Notes under the pieces: generated by a model
Seen by the model: only the letters and a program-made list of their open reading frames with translations
Told to the model about the DNA's origin: nothing
Database searches by the model: none
In this document: positions 1-64,000 of the stretch, in pieces
Position numbering within the stretch: the first letter of the stretch is position 1
Layout: every line of letters begins with the position of its first letter
Made by a program: the position numbers and the translations under genes
Source: Alistipes sp.
GTDB taxonomy: Bacteria > Bacteroidota > Bacteroidia > Bacteroidales > Rikenellaceae
Assembly (NCBI GenBank): GCA_017560425.1
Contig: JAFZEX010000020.1
Location: 1 to 64,000 of the forward strand
Length of the DNA stretch: 64,000 nucleotides
Reading direction: 5' to 3'

Positions 1-107
<107 letters not shown>

Positions 108-268
108 AAAAATTAAAATGTTTTGTTAGAGTCCTGACTGTTTCAATTTTTCCTAAAAGGAAATTGACAGATAAATACTACACTTTTCTCTCAATTATAA
201 AACCAGTAAATCAAAGAACCATTTTTAGTTCACTTTCGTGCTTCGTAATTTCGAAGCGGAAAGTGGTG

Positions 269-300
269 CAAAGGTAAGGCAAATTTTTTGAACCACCAAA
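269..300 (-). promoter_or_regulatory. rRNA promoter P1 (proximal)
   Basis: Minus-strand -7 box TACCTTTG at 269-276 and a TTTGG -33 element at 296-300, about 20 bp apart, match the Bacteroidetes primary sigma consensus. It is the promoter nearest the 16S gene, about 160 bp from its 5' end. Confidence 0.85.
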
Positions 301-379
301 TTTTTTGGAAACTTTTTTTTCAAAAAATTTTTCTAAGAACCTTTTCAGCTCTTCACCATTTTAGAGGCGAAAGCGAGTG

Positions 380-411
380 CAAAGGTAAGAACTATTTTTT
401 GAACTTCCAAA
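380..411 (-). promoter_or_regulatory. rRNA promoter P2
   Basis: Minus-strand -7 box TACCTTTG at 380-387 and TTTGG at 407-411. It has the same box and spacing as P1, and the flanking AT-rich sequence is also duplicated. Confidence 0.85.
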
Positions 412-494
412 TATTTTGGAAACTTTTTTCAAAATATTTTTAAGAACCTTTTCTTCGCTGCATTCAGAAGCCTGTTTGTTTCTGATTGCGGGTG

Positions 495-525
495 CAAAGG
501 TAGCGCTTTTATTTTAATCTCCAAA
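495..525 (-). promoter_or_regulatory. rRNA promoter P3 (distal)
   Basis: Minus-strand -7 box TACCTTTG at 495-502 and TTTGG at 521-525. This is the third tandem copy. The stretch 530-730 upstream of it holds only AT-rich sequence with no gene that I can see. Confidence 0.8.
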
Positions 526-731
526 CATTTTTGCATCTTTTTTTACATCTTTTTTAGAGGTCAAAACATAATACCCCGAATATCAACAAGTTACATGTAA
601 AAGAATTTTTAGCCTGGGAAAACGCCCTATTATATATATAAATATAGGTATACCCGAGCGCAAACGCATTGTGAAAATTCAGGAGATTTTGAGGTTATGA
701 GCAAGATATCGCAATTATTGTGGCATAATAG

Positions 732-762
732 TTGGAACTTGCCGAAAGTTTGTGTAACTTTG
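732..762 (+). promoter_or_regulatory. promoter of the isochorismatase-family gene
   Basis: TTG at 732-734 and TAACTTTG at 755-762 with 20 bp between them. Transcription would begin near 768, which makes the upstream TTG codon at 789 possible but places the ATG at 822 in a normal leader. Confidence 0.75.
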
Positions 763-821
763 AACAGCTTTAACCCTTTACTTTTTCATTGAACATAACA
801 AACAATCTAAAATTTCGGACT

Positions 822-1373
822 ATGGAGAAGCTTAACAAACCTGCAATTTTGGTCGTGGATATGCTCAACGACTTTGTTTATGGTGCTTTGGCATGCGATC
901 GTGGCAAGGCAATTGTTCCTGCTACGGCTCAACTTTTGGAGGCAGCACGCAAAAAAGGTGTGCCCGTTATCTTCTGTAATGATGCTCATCTTAGGGGCAT
1001 CGACCGTGAACTTAAGCTTTGGGGCGACCACGCCATCGCTGGCACGGAGGGTGCAAAGGTTATCTCGGAGCTAAATCTCTCAGAGGGCGACTATGTTATT
1101 CCCAAGCGTAGATATAGCGGATTCTTCCAGACCGACCTCGACATCACGCTCAAGGAGCTCGGCGTGCAGACAGTGGTGATGACCGGCTTGCATGCTCACA
1201 TGTGTGTTCGCCACACCTCAGCCGATGCCTACTCGCTGGGCTACGACGTTGTTGTTGCGAAGGAGGCTACCGACTCATTCACCGAGGAGGACTACCTTGG
1301 TGGCTTGGCATACCTCAAGCAGTGCTACGGTGCTGATGCTTATACCAACGAGGAGATTATTGAGATGTTGTAA
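822..1373 (+). CDS. isochorismatase-family cysteine hydrolase, nicotinamidase-like
   Basis: Alpha/beta hydrolase of the isochorismatase/nicotinamidase fold, 183 residues from the ATG at 822; an in-frame TTG at 789 would add 11 residues. Visible catalytic elements are the Asp in LVVDMLNDF near the N-terminus, the Lys in VIPKRRYSGF, and the nucleophilic Cys in HAHMCVRHT. A D-x-H pair (NDAHL) followed by WGDH resembles the metal-binding residues of nicotinamidases such as PncA. The substrate is therefore plausibly nicotinamide, with NAD salvage as the pathway, but this family has many amidases and the assignment is inferred. It is a single gene behind its own promoter and diverges from the rRNA operon. 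Confidence 0.85.
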   Translation: MEKLNKPAILVVDMLNDFVYGALACDRGKAIVPATAQLLEAARKKGVPVIFCNDAHLRGIDRELKLWGDHAIAGTEGAKVISELNLSEGDYVIPKRRYSGFFQTDLDITLKELGVQTVVMTGLHAHMCVRHTSADAYSLGYDVVVAKEATDSFTEEDYLGGLAYLKQCYGADAYTNEEIIEML

Positions 1374-1890
1374 AACAAACTACAAATGGGCGCACTCCGC
1401 TTGATGGGAGAGATGGGTAAGCAAAAAGAGGATTAAGACCAATAGGACGATAGGACCATTAGGACATTTGTCCGTGACCATCTTAATGGTCCTAAGGTCC
1501 TAAGGTCTTAATGATCCTCAGAATCTATCAAGCTTTAGTACTCGCACCAATCTCATCAAAGGGTCATAAAGGTCTAAAAGGGTCATAAAGGGTTGTAATA
1601 CTCTTGTGACCCTTTTTGCCCCTTCTGCCCCTGTAATTAGCGCAAAGATAGGGAGTTTAGAGAGTTTAAGGAGTTTAGAGAGTTTAGGAAGGAGCGCTAT
1701 CAGCAGTTATTAATTGGTCGAGGAATAAGACCAATAGGACCATTAGGACTAAGACGATAAAGACCTTTAAGACCATTAAGATCTTTAGGACATTTACGAC
1801 ATTTGTCCGCAACCATCTTAATGGTCCTAAGGTCCTAAGGTCTTAAAGGTCCTCAAAACTACACATCACTAAGCGCACTAAATTTGTTAT
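1374..1890. repeat. non-coding stretch with degenerate and inverted short repeats
   Basis: No gene is visible here. Two related copies of an AGGACC/GGTCCT-rich palindromic block lie at about 1435-1518 and 1725-1854; within them, 1465-1510 and 1800-1845 differ at only a couple of positions. Between them are GGGTCATAAA-type repeats (1561-1610) and GAGTTTAGA-type repeats (1651-1690). Similar low-complexity text recurs at 44040-44075 and 57595-57770, so this looks like a dispersed intergenic repeat class and not a decayed gene. Confidence 0.7.
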
Positions 1891-2005
1891 TAGAAGGGGT
1901 TAGATGTGGTCTCGACATGAAATTGGGCTGGAAGGGACATACTCGAAGTATTTCCCTTTCAGCCCAATGATTGAGAGGCCGCAGATAGCCCCTTATCACA
2001 ACAAA
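1886..2005 (-). terminator. composite 3' element and terminator of aspA (copy A)
   Basis: Directly after the aspA stop the minus strand reads TTTGTTGTGATAAGGGG, then a weak small hairpin, then a long hairpin at 1922-1968 (ATTGGGCTG arm against CAGCCCAAT), and finally a conserved CTAACCCCTTCTAA stretch near 1890-1906. The same order recurs after the genes ending at 10008 and 57902. Confidence 0.75.
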
Positions 2006-3439
2006 TTATCGACGAGGTTTGATATCGAGCTTAACAGGCTTAATCAAATTCTCTGGTGAGAGAATGATATCGAGCTCCTCCTTAGTAAGGATGCCGTGCT
2101 CGAGAACAAGGTCGTAAACACGACGGCCTGTTGCCATAGCCTCCTTAGCGATCTTTGTAGAGTTCTTGTAGCCGATAACTGGGTTGAGCGCTGTTACCAC
2201 GCCGAAGCTATCCTGAACATACTTCAAGCACTGCTCCTCGTTAGCCTTGATGCCATCAACGCAGTTTACACGCAATGTGTCGAAGCCATTCATCATGATC
2301 TCAGCAGACTCGAAGCAGCACTGTGCCATTGTAGGCTCCATTGCGTTGAGCTCCATCTGAGCCTCCTGACCACACATAGCAACACATGCGTCGTTACCGA
2401 TAACCTTGTAGCAGATCTGGTTCATCACCTCAGGGATAACAGGGTTTACCTTACCTGGCATGATTGAAGAACCTGGCTGGCGTGCTGGAAGGTCGAACTC
2501 GTGCAAGCCGCAACGAGGACCAGAGCCCAACAAACGAAGGTCGTTACAGATCTTATTGAGCTTAACAGCAACACGGCGGAGAGCTGATGAGTAGCCCACC
2601 ATGCATGATGTGTCAGATGTAGCAGCCACGAGATCCTCAGCAAGCTTAATATCCCAGCCTGTGATCTGGCGCAAAGCAGCGATACACTTCTCAGAGTACT
2701 CAGGCTCAGAGCAGATACCTGTACCGATAGCCGTAGCACCCATGTTCACTGTTAGGAACTCCTCAGCAGCGAAGTCAAGGTTCTTGCGCTCCTCCTTCAA
2801 GATCTGAGCGAAAGCACCAAATGTCTGACCAAGAGTCATAGGCACAGCATCCTCGAGCTGAGTACGACCCATCTTAAGGATGTTAGCAAACTCCTTCGCC
2901 TTCTTCTCGAATGACTCGATAAGGGCGTTATAGTGCTTCATGAACACCTGGTGTGTGGCGTAAAGACCGAGGTGAATACCGCAAGGATATGCATCATTTG
3001 TAGACTGTGAGCAGTTTACGTGGTCGTTAGGCGAGCAGTACTGATACTCACCTGGCTGGTGACCCATAATCTGAAGCGCACGGTTAGCGATAACCTCGTT
3101 AGCGTTCATGTTAGTTGTAGTACCTGCACCACCCTGGATCATGTCGCAAGGGAACTGGTCGTGGTGCTGGCCCTGCATAATCTCGAGGCAAGCCTTAGAG
3201 ATAGCGTCGAACTGCTCGTCAGTCAAAAGACCGAGCTGGTGGTTAGCCTCAGCAGCACCAAGCTTAGTGATAGCAAGACCATTGATAAACAAAGGATAGT
3301 CTGAAAGGTGGAAGCGGCTGATAGGGAAGTTTTCAATTCCACGCAATGTCTGCACGCCATAGAGAGCCTCAACAGGCACCTCCAACTCACCAATAAGGTC
3401 GCTCTCGATACGAGTCTTTCCTGAATAATTAGTAGCCAT
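2006..3439 (-). CDS. aspA: aspartate ammonia-lyase (aspartase)
   Basis: Converts L-aspartate to fumarate and ammonia in the cytoplasm, feeding the fumarate-reduction and succinate branch typical of anaerobic Bacteroidales. The 477-residue length fits the family. The fumarase/aspartase signature is present as GSSIMPGKVNP, with upstream elements GGAGTTTNMNANEV and SQSTNDAYP and a C-terminal ALNPVIGY. The start ATG at 3437-3439 is preceded by a spaced leader. The gene stands alone, with a promoter at 3513-3520 and a composite terminator element at its 3' end. Fumarase class II is the nearest alternative, but the overall sequence reads as aspartase. Confidence 0.95.
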   Translation of the reverse strand: MATNYSGKTRIESDLIGELEVPVEALYGVQTLRGIENFPISRFHLSDYPLFINGLAITKLGAAEANHQLGLLTDEQFDAISKACLEIMQGQHHDQFPCDMIQGGAGTTTNMNANEVIANRALQIMGHQPGEYQYCSPNDHVNCSQSTNDAYPCGIHLGLYATHQVFMKHYNALIESFEKKAKEFANILKMGRTQLEDAVPMTLGQTFGAFAQILKEERKNLDFAAEEFLTVNMGATAIGTGICSEPEYSEKCIAALRQITGWDIKLAEDLVAATSDTSCMVGYSSALRRVAVKLNKICNDLRLLGSGPRCGLHEFDLPARQPGSSIMPGKVNPVIPEVMNQICYKVIGNDACVAMCGQEAQMELNAMEPTMAQCCFESAEIMMNGFDTLRVNCVDGIKANEEQCLKYVQDSFGVVTALNPVIGYKNSTKIAKEAMATGRRVYDLVLEHGILTKEELDIILSPENLIKPVKLDIKPRR

Positions 3440-3512
3440 AATAGGTTGTTTTGTGTTTATTTGTAATTAGAATTTCCAAAAATCGAGATGTATGGTCAGC
3501 CCATACATTATG

Positions 3513-3520
3513 CAAAGATA
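3513..3520 (-). promoter_or_regulatory. -7 box of the aspA promoter
   Basis: Minus-strand TATCTTTG. No good TTTG is found 19-20 bp upstream, so the -33 element is weak or regulated. Confidence 0.6.
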
Positions 3521-3627
3521 ACAAATTTTTCAGAACTTAAGCCCTAAAACTTAAAAATTTATCACTCGCCAAAGCGCATTTATGGCAATTTGTAAAAAAT
3601 AGGAAAAATTTCGCCTTTTGAATGTGG

Positions 3628-3635
3628 TATATTTG
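3628..3635 (+). promoter_or_regulatory. -7 box before the coiled-coil gene
   Basis: TATATTTG lies 24 bp before the ATG at 3660. A transcript starting near 3640 would exclude the longer reading frame that begins at 3618, which supports the ATG at 3660. Confidence 0.6.
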
Positions 3636-3659
3636 CGACAAACCCTAAAACAAATCACC

Positions 3660-4271
3660 ATGAACAGAGTACTATTTATCGTAGCCACGGCAGCTACCAC
3701 AATCGCCATTTTATTGGGCGTAAAACTGCGCAACATGTCGTTAGAACATGAGCGCCTCGAGAGCAACCAACAAGCACTGCTTAGCGACGTTGAAACATAC
3801 AAAACACGGGCAGACAGGTGGGCAGCCACTGCCGAGGTTTTAGAGCTGAAGATTAGCGAGTTACGCAAGGCAAGAGCCGACGATGCGAAGCGTATCAGAG
3901 AGCTGGGCATACGCCTTCGTGAGGTGGAGAGCTACGCACGCAGCATAACACAAAAACGAGGGGGCGCTACCCTACCCTTGCGTGATACGGTGATTGTTCG
4001 TGACACCATAAAAATATTTAGCTCGGAGGGTGGGCACACCGAGCTAAGTGGCATGGTGCACAACGACTCGATAACCTACCACTTCGCAAGCACCGACACC
4101 ATCTATCAAGTTGTGCGCCGTGTGCCTCGCCGCTTCCTATTTTTTAGGTTCGGCACCAAGGCAATACACCAAGATGTGTGGACCTCAAACCCCTCGACAA
4201 AGGTTGTCTACACCGAGTTTATCGAGATTGAGAAGCCTAAACCTACGAAGCGACGCAAGCGCCGAGAGTAG
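3660..4271 (+). CDS. membrane-anchored coiled-coil protein, DUF6549-like (phage-type)
   Basis: 203 residues from the ATG at 3660. An N-terminal hydrophobic segment (RVLFIVATAATTIAILLGV) is followed by a predicted coiled coil to about residue 100, then a beta-rich C-terminal part with DTVIVRDTI and FFRFGTKAIHQDVWTSNP, ending in a strongly basic tail. The architecture and the RDT/DVWTSNP motifs resemble DUF6549 proteins, which are often found in Bacteroides prophages next to lysis genes. No other phage gene lies nearby, so this may be a domesticated remnant or a cellular homologue. Function unknown. The family assignment is from memory and needs a profile search. Confidence 0.6.
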   Translation: MNRVLFIVATAATTIAILLGVKLRNMSLEHERLESNQQALLSDVETYKTRADRWAATAEVLELKISELRKARADDAKRIRELGIRLREVESYARSITQKRGGATLPLRDTVIVRDTIKIFSSEGGHTELSGMVHNDSITYHFASTDTIYQVVRRVPRRFLFFRFGTKAIHQDVWTSNPSTKVVYTEFIEIEKPKPTKRRKRRE

Positions 4272-4307
4272 AAACAAATATTTGTCATCGTGCTTTTTTG
4301 GCGGTGG

Positions 4308-4340
4308 TTGATATATTTTGCTAAAATTTCGTTATATTTG
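4308..4340 (+). promoter_or_regulatory. promoter of coaD
   Basis: TTG at 4308-4310 and TATATTTG at 4333-4340. The spacing of 22 bp is slightly long. It lies 22 bp before the coaD ATG. Confidence 0.6.
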
Positions 4341-4361
4341 CACTATTATATTAATATAGGT

Positions 4362-4835
4362 ATGCAACGAATAGCAATATTTCCTGGATCGTTCGACCCA
4401 TTTACCCGAGGTCATAAGGCCATTGTTGATGAGGCGCTGAGCATCTTCGACAAGGTTGTTGTTGCCATAGGTCACAACCCTGCAAAGCGAGGCTTGCTCG
4501 CTATCGAGGCACGCAAACAACTCATCGAGAAGGTATTCGAGGGTGATAGCCGTGTGGAGGTGAGCACCTACACCTCGCTTACGGGTAGCGAGGCGCAGAG
4601 GCTTGGTGCCACAACAATCATTCGCAGCCTACGCAACGCCACCGACTTTGAGTATGAGCGCACCATGGAGCGTGCTAATCGCCATATCTTCCCCGAGCTA
4701 AAGACAATAATGCTCCTTGCCCCCGCCGAGGTTGAGCACATATCGTCGTCGCTGGTGCGTGAGCTACACCTCTTTGGTCACCCCACAGCGGAGCTTCTTC
4801 CCGAGGGCATCAATATTAACGACTATTTAGAATAA
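4362..4835 (+). CDS. coaD: phosphopantetheine adenylyltransferase
   Basis: Transfers AMP from ATP to 4'-phosphopantetheine, the penultimate step of coenzyme A synthesis in the cytoplasm. 157 residues from the ATG at 4362, the normal length. The nucleotidyltransferase motif is seen as FPGSFDPFTRGH, the KxxLxxxEAR-type segment follows, and EVEHISSSLVRE near the C-terminus corresponds to the family's ISSTxVR motif. An upstream in-frame start at 4290 would lie before the promoter's start site and is rejected. It heads a coaD-lpxD-ruvC run: lpxD begins 16 bp later. Confidence 0.95.
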   Translation: MQRIAIFPGSFDPFTRGHKAIVDEALSIFDKVVVAIGHNPAKRGLLAIEARKQLIEKVFEGDSRVEVSTYTSLTGSEAQRLGATTIIRSLRNATDFEYERTMERANRHIFPELKTIMLLAPAEVEHISSSLVRELHLFGHPTAELLPEGININDYLE

Positions 4836-4851
4836 CAAAACATAGAACTTT

Positions 4852-5886
4852 ATGCAGTTTACAGCTGAGATGATCGCCGGCATGCTTAACGGCGAGATTG
4901 TAGGAGATAAAAATGCTGCCGTATCGACCGTGTCGTCAATCGACGGAGGCAAGGCAGGATCATTGGCATACCTCACTAACCCAAAATATGAGCAATATAT
5001 CTACACCACCGAGGCTTCGATCGTGCTTGTCGATAAGACCTTCGAGCCTAAGGCGGAGATAAAGGCTACGCTTATCAAGGTCGAGAATGTTGGCGAGTGC
5101 GTGCTCAACCTCTTGGAGATGTACAACGCCACACGCCCACAGAAGAGCGGAATATCGAAGATGGCATCTATAAATGAGTCGGCTTCGGTTGGCGAGGGTT
5201 GCTACATTGGCGACTTTGCAGTAGTGGAGCGTGGCGCAAAGCTTGGCAACAAGGTGCAGATATATCCACAATGCTACATTGGCGATAATGTTGAGATTGG
5301 CGAGGGCACTAAGCTCTACCCTGGCGTGAAGATTTACGAGGGTTGCAAGATTGGCCGCAACTGCATTATCCATGCTGGCGCTGTCATCGGCGCTGATGGC
5401 TTCGGCTTCGCACCAAAGGCCGACGGCACATTTGCCAAGATTCCACAGCTCGGCAACGTGATTATCGAGGATAACGTTGAGATTGGCGCTAACACATGTG
5501 TCGATCGTGCCAAGACCGACTCGACAATCATTCGCTCGGGCGTTAAGCTCGACAACCTTATTCAGGTGGGCCACAACGTGCAGATTGGCTCGAACACCGT
5601 AATGTCGGCACAGGTGGGCATTGCAGGCACTACGAAGATTGGCTCTAACTGCTTCGTGGGCGGTCAGGTGGGCTTTGCCGACCATATTGTGGTGGGCAAC
5701 GGCTGCAAGATTGGCTCGCAGAGCGGCATCGACAAGGGTGTTGCCGATGGTGAGACACGCTTTGGCTCGCCAGCACTTCCAGGCATTCAGTATCACCGCT
5801 CGTTTGCCGTATTCCGCAACCTTCCCGAGATGGCAACCAAGCTTCGTGAGTTGGAGAAGCGCATAAACACTATCGAGGAGAAGTAA
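4852..5886 (+). CDS. lpxD: UDP-3-O-acylglucosamine N-acyltransferase
   Basis: Third step of lipid A synthesis: adds the N-linked 3-hydroxyacyl chain to UDP-3-O-acylglucosamine. 344 residues. The N-terminal uridine-binding domain covers about 1-100 (SLAYLTNPKY), followed by a left-handed beta-helix of hexapeptide repeats from about 105 to 310 (repeated GxxxxIG patterns) and a C-terminal helix (LRELEKRINTIEEK). The expected catalytic His lies in VGHNVQIG. Gene order is coaD, then lpxD, then ruvC only 2 bp after the stop, so the genes are likely co-transcribed. Other lpx genes are not in the window. Confidence 0.95.
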   Translation: MQFTAEMIAGMLNGEIVGDKNAAVSTVSSIDGGKAGSLAYLTNPKYEQYIYTTEASIVLVDKTFEPKAEIKATLIKVENVGECVLNLLEMYNATRPQKSGISKMASINESASVGEGCYIGDFAVVERGAKLGNKVQIYPQCYIGDNVEIGEGTKLYPGVKIYEGCKIGRNCIIHAGAVIGADGFGFAPKADGTFAKIPQLGNVIIEDNVEIGANTCVDRAKTDSTIIRSGVKLDNLIQVGHNVQIGSNTVMSAQVGIAGTTKIGSNCFVGGQVGFADHIVVGNGCKIGSQSGIDKGVADGETRFGSPALPGIQYHRSFAVFRNLPEMATKLRELEKRINTIEEK

Positions 5887-5888
5887 CA

Positions 5889-6500
5889 GTGAGCAACCGA
5901 GTGCGCATAATGGGCATCGACCCCGGAACAAACTACATGGGCTACGGCATCGTAGATATTGTGGCGGGCAAGCCCCAGGCAGTTGTTATGGGCGAGATCG
6001 ACATGCACAAGATAAAAGATCCTCACCACAAGCTGCGCCACATCTTCGAGCGTGTGTCGGACCTATGCCGAGGCTACGCACCTACGGAGGTGGCTTTCGA
6101 GTCGCCCTTCTTTGGCGAGAATGTGCAGTCGATGCTCAAGTTGGGCAGGGCTCAGGGCGTGGCGATAGCCGCCGTGCTCAGCGCCACGCAGGATACGCCC
6201 ATTGCCGAGTATGCCCCAACACGCATCAAGCAGGCGATAACGGGACGTGGCCAGGCATCGAAGGAGCAGGTGGCAACGATGATCAACTCGATACTCGGCA
6301 CCGACTACCACCCCCGCAAGCTCGACGCCACGGACGGCATGGCAGTAGCCTTGTGTCATTGGTTTACCACATCGAACGTATTGACACGTGCCACAGCGGG
6401 CGAGAAGCGCAAAGGCTTGGGTGGCGACAGCAAGAGCCGCAAGGGAAGCTCGTCGTGGGAGTCGTTCGTTAAGTCGAACCCCGACAGAGTCAAAAAATAG
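5889..6500 (+). CDS. ruvC: Holliday junction endonuclease RuvC
   Basis: Resolves Holliday junctions with RuvAB. 203 residues; the start is a GTG at 5889, 2 bp after the lpxD stop, implying translational coupling. The acidic active-site residues are visible: Asp in MGIDPGTN, Glu in VAFESPFFG and the Asp pair region in KLDATDGMAVALCHW. The last 40 residues or so are basic and Ser-rich (KGLGGDSKSRKGSSS), longer than in the E. coli protein but common in Bacteroidetes. Confidence 0.95.
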   Translation: MSNRVRIMGIDPGTNYMGYGIVDIVAGKPQAVVMGEIDMHKIKDPHHKLRHIFERVSDLCRGYAPTEVAFESPFFGENVQSMLKLGRAQGVAIAAVLSATQDTPIAEYAPTRIKQAITGRGQASKEQVATMINSILGTDYHPRKLDATDGMAVALCHWFTTSNVLTRATAGEKRKGLGGDSKSRKGSSSWESFVKSNPDRVKK

Positions 6501-6523
6501 GGAAACAAAAAAACTAAATAGAT

Positions 6524-7570
6524 ATGAAGAAGATTTTAATGCTATTGGCATGCTGCCTCGTGTTGGGCGTTGCGTGCAACAATTTGGAGAACAGCAAGGG
6601 AAATATCACCATCAGTGGCTCTCTTGCAAACAAGATTTCGGCTGGCGACACACTCTCGTTGCGCATTAGCGGCGAGGAGGAGAACATCGCAACAGCCACC
6701 GTTACGGAGGACTGCACATTTATCTTTGATGTAAATGTAGAGAAGGAGCAGTTCCTAACACTCTATATTGGCGAAAGCCCCGTTGTGGAGATTATCACCA
6801 GCGGCAAAGATATCGCCATCTCGATGGACGAGCAGGGCCATATCAACATCAAGGGTTCAAGCAACAACGATGCTTGGCGCAACTTTATCAACAAAGTTAA
6901 GCCTTTGGACAACTCATTGCGCAGCGCACAAACAGACGAGGAGGGTGAGGCTATATATAATCAGCTTCTCGAGACTCTCGACGCATCGATTATCGAGAAT
7001 CGCAACAACCCTATTTCTCTAAAGATTCACAGCTTCTATACTCAGTATGGCGGTGATGCTAAGCGTGCCGACGAGCTCTTCAAGCTTATCAACAAGCGCT
7101 ACAGCTACCTTAGTGAGTACAAAACAATAGAAAAGACACTCCTCGGTAGCGACCTTATCGACCTTACGCTTAAGGACGGCAATGGCACAGAGGTTGTACT
7201 ATCTGAGATAGTAAAGAGTGGCAAGTGGGTGCTCGTGGACTTTTGGGCTACATGGTGCGGTCCTTGTCGTGGCGAGATTCCACACCTCGTAGAGGCATAT
7301 GCCGAGTTTGCACCCAAGGGTCTCGAGATCTACGGCGTGTCGTTCGACCGTCCTGGCTCTGAGGCTAAGTGGCAGAAGTTTACCAAGGAGAACTCTATGA
7401 CATGGATCAACGTATTGGGCATTGACAGCAATGGTAGATGGAAGGCTGGCGAGGAGTACAACGTGAACTCTATCCCTGCGAACTTCCTCTACTCGCCTGA
7501 GGGCAAGCTCGTGGCTAAGAACCTTCGTGGCGAGGAGATCAAGAAGATTCTTGGCGAGCACATAAAGTAA
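6524..7570 (+). CDS. TlpA-like thiol-disulfide oxidoreductase lipoprotein with DUF4369-type N-domain
   Basis: 348 residues. Lipoprotein signal with Cys18 (LVLGVAC). The N-terminal part (about 25-120, NITISGSL...) is a beta domain of the DUF4369 type that precedes TlpA domains in Bacteroidetes. The C-terminal thioredoxin fold carries the active site ATWCGPCRGE, and a conserved proline context at NSIPANFLYSP. It probably acts in the periplasm reducing or isomerising disulfides, for example in cytochrome maturation or oxidative defence. The next gene repeats the thioredoxin half almost exactly at DNA level, indicating a tandem duplication or gene conversion. Confidence 0.88.
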   Translation: MKKILMLLACCLVLGVACNNLENSKGNITISGSLANKISAGDTLSLRISGEEENIATATVTEDCTFIFDVNVEKEQFLTLYIGESPVVEIITSGKDIAISMDEQGHINIKGSSNNDAWRNFINKVKPLDNSLRSAQTDEEGEAIYNQLLETLDASIIENRNNPISLKIHSFYTQYGGDAKRADELFKLINKRYSYLSEYKTIEKTLLGSDLIDLTLKDGNGTEVVLSEIVKSGKWVLVDFWATWCGPCRGEIPHLVEAYAEFAPKGLEIYGVSFDRPGSEAKWQKFTKENSMTWINVLGIDSNGRWKAGEEYNVNSIPANFLYSPEGKLVAKNLRGEEIKKILGEHIK

Positions 7571-7591
7571 ACCATTAAAAAACTTAAACCT

Positions 7592-8086
7592 ATGAAACGA
7601 CTACTTACTATTCTCTGCGCTATCTTGGCAGCAAACATCGCCACAGCGCAGCAACCTGAAGTTGGTGATAGCTATATCGACGCAACACTTAGCGACATCA
7701 ACGGCAAGAGCGTGAGCATCTCGGAGCTTGTGAATGATGGCAAGTGGGTGCTCGTAGACTTTTGGGCTACATGGTGCGGTCCTTGCCGTGGCGAGATTCC
7801 ACACCTCGTAGAGGCATACAAAGAGTTTGCGCCAAAGGGCTTCGAGATCTACGGCATCTCGCTCTGCGGTCCTGGCCGCGAGTACGGATGGAAGAAGTAT
7901 GTTGAACATAACTCTATGACATGGGTAAATGTTTGGGGCTACATCGATGACGAGTCGACAGTTGCCGCAGCATACGGCGTGCAGTATATCCCATCGAACT
8001 TCCTCATTTCGCCCGAAGGTAAGATTGTTGCAATAAATCTTCGTGGCGATGACGTAAAAAAAGTGCTTGCTGAGTACATCAAGTAA
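7592..8086 (+). CDS. TlpA-like periplasmic thioredoxin, stand-alone copy
   Basis: 164 residues, with a signal peptide (MKRLLTILCAILAANIATAQ) but no lipobox Cys, so probably soluble and periplasmic. It comprises a thioredoxin domain only, with ATWCGPCRGE and the cis-Pro region YIPSNFLISP. It starts 21 bp after the preceding gene. About 100 bp around the active site (7742-7820) differ from the upstream gene (7207-7285) at only a few bases, much less than the rest of the two genes. The pair presumably divides the work between a membrane-tethered and a soluble form; the substrates are unknown. Confidence 0.88.
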   Translation: MKRLLTILCAILAANIATAQQPEVGDSYIDATLSDINGKSVSISELVNDGKWVLVDFWATWCGPCRGEIPHLVEAYKEFAPKGFEIYGISLCGPGREYGWKKYVEHNSMTWVNVWGYIDDESTVAAAYGVQYIPSNFLISPEGKIVAINLRGDDVKKVLAEYIK

Positions 8087-8112
8087 AACATTGATAATCA
8101 GCGAATAGACTA

Positions 8113-8142
8113 TGTGGCGACAAAAATCGCCACATTTTTTTT
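8113..8142 (+). terminator. intrinsic terminator after the thioredoxin pair
   Basis: Perfect 8-bp stem TGTGGCGA/TCGCCACA with a 6-nt loop, followed by eight T. Confidence 0.9.
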
Positions 8143-8161
8143 GCATTTTTTTACGAAAATA

Positions 8162-8193
8162 TTTGCACAGTAAAAATATTTGTCGTACATTTG
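8162..8193 (+). promoter_or_regulatory. promoter of tRNA-Arg
   Basis: TTTG at 8162-8165, 20 bp, TACATTTG at 8186-8193; an excellent match 21 bp before the tRNA. Confidence 0.8.
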
Positions 8194-8214
8194 CACTCGC
8201 AAAAGCAAAGGAAT

Positions 8215-8288
8215 GGCTCCGTAGCTCAACTGAATAGAGTACTTGACTACGGATCAAGCGGTTCCAGGTTTGAATCCTGGCGGAGTCA
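8215..8288 (+). tRNA. tRNA-Arg (anticodon ACG)
   Basis: A 74-nt cloverleaf: acceptor stem GGCTCCG/CGGAGTC (one G-T pair), D-arm GTAGCTCAACTGAATAGAGTAC, anticodon stem CTTGA/TCAAG with loop CTACGGA (anticodon ACG at 8249-8251), and T-arm with GGTTTGAATCC. CCA is not encoded. It has its own promoter and terminator, so it is a single-gene unit. Confidence 0.96.
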
Positions 8289-8291
8289 CGA

Positions 8292-8326
8292 AGCGGCAAT
8301 CAGAGATGGTTGCCGCTTATTTTTTT
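8292..8326 (+). terminator. terminator of tRNA-Arg
   Basis: Stem AGCGGCAA/TTGCCGCT followed by ATTTTTTTG. The T-run also supplies the -33 TTTG of the next promoter. Confidence 0.88.
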
Positions 8327-8354
8327 GTCGTTTGACAATGATTGTGTATATTTG
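8324..8354 (+). promoter_or_regulatory. promoter of the fucosidase gene
   Basis: TTTG ending at 8327, about 19 bp, TATATTTG at 8347-8354. It lies 23 bp before the ATG at 8378. Confidence 0.7.
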
Positions 8355-8377
8355 TAAATGATACAACCACGCACATC

Positions 8378-9829
8378 ATGAGACGACGATTTTCAACAGC
8401 CATAATGGCACTCGCACTACTATCGTGCACCACTACCCCACAACCAACACTCTACACCCAGCATGTCACATTCCCCGAGGGCGCAACGCTTGAGGAGAAG
8501 GTCGATATGGTATCACGCCTTGTGCCCTCCGAGGCGCAGCTACAATGGCAACAGCTCGAGCTGAGCGCCTTCATACACTTCGGCATGAACACCTTCACAG
8601 GCAGCGAGTGGGGAAGTGGCACAGATAGCCCCGAGATGTTCAACCCCACGGCCCTCGACTGCGAGCAGTGGGTGCGCACACTCAAGGAGGGCGGCTTCAA
8701 GCTCGTTATCCTCACCGCCAAGCACCACGATGGCTTCTGCCTATGGCCCACGGCTACTACCGACTACTCCGTAAAGCAGTCGCCATGGCGCGAGGGCAAG
8801 GGCGATGTTGTGCGTGAGCTACGTGATGCCTGCGCAAAACATGGCATGAAGTTTGGCGTATATCTCTCGCCATGGGATCGCAATGCCGAGTGCTACGGCG
8901 ACTCGCCCGCCTATAATCGACTATACATCGCTCAGCTTACCGAGCTACTTATTGAGTATGGGCACATCGACGAGGTGTGGTTCGACGGCGCATGTGGCGA
9001 GGGTGCTAATGGCCGCAAGCAGGAGTACGACTGGAGCGCCATACTACGATGCGTCGAGGAGCACCAGCCCGATGCCGTGACAGCCATCATGGGCGACGAC
9101 ATACGCTGGGTAGGCAACGAGGGCGGCGTGGGTAGAGCAACCGAGTGGAGCGCCACGATGATCGCCCCAGGGTCGTACGTAGATAAGATAGCCGAGAACA
9201 AGCGCCTCGGACTCGAGGAGATGTCGAAAGATTTGGGCAGCAGAGAGCTTCTTGCCAAGGCTAACGAGGCATATTGGTATCCATCGGAGGTGGACGTGTC
9301 GATACGCCCCGGCTGGTTCTACCACTCGGAGGAGGATGGCAAGGTGCGCTCGCTCGGCAACCTTGTCGATATTTACTACCGCTCGGTGGGAAGCAACTCG
9401 GTATTGCTGCTAAATATCCCGCCCGATAAGCGAGGCCTTATCCACGAGGTAGATGCCGAGCGCATCAAGGCTTTTGGCAACTACATACGCACAACTTTCG
9501 AGAAGAACTACCTCGCCGAGAATAGCACCACATGGCACGCCACAGCGGGCGAGAGCCGAGAGTTTGCCGTAGAGAGTGGCGCAAAGGTCAATACCCTACT
9601 CCTGCAAGAGGATATCGCCCAGGGTCAGCGTGTCGAGAGCTTTGTGGTTGAGGGCATGATAAATGGCGAGTGGCGAGAGCTATGCTCGGGCACAACAATC
9701 GGCTACAAGCGCCTTCTGCGCTTCGACGAGTGCCACCCCGAGCGCCTACGCCTTACCATCACCGAGAGCCGCACCACCGCCAACATCAAGAGCATAGGCC
9801 TCTACTACGCTGAGCCTATTACTGAATAA
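8378..9829 (+). CDS. alpha-L-fucosidase (GH29) lipoprotein
   Basis: Releases alpha-L-fucose from host or dietary glycans. 483 residues from the ATG at 8378, behind a consensus promoter; the longer frame at 8342 would start inside the promoter. Lipoprotein signal with Cys17 (MALALLSC). The GH29 catalytic domain begins around residue 45 (FIHFGMNTFTGSEWG) and includes LTAKHHDGFCLWP and the nucleophile context EVWFDGACG. The C-terminal 100 residues or so form a beta domain. It is monocistronic, flanked by terminators, with no SusC/SusD pair, so it is not part of a classical PUL here. Fucose or a related substituted sugar is the likely substrate. Confidence 0.92.
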   Translation: MRRRFSTAIMALALLSCTTTPQPTLYTQHVTFPEGATLEEKVDMVSRLVPSEAQLQWQQLELSAFIHFGMNTFTGSEWGSGTDSPEMFNPTALDCEQWVRTLKEGGFKLVILTAKHHDGFCLWPTATTDYSVKQSPWREGKGDVVRELRDACAKHGMKFGVYLSPWDRNAECYGDSPAYNRLYIAQLTELLIEYGHIDEVWFDGACGEGANGRKQEYDWSAILRCVEEHQPDAVTAIMGDDIRWVGNEGGVGRATEWSATMIAPGSYVDKIAENKRLGLEEMSKDLGSRELLAKANEAYWYPSEVDVSIRPGWFYHSEEDGKVRSLGNLVDIYYRSVGSNSVLLLNIPPDKRGLIHEVDAERIKAFGNYIRTTFEKNYLAENSTTWHATAGESREFAVESGAKVNTLLLQEDIAQGQRVESFVVEGMINGEWRELCSGTTIGYKRLLRFDECHPERLRLTITESRTTANIKSIGLYYAEPITE

Positions 9830-9838
9830 TATAGACAC

Positions 9839-9874
9839 AATATAGGTGCTATCCGCAGTGATAGCACCTATATT
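9839..9874. terminator. hairpin terminator after the fucosidase gene
   Basis: Inverted repeat AATATAGGTGCTATC/GATAGCACCTATATT with a 6-nt loop and AT-rich flanks on both sides. It can serve both convergent units. Confidence 0.8.
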
Positions 9875-9889
9875 ATTTACGAAGAGGAC

Positions 9890-10007
9890 AGAGATAGTGA
9901 GATGTGGTACATCGAAAAAGTAATCACCCGAGGATAGTACAAGGAGTACAACCTCGGGTGATTAACCTTTTTGGATGTGCCGCAGAAAGGCGGCTTATCA
10001 CAACAAA
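9890..10007 (-). terminator. composite 3' element and terminator of the PpiD-like gene (copy B)
   Basis: After the stop the minus strand reads TTTGTTGTGATAAG, a GCCGC/GCGGC mini-hairpin, CCAAAAAG, then a long hairpin at 9921-9964 (TAATCACCCGAGG/CCTCGGGTGATTA with an inner GTAC/GTAC stem) and CTTTTTC. It is nearly the same as the element after rny. Confidence 0.8.
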
Positions 10008-11999
10008 TTAAAATGTCATATCAGTACGATGATCCTTCACCTCAGCCTTCTTACGGAATGAATTGTAGATACCATTCTGGTAAGCAGTCATAAGCTTCTC
10101 TGTGAGTGGAATACGCTCTGAAGCATAAGATGCTGGATCGATATCGCCGTTGATCTTGTTTACAACGAATACGTAAGCAGCACGTGTGCCCTGAACCTTA
10201 GCAACCTTGCCAGCCTCAGTAGTTGCAGCGATAGCACCTACAAGGTGAGCATCAGGAGCGTTGTCGTAGAACTTAACACCTGCGAACTTCTCCTCCTTAG
10301 CACCCTCGAATGCCTTAGCCTCAGCCAATGTGTTAGCCTTAGCAGCAATCATAGCGTACTTCTTGTCGGCAACCAACTTACGGCGGATAGCCATATCGTT
10401 GCGAGCCTCATACTTCTCAGTGTCGATAGAGTGAACCAAAACAACGTAAGTTACGCCGTCGATAACAAACTGCTTAGTGTCACCAACCTTAGCGCCAAGT
10501 ACCCAGCTAGCAATGTTCGAAGAGTTAGCGATACCCTGAACAGTTGTAGGCTGGCCGCTAAGAGCGTCGGCACGTGTTACAACAGCAGCAAGTGCTGGCT
10601 TCTGAGCCTCCTTAGCAGCAGCGTTGAACGACTCAACATCGCTACCCATCTTTGCAGCAAAGGCATCAACCTTAGCCAATACAGCACGGTTAGTATCGTC
10701 GCTTGGAACGAGCTCGCGGTCGAGGTTAGCAGTAAGAACATAGCGCTTAGCAGCACCGATCTTGTTGATCTTAACAACTGTAGCAACACCATTTGTAGTG
10801 AAAGTGAAGATGTCGCCAACCTTCTTACCAAGGAAGTGCTTAGTCTCGCTCACAGGCATCTGATCGAAGGCGATAGTCTGAAGCTGTGCATCCTTAGCTG
10901 TCTGAAGCTTCTTGAAGTCGCCACCATTGCCCTTAAGCTCCTCTACTGCCTTGTCAGCCTCAGCAACATTCTCGAATGCAGCAATCTCAATCTCGAAGTT
11001 CTCAGGAGCAGTGATGTCAGAGAGGAGGTAACGTGCAGTCCACACGTTAGCCTTAAGCTCAGGACCATATGCCTTAGCTAGCTTGAATGCATCAGCATAT
11101 ACCTTCTCCAACTTGTCGTATGCAGTGTAGAATGAAGATACCTTACCACCAGCAGCACGCACAGCAGCCTTGATACCATCAACATTGCCAGCCAACTCCT
11201 TAACCTTAGCGTCGAGAGCCTTAACCTCAGCCTCGATAGCAGCCTTATCCTCCTCAGATGGCTGACGCTCGAAGCGCACGTAGCGGATGCCACGGCTGTC
11301 GTACTTAGGGTTCTCCTTGCGGTTAGCCTCGTAGTAAGCAGCAACCTCCTCGTCAGAAACCGATACCTCAGAATCCTTGATAGCTGAGTAAGGAATCTCA
11401 ACATATACACCGTCAAAAGTGAGCTTGTCGTTACGCAAAGCGTGAGCTACGTCCAACTTGTTGAGGTAAAGACCTGCTGAGATGATATCCATGAACTTCA
11501 TGTTAGCGAGGTTCTCCTGTGCGAAGTAGATCTCGCTGCTCCAGATAATCTGAAGGATCTGGTCGATCTGCTCAGCTGAAATGCCAAAAGATGCATACTG
11601 TGCACGAAGGTCACGGAAGTTCTGAGTAGCCTGAGCCTCGATCTCAGCGTCAGTAGCATAAACGCCGATGCCAGCAAAAGCCTCAGCTGAGTAGTTGTTG
11701 TAGATAAGTGTGTGAAGTGCACGACGAGCGCCCTCATCACGACCCATCTCCTCGATGCGACCAGTGTACTGGTTGAGCATCTGAAGAGAGCTGTAAAGCT
11801 CACGCAAACGTGCATACTCGATGTGCTTAACCTCCTCACCAGCGATAGTGAACACGGCAGGGCCGTTGATCTCATCGTCGGTAGGCTGATCTACAAACGA
11901 ATTGCTGTCGAGATTAAGCGCAAAGATCACAAGCACAACAGCAATAAGTCCGGAAATAAGAAAGCCGAACTTAGTTTTCAAAGTGTTTAATGATGCCAT
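10008..11999 (-). CDS. membrane-anchored peptidylprolyl isomerase, PpiD/SurA-like
   Basis: Periplasmic folding factor, 663 residues. One N-terminal membrane anchor (about 12-30, FLISGLIAVVLVIFALNL) is followed by a SurA-type chaperone domain (about 45-220) and long helical regions surrounding a parvulin-like segment near residues 350-420 (FKKLQTAKDAQLQTIAFDQMP). This matches the PpiD layout of Bacteroidetes. The parvulin core is weakly conserved, so chaperone activity may dominate over isomerase activity. The gene follows the CNNM gene with its own promoter (12038-12045). In many Bacteroidetes this foldase lies in the same envelope cluster with lptC and coaX. Confidence 0.82.
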   Translation of the reverse strand: MASLNTLKTKFGFLISGLIAVVLVIFALNLDSNSFVDQPTDDEINGPAVFTIAGEEVKHIEYARLRELYSSLQMLNQYTGRIEEMGRDEGARRALHTLIYNNYSAEAFAGIGVYATDAEIEAQATQNFRDLRAQYASFGISAEQIDQILQIIWSSEIYFAQENLANMKFMDIISAGLYLNKLDVAHALRNDKLTFDGVYVEIPYSAIKDSEVSVSDEEVAAYYEANRKENPKYDSRGIRYVRFERQPSEEDKAAIEAEVKALDAKVKELAGNVDGIKAAVRAAGGKVSSFYTAYDKLEKVYADAFKLAKAYGPELKANVWTARYLLSDITAPENFEIEIAAFENVAEADKAVEELKGNGGDFKKLQTAKDAQLQTIAFDQMPVSETKHFLGKKVGDIFTFTTNGVATVVKINKIGAAKRYVLTANLDRELVPSDDTNRAVLAKVDAFAAKMGSDVESFNAAAKEAQKPALAAVVTRADALSGQPTTVQGIANSSNIASWVLGAKVGDTKQFVIDGVTYVVLVHSIDTEKYEARNDMAIRRKLVADKKYAMIAAKANTLAEAKAFEGAKEEKFAGVKFYDNAPDAHLVGAIAATTEAGKVAKVQGTRAAYVFVVNKINGDIDPASYASERIPLTEKLMTAYQNGIYNSFRKKAEVKDHRTDMTF

Positions 12000-12037
12000 A
12001 ACTATTTTATTTATTTTGTAATTTTCGTTTAAGCCTC

Positions 12038-12045
12038 CAAAGATA
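12038..12045 (-). promoter_or_regulatory. -7 box of the PpiD-like gene
   Basis: Minus-strand TATCTTTG, 39 bp upstream of the start, with a TTGTG at 12065-12069 at the -33 position. Confidence 0.65.
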
Positions 12046-12148
12046 GTAATTTTTTATTAATTAACACAATCTTAGGAGCTATTTTTGCTATTACACCACA
12101 ACTCGGGCAGAGTTGATGGCGAAATATATCGCCATTTATGGCTGAGGG

Positions 12149-13396
12149 CTACTTACGCTTGATGCTCACAAGGTCGAGGCGTGACTGCTCACGGCGCAAA
12201 ATCTTGATGAGATATTGCTCAACATCAATCTGCTCGCCCTCATGCGGAATGCTTCCGTGCTTGGCTATGATATATCCAGCCAAGGTGTCGTAGTCGTCCT
12301 CCTCGGCAAGGCCTAAGCCATACTTCTCGTTGAGATACTCCACCTCGAGGCGTGACGAGAACTCCCACTCACCCTCCGAGATCTCCTTCTCGACAAGCTC
12401 CTGAACATCGTGCTCGTCCTCAATCTCGCCGAAGATCTGCTCCAAGACATCCTCCAACGAAATGATGCCCGCCGTGCCACCAAACTCGTCGATGACAACA
12501 GCGATGCTCGCACGACGCTTGGTGAAGGTCTCAAGCATAGCTTGCAGAGGCATGGTCTCGGCAACATATATGGTCTTGATAAGTATGTCCGAGATAGACT
12601 TAGGCTGCTCGAACAGACTCTTCGAATTTACATATCCGATGATATTGTCGATGGTGTCGTGCCACACGAAGATACGTGAAAACTTGGTCTCGACAAAGCG
12701 CTCGGTAAGCTCGGCAATAGTTGTAGACTCGAGGTCTACAGCCTCGACATCAACACGTTGCACCATGCAGTCACGCACACGCAGATCGGCAAAGTCGAGA
12801 GCGTTTTGGAATAGGCGGATATCCTCCTCGTCCTCGCTCTGCACCTCCACATTCTCTGCCTCGACAAGCTGTGCAAGGTCGTCACGGTTAAACTCCGTGG
12901 GCTCCTCATGCTGTTCCACCTTGTTTCCCGTTAGGCGTAGTAGCAGGTGCGAGAGTAGCGTCGTGAGGCGTGATATAGGGTATAGCACAATATAGATCAC
13001 ATACATCACGGGCGACGATACCATATAGTAGAAGTTGGGGTTGCGACGAACGATAGACTTCGGTATATACTCGCCAACGAAGATGATGACTACGGTAGAG
13101 AGGATCGTCTGAGCCAAGGCATTATCGACACCGAGCTGCATCATGAGCAACTTGGACATATACATAGAGTAGACAACAAGCGCTATGTTGTTGCCCACGA
13201 GTATTGTAGTAATGTAGTTACCGGGGTTCTTCGAGAAGAGTTCTGCAATACGATTAAACATTGGGCTTTGCTTGCGGTCGATCTCCTCACGCAGACGGTT
13301 ACGGCTCAAAAACGCAATCTCCATGCCCGAGCAAAATGCCGAGAAGAGAAGCATCACACCAATGATTATTAATTGTATTAGTAGGGGTGTTTCCAT
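12149..13396 (-). CDS. CNNM/CorC-type membrane protein with CBS domains
   Basis: 415 residues. The N-terminal CNNM (DUF21) domain has about four hydrophobic segments within residues 5-150. A CBS pair covers about 195-330 (VRDCMVQRVDVEAVDLE ... AVVIDEFGGTAGIISLEDVLEQIFGEI, the hallmark hemolysin C/CorC motif), and a C-terminal CorC_HlyC transporter-associated domain follows. Members are linked to Mg2+ or Co2+ transport, and the Bacteroidetes paralogue GldE is gliding-related; this one cannot be assigned more narrowly. It sits between lptC (124 bp upstream) and the PpiD-like gene. Confidence 0.9.
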   Translation of the reverse strand: METPLLIQLIIIGVMLLFSAFCSGMEIAFLSRNRLREEIDRKQSPMFNRIAELFSKNPGNYITTILVGNNIALVVYSMYMSKLLMMQLGVDNALAQTILSTVVIIFVGEYIPKSIVRRNPNFYYMVSSPVMYVIYIVLYPISRLTTLLSHLLLRLTGNKVEQHEEPTEFNRDDLAQLVEAENVEVQSEDEEDIRLFQNALDFADLRVRDCMVQRVDVEAVDLESTTIAELTERFVETKFSRIFVWHDTIDNIIGYVNSKSLFEQPKSISDILIKTIYVAETMPLQAMLETFTKRRASIAVVIDEFGGTAGIISLEDVLEQIFGEIEDEHDVQELVEKEISEGEWEFSSRLEVEYLNEKYGLGLAEEDDYDTLAGYIIAKHGSIPHEGEQIDVEQYLIKILRREQSRLDLVSIKRK

Positions 13397-13520
13397 GTTT
13401 TGTTAGGTGAACACGCTATTTTATTTGCCTAAGTTAGGAATTAGCAATGATGTTAATTAGTAATATTTCGCCACTTGTCACCAAAAAGCCATTCGCTAAA
13501 TTAGGCACACATATTTCAAC

Positions 13521-14450
13521 TTATTTACGCTCCTTTGCAGGGGTATCCTTACGCTCGGCAGGAGCTGTTCGCTTAGCTGGAGCCTCGGGGTTTACTGCGC
13601 TCGATATCTTTGAGTTAGGTATCGAAACATTGTTTCTTGTTGGCGTAGGCAGTGGGTGCGGATTATTTGTTGGAGATGTCGATGGGTTGAAGCCACGTCC
13701 CTGGATCATATTATTAGATTTTCCCCTAGGCTTTGGGCTATTCTTCTCCCTCTCAGGTTTGAGAGCATCTCTTGTCGAGCCCTTGCCATTATCCTTATTC
13801 GGCCTCTTATCCTTCTCTACATTCTCCTTTTTAGCACTCTCTTCAGACTCTTCTACGGGCGTGAAGTCGAACTCCATCTCGCTCTTGTACTTTCTGAAGT
13901 GTATATTCTTTAGGTCCTCATCAGCCTCGAAGCCTACGCCTGAGTGCCAGCCATCGGCCTGAAGCACCTTGGTATCGACATTCGAGTAGACCTTCTTTGT
14001 TCGTGCGTCCCAAAATAGCTGCTCGGTACGCACCTCGGTGAGGCTGACAACAGCGGTGTCACCCTCCTTGCGGTTTCTCTTTATAACGACCACATTATTT
14101 TTTGCCTCCCACAACTTCTGCTTGTCGTAGTAGATAGCATAGTCAGCACGGATTGTTGCCGAAACCAATGACAACGAATCGGAGGTATATGTGACCATAT
14201 TAACGCCATCAGGGAACTCCTGATATGGATTTTTTGCAAGGCTGTAGCCCTTGATCACGGGTGCCGAGAAGGTGTATGAACGCTCGCCATTCTCGGTCAT
14301 GGTGATTGATCGGTTGTAGCTAAGCTCGGTCATGAGCGACTCTACGTCGTACTCCACGGCTGAGGGCTTCGGGCCACATGAGAATAGCAATGTAGCACTC
14401 CCCACAACGAGGAGTGCTAACATCGCATATCTTGATAGTGATTGGTGCAT
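13521..14450 (-). CDS. lptC: LPS export protein LptC, with a long disordered C-terminal tail
   Basis: Component of the LptB2FGC-A lipopolysaccharide transport bridge. 309 residues, against about 190 in typical LptC. The N-terminus is a lipoprotein-like signal (GSATLLFSC, Cys25) where E. coli uses a membrane helix. The beta-jellyroll part covers about 30-195 (YTFSAPVIKGYSL, VVVIKRNRKEGDTAVVSLTEV, DGWHSGVGFEAD). The last 110 residues or so are low complexity, rich in Lys, Pro, Asn, Glu and Ser. Gene order TPR-lptC-CNNM is common in Bacteroidetes and supports the call. The tail is unusual and might be periplasmic linker or wall-binding sequence; this is inference. Confidence 0.85.
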   Translation of the reverse strand: MHQSLSRYAMLALLVVGSATLLFSCGPKPSAVEYDVESLMTELSYNRSITMTENGERSYTFSAPVIKGYSLAKNPYQEFPDGVNMVTYTSDSLSLVSATIRADYAIYYDKQKLWEAKNNVVVIKRNRKEGDTAVVSLTEVRTEQLFWDARTKKVYSNVDTKVLQADGWHSGVGFEADEDLKNIHFRKYKSEMEFDFTPVEESEESAKKENVEKDKRPNKDNGKGSTRDALKPEREKNSPKPRGKSNNMIQGRGFNPSTSPTNNPHPLPTPTRNNVSIPNSKISSAVNPEAPAKRTAPAERKDTPAKERK

Positions 14451-14476
14451 ATAGTACTCTACTTGTGCACCACTTT

Positions 14477-15823
14477 TTAGCGGTAACGTACAGTTGTCTT
14501 AGCACCTGAAGCCATACCACATGGTACGGTGAAGCCCTGACCTGCCTGAAGCTCCTTGAAGAAGCAAGTCTCCTGTGATGGGAAACCAGCACGGTAAGAA
14601 CCCATGAGGCGGCGTGCAGCAGCCTGAACAGTAGGCTCACCTGCAAGGCGATCTACAGCCTGGCTCATCTGGTCGTAAGCAGCCCAATAGATAGAGCCAC
14701 CACCAAGGCCGTCCTCACATACTGAAGATGCGTAGCACTGACCAAGAACGAAGTATGAGTAGCCGTTAGCTGGGTTGAGGCTCTTGAGTGAGCGTGCAGC
14801 ATCAGCAGCAGCACGAATGTTACCAGCAGAGAGCTCGATGATAGCTACCTGAGCATACAACGACTCCTTGAGCTGAGGATCTGTCTCAACAGCGAGTGCC
14901 TCACGCAAGTACTTGAGAGCCTTGCTGTACTCCTTACGATCCTGGAACGCCTTAGCGAGGAACAACGCTACATCTGAGCTTGGCTCAGCAGCATACTGCT
15001 TCTCGGTAATCTCGAAGTAGAAGTCGCTAGCGCAGTTCTGGCGTGACATCAACGACACTGCCTTCTTAATGAGCTCAACATCATCTGGGTTTGCAGCGAT
15101 CTTCTCCTTATACAACTGCTCGATGTTGTCGCAGTTTGCAGCGCCGCTATTCACGAAGCTATCCTCGAAGGTCTTCTTGTTTGCAAGATCCTTCTCGTCG
15201 CTTACGCCATCGAAGTATACGATAAGGCTCTGATACTCGTCAAGAATCAAGTCAGGAGTGATTGAATCGGTAGTGCGGTAGTCGTCGCAGATAGCCTTGA
15301 AGTACAAGGTTACGATGTCGAGCTTCACGGTGTTAGCCTCAACAGCAGACTGAACAGCCTCCTTAAGTGTTTTACGGAGCAACTCACGGTCTGTTGAGCA
15401 GTACTTGTTTACGTCACGAGCCTTAAGGTCGAGGATGTAGTCACGACCATACTTTAGGTCGTCACCGAAGTACTGGATACGCAAGTCGTAGATAAGCAGC
15501 AATGAGTCGATAAGCATGCGCTTCTCGTCGAGCTGACGTGCACGGTTGATACGGTTCTTGTAGAGGGTTGTACCACGTGAGAATGTCTGCACTGACGCAG
15601 CTGGGCAGTTCTGAATAAGCTGCTGGAAGTTCGCAGTTGCAGCTGCATAATCCTTAGCCTCAAGGTTCTCCTTAAGGAAGTTACTTGCACCGATGTTTGA
15701 TGCACGCTCCTCAGCAGTAGCACCCCACTTACCATAGAGCTTGTCATCGCTGAAGTCCTGAGCTGAAGCCGAGAAGCCCACGAAGAGGGCAGCAACAGCC
15801 AAAATAACTTTTACGTTTTTCAT
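14477..15823 (-). CDS. secreted TPR-repeat protein
   Basis: 448 residues. Signal peptide MKNVKVILAVAALFVGFSASA, then helical repeats; the clearest TPR-like stretch is residues 255-350 (DVALFLAKAFQDRKEYSKALKYLREAL, LYAQVAIIELSAGNIRAAADAARSL). It lies 43 bp after the barrel gene and 26 bp before lptC. The constant association with coaX, the barrel and lptC in Bacteroidetes suggests an envelope-assembly role, but no activity is known. Codon use and base composition match the neighbours. Confidence 0.8.
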   Translation of the reverse strand: MKNVKVILAVAALFVGFSASAQDFSDDKLYGKWGATAEERASNIGASNFLKENLEAKDYAAATANFQQLIQNCPAASVQTFSRGTTLYKNRINRARQLDEKRMLIDSLLLIYDLRIQYFGDDLKYGRDYILDLKARDVNKYCSTDRELLRKTLKEAVQSAVEANTVKLDIVTLYFKAICDDYRTTDSITPDLILDEYQSLIVYFDGVSDEKDLANKKTFEDSFVNSGAANCDNIEQLYKEKIAANPDDVELIKKAVSLMSRQNCASDFYFEITEKQYAAEPSSDVALFLAKAFQDRKEYSKALKYLREALAVETDPQLKESLYAQVAIIELSAGNIRAAADAARSLKSLNPANGYSYFVLGQCYASSVCEDGLGGGSIYWAAYDQMSQAVDRLAGEPTVQAAARRLMGSYRAGFPSQETCFFKELQAGQGFTVPCGMASGAKTTVRYR

Positions 15824-15866
15824 GTTTTTGGGTATGTAAATTATTAGTTAAAATTTTATTGTTTGC

Positions 15867-17282
15867 TTAATCAAACTTCTGACGCACAAACCAATAGTCC
15901 GACGTATCTGCCGAGAATAGCGAGAAGCCCAACGATAATTTGTAGTAGTTCTGTGTTGTGAGTCCCACCTTCTGCGCATTGACCATGATGGTGTTTGGCG
16001 ATGATAGGCGGCCATACTCGAACGCCACGTTTAGTGACGACGAGCCCCATAGTCGCATTGGGAAACCAACGCCGAGGGTCACAGCAAAGTTGTTAATCTG
16101 CTCGCCACCAAATGCCTGGTAGTAGTTGCCCGCCCTAACGCCGGCACGATACGACATACGGTTGAAGTAGCTGCGTGTATCTGTTCGGCGTGGTGTATAC
16201 TCAAAGCCGAGCTTCAGGCTATGGGTGTTGGTGTAGCTTACAACGATGTTTTGTGCATTGGCATTCTCCTCGTAAGAGCTATTGTCGTCGCCCCACAGCG
16301 CATAGTTGTAATCGACACCCCATGCCAGCGTGCGGCTCACATAGTACAAACCTGCGCCAAACTTGTGAGGCATTCTCAGGTCGAGCTTATCGAGCGAAGG
16401 GTTGATAAGATAACCGCCCGAGATAGTGGTATTATACTTATTATCAGTGAACACCACGCTCTGCTTACGAGGGTTTAGTCTTCCACCGAGGTCGTATGTA
16501 GCACCAAGCGTGAGCATGCGCTTCTCGTTCTGAACGATGTTCCACTGCAAGCCTGCCTGGAACTTGAAGTTGTTCACGATGTAGGTGTCAGCGCCCACGG
16601 TCGAGGCATAGGCACCTGTGCCCGTGAATGGTGTTACGATGGTCGAGTACTGGCGCTCGATATTTCCCCAATAGTACTTGGCAGCAACACCAACGGATAA
16701 GCGTCGCCATGGTGCCCAGCCCACAGCCACACGCACCTCGGAGATGTCGCCCTCGCCAGCATACATATACTGCACCTGACCGATATCTGCCCAATTATCA
16801 AACTGCTGGTCGATGGTCTTAATCTTGTATCCCACGCTGCTATATGGCGTGATGCTAAAGTTAAGGCCAAGGCCCTTTGCCAAAGGCATTGCAAAGGCGA
16901 TGTTGTGAATATTCACGGTGTTGTATGCCGTGCGAGCCTTGTTCAAGGCGCTACCCTCTGACGAGTACTTCATCTGGCTGTTGCGATAGTGCGTAGCATC
17001 GAAGTTCACGTCGAACAAGAAGCTCTTCTGTGGTGCGATGCTTGCAGCTGCGGGGTTAAGCGTGTTTACCTGACCAGGGCTACGCAAGCCGAGGCCCACA
17101 CCACCCATAGAGCGCATCTGCACACTACCAGGCGTAAGTATCTCGCCAAGGCCATACATCGAGTAGGGCGAATAGGCGTTCACACTACTTGTCTGCGCCG
17201 ATGATGCCATAGGCATAACCATCGCCACAGCCACAAGAAGTGGCATAATAACACGGAAAATATTTCTACTGCTTCTCTGCAT
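15867..17282 (-). CDS. outer-membrane beta-barrel protein
   Basis: 471 residues with a signal peptide ending near VMPMASSAQ, followed by alternating amphipathic strands and many Tyr/Gly/Asn residues (for example YSPYSMYGLGEI, GLGLNFSITPYSSVGYKI, LSLGFSLFSADTS), typical of a FadL/OmpP1-like or type B porin-like barrel. Its start overlaps the end of coaX by 17 bp (17266-17282), so translation is probably coupled. It may be a transport or assembly porin of the envelope cluster; the ligand is unknown. Confidence 0.8.
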   Translation of the reverse strand: MQRSSRNIFRVIMPLLVAVAMVMPMASSAQTSSVNAYSPYSMYGLGEILTPGSVQMRSMGGVGLGLRSPGQVNTLNPAAASIAPQKSFLFDVNFDATHYRNSQMKYSSEGSALNKARTAYNTVNIHNIAFAMPLAKGLGLNFSITPYSSVGYKIKTIDQQFDNWADIGQVQYMYAGEGDISEVRVAVGWAPWRRLSVGVAAKYYWGNIERQYSTIVTPFTGTGAYASTVGADTYIVNNFKFQAGLQWNIVQNEKRMLTLGATYDLGGRLNPRKQSVVFTDNKYNTTISGGYLINPSLDKLDLRMPHKFGAGLYYVSRTLAWGVDYNYALWGDDNSSYEENANAQNIVVSYTNTHSLKLGFEYTPRRTDTRSYFNRMSYRAGVRAGNYYQAFGGEQINNFAVTLGVGFPMRLWGSSSLNVAFEYGRLSSPNTIMVNAQKVGLTTQNYYKLSLGFSLFSADTSDYWFVRQKFD

Positions 17283-18000
17283 TGTATTCTAAAATTGCAT
17301 TGAGTCCAAAAAATACCGGCTCACAGTCTGCAAATATCGGGTTTTTAATTCTCTTTACAAAATATTTAGCCTCTCCACCGGTGAAAATTATGCATTTTTT
17401 TCCGTTTTTCTTTGAAAAACCATCAATATAGCCCTGAATTTCGTGCTCGACACCTCGCATCACGCCCTGCTCGATTGCCTCCTGCGTGGTGCGACCATAC
17501 TCCAAAACATCGTATGTTGGCGAGCACAAAGGCAGCTTTGCTGTGTAGTCTGCCAAGGCACGTAGACGTGTGGTCACGCCGGGCGAGATGTTGCCACCCT
17601 TGAAGCTACCACCCTCGACATAGTCTACGGTTATTGCTGTGCCAAGGTCGATAATCAAGAGGTCGCTCTCGGGGTGCAGAGCCACGCCACCCACTGCCGC
17701 AGCAAGACGGTCGGCACCGAGCGTCAGGGGCGTATGATAGTCATTGCCGATGGGTATTGGCGTGATGCCTGGCTTAAAGCCAACGACATAACTCACAACA
17801 CCCTCAAGCATCGCCACAACCTCGTCGATATTGCCACGTGTTGATGAGACAATAGCCTTGCTCACAAGCGGATACTTCGTCAAAAGCTCGTCGATCCACT
17901 CACGTGTCAGAGGCTCGACAATAAGACTTTCGACAAGCTCGCCACACGAGAACACGGCAACCTTAGCTCGGGTATTTCCTATGTCAATAATTAAGTTCAT
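17266..18000 (-). CDS. coaX: type III pantothenate kinase
   Basis: First step of coenzyme A synthesis: phosphorylates pantothenate using ATP without feedback by CoA. 244 residues from the ATG at 17998-18000 (MNLIIDIGNTRAKVAVF); a longer frame to 18060 would run into mfd and lacks family similarity. Acetate/sugar-kinase-fold motifs are visible: DIGNTRAKV near the N-terminus, LGADRLAAAVGG, and IDLGTAITVDYV. It begins 10 bp after the mfd stop. With coaD at 4362 the window holds two steps of the same pathway in separate operons. Confidence 0.94.
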   Translation of the reverse strand: MNLIIDIGNTRAKVAVFSCGELVESLIVEPLTREWIDELLTKYPLVSKAIVSSTRGNIDEVVAMLEGVVSYVVGFKPGITPIPIGNDYHTPLTLGADRLAAAVGGVALHPESDLLIIDLGTAITVDYVEGGSFKGGNISPGVTTRLRALADYTAKLPLCSPTYDVLEYGRTTQEAIEQGVMRGVEHEIQGYIDGFSKKNGKKCIIFTGGEAKYFVKRIKNPIFADCEPVFFGLNAILEYNAEKQ

Positions 18001-18010
18001 AATCAGCGTA

Positions 18011-21000
18011 TTACGATTTACTCTCTGCCGCCTCAGCCAAGCTACGAAGCATATCCACACCCTCGGCTATCGTGTATATCTTTCTAACGGTCATCGAGAG
18101 TCGATTATTGTATTGCTTAACAACAAATCTATCGGGCTGGGCAACAACCTTGCGAAGGAGATTTAGGAAGGTATCTGTTTTGAAGTATGGCGAGTTGTTA
18201 TCTCCCACAAACCTCGCTATTAGCAAGCCATTCTTCACCTTGACATGCTCCATACCGAGTGCCACCGCCTCACGACGCAGACGCACCACGTCGATAAGCT
18301 CCAACACAGGTTGCGGCAGACCACCAAACCTATCCTTAAGGCGCAGCTTAAGCTCCTCAAACTCAGCGTCATCACGCATGCCATCAATCTCACGATAAAG
18401 ACGCAACTTCTCGGCCTGCGAGCGCACATAACTATCTGGTATTGAGGCATCGATATCGATATCGATTGTTGCATCATCAACAAATGCCACATCCTTCATA
18501 GCGTCGTTCTCGGCCTGACTTAGGCCCGACACATCAAGACCCTCGGCACGAAGCTCCGAGATGGCCTGCTGCAAAATCTTCTGATAGGTCTCAATACCCA
18601 CATCAGTGATAAATCCACTCTGCTCGGCACCGAGCAAGTTACCCGCACCACGTATATCGAGGTCCTGCATGGCGATGTTAAAGCCCGAGCCGAGGTCCGA
18701 AAACTCCTCGATAGCTCGTAGTCTACGCCTTGCATCGCCACCAATAAGCTCGTCGGGTGGCGAGAGCAGATAGCAGAAGCCCTTCTTGTCGGAACGACCC
18801 ACACGGCCACGCAGCTGGTGTAGGTCGCTAAGACCAAAGCGGTGTGCATCGTTGATTATTATGGTGTTAGCATTGCCAATGTCGATACCATTCTCGATAA
18901 TCGTCGTTGCCAACAGCACGTCGAACTCGCCATATATGAAGTCCATGATAAGCTTCTCGAGCTCCTCGGCGGGCATGCGTCCATGACCCACGCCTACACG
19001 TGCCTTAGGGCATATGCGTGTAATCATGCCCTGAATGGTCTTGAGGTCCTCGACACGGTTATGCACAAAGTAGACCTGACCACCACGTGATAGCTCCTCC
19101 TCAATGGCATCACGAATAATCTCCTCGCTAAAGAGATGCGACTCGGTGACAATAGGCTGGCGGTTAGGCGGTGGCGTAGATATCACCGACAGATCACGTG
19201 AGCCCATTAGCGAGAACTGCAATGTTCGAGGGATAGGCGTTGCTGTGAGCGTGAGCGTATCTACCGACACCGATAGCTGTGTGAGTTTCTCCTTCGCTGC
19301 CACGCCAAACTTCTGCTCCTCGTCGATGATTAAGAGTCCAAGATCATGAAACTCAATCTGTTTCGAGAGCATCTTATGTGTGCCGATAAGAATATCTATC
19401 TTACCCGACTTAAGCTCCTCGGCTATTCGTCGAGCCTCCTTTGCCGACTTGGTGCGGTTGATATACTCCACCGTCACGGGCAGGTCACGCAGACGCTCCG
19501 AGAATGAGCGATAGTGCTGCAAGGCGAGGATCGTTGTCGGCACAAGCACCGCCGTCTGCTTGCCATCGCATGCCGCCTTGAAGGCTGCACGTATAGCCAC
19601 CTCGGTCTTGCCGAAGCCCACATCGCCACACACCAATCTATCCATCGGCTGATCCGACTCCATATCCTTTTTAATGGCAGCCACCGTGGTCTGCTGGTCG
19701 GGCGTATCTTCCCACTTAAACGATGCCTCGAGCTCCTGCTGTAGGTAGCTATCTTCGGAGAATGCAAAGCCCTTCGAGGCCTTACGCTTGGCATAGAGGG
19801 CGATAAGCTCACGTGAGATATCCTTAACAGCCTTCTTGGTTGTCGCCTTGAGCTTCTGCCATGCACCATTACCCAGCTTATAAATCTTTGGTGGCTCGCC
19901 CTCACCACTCTTGTAGCGAGATATGCGGTGCAGGGCGTGAACATTCACAAAGAGAATGTCGTTATCCTTATATATTAGCTTGATAGCCTCCTTCACACGA
20001 CCATTGTCGTTGAGCTTGACAAGACCACCAAACCTACCTACGCCATGGTCGATATGCACAACATAGTCGCCAACCTTGAGCTGATTAAGCTCGGCAACGG
20101 TCATCTGCTCGTCACGCTTAATCTCGCCACGAATGCGGTAGCGCTGATAGCGATCAAATATCTGGTGATCAGGATATAGGCAGATCTTAAGGCTACTATC
20201 TACGAAGCCCTCGTGAAGCACCACATCGGCAGAGCGAAACTCTACGCTACGCTTGCCCACCTGGTGAAAGATGTTATCAAGACGCTCGATCTGCGCCTTG
20301 TTATGCGAGAGGATATAGGTGGTATATCCTCGTTGCATGTTCCAAAGTATGTCGTCGGCTAAAAGCTCGAAGTTTCTATTGAAGTGTGGCTGCGGCTGTG
20401 TGGCAAAGGTGATGGTTGTATCCACTTTGCGCTCACGCAAGTTATCCTTGAGCATCGCCACGCTCGAGGTTTTGAGGTCGTCTAATATTCGCTGACGTGA
20501 GGTTAGGCGTGAGGCAATTATCTTAGCATCCTCCTCGTCGGATGCCTGCTCCAAGCACTTCTTTCTTACATCAGCCACCTTGCGCAAGGCATAGTCGCCA
20601 TCCGAGAGCCACCATGTAGCACCCGAGGCAAACTCTGCCAACGACACACGCTCCTCGCCCTCATCACGCATGATGTTGGGAATAATCTCCACCTCTGCGG
20701 GGCGCTCCGACGATAGCTGGCTCGATATGTCGAACCTACGCAACGAGTCCACCTCGTCGCCAAACATATCGATACGATAGGGCTTCGACTCGACATACGA
20801 GAACACATCGATAATACCACCACGCTGCGAATACTGACCCGGCTCGTAGACAAAATCTACACGCTCGAAGCCATGCTCCTGCAACCACTCGATAAACTCC
20901 TGCGGCTGCAGCTTGTCGCCCACCTTAATCCTTCGTGACTGCTCCTTAAGTTGCTTCGAGCGCACAACACTCTCAGCCAATGCCTCGGGGTAGGTGCAGA

Positions 21001-21358
21001 CAGCCAAGTAGCCCTTACTATGCGTTGCCAGGGCATTGAGCGTTGCCGTGCGGCGCACCACGCCCTGAGCGTCCTCAGCGCCATAGGCTGCCGAGCGCTT
21101 AAAGGCCGACGAGAAGAAGTGAACACGCTCCTCGTCAAGTAGTTCGTAGAGGTCGTTGAGCAGGTAGGCAGCGCTATCACGGTCGTCGGCAAGGAAGATG
21201 TGAACACCCCCCATGCGCTCGATCGTAGCCGCCGCATAAAGCGAATAGGCTCCGCCGACCATCTGCTCGAGATGGACGGTAGAGCCTATATTTTCCAAAC
21301 TTTTTCTTAGCTCGCCCGCACGTTTGGACTTGCGGACAAGACTCAATAATTGCTCCAT
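18011..21358 (-). CDS. mfd: transcription-repair coupling factor
   Basis: Removes stalled RNA polymerase at lesions and recruits UvrA. 1115 residues. The N-terminal UvrB-like region (about 1-300) contains FEYxQPGQYSQRG-like sequence (FVYEPGQYSQRGGI). The RNAP-interacting CarD-like domain (about 440-520) has VGDYVVHIDHGVGRFGGL. The RecG-like translocase has Walker A GDVGFGKTEVA, the DEEQ box IIDEEQKFGV and motif III TATPIPRTLQ, followed by the TRG motif region and a C-terminal UvrA-masking D7 domain. It lies 17 bp downstream of rng and is co-directional with coaX. Confidence 0.97.
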   Translation of the reverse strand: MEQLLSLVRKSKRAGELRKSLENIGSTVHLEQMVGGAYSLYAAATIERMGGVHIFLADDRDSAAYLLNDLYELLDEERVHFFSSAFKRSAAYGAEDAQGVVRRTATLNALATHSKGYLAVCTYPEALAESVVRSKQLKEQSRRIKVGDKLQPQEFIEWLQEHGFERVDFVYEPGQYSQRGGIIDVFSYVESKPYRIDMFGDEVDSLRRFDISSQLSSERPAEVEIIPNIMRDEGEERVSLAEFASGATWWLSDGDYALRKVADVRKKCLEQASDEEDAKIIASRLTSRQRILDDLKTSSVAMLKDNLRERKVDTTITFATQPQPHFNRNFELLADDILWNMQRGYTTYILSHNKAQIERLDNIFHQVGKRSVEFRSADVVLHEGFVDSSLKICLYPDHQIFDRYQRYRIRGEIKRDEQMTVAELNQLKVGDYVVHIDHGVGRFGGLVKLNDNGRVKEAIKLIYKDNDILFVNVHALHRISRYKSGEGEPPKIYKLGNGAWQKLKATTKKAVKDISRELIALYAKRKASKGFAFSEDSYLQQELEASFKWEDTPDQQTTVAAIKKDMESDQPMDRLVCGDVGFGKTEVAIRAAFKAACDGKQTAVLVPTTILALQHYRSFSERLRDLPVTVEYINRTKSAKEARRIAEELKSGKIDILIGTHKMLSKQIEFHDLGLLIIDEEQKFGVAAKEKLTQLSVSVDTLTLTATPIPRTLQFSLMGSRDLSVISTPPPNRQPIVTESHLFSEEIIRDAIEEELSRGGQVYFVHNRVEDLKTIQGMITRICPKARVGVGHGRMPAEELEKLIMDFIYGEFDVLLATTIIENGIDIGNANTIIINDAHRFGLSDLHQLRGRVGRSDKKGFCYLLSPPDELIGGDARRRLRAIEEFSDLGSGFNIAMQDLDIRGAGNLLGAEQSGFITDVGIETYQKILQQAISELRAEGLDVSGLSQAENDAMKDVAFVDDATIDIDIDASIPDSYVRSQAEKLRLYREIDGMRDDAEFEELKLRLKDRFGGLPQPVLELIDVVRLRREAVALGMEHVKVKNGLLIARFVGDNNSPYFKTDTFLNLLRKVVAQPDRFVVKQYNNRLSMTVRKIYTIAEGVDMLRSLAEAAESKS

Positions 21359-21375
21359 GCGCTTCTTCTGTAAGG

Positions 21376-22920
21376 TTACTCCAGGAGCCTATTTCCCTCT
21401 TTGTCGAGGTAGCCTACATCAATCATTCCTACTGAGAGGTCTGCGGTAAGCTTAATACGTAGCTTATACTTGCAAATCCAACGCATACGCTTCGACCATA
21501 CTCCATGGCTTAGGTATGCCGCAACATAGGGACTCACCTTGAGATTAACATATCTCACGCCTCGCTCCGATAGCAGTTGTATGTTTCCCTCAATCTTGCG
21601 TTCGAGAAGTATCGTTGGCTCAACCTTGCCCGTGCCATAGCATGTAGGACACACGTCCGAGGTCTCGGCAACGGCAATAGGACGAACACGCTGACGTGTT
21701 ATCTGCATCAAGCCGAACTTAGTGAGGGGCAGAATGGTGTGCTTGGCCTTATCCGTAGCCATAAACTTCTGCATCTCCTCGTAGAGCAGCTGGCGACTCT
21801 GCGCCTTGCGCATGTCAATAAAATCGACAATCACAATACCTCCCATATCACGCAGACGTAGCTGGCGTGCAATCTCGGCGGCGGCAGCAAGGTTCACCTC
21901 GAGAGCCGTCTGCTCCTGATCTACCTCTGCCTTGGTGCGGTTTCCCGAGTTCACGTCAATGACGTGCATAGCCTCGGTGTGCTCGATGATAAGGTATGCT
22001 CCTCGCTTGAGCGATACATACTTTGCAAATAACGACTTAATCTGCTTCGCAACATCGTAGTTGTCGAAGATGGGCACCTTGCCCTTGTAGAGCTTCACAA
22101 GCTTATCCATCTCTGGCTTGATGGCGTGAACATAGCTCTTAATCTCGTTGTAGAGCGTCTCATCATCAACGATAATCTGTGAGAACGTGTCGTTGAGAGA
22201 GTCGCGAATAATGGTGTTTACACGGCTCATCTCGCTCATGATGCGTGCGGGAGCCTCGGTCTTACCGAGTGCAGCGATGGCACTCTTCCACCTCTCAACC
22301 AACGAGAGTATGTCTTGCATGATGTCGATATCCTCAGCTTCGGCTGCTGCCGTGCGTATGATGACACCAAAGTTCGGCGGGAGCACCTCTTGTGCTACCT
22401 TGCGTAGTCGTTTCTTTGCAGCATTCGAGCGTATCTTCGACGATACGAAAACCTTTGACGAGAATGGCACCAACACCACATTGCGTCCAGCAAGCGATAT
22501 ATCTGCTGTTAGGCGTGGTCCCTTCGTAGATATTGCCTCCTTGGCAATCTGCACCATGACCAACTGTCCCTGCTGCAGGTAATCGCCAATTCTACCCTCC
22601 TTCTCGAGCTGTGGCTCGAGCTTCATACCCTCAACATTTACGGGGCGCTTCTGCTGCGTGCGGCTATCAACAACACGCTTTAGCGACGAATAGTTTGCGC
22701 CGAGGTCGAGATAGTGAATGAAGGCATCCTTCTCGTGGCCGATGTTTACGAAGGCTGCGTTGAGGCCGGGCATAATCTTGCGTACCTTGCCGACATATAT
22801 GTCGCCCACGGCAAAGCCCGTCTCACACTGCTCTTTGTTAAGCTCGACAAGCACCTTATCCTCGCAAAGTGCTATCGATACTTCCGTTGGATTTACATTG
22901 ATGATTAGTTCTCTTTGCAT
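21376..22920 (-). CDS. rng: ribonuclease G/E family endoribonuclease
   Basis: Processes 5S/16S rRNA and mRNA. 514 residues, the RNase G size, lacking the long RNase E C-terminal scaffold. The S1 domain is at about 35-120 (VGDIYVGKVRKIMPGLNAAFVNIGHEKDAFIHY). The catalytic core contains DVNSGNRTK and IVDFIDMRK with the Mg-binding acids, and the Zn-link CPTCYGTGK. In Bacteroidetes this gene follows HU, as here, with a short basic protein gene between them. mfd follows within 17 bp. Confidence 0.94.
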   Translation of the reverse strand: MQRELIINVNPTEVSIALCEDKVLVELNKEQCETGFAVGDIYVGKVRKIMPGLNAAFVNIGHEKDAFIHYLDLGANYSSLKRVVDSRTQQKRPVNVEGMKLEPQLEKEGRIGDYLQQGQLVMVQIAKEAISTKGPRLTADISLAGRNVVLVPFSSKVFVSSKIRSNAAKKRLRKVAQEVLPPNFGVIIRTAAAEAEDIDIMQDILSLVERWKSAIAALGKTEAPARIMSEMSRVNTIIRDSLNDTFSQIIVDDETLYNEIKSYVHAIKPEMDKLVKLYKGKVPIFDNYDVAKQIKSLFAKYVSLKRGAYLIIEHTEAMHVIDVNSGNRTKAEVDQEQTALEVNLAAAAEIARQLRLRDMGGIVIVDFIDMRKAQSRQLLYEEMQKFMATDKAKHTILPLTKFGLMQITRQRVRPIAVAETSDVCPTCYGTGKVEPTILLERKIEGNIQLLSERGVRYVNLKVSPYVAAYLSHGVWSKRMRWICKYKLRIKLTADLSVGMIDVGYLDKEGNRLLE

Positions 22921-22995
22921 AACGCTGTCAATGTAAATCGTTAAACTACTACTTATTGGGCAACATTGCTTCAGTTGCCCTGTACTTAAATAGGT

Positions 22996-23021
22996 GAAGC
23001 TAAGGCATAGACCTTAGCTTC
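22996..23021. terminator. perfect hairpin downstream of the COX24-type gene
   Basis: A 10-bp stem GAAGCTAAGG/CCTTAGCTTC with a 6-nt loop lies between the small gene and rng. There is no clear T-run, so it may be a partial terminator, an RNA stability element or an RNase G processing site. Confidence 0.55.
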
Positions 23022-23043
23022 CTCCTATGTCTGTTAAGAAAAA

Positions 23044-23133
23044 TTACTTCTTCTTATGACGGTTCTTGCGAAGACGCTTCTTACGCTTGTGCGTCGCCAT
23101 CTTATGACGCTTGTGCTTCTTTCCGTTTGGCAT
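23044..23133 (-). CDS. 29-residue basic protein of the AURKAIP1/COX24 (mS38-like) family
   Basis: A very short gene, ATG at 23131-23133 and TAA at 23044-23046. The product begins MPNGKKHKRHKMATHKRKKR and ends LRKNRHKKK, almost entirely Lys, Arg and His. It fits the Bacteroidetes proteins named after the AURKAIP1/COX24 domain, related to mitochondrial small-subunit protein mS38 and mycobacterial bS22, so it is a likely ribosomal small-subunit component that contacts rRNA. It sits 38 bp after HU and 123 bp before rng, probably in the same transcript. The family link is recognised from memory; the reading frame itself is unambiguous. Confidence 0.85.
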   Translation of the reverse strand: MPNGKKHKRHKMATHKRKKRLRKNRHKKK

Positions 23134-23171
23134 AATTGTAATATATTTAATTAGGTAATTATTGACGTAAA

Positions 23172-23444
23172 TTATTTAACCTCGCTTGAGAAGCTCTTAG
23201 AAGGCTTGAAAGCAGGAATGTTGTGCTCAGGAATAGTGATAGTAGTATTCTTAGAGATGTTACGAGCAACCTTCATAGCACGCTTCTTGATGATGAAGCT
23301 ACCGAAGCCACGCAAGTAAACGTTCTCACCCTTTACCATTGCCTCCTTAACGCTATCCATGAAAGCCTCAACGATAGCCTGAACCTGGATCTTCTCAACA
23401 CCAGTTGACTTAGCAATCTGATTTACGATATCTGCCTTTGTCAT
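23172..23444 (-). CDS. HU-family DNA-binding protein
   Basis: 90-residue nucleoid protein that bends DNA as a dimer. The family core is visible: MTKADIVNQIAKSTG at the start, GENVYLRGFGSF, and the DNA-binding arm region (RNISKNTTITIPEHNIPAFKPS). The promoter is clear (23535-23565). It leads the HU, COX24-type, rng run. HU and IHF cannot be separated here; HU is the usual name in Bacteroidetes. Confidence 0.95.
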   Translation of the reverse strand: MTKADIVNQIAKSTGVEKIQVQAIVEAFMDSVKEAMVKGENVYLRGFGSFIIKKRAMKVARNISKNTTITIPEHNIPAFKPSKSFSSEVK

Positions 23445-23534
23445 GATCTTTAATTAGTTTTATTTATTGTTAGTTATCACAAAATATTCTCCGAAAAACC
23501 CATGCTAACAACATGGTTTCCACGAAATAGTCCG

Positions 23535-23565
23535 CAAATATACGTTGAATTGTACGAATTTGCAA
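23535..23565 (-). promoter_or_regulatory. promoter of the HU gene
   Basis: Minus-strand TTG (23563-23565), 20 bp, TATATTTG (23535-23542). The leader to the start codon is about 80 nt. Confidence 0.75.
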
Positions 23566-23640
23566 CAAAAAATTAAAATAAAATAATTTTTATCGCCCCG
23601 ACAACTCTATAATGCTCCACTACGATGGCTCGTTTGCGCC

Positions 23641-24051
23641 CTATTTAAACTGATTCAATGCGTTAGCCAAGCCCTCAACAGCCTGATCCAAGCCCGACTG
23701 AATTTTCGAGCCAATCATCATGCGCATCATCATGTTAAGCTCGGCATGGAGCACCATTCTAACACGGGTATCACGCTCGGCAACCTCCTTGAGCTGAATC
23801 CAAAAAGCGAAGTCGATAGGAATACCACCCTCGTCGGCAACAATCTTAACATGCTTATTCTCAACACGCTCAGCAATACGCAGTGCAACCTTCATGCCCT
23901 TAACCTTAAATGAGCAACTATCCTCGGTTGCCTCCCACTCCTCGACCTTGTCTTTCATTGCTGGCGACATGAGGTCCATGCGTGAGATGATTGGGAAAAT
24001 TAGCGATGCTGGGTGAAATATCTGCTGTTGTTTTGATTCGTATTTTTCCAT
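23641..24051 (-). CDS. SRPBCC-fold protein (START/polyketide-cyclase-like)
   Basis: 136 residues. The pattern of a helix-grip fold is visible: an N-terminal strand and helix (IFHPASLIFPIISRMDLMSP), a central sheet (SCSFKVKGMKVALRIAERVENKHVKIVA) and a long C-terminal helix (MIGSKIQSGLDQAVEGLANALNQF). Such proteins bind hydrophobic ligands; no ligand is known for this conserved Bacteroidetes member. It has its own promoter at 24072-24101, downstream of tsaE. Confidence 0.75.
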   Translation of the reverse strand: MEKYESKQQQIFHPASLIFPIISRMDLMSPAMKDKVEEWEATEDSCSFKVKGMKVALRIAERVENKHVKIVADEGGIPIDFAFWIQLKEVAERDTRVRMVLHAELNMMMRMMIGSKIQSGLDQAVEGLANALNQFK

Positions 24052-24071
24052 TGTCTTAAATTTTGGGAGCG

Positions 24072-24101
24072 CAAATATACAAAAATTTGTTGAAAGCCAA
24101 A
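24072..24101 (-). promoter_or_regulatory. promoter of the SRPBCC gene
   Basis: Minus-strand TTTGG at 24097-24101 and TATATTTG at 24072-24079, about 18 bp apart. Confidence 0.7.
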
Positions 24102-24111
24102 AACATAGCCT

Positions 24112-24525
24112 TTACCTGATGATAAACCTACGCTCTGTATCTGACAATATCTCAATCTTTACAACCATCGTATCCTCGGGGAGCAGTGGCTCAATCTTCT
24201 CGGGCCACTCGATGAGGCACAACTCGCCCGACGAGATATACTCCTCGCAGCCAAAGTCCAACGCCTCCTCAACACGCTCGATACGATACATATCGAAGTG
24301 GTAGATAACCCTCTGGCCAACATACTCATTAACAATAGCAAACGTAGGGCTTGTCACATCGTCCTCAGCACCAAGCTGCTCGGCAATGCGGCTGATAAGC
24401 GTTGTCTTGCCCGCACCCATAGGGGCATCAAGGGCAACAACGGTGCGCCCCTCGAGCGAATTTAGCACCGCCTGGGCCACCATATCGAGCTCGTCAAGCG
24501 ATTTAATCTCTATAATCTTCTCCAT
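24112..24525 (-). CDS. tsaE: tRNA threonylcarbamoyladenosine biosynthesis ATPase TsaE
   Basis: P-loop ATPase that works with TsaB and TsaD to make t6A37 in tRNAs decoding ANN codons. 137 residues, a normal length. Walker A is DAPMGAGKTTLISR, followed by the conserved VTSPTFAIVNEY, YHFDMYRI and LIEWPEKI segments. It begins 16 bp after porX, so it is translated from the NUDIX-porX message. Confidence 0.95.
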   Translation of the reverse strand: MEKIIEIKSLDELDMVAQAVLNSLEGRTVVALDAPMGAGKTTLISRIAEQLGAEDDVTSPTFAIVNEYVGQRVIYHFDMYRIERVEEALDFGCEEYISSGELCLIEWPEKIEPLLPEDTMVVKIEILSDTERRFIIR

Positions 24526-24541
24526 TTATAATTTGGTTTTC

Positions 24542-26101
24542 TTATCGTTTTTTAGGTTGCAATACAATGAAAGGAACCAACATCTCTTCCATTGAAATGC
24601 CTCCGTGCTGGAAGGTGTTTTTGTAATACCTTATATATTTATTAGCGTCGTTGTTATATACCAAGAAGTCACGGTTGTAGGCGAATATGTAGCTCGACGA
24701 TAGTCTACCCGATGGCAGCTGAATATCCTCGGGGCGAGTCACCTCATAGACATCACGTGAGTTATACGCCAAGTTGCGACCCGTCTTATAGCGCAGGTTT
24801 GGCGAGGTCTCCTTGTCGCCCGTAACACGCACAGGGTTGTCCACACGTATGGTACCATGATCCGAGGTGATGACCACACGGTGGCCACGCTCGGCAAGGA
24901 GCTTGAGCATGGTGTATAGCTCCGAGTGCTCGAACCATGAGCGGGTGAGCGAGCGGAACGAAGCCTCGTCGTCGGTAAGGTCACGGATAATATCGGTCTC
25001 GGTGCGGGCGTGCGACAAGATGTCGAGGAAGTTATAGACAATCACCGAGAACTGAGCATCGTATATTCGCTGCATGTTATCCAAGAGCTTACGTCCCGCT
25101 TCGGGGCGCACAAGCTTGTCGAAAGATAATTTGTACTGCTTTCCCGACTGCTGCACGAGGCGACGCAAAAACTCCTCCTCGTACATATTCTTTCCGCCAT
25201 CTTCGTTGTCGTTGAGCCACTTCTCGGGCATCAGCTTGTCGATGGCCAGCGGCATGAGGCCCGCAAAGAGGGCGTTACGAGCATACTGCGTTGCCGTAGG
25301 CAATATTGCGCAATATAGGTCGTCGATAGCCACATCGTAAAATCCACGCAACAGAGGCTCAATCACTCGCCACTGGTCGTAGCGCATATTATCTATGACA
25401 ATGAGCGTAGTGTGCTCCGAAGAATCGACCTCGGGGAATACCCTACGGCGCATCAATGTGTGCGACATAGTCGGTATCTCGCTCTCATCAACACGCTTAT
25501 TTATCCAATCGTAGTAGTTGCGACGCACAAACTTCGAGAACTCCTGCTGTGCCTCGTTCTTCTGATAGCCGAGCACCTCACGAATACTCGTATCCGACGA
25601 GCCCGAGAGCTCGATCTCCCAGCCCACAAGCTTGCGATACAAGGCGCACCAATCGGCAAACGACGAGGCGGCTTGCTGCTGCACAGCAATACGTCCAAAC
25701 TCCGAGCGGTAGTCCGCCGTAGTCTGCTCGGTGACAAGCTGTTGCGAGTGCAGGTTCTTCTTTATAGAGAGCAGCACCTGGTTAGGATTTACGGGCTTGA
25801 TGATATAGTCGGCAATCTTCGAGCCAATGGCCTTATCCATAATGTTCTCCTCCTCGCTCTTTGTCACCATTATCACAGGCAGCGAGGGGCGTGCGCTCTT
25901 GATTAGCGGCAGGGTCTCGAGGCCCGTCATGCCGGGCATCATCTCGTCGAGGATAACAAGGTCGTATGCCGTCGCCGTGATCATATCTACTGCATCGTAG
26001 CCATTGTTGCATGTCTCCACCTCGTAGCCCTTCGACTTAAGGAACATCACGTGGGGCTTTAGCAACTCTATCTCGTCATCAACCCAAAGTATCTTATTCA
26101 T
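24542..26101 (-). CDS. porX: response regulator PorX with PglZ/alkaline-phosphatase-type output domain
   Basis: 519 residues from the ATG at 26099-26101; a TTG two codons upstream is not needed. The N-terminal receiver domain has the phospho-acceptor Asp in DLVILDEMMPG and the Lys in DYIIKPVNP. In place of a DNA-binding domain, the C-terminal two thirds form a PglZ/alkaline-phosphatase-like domain (TLIVIDNMRYDQWRVIEPLL, AILPTATQYARNALFAGLMP, VVITSDHGTIRV). In Porphyromonas and Flavobacterium PorX controls type IX secretion and acts with PorY and SigP. It starts 30 bp after the NUDIX gene and precedes tsaE. No T9SS structural gene is visible in the window. Confidence 0.93.
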   Translation of the reverse strand: MNKILWVDDEIELLKPHVMFLKSKGYEVETCNNGYDAVDMITATAYDLVILDEMMPGMTGLETLPLIKSARPSLPVIMVTKSEEENIMDKAIGSKIADYIIKPVNPNQVLLSIKKNLHSQQLVTEQTTADYRSEFGRIAVQQQAASSFADWCALYRKLVGWEIELSGSSDTSIREVLGYQKNEAQQEFSKFVRRNYYDWINKRVDESEIPTMSHTLMRRRVFPEVDSSEHTTLIVIDNMRYDQWRVIEPLLRGFYDVAIDDLYCAILPTATQYARNALFAGLMPLAIDKLMPEKWLNDNEDGGKNMYEEEFLRRLVQQSGKQYKLSFDKLVRPEAGRKLLDNMQRIYDAQFSVIVYNFLDILSHARTETDIIRDLTDDEASFRSLTRSWFEHSELYTMLKLLAERGHRVVITSDHGTIRVDNPVRVTGDKETSPNLRYKTGRNLAYNSRDVYEVTRPEDIQLPSGRLSSSYIFAYNRDFLVYNNDANKYIRYYKNTFQHGGISMEEMLVPFIVLQPKKR

Positions 26102-26131
26102 AGTCAATCATTTTTTACAGTAAGCAGTGGC

Positions 26132-26746
26132 TTAGCCTAATACATAACGCTCCACAAGGCGTTTAATTGTGGGATATGTTGTTTTGAGCCTTTCACGAAG
26201 CGTTGCTCGCTCGCACCACTCCGCACCTGTTATCCCCTCCTCGCTCTGCGCCTTGGGCACGCCACCCTCGCTACGCATTGCCCACCATGCCGTGCGCTTA
26301 AGCTCCCACTCGCCATAGGTGTTGTAGGTGTGATAGGTGCAGGTAAGTGGCTCGTTGCCCACAACCTCCGCCTTAATTCCCGTCTCCTCCTCTACCTCAC
26401 GAAGGGCAGCATCGCGGCTGCTCTCGCCTCTCTCGACCTGGCCCTTAGGCAGGTCCCAACGGCCACGAAGATGAATCATCAGCAGGTCGCCAGCAACATT
26501 TGTTACAACACCACCAGATGCCTCAACCCACTTAAACTCAGCTCGTAACGCCTCGAACGCCTGGTCGGGCGAGGGGGTTACCACTGCCACATATTTGCTA
26601 TTCTCAACTATTTTTACTATTTTCGCTTGCGAAAATGACTCGAACGCCTCAGCATCGACAATATGGTAGCCATCGGAGGGCATATCACGGGTGATAAGCA
26701 GCTCCGCCTCGCCAAAAAATATTGTGTATGAGTCGTTATGTTTCAT
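26132..26746 (-). CDS. NUDIX hydrolase
   Basis: 204 residues from the ATG at 26744-26746; a longer frame to 26782 would start within the promoter. An N-terminal extension of about 70 residues precedes the NUDIX fold. The NUDIX box fits the GX5EX7REUXEEXGU consensus exactly (GQVERGESSRDAALREVEEE followed by TGI), so it should cleave a nucleoside-diphosphate derivative; the substrate is unknown. It heads a transcript with porX (30 bp later) and tsaE, and diverges from the S9 peptidase gene. Confidence 0.88.
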   Translation of the reverse strand: MKHNDSYTIFFGEAELLITRDMPSDGYHIVDAEAFESFSQAKIVKIVENSKYVAVVTPSPDQAFEALRAEFKWVEASGGVVTNVAGDLLMIHLRGRWDLPKGQVERGESSRDAALREVEEETGIKAEVVGNEPLTCTYHTYNTYGEWELKRTAWWAMRSEGGVPKAQSEEGITGAEWCERATLRERLKTTYPTIKRLVERYVLG

Positions 26747-26760
26747 AGCTTGAGTTTGCG

Positions 26761-26768
26761 CAAAGATA
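26761..26768 (-). promoter_or_regulatory. -7 box of the NUDIX-porX-tsaE unit
   Basis: Minus-strand TATCTTTG, 14 bp from the ATG, so the leader would be very short. The -33 element is weak. Confidence 0.6.
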
Positions 26769-26808
26769 CAAAAAAGCGACATAACATTAAAAAACTACAT
26801 AACTTATT

Positions 26809-28920
26809 ATGAAAAAAATTCTATTTATCATGACATTTGCATCGCTTCTCGCACTCGGAAGTTGTGACGAGAATAGCAACTTGCCAAAGCCTCTTGCTAT
26901 CGACAACCACCTCACCGAGGCGGAGAAGGCAGAGGGCAAATTTACTGCTGAGGTAATGTGGAAGATGGCTCGCATCGGCGCACAGACACTCTCGGAGGAT
27001 GGCTCAAAATTGGTTTATGCTCTCACCGAGTACAACCTTGCCGAGAACCGTGGCGTGACAACTCTCCACCTTCGTGACATGGCATCAGGCGAGGAGGTAC
27101 GCCTCACCGACTACAACTCGTCAAACCACTCAGCACAGTGGATCGATGCTGAGAACATCGCATTCCTTTCTAACCGCTCAGGCTCATCACAGGTGTGGGC
27201 GATGGACGTGAATACTAAGGCTGTACGTCAGCTCACAGCATTCGACAACGATGTTGAGGGCTTCGGCATCGCTGGCGACCACGCCTTCTATGTTCAGCGT
27301 GTGAAGGTGGCTCCTTTGAAGGGCTCAGACAAGTACGCCGACATGGACAAGTCGAAGGTGCGCATTTACGACGACCTCATGGTGCGCCACTGGGACTATT
27401 GGGACGATGGCTCATACCTCCACATCTTCGCCGCAGACTATGCTAACGGCAAGATTGCTGAGGGCAAGGATATCATCGGCGCTGACAAGGCTTACGACGC
27501 TCCGTTGGCTCCATACTTCGACTGCGCAGAGATTCGCCTATCACCAGACGGCACTAAGCTTGCCTACACTTGCAAGCCTCTCACAGGCACCGAGTATGCC
27601 CTATCGACCGACTCTGACATCTTCCTCTACGACTTCGCAACAGAGACCACCCGCAACCTCTCGAAGGAGGCAGCAGCAACAGGCGTAGATAAGTTCGTGG
27701 GCTACGACAAGTATCCTGTATTCTCGCCCGACGGCACTAAGATTGCCTTCCGCTCGCAGCGTCGCCCAGGCAACGAGGCCGACCAGCAGCGTCTTTGGGT
27801 CTTCGATCTTAACACCAACAAGTGTGACTACATCACACGTGGTCAGGACTACTGCGTAACAGAGGTAGCATGGGACGGCAACGAGGCTATGTACTTTATC
27901 CTCCCATGGCGTGGTACTCACCACGTAGCACGCATCGGCCTTGATGGCAAGATGACACAGATTACCAAGGGTAACTACGACTTCAACACCTTCACATTTG
28001 CCAACGGCAAGATCGTTGCCAACATGAACTCGATCTCTAAGGCTGTTGAGCTCTACGACGTAAATCCTGCTACTGGCGAGTTCACACAGCTCACCGACGT
28101 AAACCGTGAGATCTACGACAACATCAAGTTTGGCGAGGTGCAGGAGCGCTGGATTAAGACTACCGACGGCAAGGAGATGCTCACATGGGTAATCCTCCCA
28201 CCTGACTTCGACCCAGCGAAGAAGTATCCTACACTTCTCTACTGCCAGGGTGGTCCTCAGAGCACCGTATCGCAGTTCTGGAGCTACCGCTGGAACTTCC
28301 AGCTTATGGCTGCTCAGGGCTATGTTATCGTAGCGCCTAACCGCCGTGGCTGCCCATCATTTGGCCAGGAGTGGACCGACCAGATCTCGGGCGACTACTC
28401 AGGTCAGAACATCAAGGACTATCTTGCTGCTATCGACGAGGTGTCGAAGGAGCCATGGGTAGACAAGGATCACCGTGGTTGCGTAGGTGCATCATATGGT
28501 GGCTACTCTACTTACTACCTCGCTGGCGTTCACCAGAACCGCTTCAAGGCATTTATCGCTCACTGCGGTATCTTCAACTTCGAGTCGATGTATGGCCACA
28601 CCGAGGAGCTCTTCTTCGTGACTAACGACTACGGTGGCGCATATTGGGAGAAGAACAACGCCACAGCACAGCGCTCATATGCTAACTCACCACACAAGCT
28701 CGTGGCAAATTGGAACGCTCCAATCATGATTATCACAGGCGAGAAGGACTATCGCATTCCTTACTCACAGTCGTTGGAGGCATTCACCGCAGCACGTGTT
28801 CAGGGCATCGACGCTCGCTTGGTATCGTTCGAGAACGAGGCACACCAGGTGTTCCAGCCACAGAACTCTGTTGTTTGGAATCGTGAATTTTTTGCTTGGT
28901 TGGATAAATACCTCAAATAA
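26809..28920 (+). CDS. S9-family prolyl-oligopeptidase-type peptidase, lipoprotein
   Basis: 703 residues. Lipoprotein signal with Cys19 (LLALGSC). Residues 50-430 or so form a seven-bladed beta propeller with WD40-like/PD40 motifs (LSPDGTKLAYT, FSPDGTKIAFRS). The C-terminal alpha/beta hydrolase has nucleophile Ser in VGASYGGYST, Asp in TGEKDYRIPYSQ and His in ENEAHQVF. The sequence style is closest to the DPP5/acylaminoacyl-peptidase (S9C) group. It probably trims dipeptides from peptides imported or held at the envelope. Monocistronic, with a strong terminator. Confidence 0.93.
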   Translation: MKKILFIMTFASLLALGSCDENSNLPKPLAIDNHLTEAEKAEGKFTAEVMWKMARIGAQTLSEDGSKLVYALTEYNLAENRGVTTLHLRDMASGEEVRLTDYNSSNHSAQWIDAENIAFLSNRSGSSQVWAMDVNTKAVRQLTAFDNDVEGFGIAGDHAFYVQRVKVAPLKGSDKYADMDKSKVRIYDDLMVRHWDYWDDGSYLHIFAADYANGKIAEGKDIIGADKAYDAPLAPYFDCAEIRLSPDGTKLAYTCKPLTGTEYALSTDSDIFLYDFATETTRNLSKEAAATGVDKFVGYDKYPVFSPDGTKIAFRSQRRPGNEADQQRLWVFDLNTNKCDYITRGQDYCVTEVAWDGNEAMYFILPWRGTHHVARIGLDGKMTQITKGNYDFNTFTFANGKIVANMNSISKAVELYDVNPATGEFTQLTDVNREIYDNIKFGEVQERWIKTTDGKEMLTWVILPPDFDPAKKYPTLLYCQGGPQSTVSQFWSYRWNFQLMAAQGYVIVAPNRRGCPSFGQEWTDQISGDYSGQNIKDYLAAIDEVSKEPWVDKDHRGCVGASYGGYSTYYLAGVHQNRFKAFIAHCGIFNFESMYGHTEELFFVTNDYGGAYWEKNNATAQRSYANSPHKLVANWNAPIMIITGEKDYRIPYSQSLEAFTAARVQGIDARLVSFENEAHQVFQPQNSVVWNREFFAWLDKYLK

Positions 28921-28966
28921 ATTCTTTTGATAGCAGCGCTACTGCGACGCTTCAATCAAAATGGCA

Positions 28967-28999
28967 CGAGGGCGACTTTGGAGAGTCGCCCTCGTTTTT
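28967..28999 (+). terminator. terminator of the S9 peptidase gene
   Basis: An 11-bp stem CGAGGGCGACT/AGTCGCCCTCG, 6-nt loop, then TTTTT. Confidence 0.93.
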
Positions 29000-29031
29000 C
29001 TGCATATAAGTACCTATTTTATAGGTATCTA

Positions 29032-29063
29032 TTTGTTGGAAAAGAAATTTTTGTATATATTTG
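29032..29063 (+). promoter_or_regulatory. promoter of the first BACON lipoprotein unit
   Basis: TTTG at 29032-29035, 20 bp, TATATTTG at 29056-29063; leader of about 50 nt. Confidence 0.8.
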
Positions 29064-29117
29064 TTTCGTCTTTTGTCCACGAGATAACACAAAACTAAAA
29101 TACTAAAAACTAAAACT

Positions 29118-31580
29118 ATGAAAATCAAGAGTTTACTTTTGGCTCTTTTGGCATTGCCACTCATGATGGTTGCCTGCGAGCCTAACAATCCTGTTGATGA
29201 GGTTAAGGACCCAACAGTATCGGTTACTGCTGACTCAGCTACCGAGAACACAATCACCTTCACCGTAACATCTACCGATGCCGACAAGGTAACTTACCTT
29301 GTTGTTGAGGGCACTGAGGCACCTACTGCCTCTGAGGTGTTGGCAAATGGTGCTGCTATCGAGGCTAACAAGAGCGTAGAGATTACTGCTACCGAGCTCA
29401 AGGCTGAGACCGACTACACCGTGGTTGCTGCTGCTCAGAACACTAAGGCTGTGGTTAAGGCGGTTGCTTCGACCAAGACTTTGGCAGAGGGCGAGGAGCC
29501 AAAAACAACCCTTACACTCAAGTCGGCTTCTGAGATGTCGTTCGCTGCTGAGGGTGGCTCGGGCGAGATTAAGTACGAGATTGTAAACCCTGTTGAGGGC
29601 ACTGAGCTTAAGGCTGAGGCTAATGTAGCATGGATTACCGATATTGCTGTTGCTGAGAGTATTACATTTGGTGTTGAGGCAAACGATGGCGAGGCTCGCG
29701 AGGGCAAGATCACTGCTACTTATGGCGACCTAAAGTTCGAGGTTGCTGTTAAGCAGGTGGCTAAGGGCGAGGAGCCTAGCGCTGACAAGGTTGAGTTTGC
29801 AGCAAATAAGATTGCTACCTACTACGAGTCATTCGAGGGCATGCACATGTATATCTTCGAGCTTGGCGACAAGGAGTGGAAGAGCAACGGCTGGGGCGTT
29901 GATGGTGGTACTTACTACTCATTCGCCGTAATCTCAGCATCAAAGGGCAATGGCGTGCTTCCTAACGGCACATACTCACTCTCTGACTCATACTCAGCAA
30001 ACACTATCGCTGGCGAGTATGCTTACCGCTACCAGATGGCTGACGGCACTATGGTAAACGGCTTCGAGATGTACAAGGATGCTAACGTGACTATCACAAA
30101 CGGCAAGATCGAGGCAAACATCGAGCTTGAGCGTGACGGCTCTATCCACCACGTGGTATTCGAGGGCAACCTCGCAGTTAGCGACGGCGGCAGCCAGGCA
30201 CCTACCGAGTTCCAGGCAACACACGTTGCTGACAAGTGGTATTGGGGTGGCACATCGAACTATGGCAACAAGTACATGGTTTCTGGTGAGGGCTTCTCGC
30301 TCGACGTACACTTCCCAGCAGCAGACGCCACAGAGACAACACTCACTGCTGGCGAGTACACATGGACAAGCACTTCATGGTGGGGCTACAACGACTTCGT
30401 AGAGTTCACAACACGTTCATTCGTATCTGACGGCGTGTCAGTAGCTGTTGATAGCGGTAAGGCTGTTGTTAGCAACGAGGGCGACGAGTACCACATCGAG
30501 CTCACTTTGGCAGGTCGTGACGGCTTCACATACATGATTGAGTACAACGGCAAGCTCAACAACAAGGAGGAGGTTGGTGGCGACGAGGGCAACGCTCTTG
30601 TAGTTAAGACCCTTGGCGCAGGCTCTTACAACTCAGCATACTACTTCTACACATTCAAGGCTGCGGGTGACAACTTCTCATTCGACCTTTTGGTAAACGA
30701 CTACCAGGCACTTGCATCACAGATTCTTGCAGGCAGCTACACATACGCTCCAGGCAAGAGCTACGCTGGTAGCAACGGCTACTTCTTCGTAGATAGCTTC
30801 AAGCTCGACGGCATGTCATACAAGGCTACTGAGGCATCATCAATGACAGTTGAGGGCGACGGCACTAACGTTGTTATCACTCTCAACCTCACAATGCAGT
30901 CAGGCGACCAGTTCAAGGTAACCTACAACGGCGTTGTTGGTGGCTCGGCAAACGAGGGTGGCAACACCCCTGTAGAGGCTACTAAGCTTGCTACACCTAC
31001 TGTAGTAGCGATGGTTGCTGGTCAGGCAGCTACCATCAGCTGGAACGAGATTGTTGGTGCTAAGAGCTACACCGTAACTTTGGACGGCACTAAGGTAAAC
31101 ACCGTTGAGACAGCATACATCACCTATCAGAACCTTGGCTGGGAGACTTCTCACACCGTAGAGGTTGTTGCCAACCCTGCAGACACTACTCTCAACCTCG
31201 CCTCTGACGCTGGCACTACAACATTCACCACTGAGGCTAACCCTAACCCAGATGAGGGTGGCGACGACGAGCCATCAACAGGTGGCGAGAGCTACGAGGG
31301 CTGGCAGTTCTCTGCAGTTCTCGACATGGGCACTCCAAAGATCACCGCTACTGACGGCTCACACACCGTAGAGTTCACTCTTAACGAGCTTAGCGGTGGT
31401 ATATTCTACATCCTCGACAACGGCGCTTTGAACGTCACTAAGGTTGTTGTAAACGGCGTTGAGACAACCGACGCTTACGGCACTGTAGAGATGGGTGCAA
31501 GCAACAGCTACCACGTTACTCTTAACGCCACAATCAACGGCGTGAAGTACACCGGCACATCATCAAACGCAGTAGTTTAA
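29118..31580 (+). CDS. large BACON-domain surface lipoprotein with repeated beta modules
   Basis: 820 residues. Lipoprotein signal, Cys20 followed by Glu (MMVACEPN), which suits surface export. Residues 32-120 are fibronectin-III-like, and a BACON domain covers about 131-213 (SFAAEGGSGEIKYEI, AWITDIAV, EAREGKITATYGDL). Then come three copies of a module of roughly 120 residues, each with a GTY/GEY/GSY turn and an ending like HHVVFEGNL, YMIEYNGKL or KVTYNGVV. A second FN3-like domain (about 625-705) and a terminal related module follow. No enzyme motif is visible; a glycan-binding or adhesive role is the common expectation for BACON proteins. Codon use favours GCT/ACT, as in highly expressed genes here. 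The next gene starts 8 bp later. Confidence 0.8.
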   Translation: MKIKSLLLALLALPLMMVACEPNNPVDEVKDPTVSVTADSATENTITFTVTSTDADKVTYLVVEGTEAPTASEVLANGAAIEANKSVEITATELKAETDYTVVAAAQNTKAVVKAVASTKTLAEGEEPKTTLTLKSASEMSFAAEGGSGEIKYEIVNPVEGTELKAEANVAWITDIAVAESITFGVEANDGEAREGKITATYGDLKFEVAVKQVAKGEEPSADKVEFAANKIATYYESFEGMHMYIFELGDKEWKSNGWGVDGGTYYSFAVISASKGNGVLPNGTYSLSDSYSANTIAGEYAYRYQMADGTMVNGFEMYKDANVTITNGKIEANIELERDGSIHHVVFEGNLAVSDGGSQAPTEFQATHVADKWYWGGTSNYGNKYMVSGEGFSLDVHFPAADATETTLTAGEYTWTSTSWWGYNDFVEFTTRSFVSDGVSVAVDSGKAVVSNEGDEYHIELTLAGRDGFTYMIEYNGKLNNKEEVGGDEGNALVVKTLGAGSYNSAYYFYTFKAAGDNFSFDLLVNDYQALASQILAGSYTYAPGKSYAGSNGYFFVDSFKLDGMSYKATEASSMTVEGDGTNVVITLNLTMQSGDQFKVTYNGVVGGSANEGGNTPVEATKLATPTVVAMVAGQAATISWNEIVGAKSYTVTLDGTKVNTVETAYITYQNLGWETSHTVEVVANPADTTLNLASDAGTTTFTTEANPNPDEGGDDEPSTGGESYEGWQFSAVLDMGTPKITATDGSHTVEFTLNELSGGIFYILDNGALNVTKVVVNGVETTDAYGTVEMGASNSYHVTLNATINGVKYTGTSSNAVV

Positions 31581-31587
31581 TCTAACG

Positions 31588-32367
31588 ATGAGAAGACTAT
31601 TATACCTTTTGCTTGCTGCCCCACTGCTTTTGGTGGCGTGTGAGAAGATGCAGACTCCTGCCCAGGAGAATGCCACACTCACAATCACCTCGGGCGACAC
31701 TATGCAGCTTACGCACGAAGGTGGCGTGCACACCATCAGCTACACCCTTGAGGGTGCTCGTGAGGGTGCGCTACCTACGGCTACATGCTCTGCGGAGTGG
31801 GTAACAAGCATTGCTGTGGGCGACGATATCACCTTCGCTGTTGAGGCTAACGAGGGCGAGGCACGCATGGCAATCTTCGTTGTCAAGTATGGCAACGCCG
31901 AGCAGACAGTGCGCATTCGTCAGCTCTCGGCGGGCGAGGCAGCGCTTAAGGCATCATACTTCGGAGGCATCTACTACGGCAGCATCTACAGCCCCGGCAT
32001 GGGCAACTACTTCATGCACCTCTCGGACAATGGCTTCGATGCGAGCGGCATGGATAAGCCTAACTCGAAGTACTATTGTCTTGACCTCTACGCCCCACTT
32101 CACGAGGGTAACGACAAGCTCACCCTACCTTTGGGCACCTACAACCTTAACACCGACGATAGCGCTCAGCTATGGACCATTGGTCAGGCATACTCGGGCT
32201 ATCGTGAGAGCAACGAGGAGGGCGCATCGCTCGACCCTGAGCTCTACGACAACGCTAAGCTTGTGGTTGAGGAGGGCAAGGCTACCTTCACCTGCACAAT
32301 TCAGGGCAAGGAGCACAGAGTTGTGTTTGAGGGATCTGCCGAGCTGATTCACTTTAGTGACCTATAA
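31588..32367 (+). CDS. BACON-domain lipoprotein, single module
   Basis: 259 residues; lipoprotein signal with Cys18 (LLLVACEK). A BACON domain at about 30-112 (LTHEGGVHTISYTL, AEWVTSIAVGDDITFAVEANEGEAR) is followed by one copy of the repeat module seen in the preceding gene (GIYYGSIYSPGMGNYFMHL, LPLGTYNL, KEHRVVFEGSA). It lies 8 bp after the larger protein and shares its promoter. It probably forms one surface assembly with that protein; the ligand is unknown. Confidence 0.8.
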   Translation: MRRLLYLLLAAPLLLVACEKMQTPAQENATLTITSGDTMQLTHEGGVHTISYTLEGAREGALPTATCSAEWVTSIAVGDDITFAVEANEGEARMAIFVVKYGNAEQTVRIRQLSAGEAALKASYFGGIYYGSIYSPGMGNYFMHLSDNGFDASGMDKPNSKYYCLDLYAPLHEGNDKLTLPLGTYNLNTDDSAQLWTIGQAYSGYRESNEEGASLDPELYDNAKLVVEEGKATFTCTIQGKEHRVVFEGSAELIHFSDL

Positions 32368-32429
32368 GCCGCATAACAAGGCTACTTTGGCGTTATGCTT
32401 GTTATACAACTTATTAGATAACAACTCAA

Positions 32430-32469
32430 AAAATGATTGTCCATCACACGGTGGGCAATCATTTTTTTT
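32430..32469 (+). terminator. terminator of the first BACON unit
   Basis: Stem AAAATGATTG/CAATCATTTT with an inner CC/GG pairing and a run of eight T. The T-run merges with the -33 TTTG of the next promoter. Confidence 0.88.
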
Positions 32470-32497
32470 GCACATTGACATTTTTTTTATAACTTTG
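32467..32497 (+). promoter_or_regulatory. promoter of the triple-BACON gene
   Basis: TTTG at 32467-32470, 19 bp, TAACTTTG at 32490-32497; leader of about 70 nt. Confidence 0.8.
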
Positions 32498-32574
32498 TAT
32501 TATGAATTAGTGTTTTGTCCTCGGACAGAGCCATTAAGTTAGGATATTTTATTAACCAATAATTATTTAACACT

Positions 32575-34284
32575 ATGAAACTTAGAAACTTATTTTTTGC
32601 ATTGCTCGCATTGCCTTTGGCATTCGTAGCATGTGAGCCAGAGCCAACTCCAGAGCCTCAGCCTCAGGAGGTTGTTCTTACTCTTACCTCTGACGCTGAG
32701 CTTAGCTTCACAGCTGCTGGTGGCAATGGCGAGATTGCTTACACTTTGGAGCTTAACGGTCAGGTAGCAGAGCTTACTGCAACATCTGCAGCAGAGTGGA
32801 TCACTGACATCACCGTAGACACCGTTATCACTTTCGTTGTTGAGGCTAACGAGGGCGCAGCACGTGAGGATAAGGTTACTGTTGCCGCTGGCAATAAGTC
32901 ATTCGATGTTGTTGTAAAGCAGGCTGCTAAGGCTAACACTCCTGCTATCCCTACATTGACAATCACATCTGAGAATCCTTTGGCATTCGACCAGAATGAG
33001 CAGATGGGTACTATCACCTACACTATCGAGAACCCTAAGGAGGGCGTAACGCTTACAGCTAAGTGCAACGCTAACTGGATTAGCCAGCTTGCTGTTCAGG
33101 AGGCTAACAACCAGGTAGTATTCTTGGTAGCTGCTAACAGCGGCGATGCTCGTGAGGCTGTTGTAACTCTTACTTACGGTATCCTCGAGGAGAAGGTTAC
33201 TATTAAGCAGGAGAAGTATGTTGCTCCAGCTCCTGAGATTATCATTGACGCAGCCGAGACAGAGTTCACTGCTGAGGGTGGCAGAAGTGTTATCGAGTAC
33301 CACATTAACAACGCTGTTGAGGGTGTTGAGGCTACTGCTACATCAAATGTTGAGTGGATCACTATCGACGCTATGGCTGCTGGCACAATCAACATCACAG
33401 TTCTTGCCAACAGCGATAATACTGTTCGTGAGGGTATTATCACAATCACTTACGGCGAGATTAAGCAGGAGGTTAAGATCATGCAGCTCTTCGATGACTA
33501 CAACCCAGATTTGCAGTACTCAGTATTCCAGATTGTTGAGTGCTGGGCTTCAATGGAGGACGGCGGTAAGCAGTGGAATGTAATATTCGTTGAGCACCAC
33601 TCTACACATGGCGACATGCAGACTGTCATCAGCTTTGCTATGGCTCAGCCTAACACACAGCGTGTTGCTGACGGCGTTTACTCTGTAGAGAATGGTGGTA
33701 TCCTCATCAACACTGCTAACGCAAACGGTTTCTCAACTTACCGTGCTAACGCTTCACTTGCTACCGACATCTCTGCTGCTGAGTTCACAGTAGCTACCGA
33801 CACTGATGCTAAGACTATCTCTTTCACCGGTACTTTCCAGGCAGCTAACGAGGTTATTACATTGAACTACAACGGCGAGATGCGTGGTATGGATCTTGGC
33901 GAGGCCGTTGTAGGTGCTATCAACCACACTGAGTGGGCTTCAGTTGTGAAGAATTGGCACGAGAACAAGGAGCTCCTCTTCACTGCAACATCTGCTGATG
34001 GTTCATTGAAGGCTGTATTCGACTTCTACGATTATGACAGCGATAAGAGCCTTGCTGAGGGTGAGTACCCTGTTATGTCAAGCACTGATGGCAATGGTGT
34101 ACAGCACCTTAGAAAGAGCTCATACTTTACATACAACAATGTAGAGAGCACGCTCGCTGAGGGTAGTGTAACTGTTGAGCACATTGCAGGTGGCTACAAG
34201 ATCACTTACAATGTTATTGACGAGCTTGGTCGTGAGTTCACTGGTGTTATCGAGGGTCCAATCGAGGGCGCTGTAAACCCATAA
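32575..34284 (+). CDS. triple-BACON surface lipoprotein
   Basis: 569 residues; Cys20 (AFVACEPEPTPEPQP). Three successive BACON domains cover about 33-116, 126-212 and 221-304, each with the motifs GGxGEIxYT and W(I)T/S and ending in VVKQ, TIKQ or KIMQ. The rest holds two copies of the recurring beta module (first ending ITLNYNGEM, second FTGVIEGPI). It is a single gene between its own promoter and a repeat-plus-terminator. Codons are strongly biased to GCT, ACT and GTT, in contrast to the GCC/ACG-rich genes nearby, which may reflect high expression. The role is inferred to be surface binding. Confidence 0.82.
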   Translation: MKLRNLFFALLALPLAFVACEPEPTPEPQPQEVVLTLTSDAELSFTAAGGNGEIAYTLELNGQVAELTATSAAEWITDITVDTVITFVVEANEGAAREDKVTVAAGNKSFDVVVKQAAKANTPAIPTLTITSENPLAFDQNEQMGTITYTIENPKEGVTLTAKCNANWISQLAVQEANNQVVFLVAANSGDAREAVVTLTYGILEEKVTIKQEKYVAPAPEIIIDAAETEFTAEGGRSVIEYHINNAVEGVEATATSNVEWITIDAMAAGTINITVLANSDNTVREGIITITYGEIKQEVKIMQLFDDYNPDLQYSVFQIVECWASMEDGGKQWNVIFVEHHSTHGDMQTVISFAMAQPNTQRVADGVYSVENGGILINTANANGFSTYRANASLATDISAAEFTVATDTDAKTISFTGTFQAANEVITLNYNGEMRGMDLGEAVVGAINHTEWASVVKNWHENKELLFTATSADGSLKAVFDFYDYDSDKSLAEGEYPVMSSTDGNGVQHLRKSSYFTYNNVESTLAEGSVTVEHIAGGYKITYNVIDELGREFTGVIEGPIEGAVNP

Positions 34285-34315
34285 TAATATGATCCTTGTG
34301 GATTGACAAATAGTA

Positions 34316-34436
34316 GAGGCTGAATAAAAAGTCTATTTTGTCGTTATGCTCGCCCGAAAAATGCTCATTTACGCTTAGTAAACTCCGCTTTTTCCTAGCT
34401 TCGCAGGCCTAAAACTACATCTTTTTATTCAACCTC
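34316..34436. repeat. 121-bp palindrome-ended intergenic repeat (MITE-like)
   Basis: Ends are inverted repeats: GAGGCTGAATAAAAAG at 34316-34331 against CTTTTTATTCAACCTC at 34421-34436, with one mismatch. The interior has further short palindromes around ATTTACGCTTAGTAAACT. There is no ORF. Similar text is, from memory, widespread in gut Bacteroidales intergenic regions. The remaining part of this 336-bp gap holds a terminator and a promoter. Confidence 0.65.
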
Positions 34437-34444
34437 ATAACAAA

Positions 34445-34485
34445 AGGGAATGGCTAAAAAGTAAATTAGCCATTCCTTTTTTTTT
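34445..34485 (+). terminator. intrinsic terminator
   Basis: Stem AGGGAATGGCTAA/TTAGCCATTCCT, 8-nt loop, run of nine T. Confidence 0.92.
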
Positions 34486-34540
34486 GTTATAATATAACAA
34501 CATTTTTTTGCCTAAGTGAATACTATTGAGGAAAATGTTA

Positions 34541-34548
34541 TATATTTG
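34541..34548 (+). promoter_or_regulatory. -7 box of the three-gene BACON unit
   Basis: TATATTTG; no TTTG at the ideal distance. The leader to the ATG at 34621 is about 65 nt. Confidence 0.55.
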
Positions 34549-34620
34549 TATTGTGAAATTATTTTTTAATCGAAAGTCGATACTCCGAAAAAAATACTAA
34601 CTAAAATTACTAATACAACT

Positions 34621-36084
34621 ATGAAACAGTTTCTAAAACTTCTTTTTGCGCTTCCACTACTCCTTGTGGCGTGCAACACCCCATCTGACGATCCAGGCTA
34701 CACCCCAAAGGTGCCTAAGTTAGAGCTACTATCTGAGAGCCTCATGCAGGTTGATGGCGAGGCTGGCGACTACACCATTCTCTACAACCTTGAGAAGGGC
34801 GACGAGGCGATAGACAGCGAGACTGGTATTACTGATAAAACATCGCCCATCACAAGCACGACAGATGCTTCGTGGATAACCATCGAGCGTGATAGAAGCT
34901 TCTATGGCGAGTTGGCATTCAGCGTAGCAAAGAACGAGAGCGGCGAGAAGCGTAGCGGCAAGATTACACTTAGCTACCGCATCTACTCGGTAGAGGTAAC
35001 CGTGGAGCAGGCAGCAGCAGAGGCTCAGAAACCAGGAGATGAGCCTACAGGCATAAAGGGCTGGACTGTGGTAGGTACGATGACCAACAATTGGGACGTA
35101 AACTCAGCCATAGCTATGGAGGAGATTGACGGCTACTACGCAGCACGTGGCGTGGAGCTAAGCAGCAGCGACTCGTTTAAGTTTATACTCGACGGCTCGA
35201 TGCAGGATTGTTTGTGTGGCAATGGCCAGCCTGCCGAGCGTGACTACAAATACCCTACACAAAAGTATGGTAGCGACCTTCGTGTTAAGGAGAGCGGACG
35301 ATATGACCTCTACATCAACAAGGCGCTTACAACATACTACGTTATGAGCGAGGGCAAGAGCCCTGCCGAGGCACACGAGGTTGTAGCACCAGGCGAGGAT
35401 GCATGGTATGTATCGGGCGTTGGCGAGGAGATTCGCATGCACAACGCAGGAGTCTTCGTCGTTGCCTCTAACGTAGCTCTTGATGCCGATGGCTTCAAGA
35501 TTCGCAACACACTTACAGGAAGCTATGGCGCAGCAGCTGATGCCGAGGCAGAGGTTGGCGACGAGATAGCAATTTTGGCAGATGCCGAGAATAACATCAA
35601 GGTTAAGTATGATGCAAGCAAGAAGTATGATATATATATTAAGGTAGATATACTCACAGTATGGGTTGTTGAGTCACGACAGCTTCCAAACTATTTGTAC
35701 GAGTGTACAGGTGGCGAGGGCGCATGGTTCGATGGCGGAAAGAACTTCTACATACACCTAACAGGCGACGGCATTGCCGTAACGCTCGACTGCATGCTTA
35801 ACACCGGCGTAAGCGATGGCATTATCCCTGAAACAACATTTGTGGTAGCCTATGGCGATGATTGCGAGGGCATCAACTACATTATCGGCGAGGGAAGCCA
35901 GGTTGTAAATACAGACGGCAAGCGAGGAGTTGTTAGTGGCGAGGTTACCATCAAGCATATCGACGGCGAATATGACATTACTGTTGATGTTGTAAACCTT
36001 GTACAACACCGTGTTCGTGCCCACTACCGTGGAGGTCTTGTAAAGAGCGCAATAGGATATGACATTGCACTACCTAACAAATAA
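34621..36084 (+). CDS. BACON lipoprotein with SusE/SusF-like modules
   Basis: 487 residues; Cys18 (LLLVACNTPSDDP, with Asp residues nearby as in surface-export signals). A BACON-like domain covers about 30-137. A module near 145-245 (KGWTVVGTMTNNWDVNSAIAM ... FKFILDGSMQDCLCGNG) resembles the starch-binding folds of SusE/SusF, and a weaker relative follows (DGFKIRNTLTGSYG). The last 120 residues are the recurring beta module (HRVRAHYRGGL). Its combination of modules suggests glycan binding, but no SusC/SusD is nearby. It leads a three-gene unit: the Omp28-like gene follows 1 bp after its stop. Confidence 0.78.
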   Translation: MKQFLKLLFALPLLLVACNTPSDDPGYTPKVPKLELLSESLMQVDGEAGDYTILYNLEKGDEAIDSETGITDKTSPITSTTDASWITIERDRSFYGELAFSVAKNESGEKRSGKITLSYRIYSVEVTVEQAAAEAQKPGDEPTGIKGWTVVGTMTNNWDVNSAIAMEEIDGYYAARGVELSSSDSFKFILDGSMQDCLCGNGQPAERDYKYPTQKYGSDLRVKESGRYDLYINKALTTYYVMSEGKSPAEAHEVVAPGEDAWYVSGVGEEIRMHNAGVFVVASNVALDADGFKIRNTLTGSYGAAADAEAEVGDEIAILADAENNIKVKYDASKKYDIYIKVDILTVWVVESRQLPNYLYECTGGEGAWFDGGKNFYIHLTGDGIAVTLDCMLNTGVSDGIIPETTFVVAYGDDCEGINYIIGEGSQVVNTDGKRGVVSGEVTIKHIDGEYDITVDVVNLVQHRVRAHYRGGLVKSAIGYDIALPNK

Positions 36085-36085
36085 A

Positions 36086-37756
36086 ATGAAGAAGATATTT
36101 ACCCTCTTCACATTTGCCGCACTACTTCTTAGCGGATGCGAGCTTGTCACACCCCCCATCATTGATGGGGGTGGTGAGAACAACTCCGACGAGAAGAACC
36201 TCCTTATTACCGAGAGCGTGATTAGCGTTACGGCGCAGGGCGGCGAGTTTGCCATTGTCTACTCCATTAGCCAGGAGGTCGAGGGCGTAGAGCTTGAGGC
36301 ATCAACGCCTACCGAGTGGATATCAAATGTTGCGGTGGGCGAGAAGATTACCTTCAAGGTTGCCAAAAACAACGATGCAGAGCAGCGTGTGGGCTTCATC
36401 AACATCAGCTATGGCGCTGACGAGTACACCATTGGCGTACAGCAGAAGGGCTGGGGCGACAAGAGCAACATCAAGATTGAGCTCTCGACAACAAAGGTGA
36501 TGCTCTCGGCAGTAGGCACATCGGTGGAGGTGGGCTACACCCTCACAGGTGCCGACGAGGAGGGCGCAATGCCTAAGGCTACGTTGGAGAATGCCGACTG
36601 GGTGAAAAACATCGTCGTAGATAGCCAGAAGGTTACCTTCGATGTAGATACCAACCTATCGTCGTCGGAGCGCAAGACAAAGCTCAACCTAAGCTACGAC
36701 ACCGCCGCAGCAACGATAACCATCATTCAGGAGGCATCACTGGAGGAGGCTGTGCTGAGCGCATCGACAAACGTGATGCGTGTTGGCGAGAGCGTTGAGT
36801 TTAGCGTGGTATTCGCTGGCAGGGACGTGACCAAGGAGTGCACAATCCACGAGTACTACACAAACGCCGAGGTGTCGAACCCTGCAACATTTAGCAAGGC
36901 AGGCGAGTATGCCCTCTATGCCAAGTACAACGGTGAGAAATCAAACCTCGTGTCTATATCGGTATTCGACGCTTCAGCACCCGAGTTCGCCGTAGATAGC
37001 AGCCCCAAGAACTACGACTTCAAGCACCGCATGTTGCTTATCGACCACACGGGAACTGATTGTGGCTACTGTCCACTTATGATGCTTCGCCTCAAGGAGA
37101 TGGAGGAGAGCTCGGAGTACAACGACTACTTCAACATTGCTGTGGCACACTCCTACAACACCAGCGACGCAGCATACTCGCTACGTGCCAAGACCATCAG
37201 CAACTACTACATGTCGACGCTCCGCATCATGACAGGCTACCCTACCCTCACGTTCAACTATCAGCATGGCGAGTCGGCAGGAAGCAACATGAGCTACATC
37301 AAAATGAACTTCGACCAGCTCAAGAAGGAGAGTGCCGAGGCTGGCGTGGCGGTATCTACTAAGCTCGATGGCAACAAGATTGTTGTGAGCGCATCGCTCA
37401 AGTCGAAGGTGGCATGTCAGTACAAGTTCAACATCTTGGTGCTCGAGGACAACATCTACAGCTACCAGTACAACGCCTCGGAGAGCTGGATGCACTACCA
37501 CAACAACGCCATTCGTGAGTCGTATGCCGACATTCAGTATACCGACATCACCGGCACAGAGTGGGGCTTCGTGAATGGCGAGACAACAACACACAAGGTT
37601 GTCGAGATACCATTTACCGACAGCCGTGTAGTGAAGAACAACTGCAAGGTGCTCGTGATTATTGCAGCCAAGAATGCCAAGTATGACGATAAGTACGAGG
37701 TGGTAAACACCACAGTGTGTGGGCTCAACGAGAGCAAGCCTTTCGAGTATAGATAA
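36086..37756 (+). CDS. double-BACON lipoprotein with Omp28/thioredoxin-like C-terminal domain
   Basis: 556 residues from the ATG at 36086, 1 bp after the preceding stop. Cys18 (ALLLSGCEL). Two BACON domains cover about 38-120 and 125-215, then an Ig-like stretch (VMRVGESVEFSVVFAGRDVTKE), then an Omp28-type domain from about 310 with LLIDHTGTDCGYCPLMM. The CxxC sits where a thioredoxin active site would be, so disulfide chemistry at the cell surface is possible, but the flanking GTDCGYC pattern also occurs in Omp28 proteins of unknown activity. Same transcript as its neighbours. Confidence 0.8.
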   Translation: MKKIFTLFTFAALLLSGCELVTPPIIDGGGENNSDEKNLLITESVISVTAQGGEFAIVYSISQEVEGVELEASTPTEWISNVAVGEKITFKVAKNNDAEQRVGFINISYGADEYTIGVQQKGWGDKSNIKIELSTTKVMLSAVGTSVEVGYTLTGADEEGAMPKATLENADWVKNIVVDSQKVTFDVDTNLSSSERKTKLNLSYDTAAATITIIQEASLEEAVLSASTNVMRVGESVEFSVVFAGRDVTKECTIHEYYTNAEVSNPATFSKAGEYALYAKYNGEKSNLVSISVFDASAPEFAVDSSPKNYDFKHRMLLIDHTGTDCGYCPLMMLRLKEMEESSEYNDYFNIAVAHSYNTSDAAYSLRAKTISNYYMSTLRIMTGYPTLTFNYQHGESAGSNMSYIKMNFDQLKKESAEAGVAVSTKLDGNKIVVSASLKSKVACQYKFNILVLEDNIYSYQYNASESWMHYHNNAIRESYADIQYTDITGTEWGFVNGETTTHKVVEIPFTDSRVVKNNCKVLVIIAAKNAKYDDKYEVVNTTVCGLNESKPFEYR

Positions 37757-37788
37757 GCATACAAAAACCTAAAAACCAATAACCTAAA

Positions 37789-39093
37789 ATGAAAAAACTA
37801 CTTCTTTTTGCACTTTGTGCATTTATGTTTGCCGCATGTGAGCCCGTAGAGAATCCTACGACACCTCAGGGCAAGCTCACCCTCACATCGAAGGCAGTAA
37901 TGAACTTCGAGACAGTGGGTGGCACAGGCGAGATCACATTCGACTTTGTAGCCGACGAGACACGCGAGGGAGCTCCCGTGACAGTTACCTGCACCGAGGA
38001 TTGGATTACCGACATCAAGGTTGGCGAGCGCAACGTGACATTTAACGTAGCGTCTAACGATGGCAACGAGCGCAGCGCAACAATCAAGCTTAGCGCAGGT
38101 CAGGACAACAACGCTCATGTGATGGTTATGCAGGCAGGTGCTCCTACCTTCGACGTAAACTTCACTGCTACGCACCTCTCAGGAACATACTGGGGTAAGT
38201 TCCCTTCTACCAAGGGCTTCAACTACCTGGTAATCCTTGGCGACATGCCAGCTGAGCACTACCTCTCAAAGCTTGCAGGTGCTACAGAGTATCGTTTCAA
38301 CATCTACTCTAACGTGGCATCATCGTTCAACACCACTCACCGTGTGCCTGTAGGCACCTACACTCTTGACCACCAGAGCACCGGTAACCCAGGTACTATC
38401 GATGCTAGCCGTGATCAGAGCTTCCTCTTCGCCGCAAACGACGCTGACATTCCATACAGCGCTGCAACTATGGTAGTTACCGAGGATAGCATCACCGTAG
38501 AAATCACATTCATGAATGGCGATACTCACCGTGTGGAGTACCACGGCTCAACAGTATATGAGGACTACATCGAGAATACATTCGCAGATGTTTACCCCGT
38601 AAGCCAGTACACCGAGGATATCACATTCGATATTAAGAATGGCCGCATCAACCTCTACTACCGTGGCGACCACCTCGGCACAGGTTGCGACGTATGGCTC
38701 TGTGAGATGATTCAGGAGACAAACCCTTACAACGGTGTTTACATGCTCTTCGACCTCATCATTCCTAAGGGCTTGGGCGGCACTGACAACACCGACTCTA
38801 TCGTTGGCGAGTACAAGTTCCACGACGAGAACACCACATCGTACGAGTACACAATCCCTGTAGGCCGCCTACGTGACGACAGCTTGCAGATGCACGCATG
38901 GTACTTGTACTGCATACAGAGCCAGATCGACATGTCGCAGGCAGCACCTATGACATCGGGCAGCGTAATCGTTACGAAGAATGCAATTCAGGACTACACC
39001 TTCGTAATCGACAGCACCGACGACAACGGCAACCGCATCTACGGTACGTTCCAGGGTACACTCCTCAACTTGTACGATCAGTTCAACGAGTAA
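37789..39093 (+). CDS. BACON lipoprotein with two recurring beta modules
   Basis: 434 residues; Cys17 (FMFAACEPV). One BACON domain is at about 29-118 (MNFETVGGTGEITFDF, EDWITDIKVGERNVTF). The first recurring module is at about 125-255 (VPVGTYTLD ... THRVEYHGSTV), and the second at about 260-430 (IYGTFQGTLL). It lies 33 bp after the Omp28-like gene and is the last of the unit, followed by a terminator. It presumably acts with the two upstream lipoproteins at the surface. Confidence 0.8.
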   Translation: MKKLLLFALCAFMFAACEPVENPTTPQGKLTLTSKAVMNFETVGGTGEITFDFVADETREGAPVTVTCTEDWITDIKVGERNVTFNVASNDGNERSATIKLSAGQDNNAHVMVMQAGAPTFDVNFTATHLSGTYWGKFPSTKGFNYLVILGDMPAEHYLSKLAGATEYRFNIYSNVASSFNTTHRVPVGTYTLDHQSTGNPGTIDASRDQSFLFAANDADIPYSAATMVVTEDSITVEITFMNGDTHRVEYHGSTVYEDYIENTFADVYPVSQYTEDITFDIKNGRINLYYRGDHLGTGCDVWLCEMIQETNPYNGVYMLFDLIIPKGLGGTDNTDSIVGEYKFHDENTTSYEYTIPVGRLRDDSLQMHAWYLYCIQSQIDMSQAAPMTSGSVIVTKNAIQDYTFVIDSTDDNGNRIYGTFQGTLLNLYDQFNE

Positions 39094-39112
39094 AACTCGA
39101 GCAACAGACTAA

Positions 39113-39139
39113 AAAGCTATCCTTCGGGGTAGCTTTTTT
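39113..39139 (+). terminator. terminator of the three-gene BACON unit
   Basis: AAAGCTATCC-TTCG-GGGTAGCTTT tetraloop hairpin followed by a T-run. Confidence 0.9.
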
Positions 39140-39162
39140 GTTTGGTAATAAAAGAATGGCGA

Positions 39163-39192
39163 TTTGTAATTCATCGTTTTTTCGTATCTTTG
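39163..39192 (+). promoter_or_regulatory. promoter of the M1 aminopeptidase gene
   Basis: TTTG at 39163-39166, 18 bp, TATCTTTG at 39185-39192; 17 bp from the ATG. Confidence 0.75.
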
Positions 39193-39209
39193 CAAAAATA
39201 GATATACGT

Positions 39210-41663
39210 ATGCAAAGACTTCTAATAGTTGTAGCTCTTGTCATGGCACTCGGCTGCACCAACACCTCATCGCGCTACGATAGTGGCGTAAGCTGGGAAC
39301 TTGCCCAATGGCGCAAGGCAACAATCGAGAACTTACGCTACGAGCTAACGTTCGACCTCGTGGAGAATCGTGGCTCAGCAACCCTACTCTTCGAGGTGGA
39401 GAAGCCACAAGAGGTGGTCATCGACTTTCGTAACACGGCGCTTATTAAGAGCGTCGAGGGCATGGCGTATAGTCTGAAGAATGAGCATATTATAATCCCT
39501 AAGTCGGAGATAAAGAGTGGCGAAAACAGGGTATTCATCGAGTTCGACATCGACAACCAGTCGCTCAACCGCCAGGAGAAGTTCCTCTACACACTCCTTG
39601 TGCCCGACCGTGCCCGCACGCTATTTCCCTGCTTCGACCAGCCCGACCTAAAGGCATCGTACACGCTGACGCTCGTTACGCCAAAGAGCTGGGTGGCTGT
39701 GTCGAACACCGCCGTAGATAGCGAGGAGGAGGGCGATGTGAGTCGCACGATTAAGTTCAAGCCTACCGAGCCACTTAGCACCTACCTCTTCTCGTTTGTT
39801 GCGGGTGAGTTGGAGAGTCGCACCTATAACGACAACCGCCACACCTTCACCGCCTACTACCGTGAGAGCGACCCTAAGCGCCTCAAGCAGCTCGACACAA
39901 TATTCGAGCAGGTGGCAGCATCGCTCGACTGGCTGGAGGAGTTTACGGGCATAAAATACCCATTTGCAAAGTACGACCTCATAATCCTTCCCGGCTTCCA
40001 GTATGGTGGCATGGAGCACACGGGAGCTACGCTCTACAACGACACGCAGATGTTCCTCTCGGAGAACCCCACGCTCGACGAGGAGCTACGCCGCACAAAG
40101 CTAATCACGCACGAGACGGCGCACATGTGGTTTGGCGACTACGTTACGATGCAGTGGTTCGACGACGTGTGGACCAAGGAGGTATTTGCCAACTACTTCG
40201 CAGCACGCATGACCGAGCCCCTATTCCCCAATATCAACCACATGCTCAACCGCATGAAGGTGCACACCTCAGCAGCCATGAGCGAGGACCGCACCGAGGG
40301 CTCAACATCTATACGCCAGCCACTCGACAACCTCGCAAATGCGGGCTTGATATATGGTCAGACGATATACAACAAGGCCCCTGTGGTGATGGACAAGCTC
40401 GTGGAGATTATGGGCGAGGAGGCATTCCGTGCGGGTATTCAGGAGTATCTCACCACCTACGCCTACTCGAACGCTACGTGGAACGACCTTATAGCAATTC
40501 TCGACAAGCGTTGCGACGAGGACTTGGCAGAGTTTAGCGACATATGGGTGAACAAGCGAGGCATGCCACACATCAGCCTCGAGCGCAACGATGGCTGCCT
40601 ACGCATCAGCGAGCGTGACCCTCTCTGTCGTGGTCTACACTGGCCACAGACCTTCTCGGTGGACGTGGTAAATGGCAACACCACAACACGCCACGAGGTG
40701 GTTATGCGTGGCGATGAGGTTGTGTTGGAGATTGGCGATGCCGAGCAGATAATACCTAATAGCGACGGCCGTGGCTACGGACTATTTATCCTCGGCAAAG
40801 ATGACCGCACAACACTGCTAAAGAGCTATGCATCAATCACTAACGAGGTTGCACGCCAGGCAACGATAATGAATCTTAGAGAGCTCTACGAGGCGAACTA
40901 CATCACCAACGAGGAGTGGCTCACGGCGCTCATTGCGGGCATAAAGGCGGAGCGCAACGCCCTTATAGCCTCTACGCTTGTGGGCTATGTTGCCGAGCCA
41001 CTTAGCGCCCTACGCTCAGCGGAGGCCGAGGCAGAGCTCTACGCCCTAAGCCAGAGCCACGCCCTTGTGTCGTGCCGCCAGCAGCTACTACGACTACTCA
41101 TGCAGACAGCAACATCTGCTGATGTGTGCGACAAGCTATACCTCTTATGGCACGAGGCAAGCCACCCACTGCTCAACATCAACGACTACATGACACTTGC
41201 CTACGAGCTCTCGCTACGCTTCCCCGAGCGCTATACTGAGATTGCTCAACGACAGCGTGAGCGCATCGCCGACGAGGAGCGCCGCCGTAAGTTCGACTTT
41301 ATAATACGTGCTGTAAACCCCTCTGTGGAGGCACAAGAGAGGCTGTTTAAGGAGCTCTTAGAGCCTGAGAATAGGCGCATTGAGCCATGGACGGCAACAA
41401 CAATTTCGTATCTCAGCCACCCACTCAGAGATAAGGAGTCGGCAAAATATATCTATGAGGGACTCAACGAGTTACGTGAGGTGCAGCGCACGGGCGACAT
41501 CTTCTTCCCACGCAACTGGGTAGGAGCACTTCTTGAGAACCACCGCTCAGCAGAGGCATACAACGAGCTCGAGCGTTGGCTCGAAGAGAACGCCGACTAC
41601 CCTCAGCTACTACGCAACAAGATTTTACAGGCGGCACACCCGCTACGACGAGTGCAGCGATAG
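39210..41663 (+). CDS. M1-family zinc aminopeptidase, lipoprotein
   Basis: 817 residues from the ATG at 39210, just after a consensus promoter; the frame stays open upstream to 38898 but that part overlaps the previous gene. Lipoprotein signal, Cys16 (MALGCTN). Zinc site HETAH followed 18 residues later by the third ligand in TKEVFANYF, the exact HEXXH-X18-E pattern of M1. The substrate motif appears as GGMEHTG in place of GxMEN, as in other Bacteroidetes members. The C-terminal 350 residues are helical, ERAP/APN-like. It removes N-terminal residues from peptides, probably in the periplasm. Its 3' end overlaps the convergent glycerate kinase by 21 bp. Confidence 0.92.
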   Translation: MQRLLIVVALVMALGCTNTSSRYDSGVSWELAQWRKATIENLRYELTFDLVENRGSATLLFEVEKPQEVVIDFRNTALIKSVEGMAYSLKNEHIIIPKSEIKSGENRVFIEFDIDNQSLNRQEKFLYTLLVPDRARTLFPCFDQPDLKASYTLTLVTPKSWVAVSNTAVDSEEEGDVSRTIKFKPTEPLSTYLFSFVAGELESRTYNDNRHTFTAYYRESDPKRLKQLDTIFEQVAASLDWLEEFTGIKYPFAKYDLIILPGFQYGGMEHTGATLYNDTQMFLSENPTLDEELRRTKLITHETAHMWFGDYVTMQWFDDVWTKEVFANYFAARMTEPLFPNINHMLNRMKVHTSAAMSEDRTEGSTSIRQPLDNLANAGLIYGQTIYNKAPVVMDKLVEIMGEEAFRAGIQEYLTTYAYSNATWNDLIAILDKRCDEDLAEFSDIWVNKRGMPHISLERNDGCLRISERDPLCRGLHWPQTFSVDVVNGNTTTRHEVVMRGDEVVLEIGDAEQIIPNSDGRGYGLFILGKDDRTTLLKSYASITNEVARQATIMNLRELYEANYITNEEWLTALIAGIKAERNALIASTLVGYVAEPLSALRSAEAEAELYALSQSHALVSCRQQLLRLLMQTATSADVCDKLYLLWHEASHPLLNINDYMTLAYELSLRFPERYTEIAQRQRERIADEERRRKFDFIIRAVNPSVEAQERLFKELLEPENRRIEPWTATTISYLSHPLRDKESAKYIYEGLNELREVQRTGDIFFPRNWVGALLENHRSAEAYNELERWLEENADYPQLLRNKILQAAHPLRRVQR

Positions 41664-42773
41664 CCACTCACGAGCGATACGCATGGCGGCATGGCAGATG
41701 TTCTGCTGTGCCGTCGTTTTTTGCATTGCTTCGTCAAGAGCCATGCCCTCGGGCGTAGCCTCATATATGCGCCTAAAGCCACTACTCCTAAGCTCGTCGC
41801 ACCACTCTACCCTGCCACCAAGGGCTATGACGGGCACACCTCGCATCATCGCACGGCGCAACACTCCCGAAGGACCTTTGCCCATAAGCGTCTGACGGTC
41901 TATGCGCCCCTCGCCCGTGATAACAAGCTGAGCATCATCGAGTAACGCATCGAAGCCTACACTATCGAGCACCAACTCGATGCCTGGCTTTAGCGTTGCG
42001 CCGAGTAGCGCCATAAGGGCATAGCCCACGCCACCCGCAGCACCAGCGCCCGCCATGGTGTGATAATCGCCACCAACAACCTCGGCAAAGCTACGCATAC
42101 CCTTATCAAGCACCTCGACCATCGTGGGCGTAGCACCCTTCTGCGGAGCATAGACCCACGCAGCACCATGCTCGCCATATAGCGGATTATCGACATCCGA
42201 GGCAACAACAATCTCGCACTCACTAAGGCGTGTATCAACATTTGTGGCATCGATGCGTGCCACACGACACATAGCATCACCCGACGACGTAAGCACCTTG
42301 CCCTGAGCATCATAGAACCTATAACCCAGCGCCTCGAGCATACCCATACCGCAGTCGTTTGTGGCACTACCGCCAATGCCCAATAAGATGCTTCTCGCAC
42401 CCCTATCGAGGGCATCACGTATAACCTCGCCAAGGCCGTAGCTCGACGTGAGCATAGGGTTGCGCTCCTCGCCATTAAGCAGGGCGAGTCCCGATATCTG
42501 TGCCATCTCGATGATTGCCCGTGAGCCACTTAGGGCGTAGTGCGTGGTGATTGTCCTGCCGAGAGGGTCGTGCGCCACAAGGCTCTGCGACGTAGCGCCT
42601 AATGCCGTGCTGAGGGTGTGCAACATACCGTCGCCACCATCGGCAATGGGCACCGTGGCAATGTCGCTATCGGGCACAACCATTCGCCACCCACGGGCAA
42701 AAGCCTGAGCCACCTGCTCCGATGTTAGCGACCCCTTGAACTTGTCGAATGCTAAGATTATACGTTGTGCCAT
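41643..42773 (-). CDS. glycerate kinase (type 1, GarK/GlxK family)
   Basis: Phosphorylates D-glycerate with ATP, probably to 2-phosphoglycerate, feeding glycolysis. 376 residues, the family length. N-terminal ILAFDKFKGSLTSEQVAQAF, PIADGGDGMLHTL, LLGIGGSATNDCGMGMLEALG and the C-terminal GEGRIDRQTLMGKGPSGV are the conserved family stretches. It is transcribed toward the M1 gene and their last 21 bp overlap on opposite strands, with no terminator between. Minus-strand -7 box at 42797-42804. Confidence 0.93.
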   Translation of the reverse strand: MAQRIILAFDKFKGSLTSEQVAQAFARGWRMVVPDSDIATVPIADGGDGMLHTLSTALGATSQSLVAHDPLGRTITTHYALSGSRAIIEMAQISGLALLNGEERNPMLTSSYGLGEVIRDALDRGARSILLGIGGSATNDCGMGMLEALGYRFYDAQGKVLTSSGDAMCRVARIDATNVDTRLSECEIVVASDVDNPLYGEHGAAWVYAPQKGATPTMVEVLDKGMRSFAEVVGGDYHTMAGAGAAGGVGYALMALLGATLKPGIELVLDSVGFDALLDDAQLVITGEGRIDRQTLMGKGPSGVLRRAMMRGVPVIALGGRVEWCDELRSSGFRRIYEATPEGMALDEAMQKTTAQQNICHAAMRIAREWLSLHSS

Positions 42774-42796
42774 AGTCGTTGAGCTAATAGATTAGA

Positions 42797-42804
42797 CAAA
42801 GATA
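42797..42804 (-). promoter_or_regulatory. -7 box of the glycerate kinase gene
   Basis: Minus-strand TATCTTTG, about 23 bp before the ATG. Confidence 0.65.
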
Positions 42805-42868
42805 CAAATTTATCGCCACAATATATTGTTCGTGGGTCAAAATCGGCAGTTTGTTGAAAAGTTACGAA

Positions 42869-42926
42869 GGTTGTGCAATTTTTTGAAATAGACAAACGTT
42901 ATTATGGCACGAGGATTGCACAATCC
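42869..42926 (+). promoter_or_regulatory. sigma-54-type promoter with overlapping inverted repeat
   Basis: TGGCACGAGGATTGCA at 42905-42920 matches the RpoN consensus (TGGCACG-N4-TTGCA) with GG and GC exactly 10 nt apart. An 11-bp inverted repeat, GGTTGTGCAAT at 42869-42879 and ATTGCACAATCC at 42915-42926, overlaps the -12 element. Predicted start near 42931. No conventional gene follows; the transcript would enter the palindromic cassettes at 42989-43265. Confidence 0.75.
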
Positions 42927-42933
42927 TTAAACA

Positions 42934-42953
42934 GCTACGTTGCAAAACACGTA
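42934..42953 (+). other. small hairpin at the predicted 5' end of the sigma-54 transcript
   Basis: CTACGT-N8-ACGTAG, directly downstream of the predicted start site. Confidence 0.5.
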
Positions 42954-42988
42954 GTTAGGTTTCTTCATTTATTTAAGTTTGGGTTAGT

Positions 42989-43089
42989 AGTTTTTATTTA
43001 CAGAACTTGCTTCTGTAAAGGGTATAGGCGGCAGTCGTGAGACTCCCGCCTATTTCTTTGTCTATTAGCAAGTTCTGTAAATAAAAACT
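42989..43089. repeat. 101-bp double-palindrome cassette
   Basis: A perfect 22-bp inverted repeat (42989-43010 and 43068-43089, arm ending CAGAACTTGC) encloses a second hairpin, ATAGGCGG at 43024-43031 against CCGCCTAT at 43046-43053, with an inner AGTC/GACT stem and a TTTCTTT tail that could terminate transcription. A truncated copy of 43005-43040 recurs at 43352-43386. It may be a miniature mobile element or a structured RNA. Confidence 0.75.
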
Positions 43090-43111
43090 ATGACTGCTCC
43101 CACGGTGTGGC

Positions 43112-43265
43112 AGAGTCGTCTGCGAGGGGTGTCTGATGTGTTTGCCGAGTTGCTGCGCAACTTGCGGTCTTGTGTTATCGGTCTTTTTGTGAGCAAGCTC
43201 CCAAAGCCCAATAACACAAGTCCACTCCTACGGAGTCGGCAACCACCCCCACCCCTCTTGCTCTG
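43112..43265. repeat. cloverleaf-like palindromic element
   Basis: GAGGGGTG at 43124-43131 pairs with CACCCCTC at 43250-43257. Inside, CTTGTGTTAT at 43169-43178 pairs with ATAACACAAG at 43211-43220, and small hairpins GTTGCTGCGCAAC and ACTCCTACGGAGT flank this stem. A 65-codon frame (43090-43287) crosses it but looks fortuitous. Together with the preceding cassette this fills the 616-bp gap between the two minus-strand genes. Confidence 0.6.
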
Positions 43266-43351
43266 CTCAAACCTTAAGGAGAGTTAGTAGTTTGGTTGTG
43301 CTGGTCCATAGGTTGGTGCGATTATCTATTCGTCATACAAGAGATTATAAT

Positions 43352-43386
43352 ACTTGTTTCTGTAAGAGGATAGGCGGCAATCGTGA
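43352..43386 (+). repeat. partial direct repeat of 43005-43040
   Basis: ACTTGTTTCTGTAAGAGGAT and the following GGCGGCAATCGTGA align with the left part of the palindromic cassette, with a handful of differences. It ends 3 bp before the stop codon of the adjacent membrane-protein gene. Confidence 0.75.
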
Positions 43387-43389
43387 TGA

Positions 43390-43698
43390 TTATTCACTAA
43401 TAGTATACTTTTTCTCTATCGTAGCGATATAATACTCAGCTGCCCTTGTCCTCTTAACTAAAGAATTCAAGAACTGCAAGTAAAGTATACCCAAAAGAGA
43501 TGATACAATAACATACACTCCAATTATCATGAAGATAGAGTCCATAACATCATCTGAAAAAGCCCCAACAGCAAACAGAATAGCGCCTATGATAATCCCT
43601 ATGATATTTAAAACCTTAAGGAACTTATATATCAACATTAATCCATTGGATGCCCCGCTATCCACATACAGCACATCTCTTGTAATTTGATCATTCAT
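43390..43698 (-). CDS. small two-helix membrane protein, unknown function
   Basis: 102 residues, not recognised. A polar N-terminus (MNDQITRDVLYVDSG) precedes two hydrophobic segments, about 30-48 (VLNIIGIIIGAILFAVGAF) and 55-78 (IFMIIGVYVIVSSLLGILYL), and a basic C-terminus. It is AT-rich with codon use unlike the neighbours (many ATA, TTA, AAA), a sign of recent transfer. It is preceded by a leader of about 265 nt with its own promoter and alternative hairpins, and followed immediately by a fragment of the palindromic cassette. It could be an immunity, toxin-like or small regulatory membrane protein; nothing in the sequence decides this. Confidence 0.65.
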   Translation of the reverse strand: MNDQITRDVLYVDSGASNGLMLIYKFLKVLNIIGIIIGAILFAVGAFSDDVMDSIFMIIGVYVIVSSLLGILYLQFLNSLVKRTRAAEYYIATIEKKYTISE

Positions 43699-43783
43699 AA
43701 CAGATTAAATTTAAGTTAAACAATTATTTGTGTTAAAAGTTTCGTTACCGTAGACAGCAACCGTTTAACATAAAAATAGAAAC

Positions 43784-43905
43784 GTGGGTGCACTTGATGT
43801 AACAAGGTACGACCAAGCACCCACAAAAACACAAGCACAACCCACGCCATACAACGTGAGCATTCAGCGTGCCTATTGGTGTTTTTGTTTCTAAAAATTG
43901 GTCGT
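43784..43905 (-). ncRNA. structured leader or small RNA with mutually exclusive hairpins
   Basis: On the minus transcript, hairpin 1 nests ACGACCAA/TTGGTCGT (43809-43816 with 43898-43905), CAAAAACAC/GTGTTTTTG (43824-43832 with 43879-43887) and CACGC/GCGTG (43843-43847 with 43867-43871). Hairpin 2 pairs GTGGGTG...CTTG (43784-43796) with CAAGCACCCAC (43814-43824) and is followed by GTTTCTATTTTT, like an intrinsic terminator. The two share 43814-43824, so only one can form: the geometry of an attenuator, or of a terminated sRNA. Upstream promoter at 43971-44001. Confidence 0.6.
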
Positions 43906-43944
43906 TTTTGTTACAAAACCAACAGCCCTAAATGCCATCTATAG

Positions 43945-43965
43945 CCATTGCGTATTCCGCAATGG
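43945..43965. promoter_or_regulatory. 21-bp inverted repeat at the leader's transcription start
   Basis: CCATTGCG-N5-CGCAATGG perfect repeat, overlapping the predicted +1 of the minus-strand promoter. It could be an operator or a 5' protective stem. Confidence 0.5.
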
Positions 43966-43970
43966 TACTA

Positions 43971-44001
43971 CAAATATACAAAAGTATTTTCGAAAAACAA
44001 A
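43971..44001 (-). promoter_or_regulatory. promoter of the structured leader and membrane-protein gene
   Basis: Minus-strand TTTG at 43998-44001, 19 bp, TATATTTG at 43971-43978. Confidence 0.7.
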
Positions 44002-44035
44002 AATCTACCGAAGAGTTTTTATTATGGCAAGGAGT

Positions 44036-44157
44036 GCAGAGATAGTGAATTTAGAGAGTTTAAGGAGAATAGGGACAACAAAGATAACAGAGACAACAAA
44101 GACAACAGAGACAACAGAGACAACAGAGACAACAAAGACAGCAGAGACAACAAATAA
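44036..44157. repeat. low-complexity and 9-bp tandem repeat tract
   Basis: A GAATTTAGAGAGTTTAAGG-type stretch (44045-44064) like that at 1651-1690, followed by about nine imperfect units of GACAACAGA/GACAACAAA up to 44157. The 629-bp gap 43699-44327 otherwise contains only the leader, promoters and AT-rich sequence. An open frame across it (43898-44299) encodes low-complexity Thr/Glu repeats and is not believed to be a gene. Confidence 0.8.
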
Positions 44158-44283
44158 ACTCGGGTATCGAAAAATAATCTCTACTCTCTCTGCCGTCCCC
44201 ATCTTCCCTATCTTCCCTATAAAGATTAGTCCTCACCTATGTGATAAATTTCCCAACATATTCCACATTCTGCAAAAAAGTTC

Positions 44284-44291
44284 TATCTTTG
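44284..44291 (+). promoter_or_regulatory. -7 box of the BACON gene at 44328
   Basis: TATCTTTG, 36 bp before the ATG; no clear -33 element. Confidence 0.6.
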
Positions 44292-44327
44292 CGCCATAGA
44301 AAGATAAAATACTAAAAATTATAGACT

Positions 44328-45551
44328 ATGAAGAAGTTTTTTGCACTTGTAGCACTTGTTGCGCTCGCACTTACATCATGCGACAACGGCAACAACGAGC
44401 TACCTACACCACAGCTCAACATCGGCAAGGTACGTGTTGAGTTCAACGCTCAGGGTGGCACTGAGCAGATCTCGCTAAAGGTAGTAAACCCCGTTGCGGG
44501 CGAGCAGGTTGCGGTAGAGAAGACTGCCGACTGGTTTGAGGTGACTATCGCCGAGGGAAACACAGCAATTGCGGTGACCGTGGGCGAGAACCTTGGCGCA
44601 GCACGTGAGGCATCGTTCACCATTAGCTACGCCACAGCACAGCCTAAGACAATTGCCGTAAAGCAGGCAGAGGCAAAGAGCGACTGCGACGTGGTATTCG
44701 AGTCACTACGTTTCGAGGGCTACTACTTCGGCACAGAGTACTCGTCGAACTACAACTACTACATCGCCTTGTCGGACATCGCCGTTAAGTCGAACTTCAC
44801 GCCTAAGGCAAATGGCACATACTACTACTTCGACCTCTACTCGAACAAGCCAGGCTCTGCCACTGAGCCACTGCCAAATGGCACATACACCTTCGATGCT
44901 AAGGATACGTTTGCACACCAGACATTTAGCGCTGGCGCAAGCTACCTTATCACCACCGATGGCAAGAACAAGGAGAGCGTAGTGAAGATTAAGGGCGGTA
45001 CTGTAACCGTTACCGACGGCAAGTTTGACGCTACCATCGAGCTTGAGAATGGCGAGACACACCGTGTGGTATACGAGGGTGACCTCACCGTAGACCTCGA
45101 CTACGTAAACTCTACTCTTGCTGAGGACTTTACGTTCAACTTCGAGGGTGCTACAATCACTGCCACAAACCTCGGCGTATACGAGATGAGCAAGTATCGC
45201 TGGTATATCGAGGCAGTTAAGGGCGACGACCTCTTTATGCTCGACGTATTCACAGCAAATGCCGAGAGCCCAGCAGGCATCTACACCAAGCTCTCGACAG
45301 GCTCTATGGAGGACTACAACAACAAGTATATGCCAGGCCTCATGACCGAGCAGGGTCTTATCGGCGCATGGTACACACAGCTTGTTGATAACGTTATCAA
45401 GGGCTATGTTATGGCACCTATCGTCGATGGTCTTATCCAGATTATCGTCGATGGCGACACCGCCACAATCAACTATAGCGCATCGGACGATGGTGGCGCA
45501 AAGATTGAGGGCTCGGTAAGCGGCAGCTACACTCAGGAGATTTCGGAGTAG
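44328..45551 (+). CDS. BACON lipoprotein with two recurring beta modules
   Basis: 407 residues; Cys18 (LALTSCDN). BACON domain at about 30-118 (VEFNAQGGTEQISLKVVNP, ADWFEVTIAEGNTAIAV, AREASFTISYATAQPKTIAVKQ). First recurring module at about 125-265 (YYFGTEYSSNYNYYIALSD, LPNGTYTFD, ETHRVVYEGDLTVD); second to the end (KIEGSVSGSY). It is closest in layout to the protein at 37789 although 5 kb away, so the family has duplicated across the M1/glycerate kinase block. Monocistronic with a good terminator. Function unknown beyond the inferred surface role. Confidence 0.8.
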   Translation: MKKFFALVALVALALTSCDNGNNELPTPQLNIGKVRVEFNAQGGTEQISLKVVNPVAGEQVAVEKTADWFEVTIAEGNTAIAVTVGENLGAAREASFTISYATAQPKTIAVKQAEAKSDCDVVFESLRFEGYYFGTEYSSNYNYYIALSDIAVKSNFTPKANGTYYYFDLYSNKPGSATEPLPNGTYTFDAKDTFAHQTFSAGASYLITTDGKNKESVVKIKGGTVTVTDGKFDATIELENGETHRVVYEGDLTVDLDYVNSTLAEDFTFNFEGATITATNLGVYEMSKYRWYIEAVKGDDLFMLDVFTANAESPAGIYTKLSTGSMEDYNNKYMPGLMTEQGLIGAWYTQLVDNVIKGYVMAPIVDGLIQIIVDGDTATINYSASDDGGAKIEGSVSGSYTQEISE

Positions 45552-45583
45552 TGAAACATCGGTGCACGAGCACCAAACGACCT

Positions 45584-45622
45584 AAACGGAGGTTATCCAC
45601 ATTAGATGGGTAACCTCCGTTT
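45584..45622 (+). terminator. terminator of the BACON gene
   Basis: AAACGGAGGTTA/TAACCTCCGTTT stem with a 15-nt interior; the following T-run is weak. Confidence 0.75.
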
Positions 45623-45685
45623 GCCTTTATGCTATACAAAATCCCCCGTTCGTTGAATTTATTTCCGACGAAAGCCCCAAAGTAT

Positions 45686-45693
45686 TATCTTTG
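45686..45693 (+). promoter_or_regulatory. -7 box of the fimbrillin-like/DUF4493 unit
   Basis: TATCTTTG, 33 bp before the ATG at 45727; -33 not evident. Confidence 0.6.
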
Positions 45694-45726
45694 CCCGCAT
45701 ATTTATATAAATATAGAACGAAATTT

Positions 45727-47379
45727 ATGAAGATTCTTCAAACATTAGCCTCAGCAGCTGCCCTCGTCATGTCGATGGTGGCGTGCTCGCATGAGGTAGA
45801 ATCTCCCACTCCCATAACTCCCGAGGCGACAATCCATGAGGCTTGCTTCTCGCTGCCCATCGATCTTTCTCGCACCACTATCGACCCCGACGGACGTAGC
45901 ACCCGCTGGGCCGAGGGCGACAACATCGCCGTGTGGGCAAAGCGCTCTACGGGCGAGTATGCTCTCTCGGGTAGCACGTTTATGCTTCGTTTCTTCTCTA
46001 CAGAGTGGGACAAGGCATACTTCGTGGGCAACATCCCCGTAATGAGCGAGGAGGAGTACACCTACTACATCAGCTCGCCAAAGCCTACCACAACAGAGGG
46101 CACCATGGCAACATACACCGTGGGGGCTGAGCAGTCGGGCGAGTACGACGGCAAGTACGACATCATGATTGCCGAGCCTACGGTAAATGGCTCGATCACC
46201 ACAGGCAAGCGCCTCGACCTAAACACCATCATGCGCCACAAGATGCACGCCCTCAAGATCACCGTGCCCGAGGGTCGCAACCTCTTTGGCCAGCGTTTCT
46301 ACGAGCTCGAGATTACATTCCCTCAGGATGTTGTCGGCGACATCACGCTCGACGTTACCGACCCTGAGGCAGAGCCCACATACAGCAACACCTCGAATGT
46401 CATCACAGTGAAGAACGACAAGGGTTTCGACGCTGGCGACGACATTTGGGTATTTGTGCTTCCAGGCACAGTAAGTGGCGATGTTAGCTACAAGGTGCGT
46501 GGAGAGCGCCGCTCGTCGGAGGTGGCAACATACGCCTTTAGCCGCACCATGCAGGCGGGTCACGTAACACCCATACGCATGGCTATTCCGGTGATATTCC
46601 CTATGTATACCGCCGTAAACTTCTCTATCTCGCAGAACAACCTCGGCGAGGATTTCAACTACTTCGACATCTACGACGACTCGAATGGCACACACATGGG
46701 CCGCTTCGAGCGCAACGCTGCCAATAAGTATATCGTAGACTACGAGGGCGAGTTCGATGCTAATCAGTACGACGACACCACATGGCGTGTGGTATTCGAC
46801 TCGGAGCATGCCATTGTCGAGACAATCGTAAACCTCGGCGACCTTACGTCATACACCGAGCACTCACGCTCGATGACCATTCCTTACCTTATGGCTGAGG
46901 ACTTTAGCTCATTGGCAGATTATACCGACGAGGCAACAACGGGCACAAAGACCCTCGACTTGAGTGGTTGGACAGCGTCACGTACCAACTGCAAGAGCGG
47001 TGTTATTCAACTTGCTACGTTCTATGCTCTTGTGGGCAGATACCAGGGTCGTTTGGATAGTGCCCCTATCAACACCCTAAAGAAGAGCGCCAAGATTATA
47101 GTTACATTCTATGCCAACAACAACATCAACAAGAAGGTTGCTGTGCCTTTGCAGTTTGGTTGGGGCACTGACACCGGTGCTATAGGCGCAGATACTGCAA
47201 TATCTACCCTCATAGCGGAGGAAAAACTTGCAAAGGGCGATAACAAGACCCTAACATATACTATTAGCAACTTTGCGGCGGGTGGTCGTCTGGCATGGCG
47301 TACAAACGTGACATCGGGATACTGGGCAACATACAACTATCTCGGTATCGACAACATCAAGGTTCAAATAGCACAATAA
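45727..47379 (+). CDS. fimbrillin-like (Mfa-type) lipoprotein with C-terminal beta domain
   Basis: 550 residues from the ATG at 45727. Cys20 (SMVACSHEVESPTP). Residues 35-300 resemble fimbrillin/Mfa-like proteins: the hallmark RWAEGDNIAVWAKR, YYISSPKPTTTEGTMATYT, and MHALKITVPEGRNL. The last 150 residues (KTLDLSGWTASRTNCKSGVI to LGIDNIKVQIAQ) look like a separate jelly-roll module with aromatic residues, as found in surface glycan-binding proteins. It leads the DUF4493/PCMD locus; the next gene begins 34 bp later. It may be a structural or tip subunit of an adhesive fibre; no secretion chaperone or usher exists for such systems in Bacteroidales, so absence of one means nothing. Confidence 0.7.
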   Translation: MKILQTLASAAALVMSMVACSHEVESPTPITPEATIHEACFSLPIDLSRTTIDPDGRSTRWAEGDNIAVWAKRSTGEYALSGSTFMLRFFSTEWDKAYFVGNIPVMSEEEYTYYISSPKPTTTEGTMATYTVGAEQSGEYDGKYDIMIAEPTVNGSITTGKRLDLNTIMRHKMHALKITVPEGRNLFGQRFYELEITFPQDVVGDITLDVTDPEAEPTYSNTSNVITVKNDKGFDAGDDIWVFVLPGTVSGDVSYKVRGERRSSEVATYAFSRTMQAGHVTPIRMAIPVIFPMYTAVNFSISQNNLGEDFNYFDIYDDSNGTHMGRFERNAANKYIVDYEGEFDANQYDDTTWRVVFDSEHAIVETIVNLGDLTSYTEHSRSMTIPYLMAEDFSSLADYTDEATTGTKTLDLSGWTASRTNCKSGVIQLATFYALVGRYQGRLDSAPINTLKKSAKIIVTFYANNNINKKVAVPLQFGWGTDTGAIGADTAISTLIAEEKLAKGDNKTLTYTISNFAAGGRLAWRTNVTSGYWATYNYLGIDNIKVQIAQ

Positions 47380-47413
47380 CAAACAATTATAATATTAACA
47401 AAATCAAACAATT

Positions 47414-48187
47414 ATGAGAAAACTAATCACTTTAGCATCATTTGTTGCGCTTGTGATGGCCTCATGTACAAATGAGACCCCCGCAGACGAGACAAAGGCA
47501 AAGGGTAGTGTAGCTTTCGACCTCGCCATCGAGACCGAGGTTGATGATACACGTGCTAATGTCAGCTGCACAACACCTGCAGTTGAGGCATTCGACCTTA
47601 CTATCGAGGGCGTTGGCCACACCTACTCGAAGCACTATGCAGCTATTGCAGAGTTCAACGAGGGTGACAACTACCTCCACTTGGGCAACTACAAGGCAAC
47701 AGTAGCTGCTGGCTCGCTCTCAGAGGAGGGCTTCGACAAGGCAACCTTCGTTGGTAGCGCCGATTTTGCAGTATCTGCTCGTGAGCTTACTCAGGTTGCA
47801 ATCACTGCTACAATCGCTAACACCTTGGTTAAGGTTGAGACAACTGAGGCTTTCAACGAGTACTTCGTTGGTGGCGCAGAGTTCCAGCTCACAACCGCTG
47901 CTGGCAACACCTTCGATCTTACAGGCAAGACCGAGCCTGTGTTCATCGCTCCTGCCGAGTTCAAGATCACAGGTACTGCCGTAAAGCAGTCTGTACAGTC
48001 GGGTGCTGCAGCTTCAAAGGTAACACTCCCTGAGTACAAGATGACAAGCCCTGCTGCTCAGACCTTCTACACCATCAAGTTCGATGTTGAGAATGCTGGC
48101 AAGGCAACCATCAACATCACTCTCAACGAGACTCTTGTTGATTCTATCGAGATTGACACTGAGCTAAACGATAACGCAACAATATAA
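47414..48187 (+). CDS. DUF4493-type lipoprotein, short form
   Basis: 257 residues; Cys18 (LVMASCTNE). A single DUF4493-like domain is at about 30-250: FDLTIEGVGHTYSKHYAAIAE, an L.LGNYKATVAAGS strand, then VAITATIANTLVKVETTEAF. An Arg (DDTRANVS) about 30 residues after the lipid Cys sits where fimbrillin precursors are cleaved; processing here is speculation. It starts 34 bp after the fimbrillin-like gene and ends 10 bp before the next DUF4493 gene. GCT/ACT-rich codons. Confidence 0.75.
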   Translation: MRKLITLASFVALVMASCTNETPADETKAKGSVAFDLAIETEVDDTRANVSCTTPAVEAFDLTIEGVGHTYSKHYAAIAEFNEGDNYLHLGNYKATVAAGSLSEEGFDKATFVGSADFAVSARELTQVAITATIANTLVKVETTEAFNEYFVGGAEFQLTTAAGNTFDLTGKTEPVFIAPAEFKITGTAVKQSVQSGAAASKVTLPEYKMTSPAAQTFYTIKFDVENAGKATINITLNETLVDSIEIDTELNDNATI

Positions 48188-48197
48188 TATTAAAGAT

Positions 48198-49847
48198 ATG
48201 AAATCGATTGTTAAACTAATGAGCCTCGCGATGCTCGTAATGCTCGGCATCAGCTCATGTAACAGAGATAACGTAGGCTATATCGATGGCACACAGACAG
48301 GTGGCGACAATGTTGGTTACCTTGTTCTTGGTGGCATGAACGCCTCAATTATGGAGGATACTGAGAATATCGCTTCAAACCCAGGCACACGTGCAGGCAG
48401 TGTTGATATCAACACCTTCGACGTGGTAATCACTAACAAGGACGGCGTGCAGATGGCTGCATACAAGTATGGCGAGCTTCCTACTGAGCCTATCGCACTC
48501 GACGCTGGTATCTACAAGGTTACCATGATGTCGGAGGCTATGGTTGGCGCTGAGTGGGAGAAGCCTGTATATGGCGCTGAGCGTGAGGTTATCATCACAC
48601 GCAAGCAGACTACTACTGTAGACGATATCGTTTGTAAGCTCCGCAACATCAAGGTTACTGTAGACTACTCTGCAGACCTTAAGTCGCAGCTCGACCAGGA
48701 CTACACAACAATGACAGTAGCTCTTGCTGATAACGACCTTGTTTACTCATTTAGCGAGACTCGTGGCGGTTACTTCGCTCCTGTGGCTGCCGAGAACACC
48801 CTCACACTTACCTTCAAGTGCCGCTACGCTGGTACTACAAAGGATATTGTGATGACTAACGAGATTACTGGCGTTAAGGCTGCTCAGTGGCGTAAGATCA
48901 ATGTTGTTGTTCAGCATGCTGCTGATGGTACTGCTCACATCGGTATCGTTTGCGACACATGGACATACGACGAGGAGGTTGTTTTCGACACATCGGCATA
49001 CCTCTTCGAGGAGGTGTTGGTAGATGACACCGATCTTCCTGTTATCAACTTCGAGGGTCACGACCTTGCTGAGGTATTCGAGCTTACTGACGCTATGTTC
49101 GACGCTGATGGCAAGTTCTTGTCAAACATCAACATCGACATTACTGCAAAGTCGGCTATCCAGTCAATCGTTATCAAGGCATCGTCTGACAACCCTGCAT
49201 TCACAGCAGCTTACAGCGAGGTTGTACCTACTGAGTCAGACATCTGCGACGGCTCGGTAGCAGCTGCCCTCCTCAAGCTTATGGGCTACCCTACTGACGC
49301 TAAGGGTGCTACATCTACACGCATCAAGTTTGGCGCACAGGCCGACATCCTTCGCTCACACGAGGGTACTCACTCGTTCGAGATCACAGTAACCGACGCT
49401 AACGGCGGTAAGACAACTAAGACCCTCTCGATTAAGTATGGTCAGATGGTAATCCTCGCTCCATCAATCGTTTGGAACGGCTACGATATTAAGGAGCGTC
49501 ACACTTATGCTCCAGGCATGACTTGCGATTTGGTTGTAACAGCTGATGGCGGTATTGCTGACTTTATCGTTAATATCATCTCTAACGACCTTACTGACGA
49601 GGAGCTTCAGGGTGTAGGTTTGGCAGCTAACTTCAGTCTTGTTAAGGACAGTCAGTTCTTTGCTCCACTTGGCAGCTTGGGCTTCCCTACCGGTGATGCT
49701 GTTGAGGGCAAGAAGGTAGTTGACCTCTCAATCACTAATTTCTTGGCTGTTCTTTCAGGCTTCAAGGGCGACCACGACTTTGAGATGACAGTTATTGATG
49801 CTGCTGGTCAGTCAACAACTGAGACTATCATGTTGCATTTTAACTAA
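48198..49847 (+). CDS. DUF4493 lipoprotein with extended beta-rich C-terminus
   Basis: 549 residues; Cys21 (MLGISSCNRDNVGY). DUF4493 domain at about 40-280 (FDVVITNKDGVQMAAYKYGELP, LDAGIYKVTMMSEAMVGAEWEKPVYGAE, CKLRNIKVTVDYS). The second half holds two or three Ig-like repeats (LPVINFEGHDLAEVFELTDA ... SFEITVTDANGGKTTKTLSI; DFEMTVIDAAGQSTTETIML). TRAG near residue 62 is again reminiscent of the Arg site in fimbrillins. Second of three DUF4493 genes in a row. Function unknown. Confidence 0.78.
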   Translation: MKSIVKLMSLAMLVMLGISSCNRDNVGYIDGTQTGGDNVGYLVLGGMNASIMEDTENIASNPGTRAGSVDINTFDVVITNKDGVQMAAYKYGELPTEPIALDAGIYKVTMMSEAMVGAEWEKPVYGAEREVIITRKQTTTVDDIVCKLRNIKVTVDYSADLKSQLDQDYTTMTVALADNDLVYSFSETRGGYFAPVAAENTLTLTFKCRYAGTTKDIVMTNEITGVKAAQWRKINVVVQHAADGTAHIGIVCDTWTYDEEVVFDTSAYLFEEVLVDDTDLPVINFEGHDLAEVFELTDAMFDADGKFLSNINIDITAKSAIQSIVIKASSDNPAFTAAYSEVVPTESDICDGSVAAALLKLMGYPTDAKGATSTRIKFGAQADILRSHEGTHSFEITVTDANGGKTTKTLSIKYGQMVILAPSIVWNGYDIKERHTYAPGMTCDLVVTADGGIADFIVNIISNDLTDEELQGVGLAANFSLVKDSQFFAPLGSLGFPTGDAVEGKKVVDLSITNFLAVLSGFKGDHDFEMTVIDAAGQSTTETIMLHFN

Positions 49848-49876
49848 TATCTTAAACTCTCTAAATTAGGAATATA

Positions 49877-51856
49877 ATGAAAAAGATATTTGCAATATTG
49901 AGCATGGCTATCGCTTTTGTAGCGTGCTCAACCGAGATAGATCCAGCTGTAGATCTCACTGCAAACGAGGGTGCTGTGCGCCTTGGTGTTGCTTTTCAGC
50001 AGTCGATTTCTGCTGACGAGGAGGTTGTGATTAAAATTTATAAGGTAGAGGGCGAGGAGCAGAACCTTGTTCGCCGCTACACCTCTCTTAACGATGTTCC
50101 TGAGTACCTCGCATTGCTCACAGGTGAGTATGTTGCTAAGGTTCAGGTTGGCGAGAAGCACATCGTGTCGTTCGACGAGAAGTACTACCTCGGCGAGAAG
50201 GAGTTTACAGTTTCTAAGGGTATCGTAACTCCTGTGACCGTAGATTGTAAGATTCAGTCTACAATCGTTCGCATCGAGTACGACGCAACTGTTGCTGAGA
50301 AGCTCAACGCTGGTTACTTCACAAACGTATCTGTTGCCGAGAGCTACAACCCTACTGCTATCGCATCGGGCGACGTTCACTCGCTCCGCTACGAGGAGAG
50401 CAAGGATGGTTACTTCGTGCTTCCTGCCGAGCAGACTACTCTCTTCTGGCACTTCGAGGGTGAGCACCCTGTTGAGGGCGCAGTTATGAAGGAGGCTAAG
50501 ATCGAGAATGTTCAGCCTGCTGTGCGCTACACCGTTAAGCTTAAGTACTCGAAGGACGCTCCTGGTGGCATCATCATCGAGGCTATCGTAGACGAGTCTA
50601 TCGAGGAGATCGAGGATACTCTTATCTTCAGCCCAGATCCAACCGTCATGGGTGAGGGCTTCAACGAGAAGGAGCAGCAGAAGTCAATCGACACTCTTAC
50701 CTACAACGTAGCATCGTTGGCTAACATCAACAAGCTCACAATCACAGCTGATGGCGTTGATTTCAACATTCTTAACGGCAACGTTGCTGGCGTTAGCGTA
50801 AACAAGATCGACGAGCTTAACTACAAGGTGACAATCGCTCCTGAGTTCTTTGCGAATGTTACAGGTGGTCAGAACACTATCTCATTCAACATTGAGGATG
50901 TTGATGGTGGTAAGGCTAAGAAGGATATTCAGTACAACGTTCAGGGTATCATGCCTTTGACCTCTGGCGACTACAGCCTATGGTCAGGCAAGGCTTCGTT
51001 CAAGGCAAACATCGTAGATGCTGCGGCTACATCTGTAAAGATTGCCTACAGCGCAAATGGTGGTGCATGGACTGAGGTTGAGGCTACAGCTAACGGTGGC
51101 TACTACACAGCTACTGGCGTAGGCTTCGCAGCCGAGAAGAACTACTCATACAAGCTCGTTGTTAATGGCGCTGACTCAGGTAAGACCCTCTCAGTAGCTA
51201 CTGCTGCTGGTGTTCAGCTTCCTAACGGCGACTTCGAGTCATGGTCTGACGACAAGACTCCTGGAGGTCTTTGGAGCTCTGGTAACAACTCATTCGTAAC
51301 GTTGATGAAGAAGGCATCAGGTCGCAACGGCGGCTCATGCGCATTCCTCGACTCACAGGCAGCAGTAGGTAAGTTTGCTGCGGGTAACCTCTTTACTGGT
51401 TCGTTCGAGATGAACATCTCAACAATGAGTGGTAAGGTAACCTTCGGTAAGGACTTTGCGTTCAACGCTAAGCCTGAGAGCGTGTCGTTCTGGATGAAGA
51501 ACACCCAGGGTCAGATCAACTATGGTGACAAGGGCAGCGGCACCGATAAGTACACAGCAATGGTTCTTATCACTGACGGCACTACCTACACCGTAGATAC
51601 TACCGACGAGAGCTCATTCCTCGTATTCGACACTCTTGGCTCAAAGCCTGGCATCATCGCTTATGGCTACATCAACAGCGACGACTCGAATGCTGACTGG
51701 GTTGAGAAGACCGTTCAGCTCACATACGTGGCTGGCTACGAGAGCAAGACTCCTAAGAAGATCTCTGTATCGTTCACACCATCAGGCTATGGTGACTACT
51801 GGTGTGGTTCTACCGATTCAGAGATGTACGTAGACGACGTACGTTTGAACTACTAA
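49877..51856 (+). CDS. DUF4493-PCMD fusion lipoprotein
   Basis: 659 residues; Cys17 (AIAFVACSTE). DUF4493 at about 25-250, an Ig-like segment at 265-420, then a PCMD (putative carbohydrate metabolism) domain from about 445: LPNGDFESWSDD, AAVGKFAAGNLFTGSF and a C-terminal MYVDDVRLNY. The PCMD fold is a carbohydrate-binding-like jelly roll. The same domain ends the protein at 53534 five kilobases on, so the locus is framed by two PCMD proteins. It is the last gene before a strong terminator. Confidence 0.82.
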   Translation: MKKIFAILSMAIAFVACSTEIDPAVDLTANEGAVRLGVAFQQSISADEEVVIKIYKVEGEEQNLVRRYTSLNDVPEYLALLTGEYVAKVQVGEKHIVSFDEKYYLGEKEFTVSKGIVTPVTVDCKIQSTIVRIEYDATVAEKLNAGYFTNVSVAESYNPTAIASGDVHSLRYEESKDGYFVLPAEQTTLFWHFEGEHPVEGAVMKEAKIENVQPAVRYTVKLKYSKDAPGGIIIEAIVDESIEEIEDTLIFSPDPTVMGEGFNEKEQQKSIDTLTYNVASLANINKLTITADGVDFNILNGNVAGVSVNKIDELNYKVTIAPEFFANVTGGQNTISFNIEDVDGGKAKKDIQYNVQGIMPLTSGDYSLWSGKASFKANIVDAAATSVKIAYSANGGAWTEVEATANGGYYTATGVGFAAEKNYSYKLVVNGADSGKTLSVATAAGVQLPNGDFESWSDDKTPGGLWSSGNNSFVTLMKKASGRNGGSCAFLDSQAAVGKFAAGNLFTGSFEMNISTMSGKVTFGKDFAFNAKPESVSFWMKNTQGQINYGDKGSGTDKYTAMVLITDGTTYTVDTTDESSFLVFDTLGSKPGIIAYGYINSDDSNADWVEKTVQLTYVAGYESKTPKKISVSFTPSGYGDYWCGSTDSEMYVDDVRLNY

Positions 51857-51867
51857 AATAATCTAAC

Positions 51868-51909
51868 GAGATAGTGGCAACACACGATTGCCACTATCTC
51901 AACTTTTTT
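51868..51909 (+). terminator. intrinsic terminator abutting the next start codon
   Basis: Perfect 13-bp stem GAGATAGTGGCAA/TTGCCACTATCTC (51868-51880, 51888-51900), a 7-nt loop, then AACTTTTTT. The next ATG is at 51912, so the barrel operon has no room for its own promoter after it. Confidence 0.93.
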
Positions 51910-51911
51910 CG

Positions 51912-52706
51912 ATGAAGCGATTTTACTTTATAATTCTGCTATTGGCATCAGCGGTGTGCGTATCGGCACAAGAGGCTACTACCGCCACGCCCCAGAGCAA
52001 GGAGCCGCTCAACGTAAACGAGGCACGCAAGCAGCGAGGCTTCGTATCTGACGAGTGCTTCGTGCCTAAGGGTCAGTGGATATTTGGTGGCACTGCCTCG
52101 TACTCGGCACATCGCAACATGGACTACACCTTTACGCTTATCAACGACATCGACTCGTATGGCTACAGCGTAAATGTTAGCCCAATGATTGCCTATGCTC
52201 CGTGGCGTAATATGGCTGTTGGTGTGCGTTTCTCGTACGGTCGTTCGTTGTTCCGTCTCGACAACGCATCGCTATCAGTATCCGACGTAGACATCAATGT
52301 CGATATGTTCCATCAGCTAAAGCATAGCTACACGGGCACACTCTTTTGGCGACCATACATTCCACTTGGTAGCACCAACCGCTTTGCCCTCTTTGCCGAG
52401 GTGCAGCTAAACCTATCGGGTGGTGAGGCGAAGAATGTTGCCGCAACGGGATTAGTTGATGGCATGCAGGATTATCGTGGCACCTACTCTAAGACGTTTG
52501 GTGCGTCGCTTGGTCTTCAGCCAGGCATCGTGGCATTTATTCAGAACAATGCCGCCGTGGAGCTCTCAATCGGCGTATTGGGCATCGGCTTCGACCGCAC
52601 GCTACAAACAAAGAATCAAGTGGCGCAGGGTGAGATCAACTCTCTCGACACTAAGTTTAAGCTAAACCTCCTATCGGTAGGTTTTGGTATGTCGTTCTAC
52701 CTATAA
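51912..52706 (+). CDS. outer-membrane beta-barrel protein, first of a pair
   Basis: 264 residues from the ATG at 51912. Signal peptide (FYFIILLLASAVCVSAQ). The mature part has about eight to ten amphipathic strands: GQWIFGGTASYSAH, GYSVNVSPMIAYAPWRNMAVGVRFSYGRS, FALFAEVQLNLSGGEA, and a terminal LNLLSVGFGMSFYL with an aromatic/Leu C-terminus typical for BAM recognition. It is related in design to the next gene (12 bp later). It may be a porin or an anchoring barrel for the lipoproteins of this locus. Confidence 0.78.
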   Translation: MKRFYFIILLLASAVCVSAQEATTATPQSKEPLNVNEARKQRGFVSDECFVPKGQWIFGGTASYSAHRNMDYTFTLINDIDSYGYSVNVSPMIAYAPWRNMAVGVRFSYGRSLFRLDNASLSVSDVDINVDMFHQLKHSYTGTLFWRPYIPLGSTNRFALFAEVQLNLSGGEAKNVAATGLVDGMQDYRGTYSKTFGASLGLQPGIVAFIQNNAAVELSIGVLGIGFDRTLQTKNQVAQGEINSLDTKFKLNLLSVGFGMSFYL

Positions 52707-52718
52707 ACACGCAGCATT

Positions 52719-53528
52719 ATGAGAAGATACATATTACTTATCGCTGCTGCGTTTAGCCTTGTTGCAGCAAGTGCAGCAGAGCCAACCGACTCACTCGCCA
52801 CAAAGAGTAAGTTTCTGCCTACACGTCAGCGCATCGACCGACAGATTGGTCAGCACAACTTCGTATATAAGGGCGAGTTTATGCTCGGTCTTACCGGCTC
52901 GTATGGCAACATCAAGTCGGCAGACTCCGACATCATGCTCCTCTTCGACAACATCAACCTCGGACTAAAGAGTGCCACAATAAAGCCATTCTTTGCCTAT
53001 GCCTACCGTGATAACTTGGCGGTGGGTATGCGCTTTGGCTACGACCACATATCGGGTCATGTGGGCTCGCTCGACCTAAACATAGGCTTGCTTGCCGACA
53101 TGGAGAACATGGGCATCTCGAACATGGCTCTTCGCAACGAGAGCTACTCGTGGTCGGTGTTCCACCGCAACTACCTCGGCTTAGACCGTCGTGGCATCGT
53201 GGGTGTTATCATGGAGGCGGAGCTTCAGTGCAAGACGGGTACTACGTCGATATGGAGTGGTGCGGAGGAGAGCCGTTCAAAGTCTGACACTCGCAACTTT
53301 GCAGCACGCCTTAACTTCAACCCTGGCTTGGCAATCTACGTGATGCCCCAGGCTTGCGTTACGGTTACTGTGGGCGTGGGTGGCTTATACTACACAAGCG
53401 TCAAGCAGTACGACATGATGGGCAACATAACAGGTCTTCGCAACCGCTCGGGCCTTAACCTCAAGCTCAACATTGCCGATATCCAGCTGGGTATCGTGGC
53501 ACACTTGTGGAGCTCAAAGAAAAAGTAG
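52719..53528 (+). CDS. outer-membrane beta-barrel protein, second of a pair
   Basis: 269 residues; signal peptide (YILLIAAAFSLVAASAA). Strand-rich mature region (GEFMLGLTGSYGNIKS, ATIKPFFAYAYRDNLAVGMRFGYDH, LNFNPGLAIYVMPQACVTVTVGVGGLYYTS) resembling the preceding protein in order of strands, as in tandem duplicates that have diverged. It ends KLNIADIQLGIVAHLWSSKKK, an unusual basic C-terminus for a barrel. The next gene's ATG is 5 bp after its stop. Confidence 0.78.
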   Translation: MRRYILLIAAAFSLVAASAAEPTDSLATKSKFLPTRQRIDRQIGQHNFVYKGEFMLGLTGSYGNIKSADSDIMLLFDNINLGLKSATIKPFFAYAYRDNLAVGMRFGYDHISGHVGSLDLNIGLLADMENMGISNMALRNESYSWSVFHRNYLGLDRRGIVGVIMEAELQCKTGTTSIWSGAEESRSKSDTRNFAARLNFNPGLAIYVMPQACVTVTVGVGGLYYTSVKQYDMMGNITGLRNRSGLNLKLNIADIQLGIVAHLWSSKKK

Positions 53529-53533
53529 TGGCT

Positions 53534-55135
53534 ATGAAGAGATATATTAAATACCTGACATTGGCACTACTATCGGTAGTTAGCCTTGGTTGCATCGAGA
53601 ACGATATTCCCTATCCCGTTGTTAAGCTCGAGATCTTGGGCGTTGAGGCTGAGGGCCTAACATCGCCAGCCAAGATCGACGTAGCAAACAAGAGCGTAAC
53701 ACTCGAGTTTGAGGAGACGACAGATATTCGTAATGCCGTTATTACCGACATCACAGTTACCGAGGGCGCTACAACATCGCTCGAGTTGCCTATGTGTGTC
53801 GATTTGCGCATTCCGCTATATGTCGATCTTAGCATGCACTACTCGTGGGAGTGGAGCATCGTGGGCAAGCAGAACATAGAGCGTTACTTTAGGGTAGAGG
53901 GTCAGATTGGTGACTCGACAATCGACTCAGAGCACCACATCGCCACAGCCCTTGTGCCTATGGACTTCGACCTCACGAAGGTGAACATCACCGCCCTAAA
54001 GCTCGGCCCTAAGGATATAACAACCTACTCGACAGATCCTAAGACTCTCACCAACTTCGAGAATACCGCACGCTACATCACCGTGCGCTATCACAACGAC
54101 ATCTCGGAGGATTGGACCTTGCGCATCATTCCTACCGATGTCGAGGTGTCGTTCAAGAGCGTCGATGCATGGGCTAAGCGCATATGGCTATATGCCGAGG
54201 GTCGTAGCGGCGCTGAGTTTAGCTTCAAGTACCGCAAGGCGGGCAGCGAGGAGTGGATAACCGTGCAGAACATAACCGTTGATGGCGGTAGCTTCTCGGC
54301 ATGTGTCGAGGGCCTTGACACACTCACCGACTATGAGGTTATTGCCTACTCTAACGACAGCTTCACGCCTATCGTGAAGGTCACCACCGAGGATGTGTGG
54401 GCACTGCCTAACGCAGGCTTCGAGGAGTGGTCGGTAAACGACAAGGGCGTAATCTGCCCATACCTTCCTGGCGCTGAGCCATTCTGGGGCACGGGTAACG
54501 ATGGTGCTGCCATCGCCAGCACAACGCTCACCGAGGCAACGGAGGATACTCGTCCAGGCAGCACGGGAGAGTATGCCGCAGCACTTCAGTCGAAGAAGGC
54601 AGCGGTGATGGGCCTTGGCAAGTTTGCCGCAGGTAACATCTTCCTTGGCGAGTTTGGTGGCTTGGTGGGCATGGACGGTCTTGTGAACTTCGGCCGACCA
54701 TCTACGGCACGCCCCGTGGCACTTCGTGGCTGGATAAAGTATAACTGCGGTGCTATCGACGAGTATGGCAAGACACCGACTGCTCGCCCCGACATCCAGA
54801 AGGGTGACATGGACGAGGGTCAGATAATGATTGCCGTGGGTAATTGGACCGCAGAGGAGTATGGCGGTAGCGAGAGCTGTCCCGTGGTGGTAAACACCAA
54901 GAACGAGAGCACCTTCCTCGACCCATATGGCAAAAATGTTATCGGCTCGGGTGTGATGATCCTCAAGGAGTCTACAAACGGCTGGAAGGAGTTTACACTA
55001 CCCCTTGAGTACGCCACAACAAGCGAAACGCCAACACACATCATCATCGTATGTACGGGCTCACGCTTCGGCGACTACTTCACCGGCTCGACACAGAGTC
55101 TATTGCTTGTCGATGACTTTGAGCTAATATACTAA
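53534..55135 (+). CDS. PCMD-domain surface lipoprotein
   Basis: 533 residues from the ATG at 53534; a longer frame from 53507 overlaps the barrel gene and lacks a signal. Cys20 (SVVSLGCIEND, acidic near the Cys). N-terminal strands at about 25-290 (VTLEFEETTDIRNAVITDI; FN3-like YRKAGSEEWITVQNITVDGGSF), then a PCMD domain from about 295 (LPNAGFEEWSVND, GKFAAGNIFLGEFGG, LLLVDDFELIY). Probably held at the surface and co-expressed with the two barrels. Carbohydrate binding is inferred from the domain family only. Confidence 0.85.
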   Translation: MKRYIKYLTLALLSVVSLGCIENDIPYPVVKLEILGVEAEGLTSPAKIDVANKSVTLEFEETTDIRNAVITDITVTEGATTSLELPMCVDLRIPLYVDLSMHYSWEWSIVGKQNIERYFRVEGQIGDSTIDSEHHIATALVPMDFDLTKVNITALKLGPKDITTYSTDPKTLTNFENTARYITVRYHNDISEDWTLRIIPTDVEVSFKSVDAWAKRIWLYAEGRSGAEFSFKYRKAGSEEWITVQNITVDGGSFSACVEGLDTLTDYEVIAYSNDSFTPIVKVTTEDVWALPNAGFEEWSVNDKGVICPYLPGAEPFWGTGNDGAAIASTTLTEATEDTRPGSTGEYAAALQSKKAAVMGLGKFAAGNIFLGEFGGLVGMDGLVNFGRPSTARPVALRGWIKYNCGAIDEYGKTPTARPDIQKGDMDEGQIMIAVGNWTAEEYGGSESCPVVVNTKNESTFLDPYGKNVIGSGVMILKESTNGWKEFTLPLEYATTSETPTHIIIVCTGSRFGDYFTGSTQSLLLVDDFELIY

Positions 55136-55141
55136 CATAAA

Positions 55142-55169
55142 AATGGGGACTTCGGTCCTCATTTTTTTT
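55142..55169 (+). terminator. terminator of the barrel/PCMD unit
   Basis: AATGGGGAC-TTCG-GTCCTCATT hairpin with a run of eight T. Confidence 0.9.
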
Positions 55170-55186
55170 GTTTATCATTTTTTCGT

Positions 55187-55194
55187 TACCTTTG
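55187..55194 (+). promoter_or_regulatory. -7 box of the HAD phosphatase gene
   Basis: TACCTTTG ends only 4 bp before the ATG at 55199, so the message would be leaderless or nearly so. TTTG at 55167-55170, part of the preceding T-run, is the best -33 candidate. Confidence 0.65.
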
Positions 55195-55198
55195 TACT

Positions 55199-55846
55199 AT
55201 GGCAACAAAATTAGTAATATTCGACTTTGACGGCACGCTCGGCGACACCCGCCGAAAGATTATCATCACCTTTCAGCGCACTATGCGTGAGCGTGGGCTG
55301 GAGGTAATGAGCGAGGAGGTGTGCGCCTCGACCATAGGACTAACGCTCGAAGATGGCTTCAAGGCTATGTACCCGACGCTTAGCGATACGGAGGCTGAGG
55401 CGTGCGTGGAGCACTACCGCCGAGTATTTTTCGAGGATATCGACTCAACTATTCCCGAGCTCTTCGACGGTGTCGAAGATGCGTTAGCACGCCTAAGCGC
55501 CATGGAGCTAAAGCTCACCATCGCCTCGTCACGCTCGTCGCCATCGCTTACGCTATTCCTCAAGAGTATGGGCATTGCCGACTACTTTTCTTATATCGTT
55601 GCTGCCGACACTGTGTCTAAGCACAAGCCCGACCCCGAGCCTGTGTTGCAGACGCTCAGCGTGTGTGGCTACAAGCCCGAAGAGGCCGTTGTTGTTGGCG
55701 ATATGCCCGTAGATGTGCTCATGGCACGCAACGCAGGCGTGCGTAGCGTGGGTGTCACGTGGGGCAATGCCACACGCAAGGAGCTTGAGACGGCAGAGGC
55801 AGACTACATCTTAGACCATATATCGGAGCTATTCGACTGCCTATAA
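55199..55846 (+). CDS. HAD-superfamily hydrolase, phosphoglycolate-phosphatase-like
   Basis: 215 residues. HAD motif I IFDFDGTLGDT, motif II IASSRSS, motif III Lys in SKHKPDPEPV and motif IV VVGDMPVDVLMA. The alpha-helical cap after motif I (residues 15-80) is of the C1 type seen in phosphoglycolate phosphatase and beta-phosphoglucomutase relatives. The exact substrate is not clear. The start codon follows the promoter without a leader, and the gene is followed by engB, which has its own promoter. Confidence 0.88.
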   Translation: MATKLVIFDFDGTLGDTRRKIIITFQRTMRERGLEVMSEEVCASTIGLTLEDGFKAMYPTLSDTEAEACVEHYRRVFFEDIDSTIPELFDGVEDALARLSAMELKLTIASSRSSPSLTLFLKSMGIADYFSYIVAADTVSKHKPDPEPVLQTLSVCGYKPEEAVVVGDMPVDVLMARNAGVRSVGVTWGNATRKELETAEADYILDHISELFDCL

Positions 55847-55857
55847 CCATTACGCAG

Positions 55858-55888
55858 TTTGCTCTTTGAACTTTTTTTCGTACTTTTG
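55858..55888 (+). promoter_or_regulatory. promoter of engB
   Basis: TTTG at 55858-55861, 19 bp, TACTTTTG at 55881-55888; 19 bp from the ATG. Confidence 0.75.
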
Positions 55889-55907
55889 CAAAAAATAGAG
55901 GGATATT

Positions 55908-56507
55908 ATGGCAATAACGATCAAAGCTAAGTTTAAGTGCAGCTCCGAGAAGGTATCGCAGGTTCCTAAGGACGACCTCAAGGACATCGCCTTCATCGGA
56001 CGAAGCAACGTCGGCAAGTCGTCGCTCGTGAACATGCTCACCTGCAACAAGGGCTTGGCAAAGGTGTCGGGAACACCGGGCAAGACAAAGCTCATAAACC
56101 ACTTCACGATAAACGATAGCTGGTATCTGGTAGACCTACCAGGCTATGGCTATGCCCGTGTGTCGAAGAGCACACGTGGCGAGTTCTCGAAGCTCATCAC
56201 CGACTATGTGCTCAAGTGCGAGAAGATGCACTTTCTGTTCGTGCTGGTAGATTCACGCCTCGAGCCACAGAAGATTGACCTACGCTTCATCGAGCTGCTT
56301 GGACAAAATGGCATACCCTTTGGCATCATCTTCACCAAGGCAGATAAGCTCTCACAGGCGCAGCTTAATCGCAACGTAAAAGCCTACAAGCAAACGCTTT
56401 CCGAGGAGTGGGAGGAGCTACCTCCTATGTTCATCTCGTCGAGCGAGAAGGGCACCGGCCGTGAGGAAATTCTCACGTTTATCGAGGAGGCGCTAACAAA
56501 TTATTAA
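55908..56507 (+). CDS. engB: ribosome biogenesis GTPase EngB/YihA/YsxC
   Basis: GTPase required for 50S subunit maturation. 199 residues. G1 GRSNVGKSSLVN, G2 Thr in GTPGKTKLINHF, G3 DLPGYGYA, G4 TKAD and G5 SSSEKG are all present. The family-specific VDLPGYGYARVSK is clear. It has its own promoter and lies between the HAD gene and prs. Confidence 0.96.
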   Translation: MAITIKAKFKCSSEKVSQVPKDDLKDIAFIGRSNVGKSSLVNMLTCNKGLAKVSGTPGKTKLINHFTINDSWYLVDLPGYGYARVSKSTRGEFSKLITDYVLKCEKMHFLFVLVDSRLEPQKIDLRFIELLGQNGIPFGIIFTKADKLSQAQLNRNVKAYKQTLSEEWEELPPMFISSSEKGTGREEILTFIEEALTNY

Positions 56508-56524
56508 AATAAAGCGTTAAAAAG

Positions 56525-56555
56525 TTGTTTATTCGGCTTATTTGACCTAACTTTG
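56525..56555 (+). promoter_or_regulatory. promoter of prs
   Basis: TTG at 56525-56527, 20 bp, TAACTTTG at 56548-56555. Confidence 0.8.
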
Positions 56556-56582
56556 TAATAGTAAACCTAACCAAAATTAAAT

Positions 56583-57524
56583 ATGGCAATCCATAAGATT
56601 AAATTTTTCGCAGGCCGAGGCTCACGCTACCTCGCTGAGAAGATTGCTGCTGAGTATGGCATACCTCTCGGAGACTCTGACGTTTTGCAGTTTAGCGACG
56701 GCGAGTTCCAGCCCTGCTTCCACGAGTCTATTCGTGGCTGTACAGTATTTATCATTCAATCAACGTTCCCACCATCAGACAACTTGATGGAGCTCTTGAT
56801 GATGGCAGATGCGGCACGTCGTGCTTCAGCACACCAGGTTATTGCCGTTATCCCATACTTCGGTTGGGCACGTCAGGATCGTAAGGACCGCCCACGTGTG
56901 CCTATCACCGCACGCCTCGTGGCTAACATGCTTATCGCTGCTGGCGTTCAGCGTGTTATGACTATGGACCTTCACGCCGACCAGATCCAGGGCTTCTTCG
57001 ACCTACCTATGGATGCGTTGTATGCTTCAGGCATCTTCGTGCCATATATCCAGAAGCTCAACATTCCTGACCTCTCTATCGCTTCTCCTGATATGGGTGG
57101 TGCTAAGCGTGCTTCATCTTATGCAAAGCACTTCCAGGCACCTATCATCATCTCGCACAAGGAGCGTGCTAAGGCTAACGTTGTTGGCTCAATGACTGCT
57201 ATCGGTGAGGTTGAGGGCAGAAACGTGATTATCGTTGATGACATGATCGACACAGCAGGTACTATGTGTATGGCTGCCGACATGCTTATGGACCGTGGCG
57301 CTAAGAGCGTACGTGCTGCAGTAACTCACCCTGTATTGTCAGGCAAGGCTTACGAGCGCATCAATGCAAGTGCTATCCAGGAGGTTATCACAACCGATAC
57401 TATTCCTTTGAAGGAGGGCGAGGATTTGTCTAAGTTCACAGTGTTGAGCGTAGCACCTATCTTTGCTGAGGTTATCGAGCGTGTACACAACTACAAGTCA
57501 ATCTCATCTATCTTCTACCGATAG
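56583..57524 (+). CDS. prs: ribose-phosphate pyrophosphokinase
   Basis: Makes PRPP from ribose 5-phosphate and ATP for purine, pyrimidine, His, Trp and NAD synthesis. 313 residues. N-terminal LQFSDGEFQPCFHESIRG, the ATP loop YFGWARQDRKDRPRVPITAR, the signature MDLHADQIQGFFD and the PRPP loop IIVDDMIDTAGTM are all intact. Class I enzyme. Codons are biased to GCT/CGT, in line with high expression. Monocistronic with a terminator. Confidence 0.97.
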   Translation: MAIHKIKFFAGRGSRYLAEKIAAEYGIPLGDSDVLQFSDGEFQPCFHESIRGCTVFIIQSTFPPSDNLMELLMMADAARRASAHQVIAVIPYFGWARQDRKDRPRVPITARLVANMLIAAGVQRVMTMDLHADQIQGFFDLPMDALYASGIFVPYIQKLNIPDLSIASPDMGGAKRASSYAKHFQAPIIISHKERAKANVVGSMTAIGEVEGRNVIIVDDMIDTAGTMCMAADMLMDRGAKSVRAAVTHPVLSGKAYERINASAIQEVITTDTIPLKEGEDLSKFTVLSVAPIFAEVIERVHNYKSISSIFYR

Positions 57525-57542
57525 TCTGATGACATTATAATG

Positions 57543-57580
57543 AATATAGGGTAACCCGAGGGTTGTCCTATATTTTTTTT
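57543..57580 (+). terminator. terminator of prs
   Basis: AATATAGG/CCTATATT with an inner AACCC/GGGTT stem, then a T-run. Confidence 0.85.
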
Positions 57581-57589
57581 GTATGTGTT

Positions 57590-57780
57590 ATTGGGAAGAT
57601 GGGACAGATGGGATAAATGGAAAATTCCTATCGAGCGTAGCGTTACCCATCAAGCGAAGCGCTCCTATTTATCCTATCAAAGGGCAGAAAGGGTAATAAA
57701 GGGGTATTAAAGGGTATTAAAGGGTATTTTTTTCTACCCTTCGGACTCTTTTAGACTCTTATCACGGGAAATAAATTTCT
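57590..57780. repeat. intergenic degenerate repeats between prs and rny
   Basis: Short direct units such as GGGTATTAAA (about 57700-57730), GATGGGA and GCGAAGCG/GCGTAGCG; no ORF. Similar in style to 1374-1890. The rest of the gap is the terminator of prs and the composite 3' element of rny. Confidence 0.65.
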
Positions 57781-57901
57781 TGTTAGAAGGGGTTAGATTT
57801 GGCTTATCGCAAAAGTGAGCACCCGAGGATAGTACACTTAGTACAGCCTCGGGTGCTCAGCTTTTTGGGATAGGTCAAAGATGACCCCTTATCACAACAA
57901 A
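57780..57901 (-). terminator. composite 3' element and terminator of rny (copy C)
   Basis: After the rny stop the minus strand reads TTTGTTGTGATAAGGGG, a GGTCA/TGACC mini-hairpin, CCAAAAAG, the large hairpin at 57816-57859 (TGAGCACCCGAGG/CCTCGGGTGCTCA with GTAC/GTAC inside), then CTAACCCCTTCTAACAA. Near twin of copies A and B. Confidence 0.8.
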
Positions 57902-59431
57902 TTACTTGGCGTAGGAAACAGAACGCGTCTCACGAATAACCGTAATCTTCACCTGACCAGGATAAGTCATCTCGTCCTGGATCTTCTTTGCTATGTCGTG
58001 TGATAGTGCCTCTGACTCCTGATCTGAGAGCTTGTCGGCACCCACGATAACACGGAGCTCACGACCCGCCTGGATAGCGTAGGTCTTTACAACGCCTGGG
58101 TATGATAGAGCGATGCTCTCCATCTCCTTAAGACGCTTGATGTATGACTCGACAACCTCACGGCGAGCACCTGGGCGAGCACCCGAGATAGCATCACACA
58201 CCTGAATGATAGGTGCTATGAGCGATGTCATCTCCACCTCGTCGTGGTGAGCACCGATGGCGTTGCATACGTCAGCCTTCTCCTTATACTTCTCGGCGAG
58301 CTTCATACCGATAATTGCGTGTGGTAGTTCTGGCTCGTCGTCGGGCACCTTACCGATATCGTGCAAAAGACCAGCACGGCGTGCTGCCTTTGGATTTAGT
58401 CCGAGCTCTGCTGCCATGATACCGGCAAGATTTGCGGTCTCACGAGCATGCTGCAAGAGGTTCTGACCATATGACGAGCGGTACTTCATCTTACCGATAA
58501 GGCGGATAAGCTCGGGGTGTAGGCCATGGATACCGAGGTCGATGGTGGTACGCTTACCCACCTCTACAATCTCCTCCTCGATCTGCTTCTTCACCTTAGC
58601 CACAACCTCCTCGATGCGTGCTGGGTGGATACGGCCGTCGGTAACGAGCTGGTGTAGTGCGAGGCGAGCAATCTCACGACGCACAGGGTCGAAGCCCGAG
58701 AGAATGATTGCCTCAGGGGTATCATCTACGATGATCTCGATGCCTGTAGCAGCCTCCAAGGCACGAATGTTACGACCCTCACGGCCGATGACACGTCCCT
58801 TCACCTCGTCCGACTCGATGTTGAACACGGTAACAGCATTCTCGATGGCTGTCTCTGTTGCCACACGCTGGATAGATGCCACCACGATGCGCTTAGCCTC
58901 CTTTGTTGCCGAGAGCTTAGCCTCCTCGATGGTCTCTGCCACATATGCCGCAGCGTCGGCCTTAGCCTCAGCCTTCATGTTCTCGATAAGAATGTTCTTA
59001 GCATCCTCAGAGCTCATGCCCGAGATCTGCTCGAGGCGCACGTTCTGCTCCTTGATAACTGCAGCAAGCTCCTCCTTGCGGCTCTCTACGCCCTGAAGCT
59101 GCTGCTCGAGCTGCTCCTTCTTGCGGTCGTACTCTGCCGACTTCTTGTCGAGCTCACGCTCCTTGTTCTGGAGGTTTGCCTCGGTCTGCTTAGCACGCTG
59201 CTCGCTCTGCTGAAGCTTTTGGTTGCGCTCATTCACCTGACGGTCGTGCTCGCTCTTGAGCTGAATGAACTTCTCCTTAGCTTGCAACATCTTCTCCTTC
59301 TTTATCATTTCGCCGTCAGCCTCCGCCTTAGCGACGATGGCCTTTGCACGTGAGCGGGCACCAAAGAAGGCGACAACACCTCCTGCAATAGCACCAACCA
59401 CCACGCCGACGATTATCATTGTTGCTTCCAT
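57902..59431 (-). CDS. rny: ribonuclease Y
   Basis: Membrane-bound endoribonuclease that starts mRNA decay. 509 residues. N-terminal membrane helix ([20 protein letters not shown]), long coiled coil at about 30-195, KH domain ([29 protein letters not shown]), then the HD domain with the metal-binding [12 protein letters not shown] and the GAHHDE segment. It lies downstream of zapA and the probable 6S RNA. With rng at 21376 the window holds two endoribonuclease genes. Confidence 0.96.
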
Positions 59432-59483
59432 AGTTGATAGTTGTTAATAGTTATATGTTTAAGTTATGTTCAAAATAAAAAAA

Positions 59484-59679
59484 CCGCAAAGACTCCTTAA
59501 CTTGTTTGACGAATCCTGAGATAAGTCATAGGTGGGGCTCCGAGGCACGCAACAGTCCACTGGTGGCACTCGCGCACCACACCCATAGGGTTGAGGCCTT
59601 GTTTTGTGGCTTTACTCGAGAGTTGTCCCAATGTAAAATTAGTTGTACAGATCGCAAAGCTTTTAAGGAATCTATGCGG
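59484..59679 (-). ncRNA. ssrS: probable 6S RNA
   Basis: A region of about 196 nt between zapA and rny, minus strand, whose ends pair: CCGCATAGATTCCTT (59665-59679) with AAGGAGTCTTTGCGG (59484-59498), 14 of 15 positions, followed by a TTTTTTT run at 59483 and below. Inside are further hairpins such as CCACC/GGTGG and the CCCTATGGG palindrome. Length, closing stem, large interior and position next to zapA (as in E. coli zapA-ssrS) fit 6S RNA, the RNA polymerase-holoenzyme mimic. A covariance search is required to settle it. No consensus promoter is seen just upstream, so it may be processed from the zapA transcript. Confidence 0.7.
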
Positions 59680-59811
59680 GATAGATCGTATATTTAAAGA
59701 ACGCTGACACCAGGAGGGGTGTCGCCATAATCTCGTTCACAGGGCACTGACCGATGCTTGGCTTAGGCAACAACAAATATCGAGCCTAAAGGGCCTATCA
59801 GCGCATCACCT
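59680..59811 (-). other. zapA 3' region with hairpins
   Basis: Between zapA and the probable 6S RNA, the minus strand carries TTAGGC/GCCTAA and GACACC/GGTGTC hairpins, and no ORF. It may be part of a longer precursor RNA. Confidence 0.4.
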
Positions 59812-60102
59812 CTACCTCTTCACATAACCACGTATGCGCTCCTCAATCTTGCGCAACTCCTCGATATCTTCGTCACCCATCGAGGTGCTTTGCTCGGCAG
59901 CAAGTGCCATTATTGAGAAACGGAGGGCTGCCATGGCAATACGATCCTGAATGTCGAATTTAGCAATTCTCGAATACTCGGTAATCTTCTCATTCAGTTG
60001 TTTAGCTGCCTCACGGTATAGCTCCTCATTTGCCGCATCAATGGGCATTGGGTAGCTTCTACCTGCTATCGATAGGTTTATCTTTACTTTACCTTCTGCC
60101 AT
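59812..60102 (-). CDS. zapA: cell division protein ZapA
   Basis: Bundles FtsZ protofilaments at the division ring. 96 residues: N-terminal KVKINLSIAGRSYPMPIDAANEELYREAAKQLN, then a helix and a coiled-coil dimerisation region. It follows the coiled-coil gene by 6 bp and precedes the probable 6S RNA, the same arrangement as zapA-ssrS in other phyla. Confidence 0.92.
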   Translation of the reverse strand: MAEGKVKINLSIAGRSYPMPIDAANEELYREAAKQLNEKITEYSRIAKFDIQDRIAMAALRFSIMALAAEQSTSMGDEDIEELRKIEERIRGYVKR

Positions 60103-60108
60103 TGTCGG

Positions 60109-60411
60109 TTATTGGTTTTCCTGTTCGTTTTTAATTGCGGCTATGCACTTGTCTACCTCCCGCAAAAGGCTATTGACACGTGCTCGTGCTCGCTCCATGT
60201 TGCCATCATCGCCACGCATAACACCTACAAGCTCAAGGCTCTTGATGCGAGTATCCTGCTCACGCAGACGCTCCTCCAAACGATGTTTCTCGCCAAGTAG
60301 CTTATCACGCTGCTTGACAAGCTCACGACACTCCTTAGCAATGCGCTCGTGGTCGGCAATCAGCCTCTCCACCTGGTCGTGTAGTCGTTTGACAATATCC
60401 TTCTGGCTCAT
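60109..60411 (-). CDS. coiled-coil protein upstream of zapA (ZapB-like)
   Basis: 100 residues, nearly all predicted coiled coil with Leu/Ile heptads and many Glu/Arg (VKRLHDQVERLIADHERIAK). It is 6 bp before zapA under a common promoter (60442-60472). Such partners of ZapA are common in Bacteroidetes and probably play a ZapB-like role at the septum, but sequence alone cannot prove it. No other motif. Confidence 0.75.
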   Translation of the reverse strand: MSQKDIVKRLHDQVERLIADHERIAKECRELVKQRDKLLGEKHRLEERLREQDTRIKSLELVGVMRGDDGNMERARARVNSLLREVDKCIAAIKNEQENQ

Positions 60412-60441
60412 TATGACGGCTTCAAAAAATATTTACTGCAT

Positions 60442-60472
60442 CAAAGATATATCTTTTTTTGCTAATTTCAAA
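60442..60472 (-). promoter_or_regulatory. promoter of the coiled-coil/zapA unit
   Basis: Minus-strand TTTG at 60469-60472, 19 bp, TATCTTTG at 60442-60449. Confidence 0.78.
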
Positions 60473-60493
60473 ATTTTATTTGATTTTAGCAAG

Positions 60494-61789
60494 CTACACC
60501 AACGATGCAAATAGGTCGTAATCCTCGCAGTCGGTAATCTGAACATCGTAGAAGCGACCACGATAGAGGCGTTTAGCGCCGCTGTCGATGATAATCTCCT
60601 GATCTACCTCGGGTGAGTCGTACTCCGAGCGACCGATATAGAAGTCGCCCTCCTTACGGTCGATTATAACACGCATTGTCTGACCTATGCGCTTGGCGTT
60701 GTTCTCCAACGACACACGCTCCTGAAGGCGCATGATGCGGTCTACACGCTCCTGCTTAACCTCATCAGCAACATCGTCCTTGAGGCGTGTTGCCGAGTAT
60801 GTGCCCTCCTCCTCCGAGTAGGGGAAAACGCCCAAGCGGTCGAACTTGGTGGTCATGACAAACTCCATGAGCTCTGCAAAGTCGGCATCGCTCTCGCCTG
60901 GGTAGCCCACGAGAAGCGTTGTGCGAAGTGCAATATCGGGAATTGCCTTGCGCAGCTTTGCGATAAGCTCCTGAGCCTCAGCCTTAGTGTGGCGACGCTT
61001 CATCGCCGAGAGCTGATTATCCGAGATGTGCTGGAACGGAATGTCGAGGTATCGGCAAATCTTTCTCTCACGTGCCATAACCTCGATAAGCTGATCGGGG
61101 AAGTCGGTAGGATAGGCGTAGTGTAGGCGTATCCACTCCAACTTCTCGATGCGGCACAAGCGCTCCAATAGCTCGGCAATCTTACGCTCGCCATAGATGT
61201 CCACACCATAGTATGTCGTATCCTGAGCAATGACCATAATCTCACGCACACCCTTCTCGACAAGTGCCTCAGCCTCAGCCACAAGCGCCTCCATAGGCAC
61301 CGACTTATGGCGACCACGGATAAGAGGTATGGCACAGTAGCCACACATCCAATTACAGCCCTCCGAAATCTTGAGGTAGGCATAGTGCGATGGCGTTGAG
61401 AGCTCACGCTTTGTCTCATTCTCGGTGCGGTATTTAGCACCAAGGCGCTCAACAATGCCCGCCCAATCGTTCACGCCAAAGAAGTCATCAACCTCGGGAA
61501 GCTCGGGGCGTAGCTCGTCGGCATAGCGCTGCGAGAGGCAGCCAACAACGAAGAGCTCCTCGATCTTACCCTGGTCCTTAAGCTGTGCGGCACGCAAGAT
61601 GGTGTCGATAGACTCCTGCTTGGCATCGCCAATAAAGCCACATGTGTTAATCACAACAACATCTGCGTCGGTACGGTCGCTATCGAAGACTACCTTGTAG
61701 TCCATTGCCGCAAGCTGCGCTGCGAGGTGCTCCGAATCAACAGTGTTCTTCGAGCAACCGAGGGTTATGATATTTATCTTTTTTGCCAT
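60494..61789 (-). CDS. rimO: ribosomal protein uS12 methylthiotransferase RimO
   Basis: Radical SAM enzyme that methylthiolates an Asp of uS12. 431 residues. N-terminal UPF0004 domain with LGCSKNTVDSE and NTCGFIGDAKQES (auxiliary cluster Cys), radical SAM core with ISEGCNWMCGYC, and a C-terminal TRAM-like domain (VIIDRKEGDFYIGRSEYDSPEVD). It starts 8 bp after ftsY on the same strand. Confidence 0.96.
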   Translation of the reverse strand: MAKKINIITLGCSKNTVDSEHLAAQLAAMDYKVVFDSDRTDADVVVINTCGFIGDAKQESIDTILRAAQLKDQGKIEELFVVGCLSQRYADELRPELPEVDDFFGVNDWAGIVERLGAKYRTENETKRELSTPSHYAYLKISEGCNWMCGYCAIPLIRGRHKSVPMEALVAEAEALVEKGVREIMVIAQDTTYYGVDIYGERKIAELLERLCRIEKLEWIRLHYAYPTDFPDQLIEVMARERKICRYLDIPFQHISDNQLSAMKRRHTKAEAQELIAKLRKAIPDIALRTTLLVGYPGESDADFAELMEFVMTTKFDRLGVFPYSEEEGTYSATRLKDDVADEVKQERVDRIMRLQERVSLENNAKRIGQTMRVIIDRKEGDFYIGRSEYDSPEVDQEIIIDSGAKRLYRGRFYDVQITDCEDYDLFASLV

Positions 61790-61797
61790 ACTCTCAA

Positions 61798-62871
61798 CTA
61801 TTTAGCATCGCCAAACATGGCACGTACAAACTCCTTGCGGTCGAACATCTTGAGCTGGTCGATACCCTCGCCAATGCCGATGTAGCGCACAGGGATATGG
61901 AACTTATCGCTAATGCCGATTACCACACCACCCTTGGCCGTGCCATCGAGCTTGGTGATGGTTAGCGATGTCACCTGCGTAGCCTCGGTAAAGTGCTTAG
62001 CCTGCTCAAAGGCGTTCTGTCCTGTCGAGCCATCGAGCACAAGCATAACCTCGTGTGGTGCATCGGGGATAACCTTTGCCATGACGTTGCGAATCTTCGT
62101 AAGCTCCTTCATAAGACCCACCTTGTTGTGCAATCGGCCCGCAGTGTCGATAAGCACCACATCAGCACCATTAGCCACTGCCGAGCGTAGTGTGTCGTAT
62201 GCCACAGAGGCTGGGTCAGAACCCATCTCCTGGCGCACCATAGTAGCACCAGCACGCTCAGCCCACACGGCAAGCTGGTCGATAGCCGCAGCACGGAACG
62301 TGTCGGCAGCACCGATATATACCTTTCTGCCCGCCTTGGTTAGCTGCGCTGCGAGCTTACCGATAGTCGTAGTCTTACCAGCGCCATTAACACCCACAAC
62401 CATAAGCACATAGGGCATACCCTCCTTCACCTCGATACCGAAGTCCTTTGTCGAGCGGTGCGACTCCTCCATGAGCTCGGCAATCTCCTCACGCAAGATC
62501 GAGTGTAGCTCCTCGGTGTTCATATACTTGTCACGTGCCACACGCTCCTCGATTCGCTCGATAATCTTCACCGTAGTATCGACACCCACGTCCGAGGTTA
62601 TAAGCACCTCCTCCAAGTCGTCGAGCACGTCGGCATCTACCGTTGTGCGACCCGCAATCGCACGTTTGAGCTTGCCAAAGAAGCCCTCCTTGGTCTTCTC
62701 CAAGCCCGCCTCGAGCTCCTTGCGCTCAGCCTCGAGCTCCTCTGCCGACGCTACCTCCTCGCTCTCTGGGGCCTCGCCCTCAGCAACATTTGTTGTTATC
62801 TCTTCAGAGTTTGCCTCGGTGGCTACCGCTGGCTCCTCCTTCTTCTTTTTAAAAAGATCAAAAAATCCCAT
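61798..62871 (-). CDS. ftsY: signal recognition particle receptor FtsY
   Basis: Docks the SRP-ribosome complex at the inner membrane. 357 residues. Acidic A-domain at about 1-65 (many Glu), N-domain helices, then the G-domain: GVNGAGKTTTIGKLAAQL, DTAGRLHNK and TKLDGTAKGGV. Its promoter at 62902-62933 is a good match, and rimO follows 8 bp after the stop. Confidence 0.97.
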   Translation of the reverse strand: MGFFDLFKKKKEEPAVATEANSEEITTNVAEGEAPESEEVASAEELEAERKELEAGLEKTKEGFFGKLKRAIAGRTTVDADVLDDLEEVLITSDVGVDTTVKIIERIEERVARDKYMNTEELHSILREEIAELMEESHRSTKDFGIEVKEGMPYVLMVVGVNGAGKTTTIGKLAAQLTKAGRKVYIGAADTFRAAAIDQLAVWAERAGATMVRQEMGSDPASVAYDTLRSAVANGADVVLIDTAGRLHNKVGLMKELTKIRNVMAKVIPDAPHEVMLVLDGSTGQNAFEQAKHFTEATQVTSLTITKLDGTAKGGVVIGISDKFHIPVRYIGIGEGIDQLKMFDRKEFVRAMFGDAK

Positions 62872-62901
62872 ATCGTGTCGTTAATATTATATATTAATTC
62901 A

Positions 62902-62933
62902 CAAAGATAGTCATTTTTTCGATACAAAACAAA
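62902..62933 (-). promoter_or_regulatory. promoter of ftsY-rimO
   Basis: Minus-strand TTTG at 62930-62933, 20 bp, TATCTTTG at 62902-62909. Confidence 0.78.
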
Positions 62934-63019
62934 TATTATTTGCGTTGTGCGTAACACTGCTTTTTAACACAGCACGATTGCACATCGAAAGAATTTAAAG
63001 AATTTAAAGAACAACCCAT

Positions 63020-63051
63020 TTTGGATATATAACAAATATTTATTACCTTTG
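63020..63051 (+). promoter_or_regulatory. promoter of the YARHG gene
   Basis: TTTG at 63020-63023, 20 bp, TACCTTTG at 63044-63051; 26 bp from the ATG. Confidence 0.8.
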
Positions 63052-63077
63052 CATGATAACTCAAACAGACTCAAACT

Positions 63078-63908
63078 ATGGCAATCATTCAGTGCCCACA
63101 GTGCAAAGCTATTCTTAAGCACGACGCAACGACCTGTAATAAGTGTGGCTACGACCTAACACAGCCTTCACCAGCAGCAAAGAGCGCCATCACCCCCGCA
63201 CCAAAGTCGGGCAAATCGGGCAGCACGGTTGCTATCGTTGCATTGCTGGCAGTAATCGCTGCATTGATTATCGCCGTTGTGATGCTTACCACAAGCACCA
63301 CCAAGAGCTCGGATAATGGTGGCGAAATTGCTGATGGCGCGAGTGTTGAAAAGTTTGTTCCATCAACCGGTGGTCTTTATCCTCACACCTCAGTGCGTGC
63401 CATTGCCGAGAGCGAGCTTTATGGCATGACACCTCGTGAGCTAAAGATTATGCGTAACGAGATTTTTGCTCGTCATGGCAAGATTTTCAAGACCAAGGAC
63501 ATGGCTGAATACTTCTCGTTGCAAAATTGGTATCGTGCTTATGCAGAGAATGTTACACTCAGCGATATTGAGCAGTTCAACGTAGCAGTTATCAAGGCAT
63601 ACGAGGATAAGCTCGGCGCACAGAACCTAACGCAGATAAAGCCAAAGAAGAGCGCCGCAAAGTCGAGCATAGGACTCTTCCCATTCACCTCGACACGCAA
63701 GGTAACCTACAACGACATTTGTGAGCTGAGCGAGTACGAGCTTAAGATCATGCGTAACGAGATATATGCTCGCCACGGCTACATCTTCCAAACCACGGAC
63801 ATGAAGCAGTATTTCTCTAAGCAGAGCTGGTATCGCCCAACAACAAGCAACGTCAAGCTCTCGAACATCGAGCAGTACAACGTAAACTTTATTAAGAGCT
63901 ATGAGTAG
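63078..63908 (+). CDS. zinc-ribbon membrane protein with two YARHG domains
   Basis: 276 residues. Zinc ribbon at residues 6-23 (CPQC ... CNKC). One membrane helix at about 50-70 (VAIVALLAVIAALIIAVVML), so the ribbon faces the cytoplasm and the rest the periplasm. Two YARHG domains follow at about 110-170 (LKIMRNEIFARHG) and 210-270 (LKIMRNEIYARHG), each with a downstream aromatic NWY or SWY. YARHG domains are extracellular and of unknown function, thought to bind wall or envelope components. The next gene, a lipoprotein, overlaps its last 8 bp. Confidence 0.88.
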   Translation: MAIIQCPQCKAILKHDATTCNKCGYDLTQPSPAAKSAITPAPKSGKSGSTVAIVALLAVIAALIIAVVMLTTSTTKSSDNGGEIADGASVEKFVPSTGGLYPHTSVRAIAESELYGMTPRELKIMRNEIFARHGKIFKTKDMAEYFSLQNWYRAYAENVTLSDIEQFNVAVIKAYEDKLGAQNLTQIKPKKSAAKSSIGLFPFTSTRKVTYNDICELSEYELKIMRNEIYARHGYIFQTTDMKQYFSKQSWYRPTTSNVKLSNIEQYNVNFIKSYE

Positions 63909-64000
63909 CAAGAGGATAGCACTCTACATACTACTACTAACAACGTTTGTAGCCTGCTCATCAGCACCTATCACTGCAAACAGATTATCGTGCGACTCGA
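63901..64000 (+). CDS. lipoprotein, N-terminus only (cut by the window end)
   Basis: An ATG at 63901 overlaps the YARHG stop by 8 bp and opens a frame that runs off the edge. The first 33 residues show a lipoprotein signal: SSKRIALYILLLTTFVACSS, with the lipid Cys at about position 20. Nothing can be said of its function; the overlap implies coupling with the YARHG protein. Confidence 0.7.
   Translation, partial: MSSKRIALYILLLTTFVACSSAPITANRLSCDS

Follow-up and report, generated by a model that had tools for sequence, protein, structure and literature searches.

Positions 42931-43060 of the window, the whole 64,000-nt stretch of Alistipes sp. DNA analysed here, probably contain the gene of a sigma-54-dependent small RNA (sRNA) of about 130 nt that is distantly related to FopS and GibS and takes this form in the Rikenellaceae. 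Two things overlap in this one gene, the sRNA and a cassette-like unit that starts inside the sRNA gene. The promoter element, the architecture of the RNA, a near-invariant stretch and a terminator are present in the sequence itself. The draft genome that holds the window is 89.55% complete and 1.84 Mb in size, and the window lies on its contig 13. Across 42774-43389 the ORF list has 0 frames of 80 aa or more (shorter frames, for example one with an ATG at 43090, fall outside that list), and 42931-43300 folds far above shuffled sequences (z = -9.85). The features of the promoter and the RNA are:

42905..42920 (+): sigma-54 promoter, -24 TGGCACG and -12 TTGCA; exact match, conserved upstream of homologues
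42869-42879 / 42916-42926 (+): 11-bp inverted repeat around the promoter; found by eye, 10/11 bases
42931..43060 (+): predicted sRNA, ~130 nt; covariance models R1 and R2, +1 inferred 12 nt past the -12 C
42933..42956 (+): 5' hairpin 1; fold, two-sided changes in 6/6 pairs
42957..42990 (+): nearly invariant 34-nt stretch AGGTTTCTTCATTTATTTAAGTTTGGGTTAGTAG, predicted seed; alignments and BLAST set
42997..43019 (+): hairpin 2; fold, sequence varies among species
43024..43059 (+): intrinsic terminator, a stem with a C-C mismatch, GTGA loop and T run; fold and covariation

A conserved sigma-54 promoter

The first-pass annotation had placed a sigma-54 promoter, TGGCACG-N4-TTGCA, at 42905-42920 and called it the only RpoN promoter in the window. 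TGGCACGAGGATTGCA at this place (+) has 0 mismatches and is the sole exact match to TGGCACGNNNNTTGCA in the window, so that the second statement holds for exact matches and the first without reserve. By itself the string is weak evidence, since TGGCACGNNNNTTGCA with up to 2 mismatches has 7 matches in the window against 6.31 expected, and it is conservation that supplies the strength. A strict sigma-54 box lies within 110 nt in 116 of the 136 distinct upstream regions of homologous sites, compared with a mean of 1.45 and a maximum of 4 in dinucleotide shuffles, which agrees with the conservation in relatives that the annotation had called for; in 102/136 the box is found 40–62 nt before the core (shuffles 0.3, maximum 3). 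With a relaxed box the count is 127/136 (shuffles mean 5.95, maximum 9), and the remaining 9/136 regions lack it. Two of these nine sites (L107 and L129) have TAnnTTTG-type elements, which we take to be ordinary Bacteroidetes promoters.

Both rpoN and enhancer-binding proteins, which the annotation had proposed looking for, occur in the genome: rpoN is found at E 1.5e-51, and the sigma-54 activators comprise two full PF00158 proteins along with two weak partial matches. In our reading, activator 1 has a receiver-like N-terminus and activator 2 is an AAA-Fis protein adjoining an LptE-like gene. The marks of a sigma-54 regulon, namely a -24 GG and -12 GC with the correct spacing, rpoN, and activators in the genome, are thus found together, and one of the two activators would open the promoter on a signal. 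The 11-bp inverted repeat said to overlap the promoter is present, with 10/11 bases matching between its arms, GGTTGTGCAAT at 42869-42879 and ATTGCACAATC at 42916-42926; similar repeats occur in a few close relatives (L020, L033) and are missing from most of the others shown. A search upstream for activator sites gave weak enrichment of a GCACAATT-type sequence only.

Architecture and covariation of the predicted sRNA

Aligned homologues usually have the sigma-54 box, followed in many by a variable hairpin, then by AGGTTTCTTCATTTATTTAAGTTTGGGTTAGTAG almost unchanged, a second hairpin in most, and the terminator. The first 27 nt of AGGTTTCTTCATTTATTTAAGTTTGGGTTAGTAG are invariant by construction in the set that was selected by pattern; the TTAGTAG that follows them is conserved though it lies outside the selecting pattern, and the BLAST set was likewise not pattern-selected. 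In the fold the seed stretch at 42957-42990 forms no stem, yet its per-base unpaired probabilities range from 0.32 to 0.97. A hairpin had been annotated at 42934-42953; it exists, and is slightly longer than that.

Covariation was tested on 81 non-redundant sequences over the 18 pairs of hairpin 1 and the terminator. These pairs are formed in 90.3% of cells, compared with 70.6% in shuffles and 36–56% when the pairing is slid, and 296 cells are changed on both sides, where shuffles give 88.6. Pairs with two-sided changes number 17/18, which is not above shuffles (15.8; 152/500 as high), unlike the other four covariation measures, which all exceed them. The terminator helix has 12 pairs, 11 of them with two-sided changes, and 98.3% of cells paired, while hairpin 1 is paired in 73.6% of cells in the 81 sequences and, judged by eye, is missing from part of the more distant members. 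Fold, terminator and covariation bear out the earlier description of a structured non-coding RNA. The length then given to the transcript does not stand: transcription to 43265 and beyond is contradicted by the intrinsic terminator at 43024-43059, and the RNA should end before the double palindrome described below is completed.

Tandem sRNA paralogues, each with its own sigma-54-like box, are seen at L016, L025, L032 and L033, where the first copy has a different hairpin inserted in the seed region.

Distribution in the Rikenellaceae and beyond

In the genus, 166 of 180 genomes match a 541-base query around the promoter at E<=1e-3; among the matches listed, many cover only 42950-42994 at 95–98% identity and others extend farther at one end or at both. 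Scanning named genomes by pattern gave at least 119 stretches, titled Alistipes, Rikenellaceae, Tidjanibacter, Avirikenella or Bacteroidales. We built a covariance model, R1, from Rikenellaceae RNA; it scores the window sRNA at 116.3 bits, the window sequence being part of its training set. R1 has one strong match in the own genome, the next being at E 0.48, and it matches 16 of 295 genomes sampled from the order, among them three (own genome included) that belong to the own family. Over 296 genomes drawn from the phylum, R1 finds the own genome only at E<=1e-3. The exact sRNA core and junction are absent from the viral contigs searched, and a distant search of plasmids gave 0 matches. One locus of another Bacteroidales family (L169, G363:C89:163-853) carries at least four tandem matches to the sRNA model.

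Relation to FopS and GibS

No Rfam family reaches threshold at the locus, and MIR8643, the L20 leader and other sub-threshold Rfam matches were taken as chance. BTnc231 (RF04180) was also rejected: its sole own-genome match (E 0.85) is at the locus, but in relatives its matches lie on contigs without the sRNA, as judged from the six relatives with both places printed (G106, G130, G138, G139, G140, G143). FopS (RF04319), with a curated cut-off of 56 bits, gives no match at the locus in either the gathering or the E<=10 search, and in a whole-genome search with its model the best own-genome match lies elsewhere (C47; 28.3 bits, E 0.026).

Nonetheless, two of the R1 matches from the order (L176 and L177) are Rfam FopS sRNAs. 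A bridging model, R2, was made from 12 R1 matches in other families, none of them Rfam FopS and with the window sequence kept out of training. R2 scores the window sRNA at 55.6 bits at 42950-43060 (E 2.7e-7), a recognition that is partly circular, since R1 supplied the members of R2. For FopS there is no such circularity: all eight tested FopS loci are found at the same places, five at E<1e-3 and three at E 0.035–0.27. These eight come from the FopS model or Rfam, seven of them over the FopS cut-off and one (L194) below. Within 464 kb of the own genome R2 has one strong match, the best other match reaching 23.9 bits, and its scores on L191 (25.1 bits) and L192 (22.8) are at this background. 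R1 matches three of the eight at E<1e-3 (L176, L177, L193) and L189 partially (E 0.22), and gives nothing at the FopS place of L190, L191, L192 and L194.

We conclude that the window RNA is FopS-like and is not FopS, because the Rfam model misses the locus, the type of promoter and the number of copies are not those of FopS, and the search for the RRM partner found none. What it has in common with FopS and GibS is a short sRNA in which a conserved stretch with UUCAU and UUUAAG is followed by an intrinsic terminator; with FopS it also shares the R2 model, which some members fit weakly and in which the sequences are in register. Hairpin 1, 5' of the seed, and hairpin 2, 3' of it, are extra here. 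FopS genes have canonical sigma-ABfr promoters (PMC11697453), in contrast to the sigma-54 box at 116/136 sites here, and FopS copies in Bacteroides number 12–15 per genome (PMC11697453), compared with one strong own-genome copy here and tandem pairs in some relatives. The FopS partner RbpB is an RRM protein, and PF00076 has 0 matches in the own genome at its 89.55% completeness. A last difference is that the gene would double here as a cassette site.

Predicted seed pairing with translation start regions

FopS and GibS repress mRNAs by pairing at start codons, according to passages in PMC11697453 and PMC7366714. The UUCAU of the predicted seed is the reverse complement of AUGAA, and the seed would pair in trans with translation start regions and block ribosomes, as the two RNAs do in Bacteroides. 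Against 359 start regions in 464 kb of the own genome, the seed has a mean of -12.62 versus -11.82 (s.d. 0.40) and beats 59/60 shuffled seeds. When 15 positions were scanned over 346 ORFs, only the windows at -20 and 0 beat shuffles (z -0.9 and -1.8), the other 13 positions having z of +0.1 to +1.3. The start-codon enrichment is modest, with 1/60 and 1/20 shuffles as good. A pattern search of own-genome start regions gave 18 places, the sRNA itself counted, versus 11 for the reversed pattern.

The strongest complementarity lies in the leader of a gene that we take to be PUR-like. In the close relative G118 this leader has a 31-nt perfect complement of the seed that ends 7 nt before the ATG, and in the own genome 25/26 positions are complementary. 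As a conserved target the PUR gene was rejected: scored at 27 of 30 loci, pairing is strong only in the own genome and G118, two sister genomes, and the other 25 leaders range from -5.8 to -20.3 kcal/mol. One locus outside the 27 (L266) had -24.8 on the same kcal/mol scale in a separate scoring. At L243 (G118:C12) and L242 (G000:C49, just before 21123) the PUR-like leader contains a near-perfect reverse complement of the seed plus GTTAGTAG. This is perhaps a captured target site or an inverted insertion. Other own-genome candidates are a lipoprotein-like protein (L226, -26.9 kcal/mol) and a 314-aa protein (L237, -25.5); the membrane gene of the window ranks 23/359 (-18.5).

Pairing with a range of targets would hardly seem to call for a stretch this invariant, and the single target followed across relatives is not conserved. 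Both points favour a sigma-54-driven sRNA that acts mainly as a protein sponge, in which the invariant stretch would be bound by protein rather than serve as a seed, but the start-codon enrichment, the 31-nt complement in G118 and the relation to FopS and GibS, whose conserved stretch is a tested seed (as described in parts of PMC7366714 and PMC11697453), make that reading unlikely.

Palindromes and cassette-like units at the locus

The palindromes lie mostly outside the RNA and belong to cassette-like units bounded by GTTAGTAGTTT. The features of this part of the window are:

42983..42993 (+): cassette core GTTAGTAGTTT, within the sRNA gene, at the seed's 3' end; recurs where units meet in relatives
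42983..43293 (+): first, non-coding cassette-like unit; repeats, comparison of 35 distinct units
43268..43293 (+): unit junction, CAAACCTTAAGGAGAG followed by TTAGTAGTTT; junctions of this kind also in relatives
43344..43386 (+): partial second copy of hairpin 2 and terminator, opening the cargo unit; repeat D2
43390..43698 (-): presumed cargo, gene of a 102-aa membrane protein; ORF list, relative in G038
43765..44005 (-): structured promoter-leader; common to mostly different genes in relatives

The first unit consists, in order, of the core, the 3' half of the sRNA (hairpin 2 and terminator), an inverted core, a folded element of about 200 nt, and the core again. The double palindrome of the first-pass annotation is real, its 24-nt arms at 42988-43011 and 43067-43090 being 100% complementary, and the cloverleaf-like element noted beside it extends to about 43283. 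A dispersed REP-like repeat was considered and rejected, as the CAAACCTTAA-type junction occurs once in 464 kb of the own genome and GTTAGTAGTTT three times, two of these at the window locus. The 102-aa membrane protein belongs to no Pfam family, is 35.6% identical to a 108-aa protein adjoining the sRNA in G038, and looks like cassette cargo; a closing core to the right of its gene was not found.

Farther along, 43765-44005 (-) is a leader of about 200 nt that recurs, 72–95% identical, upstream of nine further genes of relatives, for the most part different ones, encoding membrane proteins, lipoproteins and others. It has 49 predicted pairs, 9 of them with two-sided changes (10 sequences), matches no Rfam family at threshold, and looks like a structured promoter-leader module with interchangeable ORFs. 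A nine-base tandem repeat (GACAACAAA/GACAACAGA) at 44047-44154 lies at the far edge of the cassette region.

Cassette-like arrays in relatives

A further copy of GTTAGTAGTTT occurs within 6 kb downstream at 29 of 121 sRNA sites, several stretches ending too early to tell. The first units collected are 35 distinct sequences, in 34 of which the inverted core could be placed; the folded element of these 34 has a median z of -5.2 (range -0.9 to -12.3, 20 shuffles each). In regions from 12 relatives, the later units mostly hold genes that point back at the sRNA. Genes flanked by a core on both sides encode a lipoprotein and Fic in G109, a radical SAM protein and a zeta-like one in G102, another zeta-like protein in G031, a protein weakly matching HTH in G108, and a recombinase in G082. 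Other copies of Fic, ParE (G086), lipoproteins and small membrane proteins, including that of the window, are found behind the last core, unclosed on the right. A Pfam scan covered ten array proteins, of which three have no family and two sub-cut-off matches only. The Fic protein of G109 has relatives 90.5–96.3% identical in five other genomes, and the zeta-like protein of G102 is 93–94% identical in two more, with a cut copy of 74% in a third; cargo identity above 90% between species suggests recent transfer. One of these genomes, G107 (L034, L072), has both the Fic and the zeta-like gene upstream of the sRNA, unlike the other arrays.

The G082 unit encodes a protein of 330 aa (a tyrosine recombinase) that has a phage-integrase SAM domain and resembles XerC/XerD weakly, and the unit closes with a junction as in the cargo units. 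No relative of this recombinase turned up in 464 kb of the own genome, and in the sets L043-L161 and L205-L216 its only match is on the G082 contig itself. The unit arrays, together with the comparison of syntenic loci given below, favour the earlier suggestion of a mobile cassette of some kind.

The recurrence of GTTAGTAGTTT downstream of those 29/121 sites and the tyrosine recombinase in one array could also mean that conservation of the stretch reflects an attI-like site of DNA recombination and not an RNA. However, it is kept at sites where no array is seen, matches in other families retain the seed-like stretch and the terminator, and a sigma-54 box, a terminator and covariation are what marks a transcript, so that we regard such a site without an RNA as quite improbable.

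Our preferred reading thus keeps both the sRNA and the site. From GTTAGTAGTTT on, the 3' half of the sRNA gene would double as the landing site of cassette-like units, and incoming units would bring their own terminator, leaving the sRNA intact. We tentatively propose, at somewhat less than even confidence, that the gene of a start-codon-blocking sigma-54 sRNA is the chromosomal landing pad of an uncharacterised cassette system, in which a tyrosine recombinase would exchange units at GTTAGTAGTTT, each restoring the terminator, and so build species-variable arrays of toxin-type, lipoprotein and membrane genes together with the ~200-nt folded element. Expression of the sRNA, its targets, and the movement of cassettes by exchange at a site inside its gene are what we infer from comparing sequences. 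Terminator exchange between close relatives is seen in selected pairs only and is suggestive at best; over all 137 pairs the downstream half is a median 0.84 alike and the upstream half 0.75.

At L170 (G314:C1), from another family, an Alistipes-type cassette core, hairpin 2 and terminator adjoin a gene resembling one near the G038 sRNA, which is either transfer between families or contamination.

The head-on membrane gene

The first-pass annotation had a long sigma-54 transcript cross the palindromes, reach 43265 or farther and perhaps act as antisense to the membrane gene. The promoter does face that gene and 42931-43300 folds strongly, but we consider such a transcript barely credible, given a conserved terminator that should end the RNA at about 43060, some 330 nt short of the gene, 92/121 sRNA sites without a second core within 6 kb (some stretches ending too early to tell), and a syntenic locus in G118 from which the gene is missing. 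There the flanks are 83–85% identical to those of the window and the middle differs, with an unrelated 238-aa protein in place of the membrane protein.

Discussion

The Vibrio Qrr RNAs are sigma-54-dependent sRNAs, and the sRNA described here resembles them in its activator-dependent promoter, its invariant stretch and, in some relatives, the tandem paralogues with their own sigma-54 box. Qrr belongs to a different phylum, and the likeness is one of organisation. The cassette-like units recall integron arrays and the islands at tRNA and tmRNA genes, with head-to-tail units, a common core, toxin-antitoxin-type cargo and an insertion that would leave the RNA gene intact; a hairpin-forming unit is also present. 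The core consensus of integron attC sites is GTTRRRY, from which the core here, GTTAGTAGTTT, read as GTTAGTA(GTTT), departs. Further differences are that the target here is an sRNA gene, that a ~200-nt folded filler unit occurs, and that the only recombinase seen sits inside one array (G082).

Open-access literature, as far as the search results in view extend, contains no report of a sigma-54-controlled sRNA in Bacteroidota. A query combining Alistipes, small RNA and sigma54 found no paper there, and matches on Bacteroidetes RpoN and sRNA look off-topic by title and the start of the abstract. The portions of main text at hand do not mention Alistipes or Rikenellaceae in the FopS paper (PMC11697453), or small RNA or sRNA in a 2025 survey of sigma-54 regulons.

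If our reading is true, a gated sRNA exists in Alistipes, a genus common in the gut, and is open to immediate testing, since its seed hardly varies among the sequences compared, its promoter is a textbook one and there are two candidate activators. The link to FopS would extend that group past the Bacteroidaceae of its original description, under a different switch and perhaps with no RbpB. Use of the gene by cassettes would place an sRNA gene among those RNA genes that serve as insertion sites, and would give a handle on the trade of small surface and toxin-type genes among these bacteria. If the gene is indeed a landing pad, regulation and gene acquisition would share one 130-bp gene.
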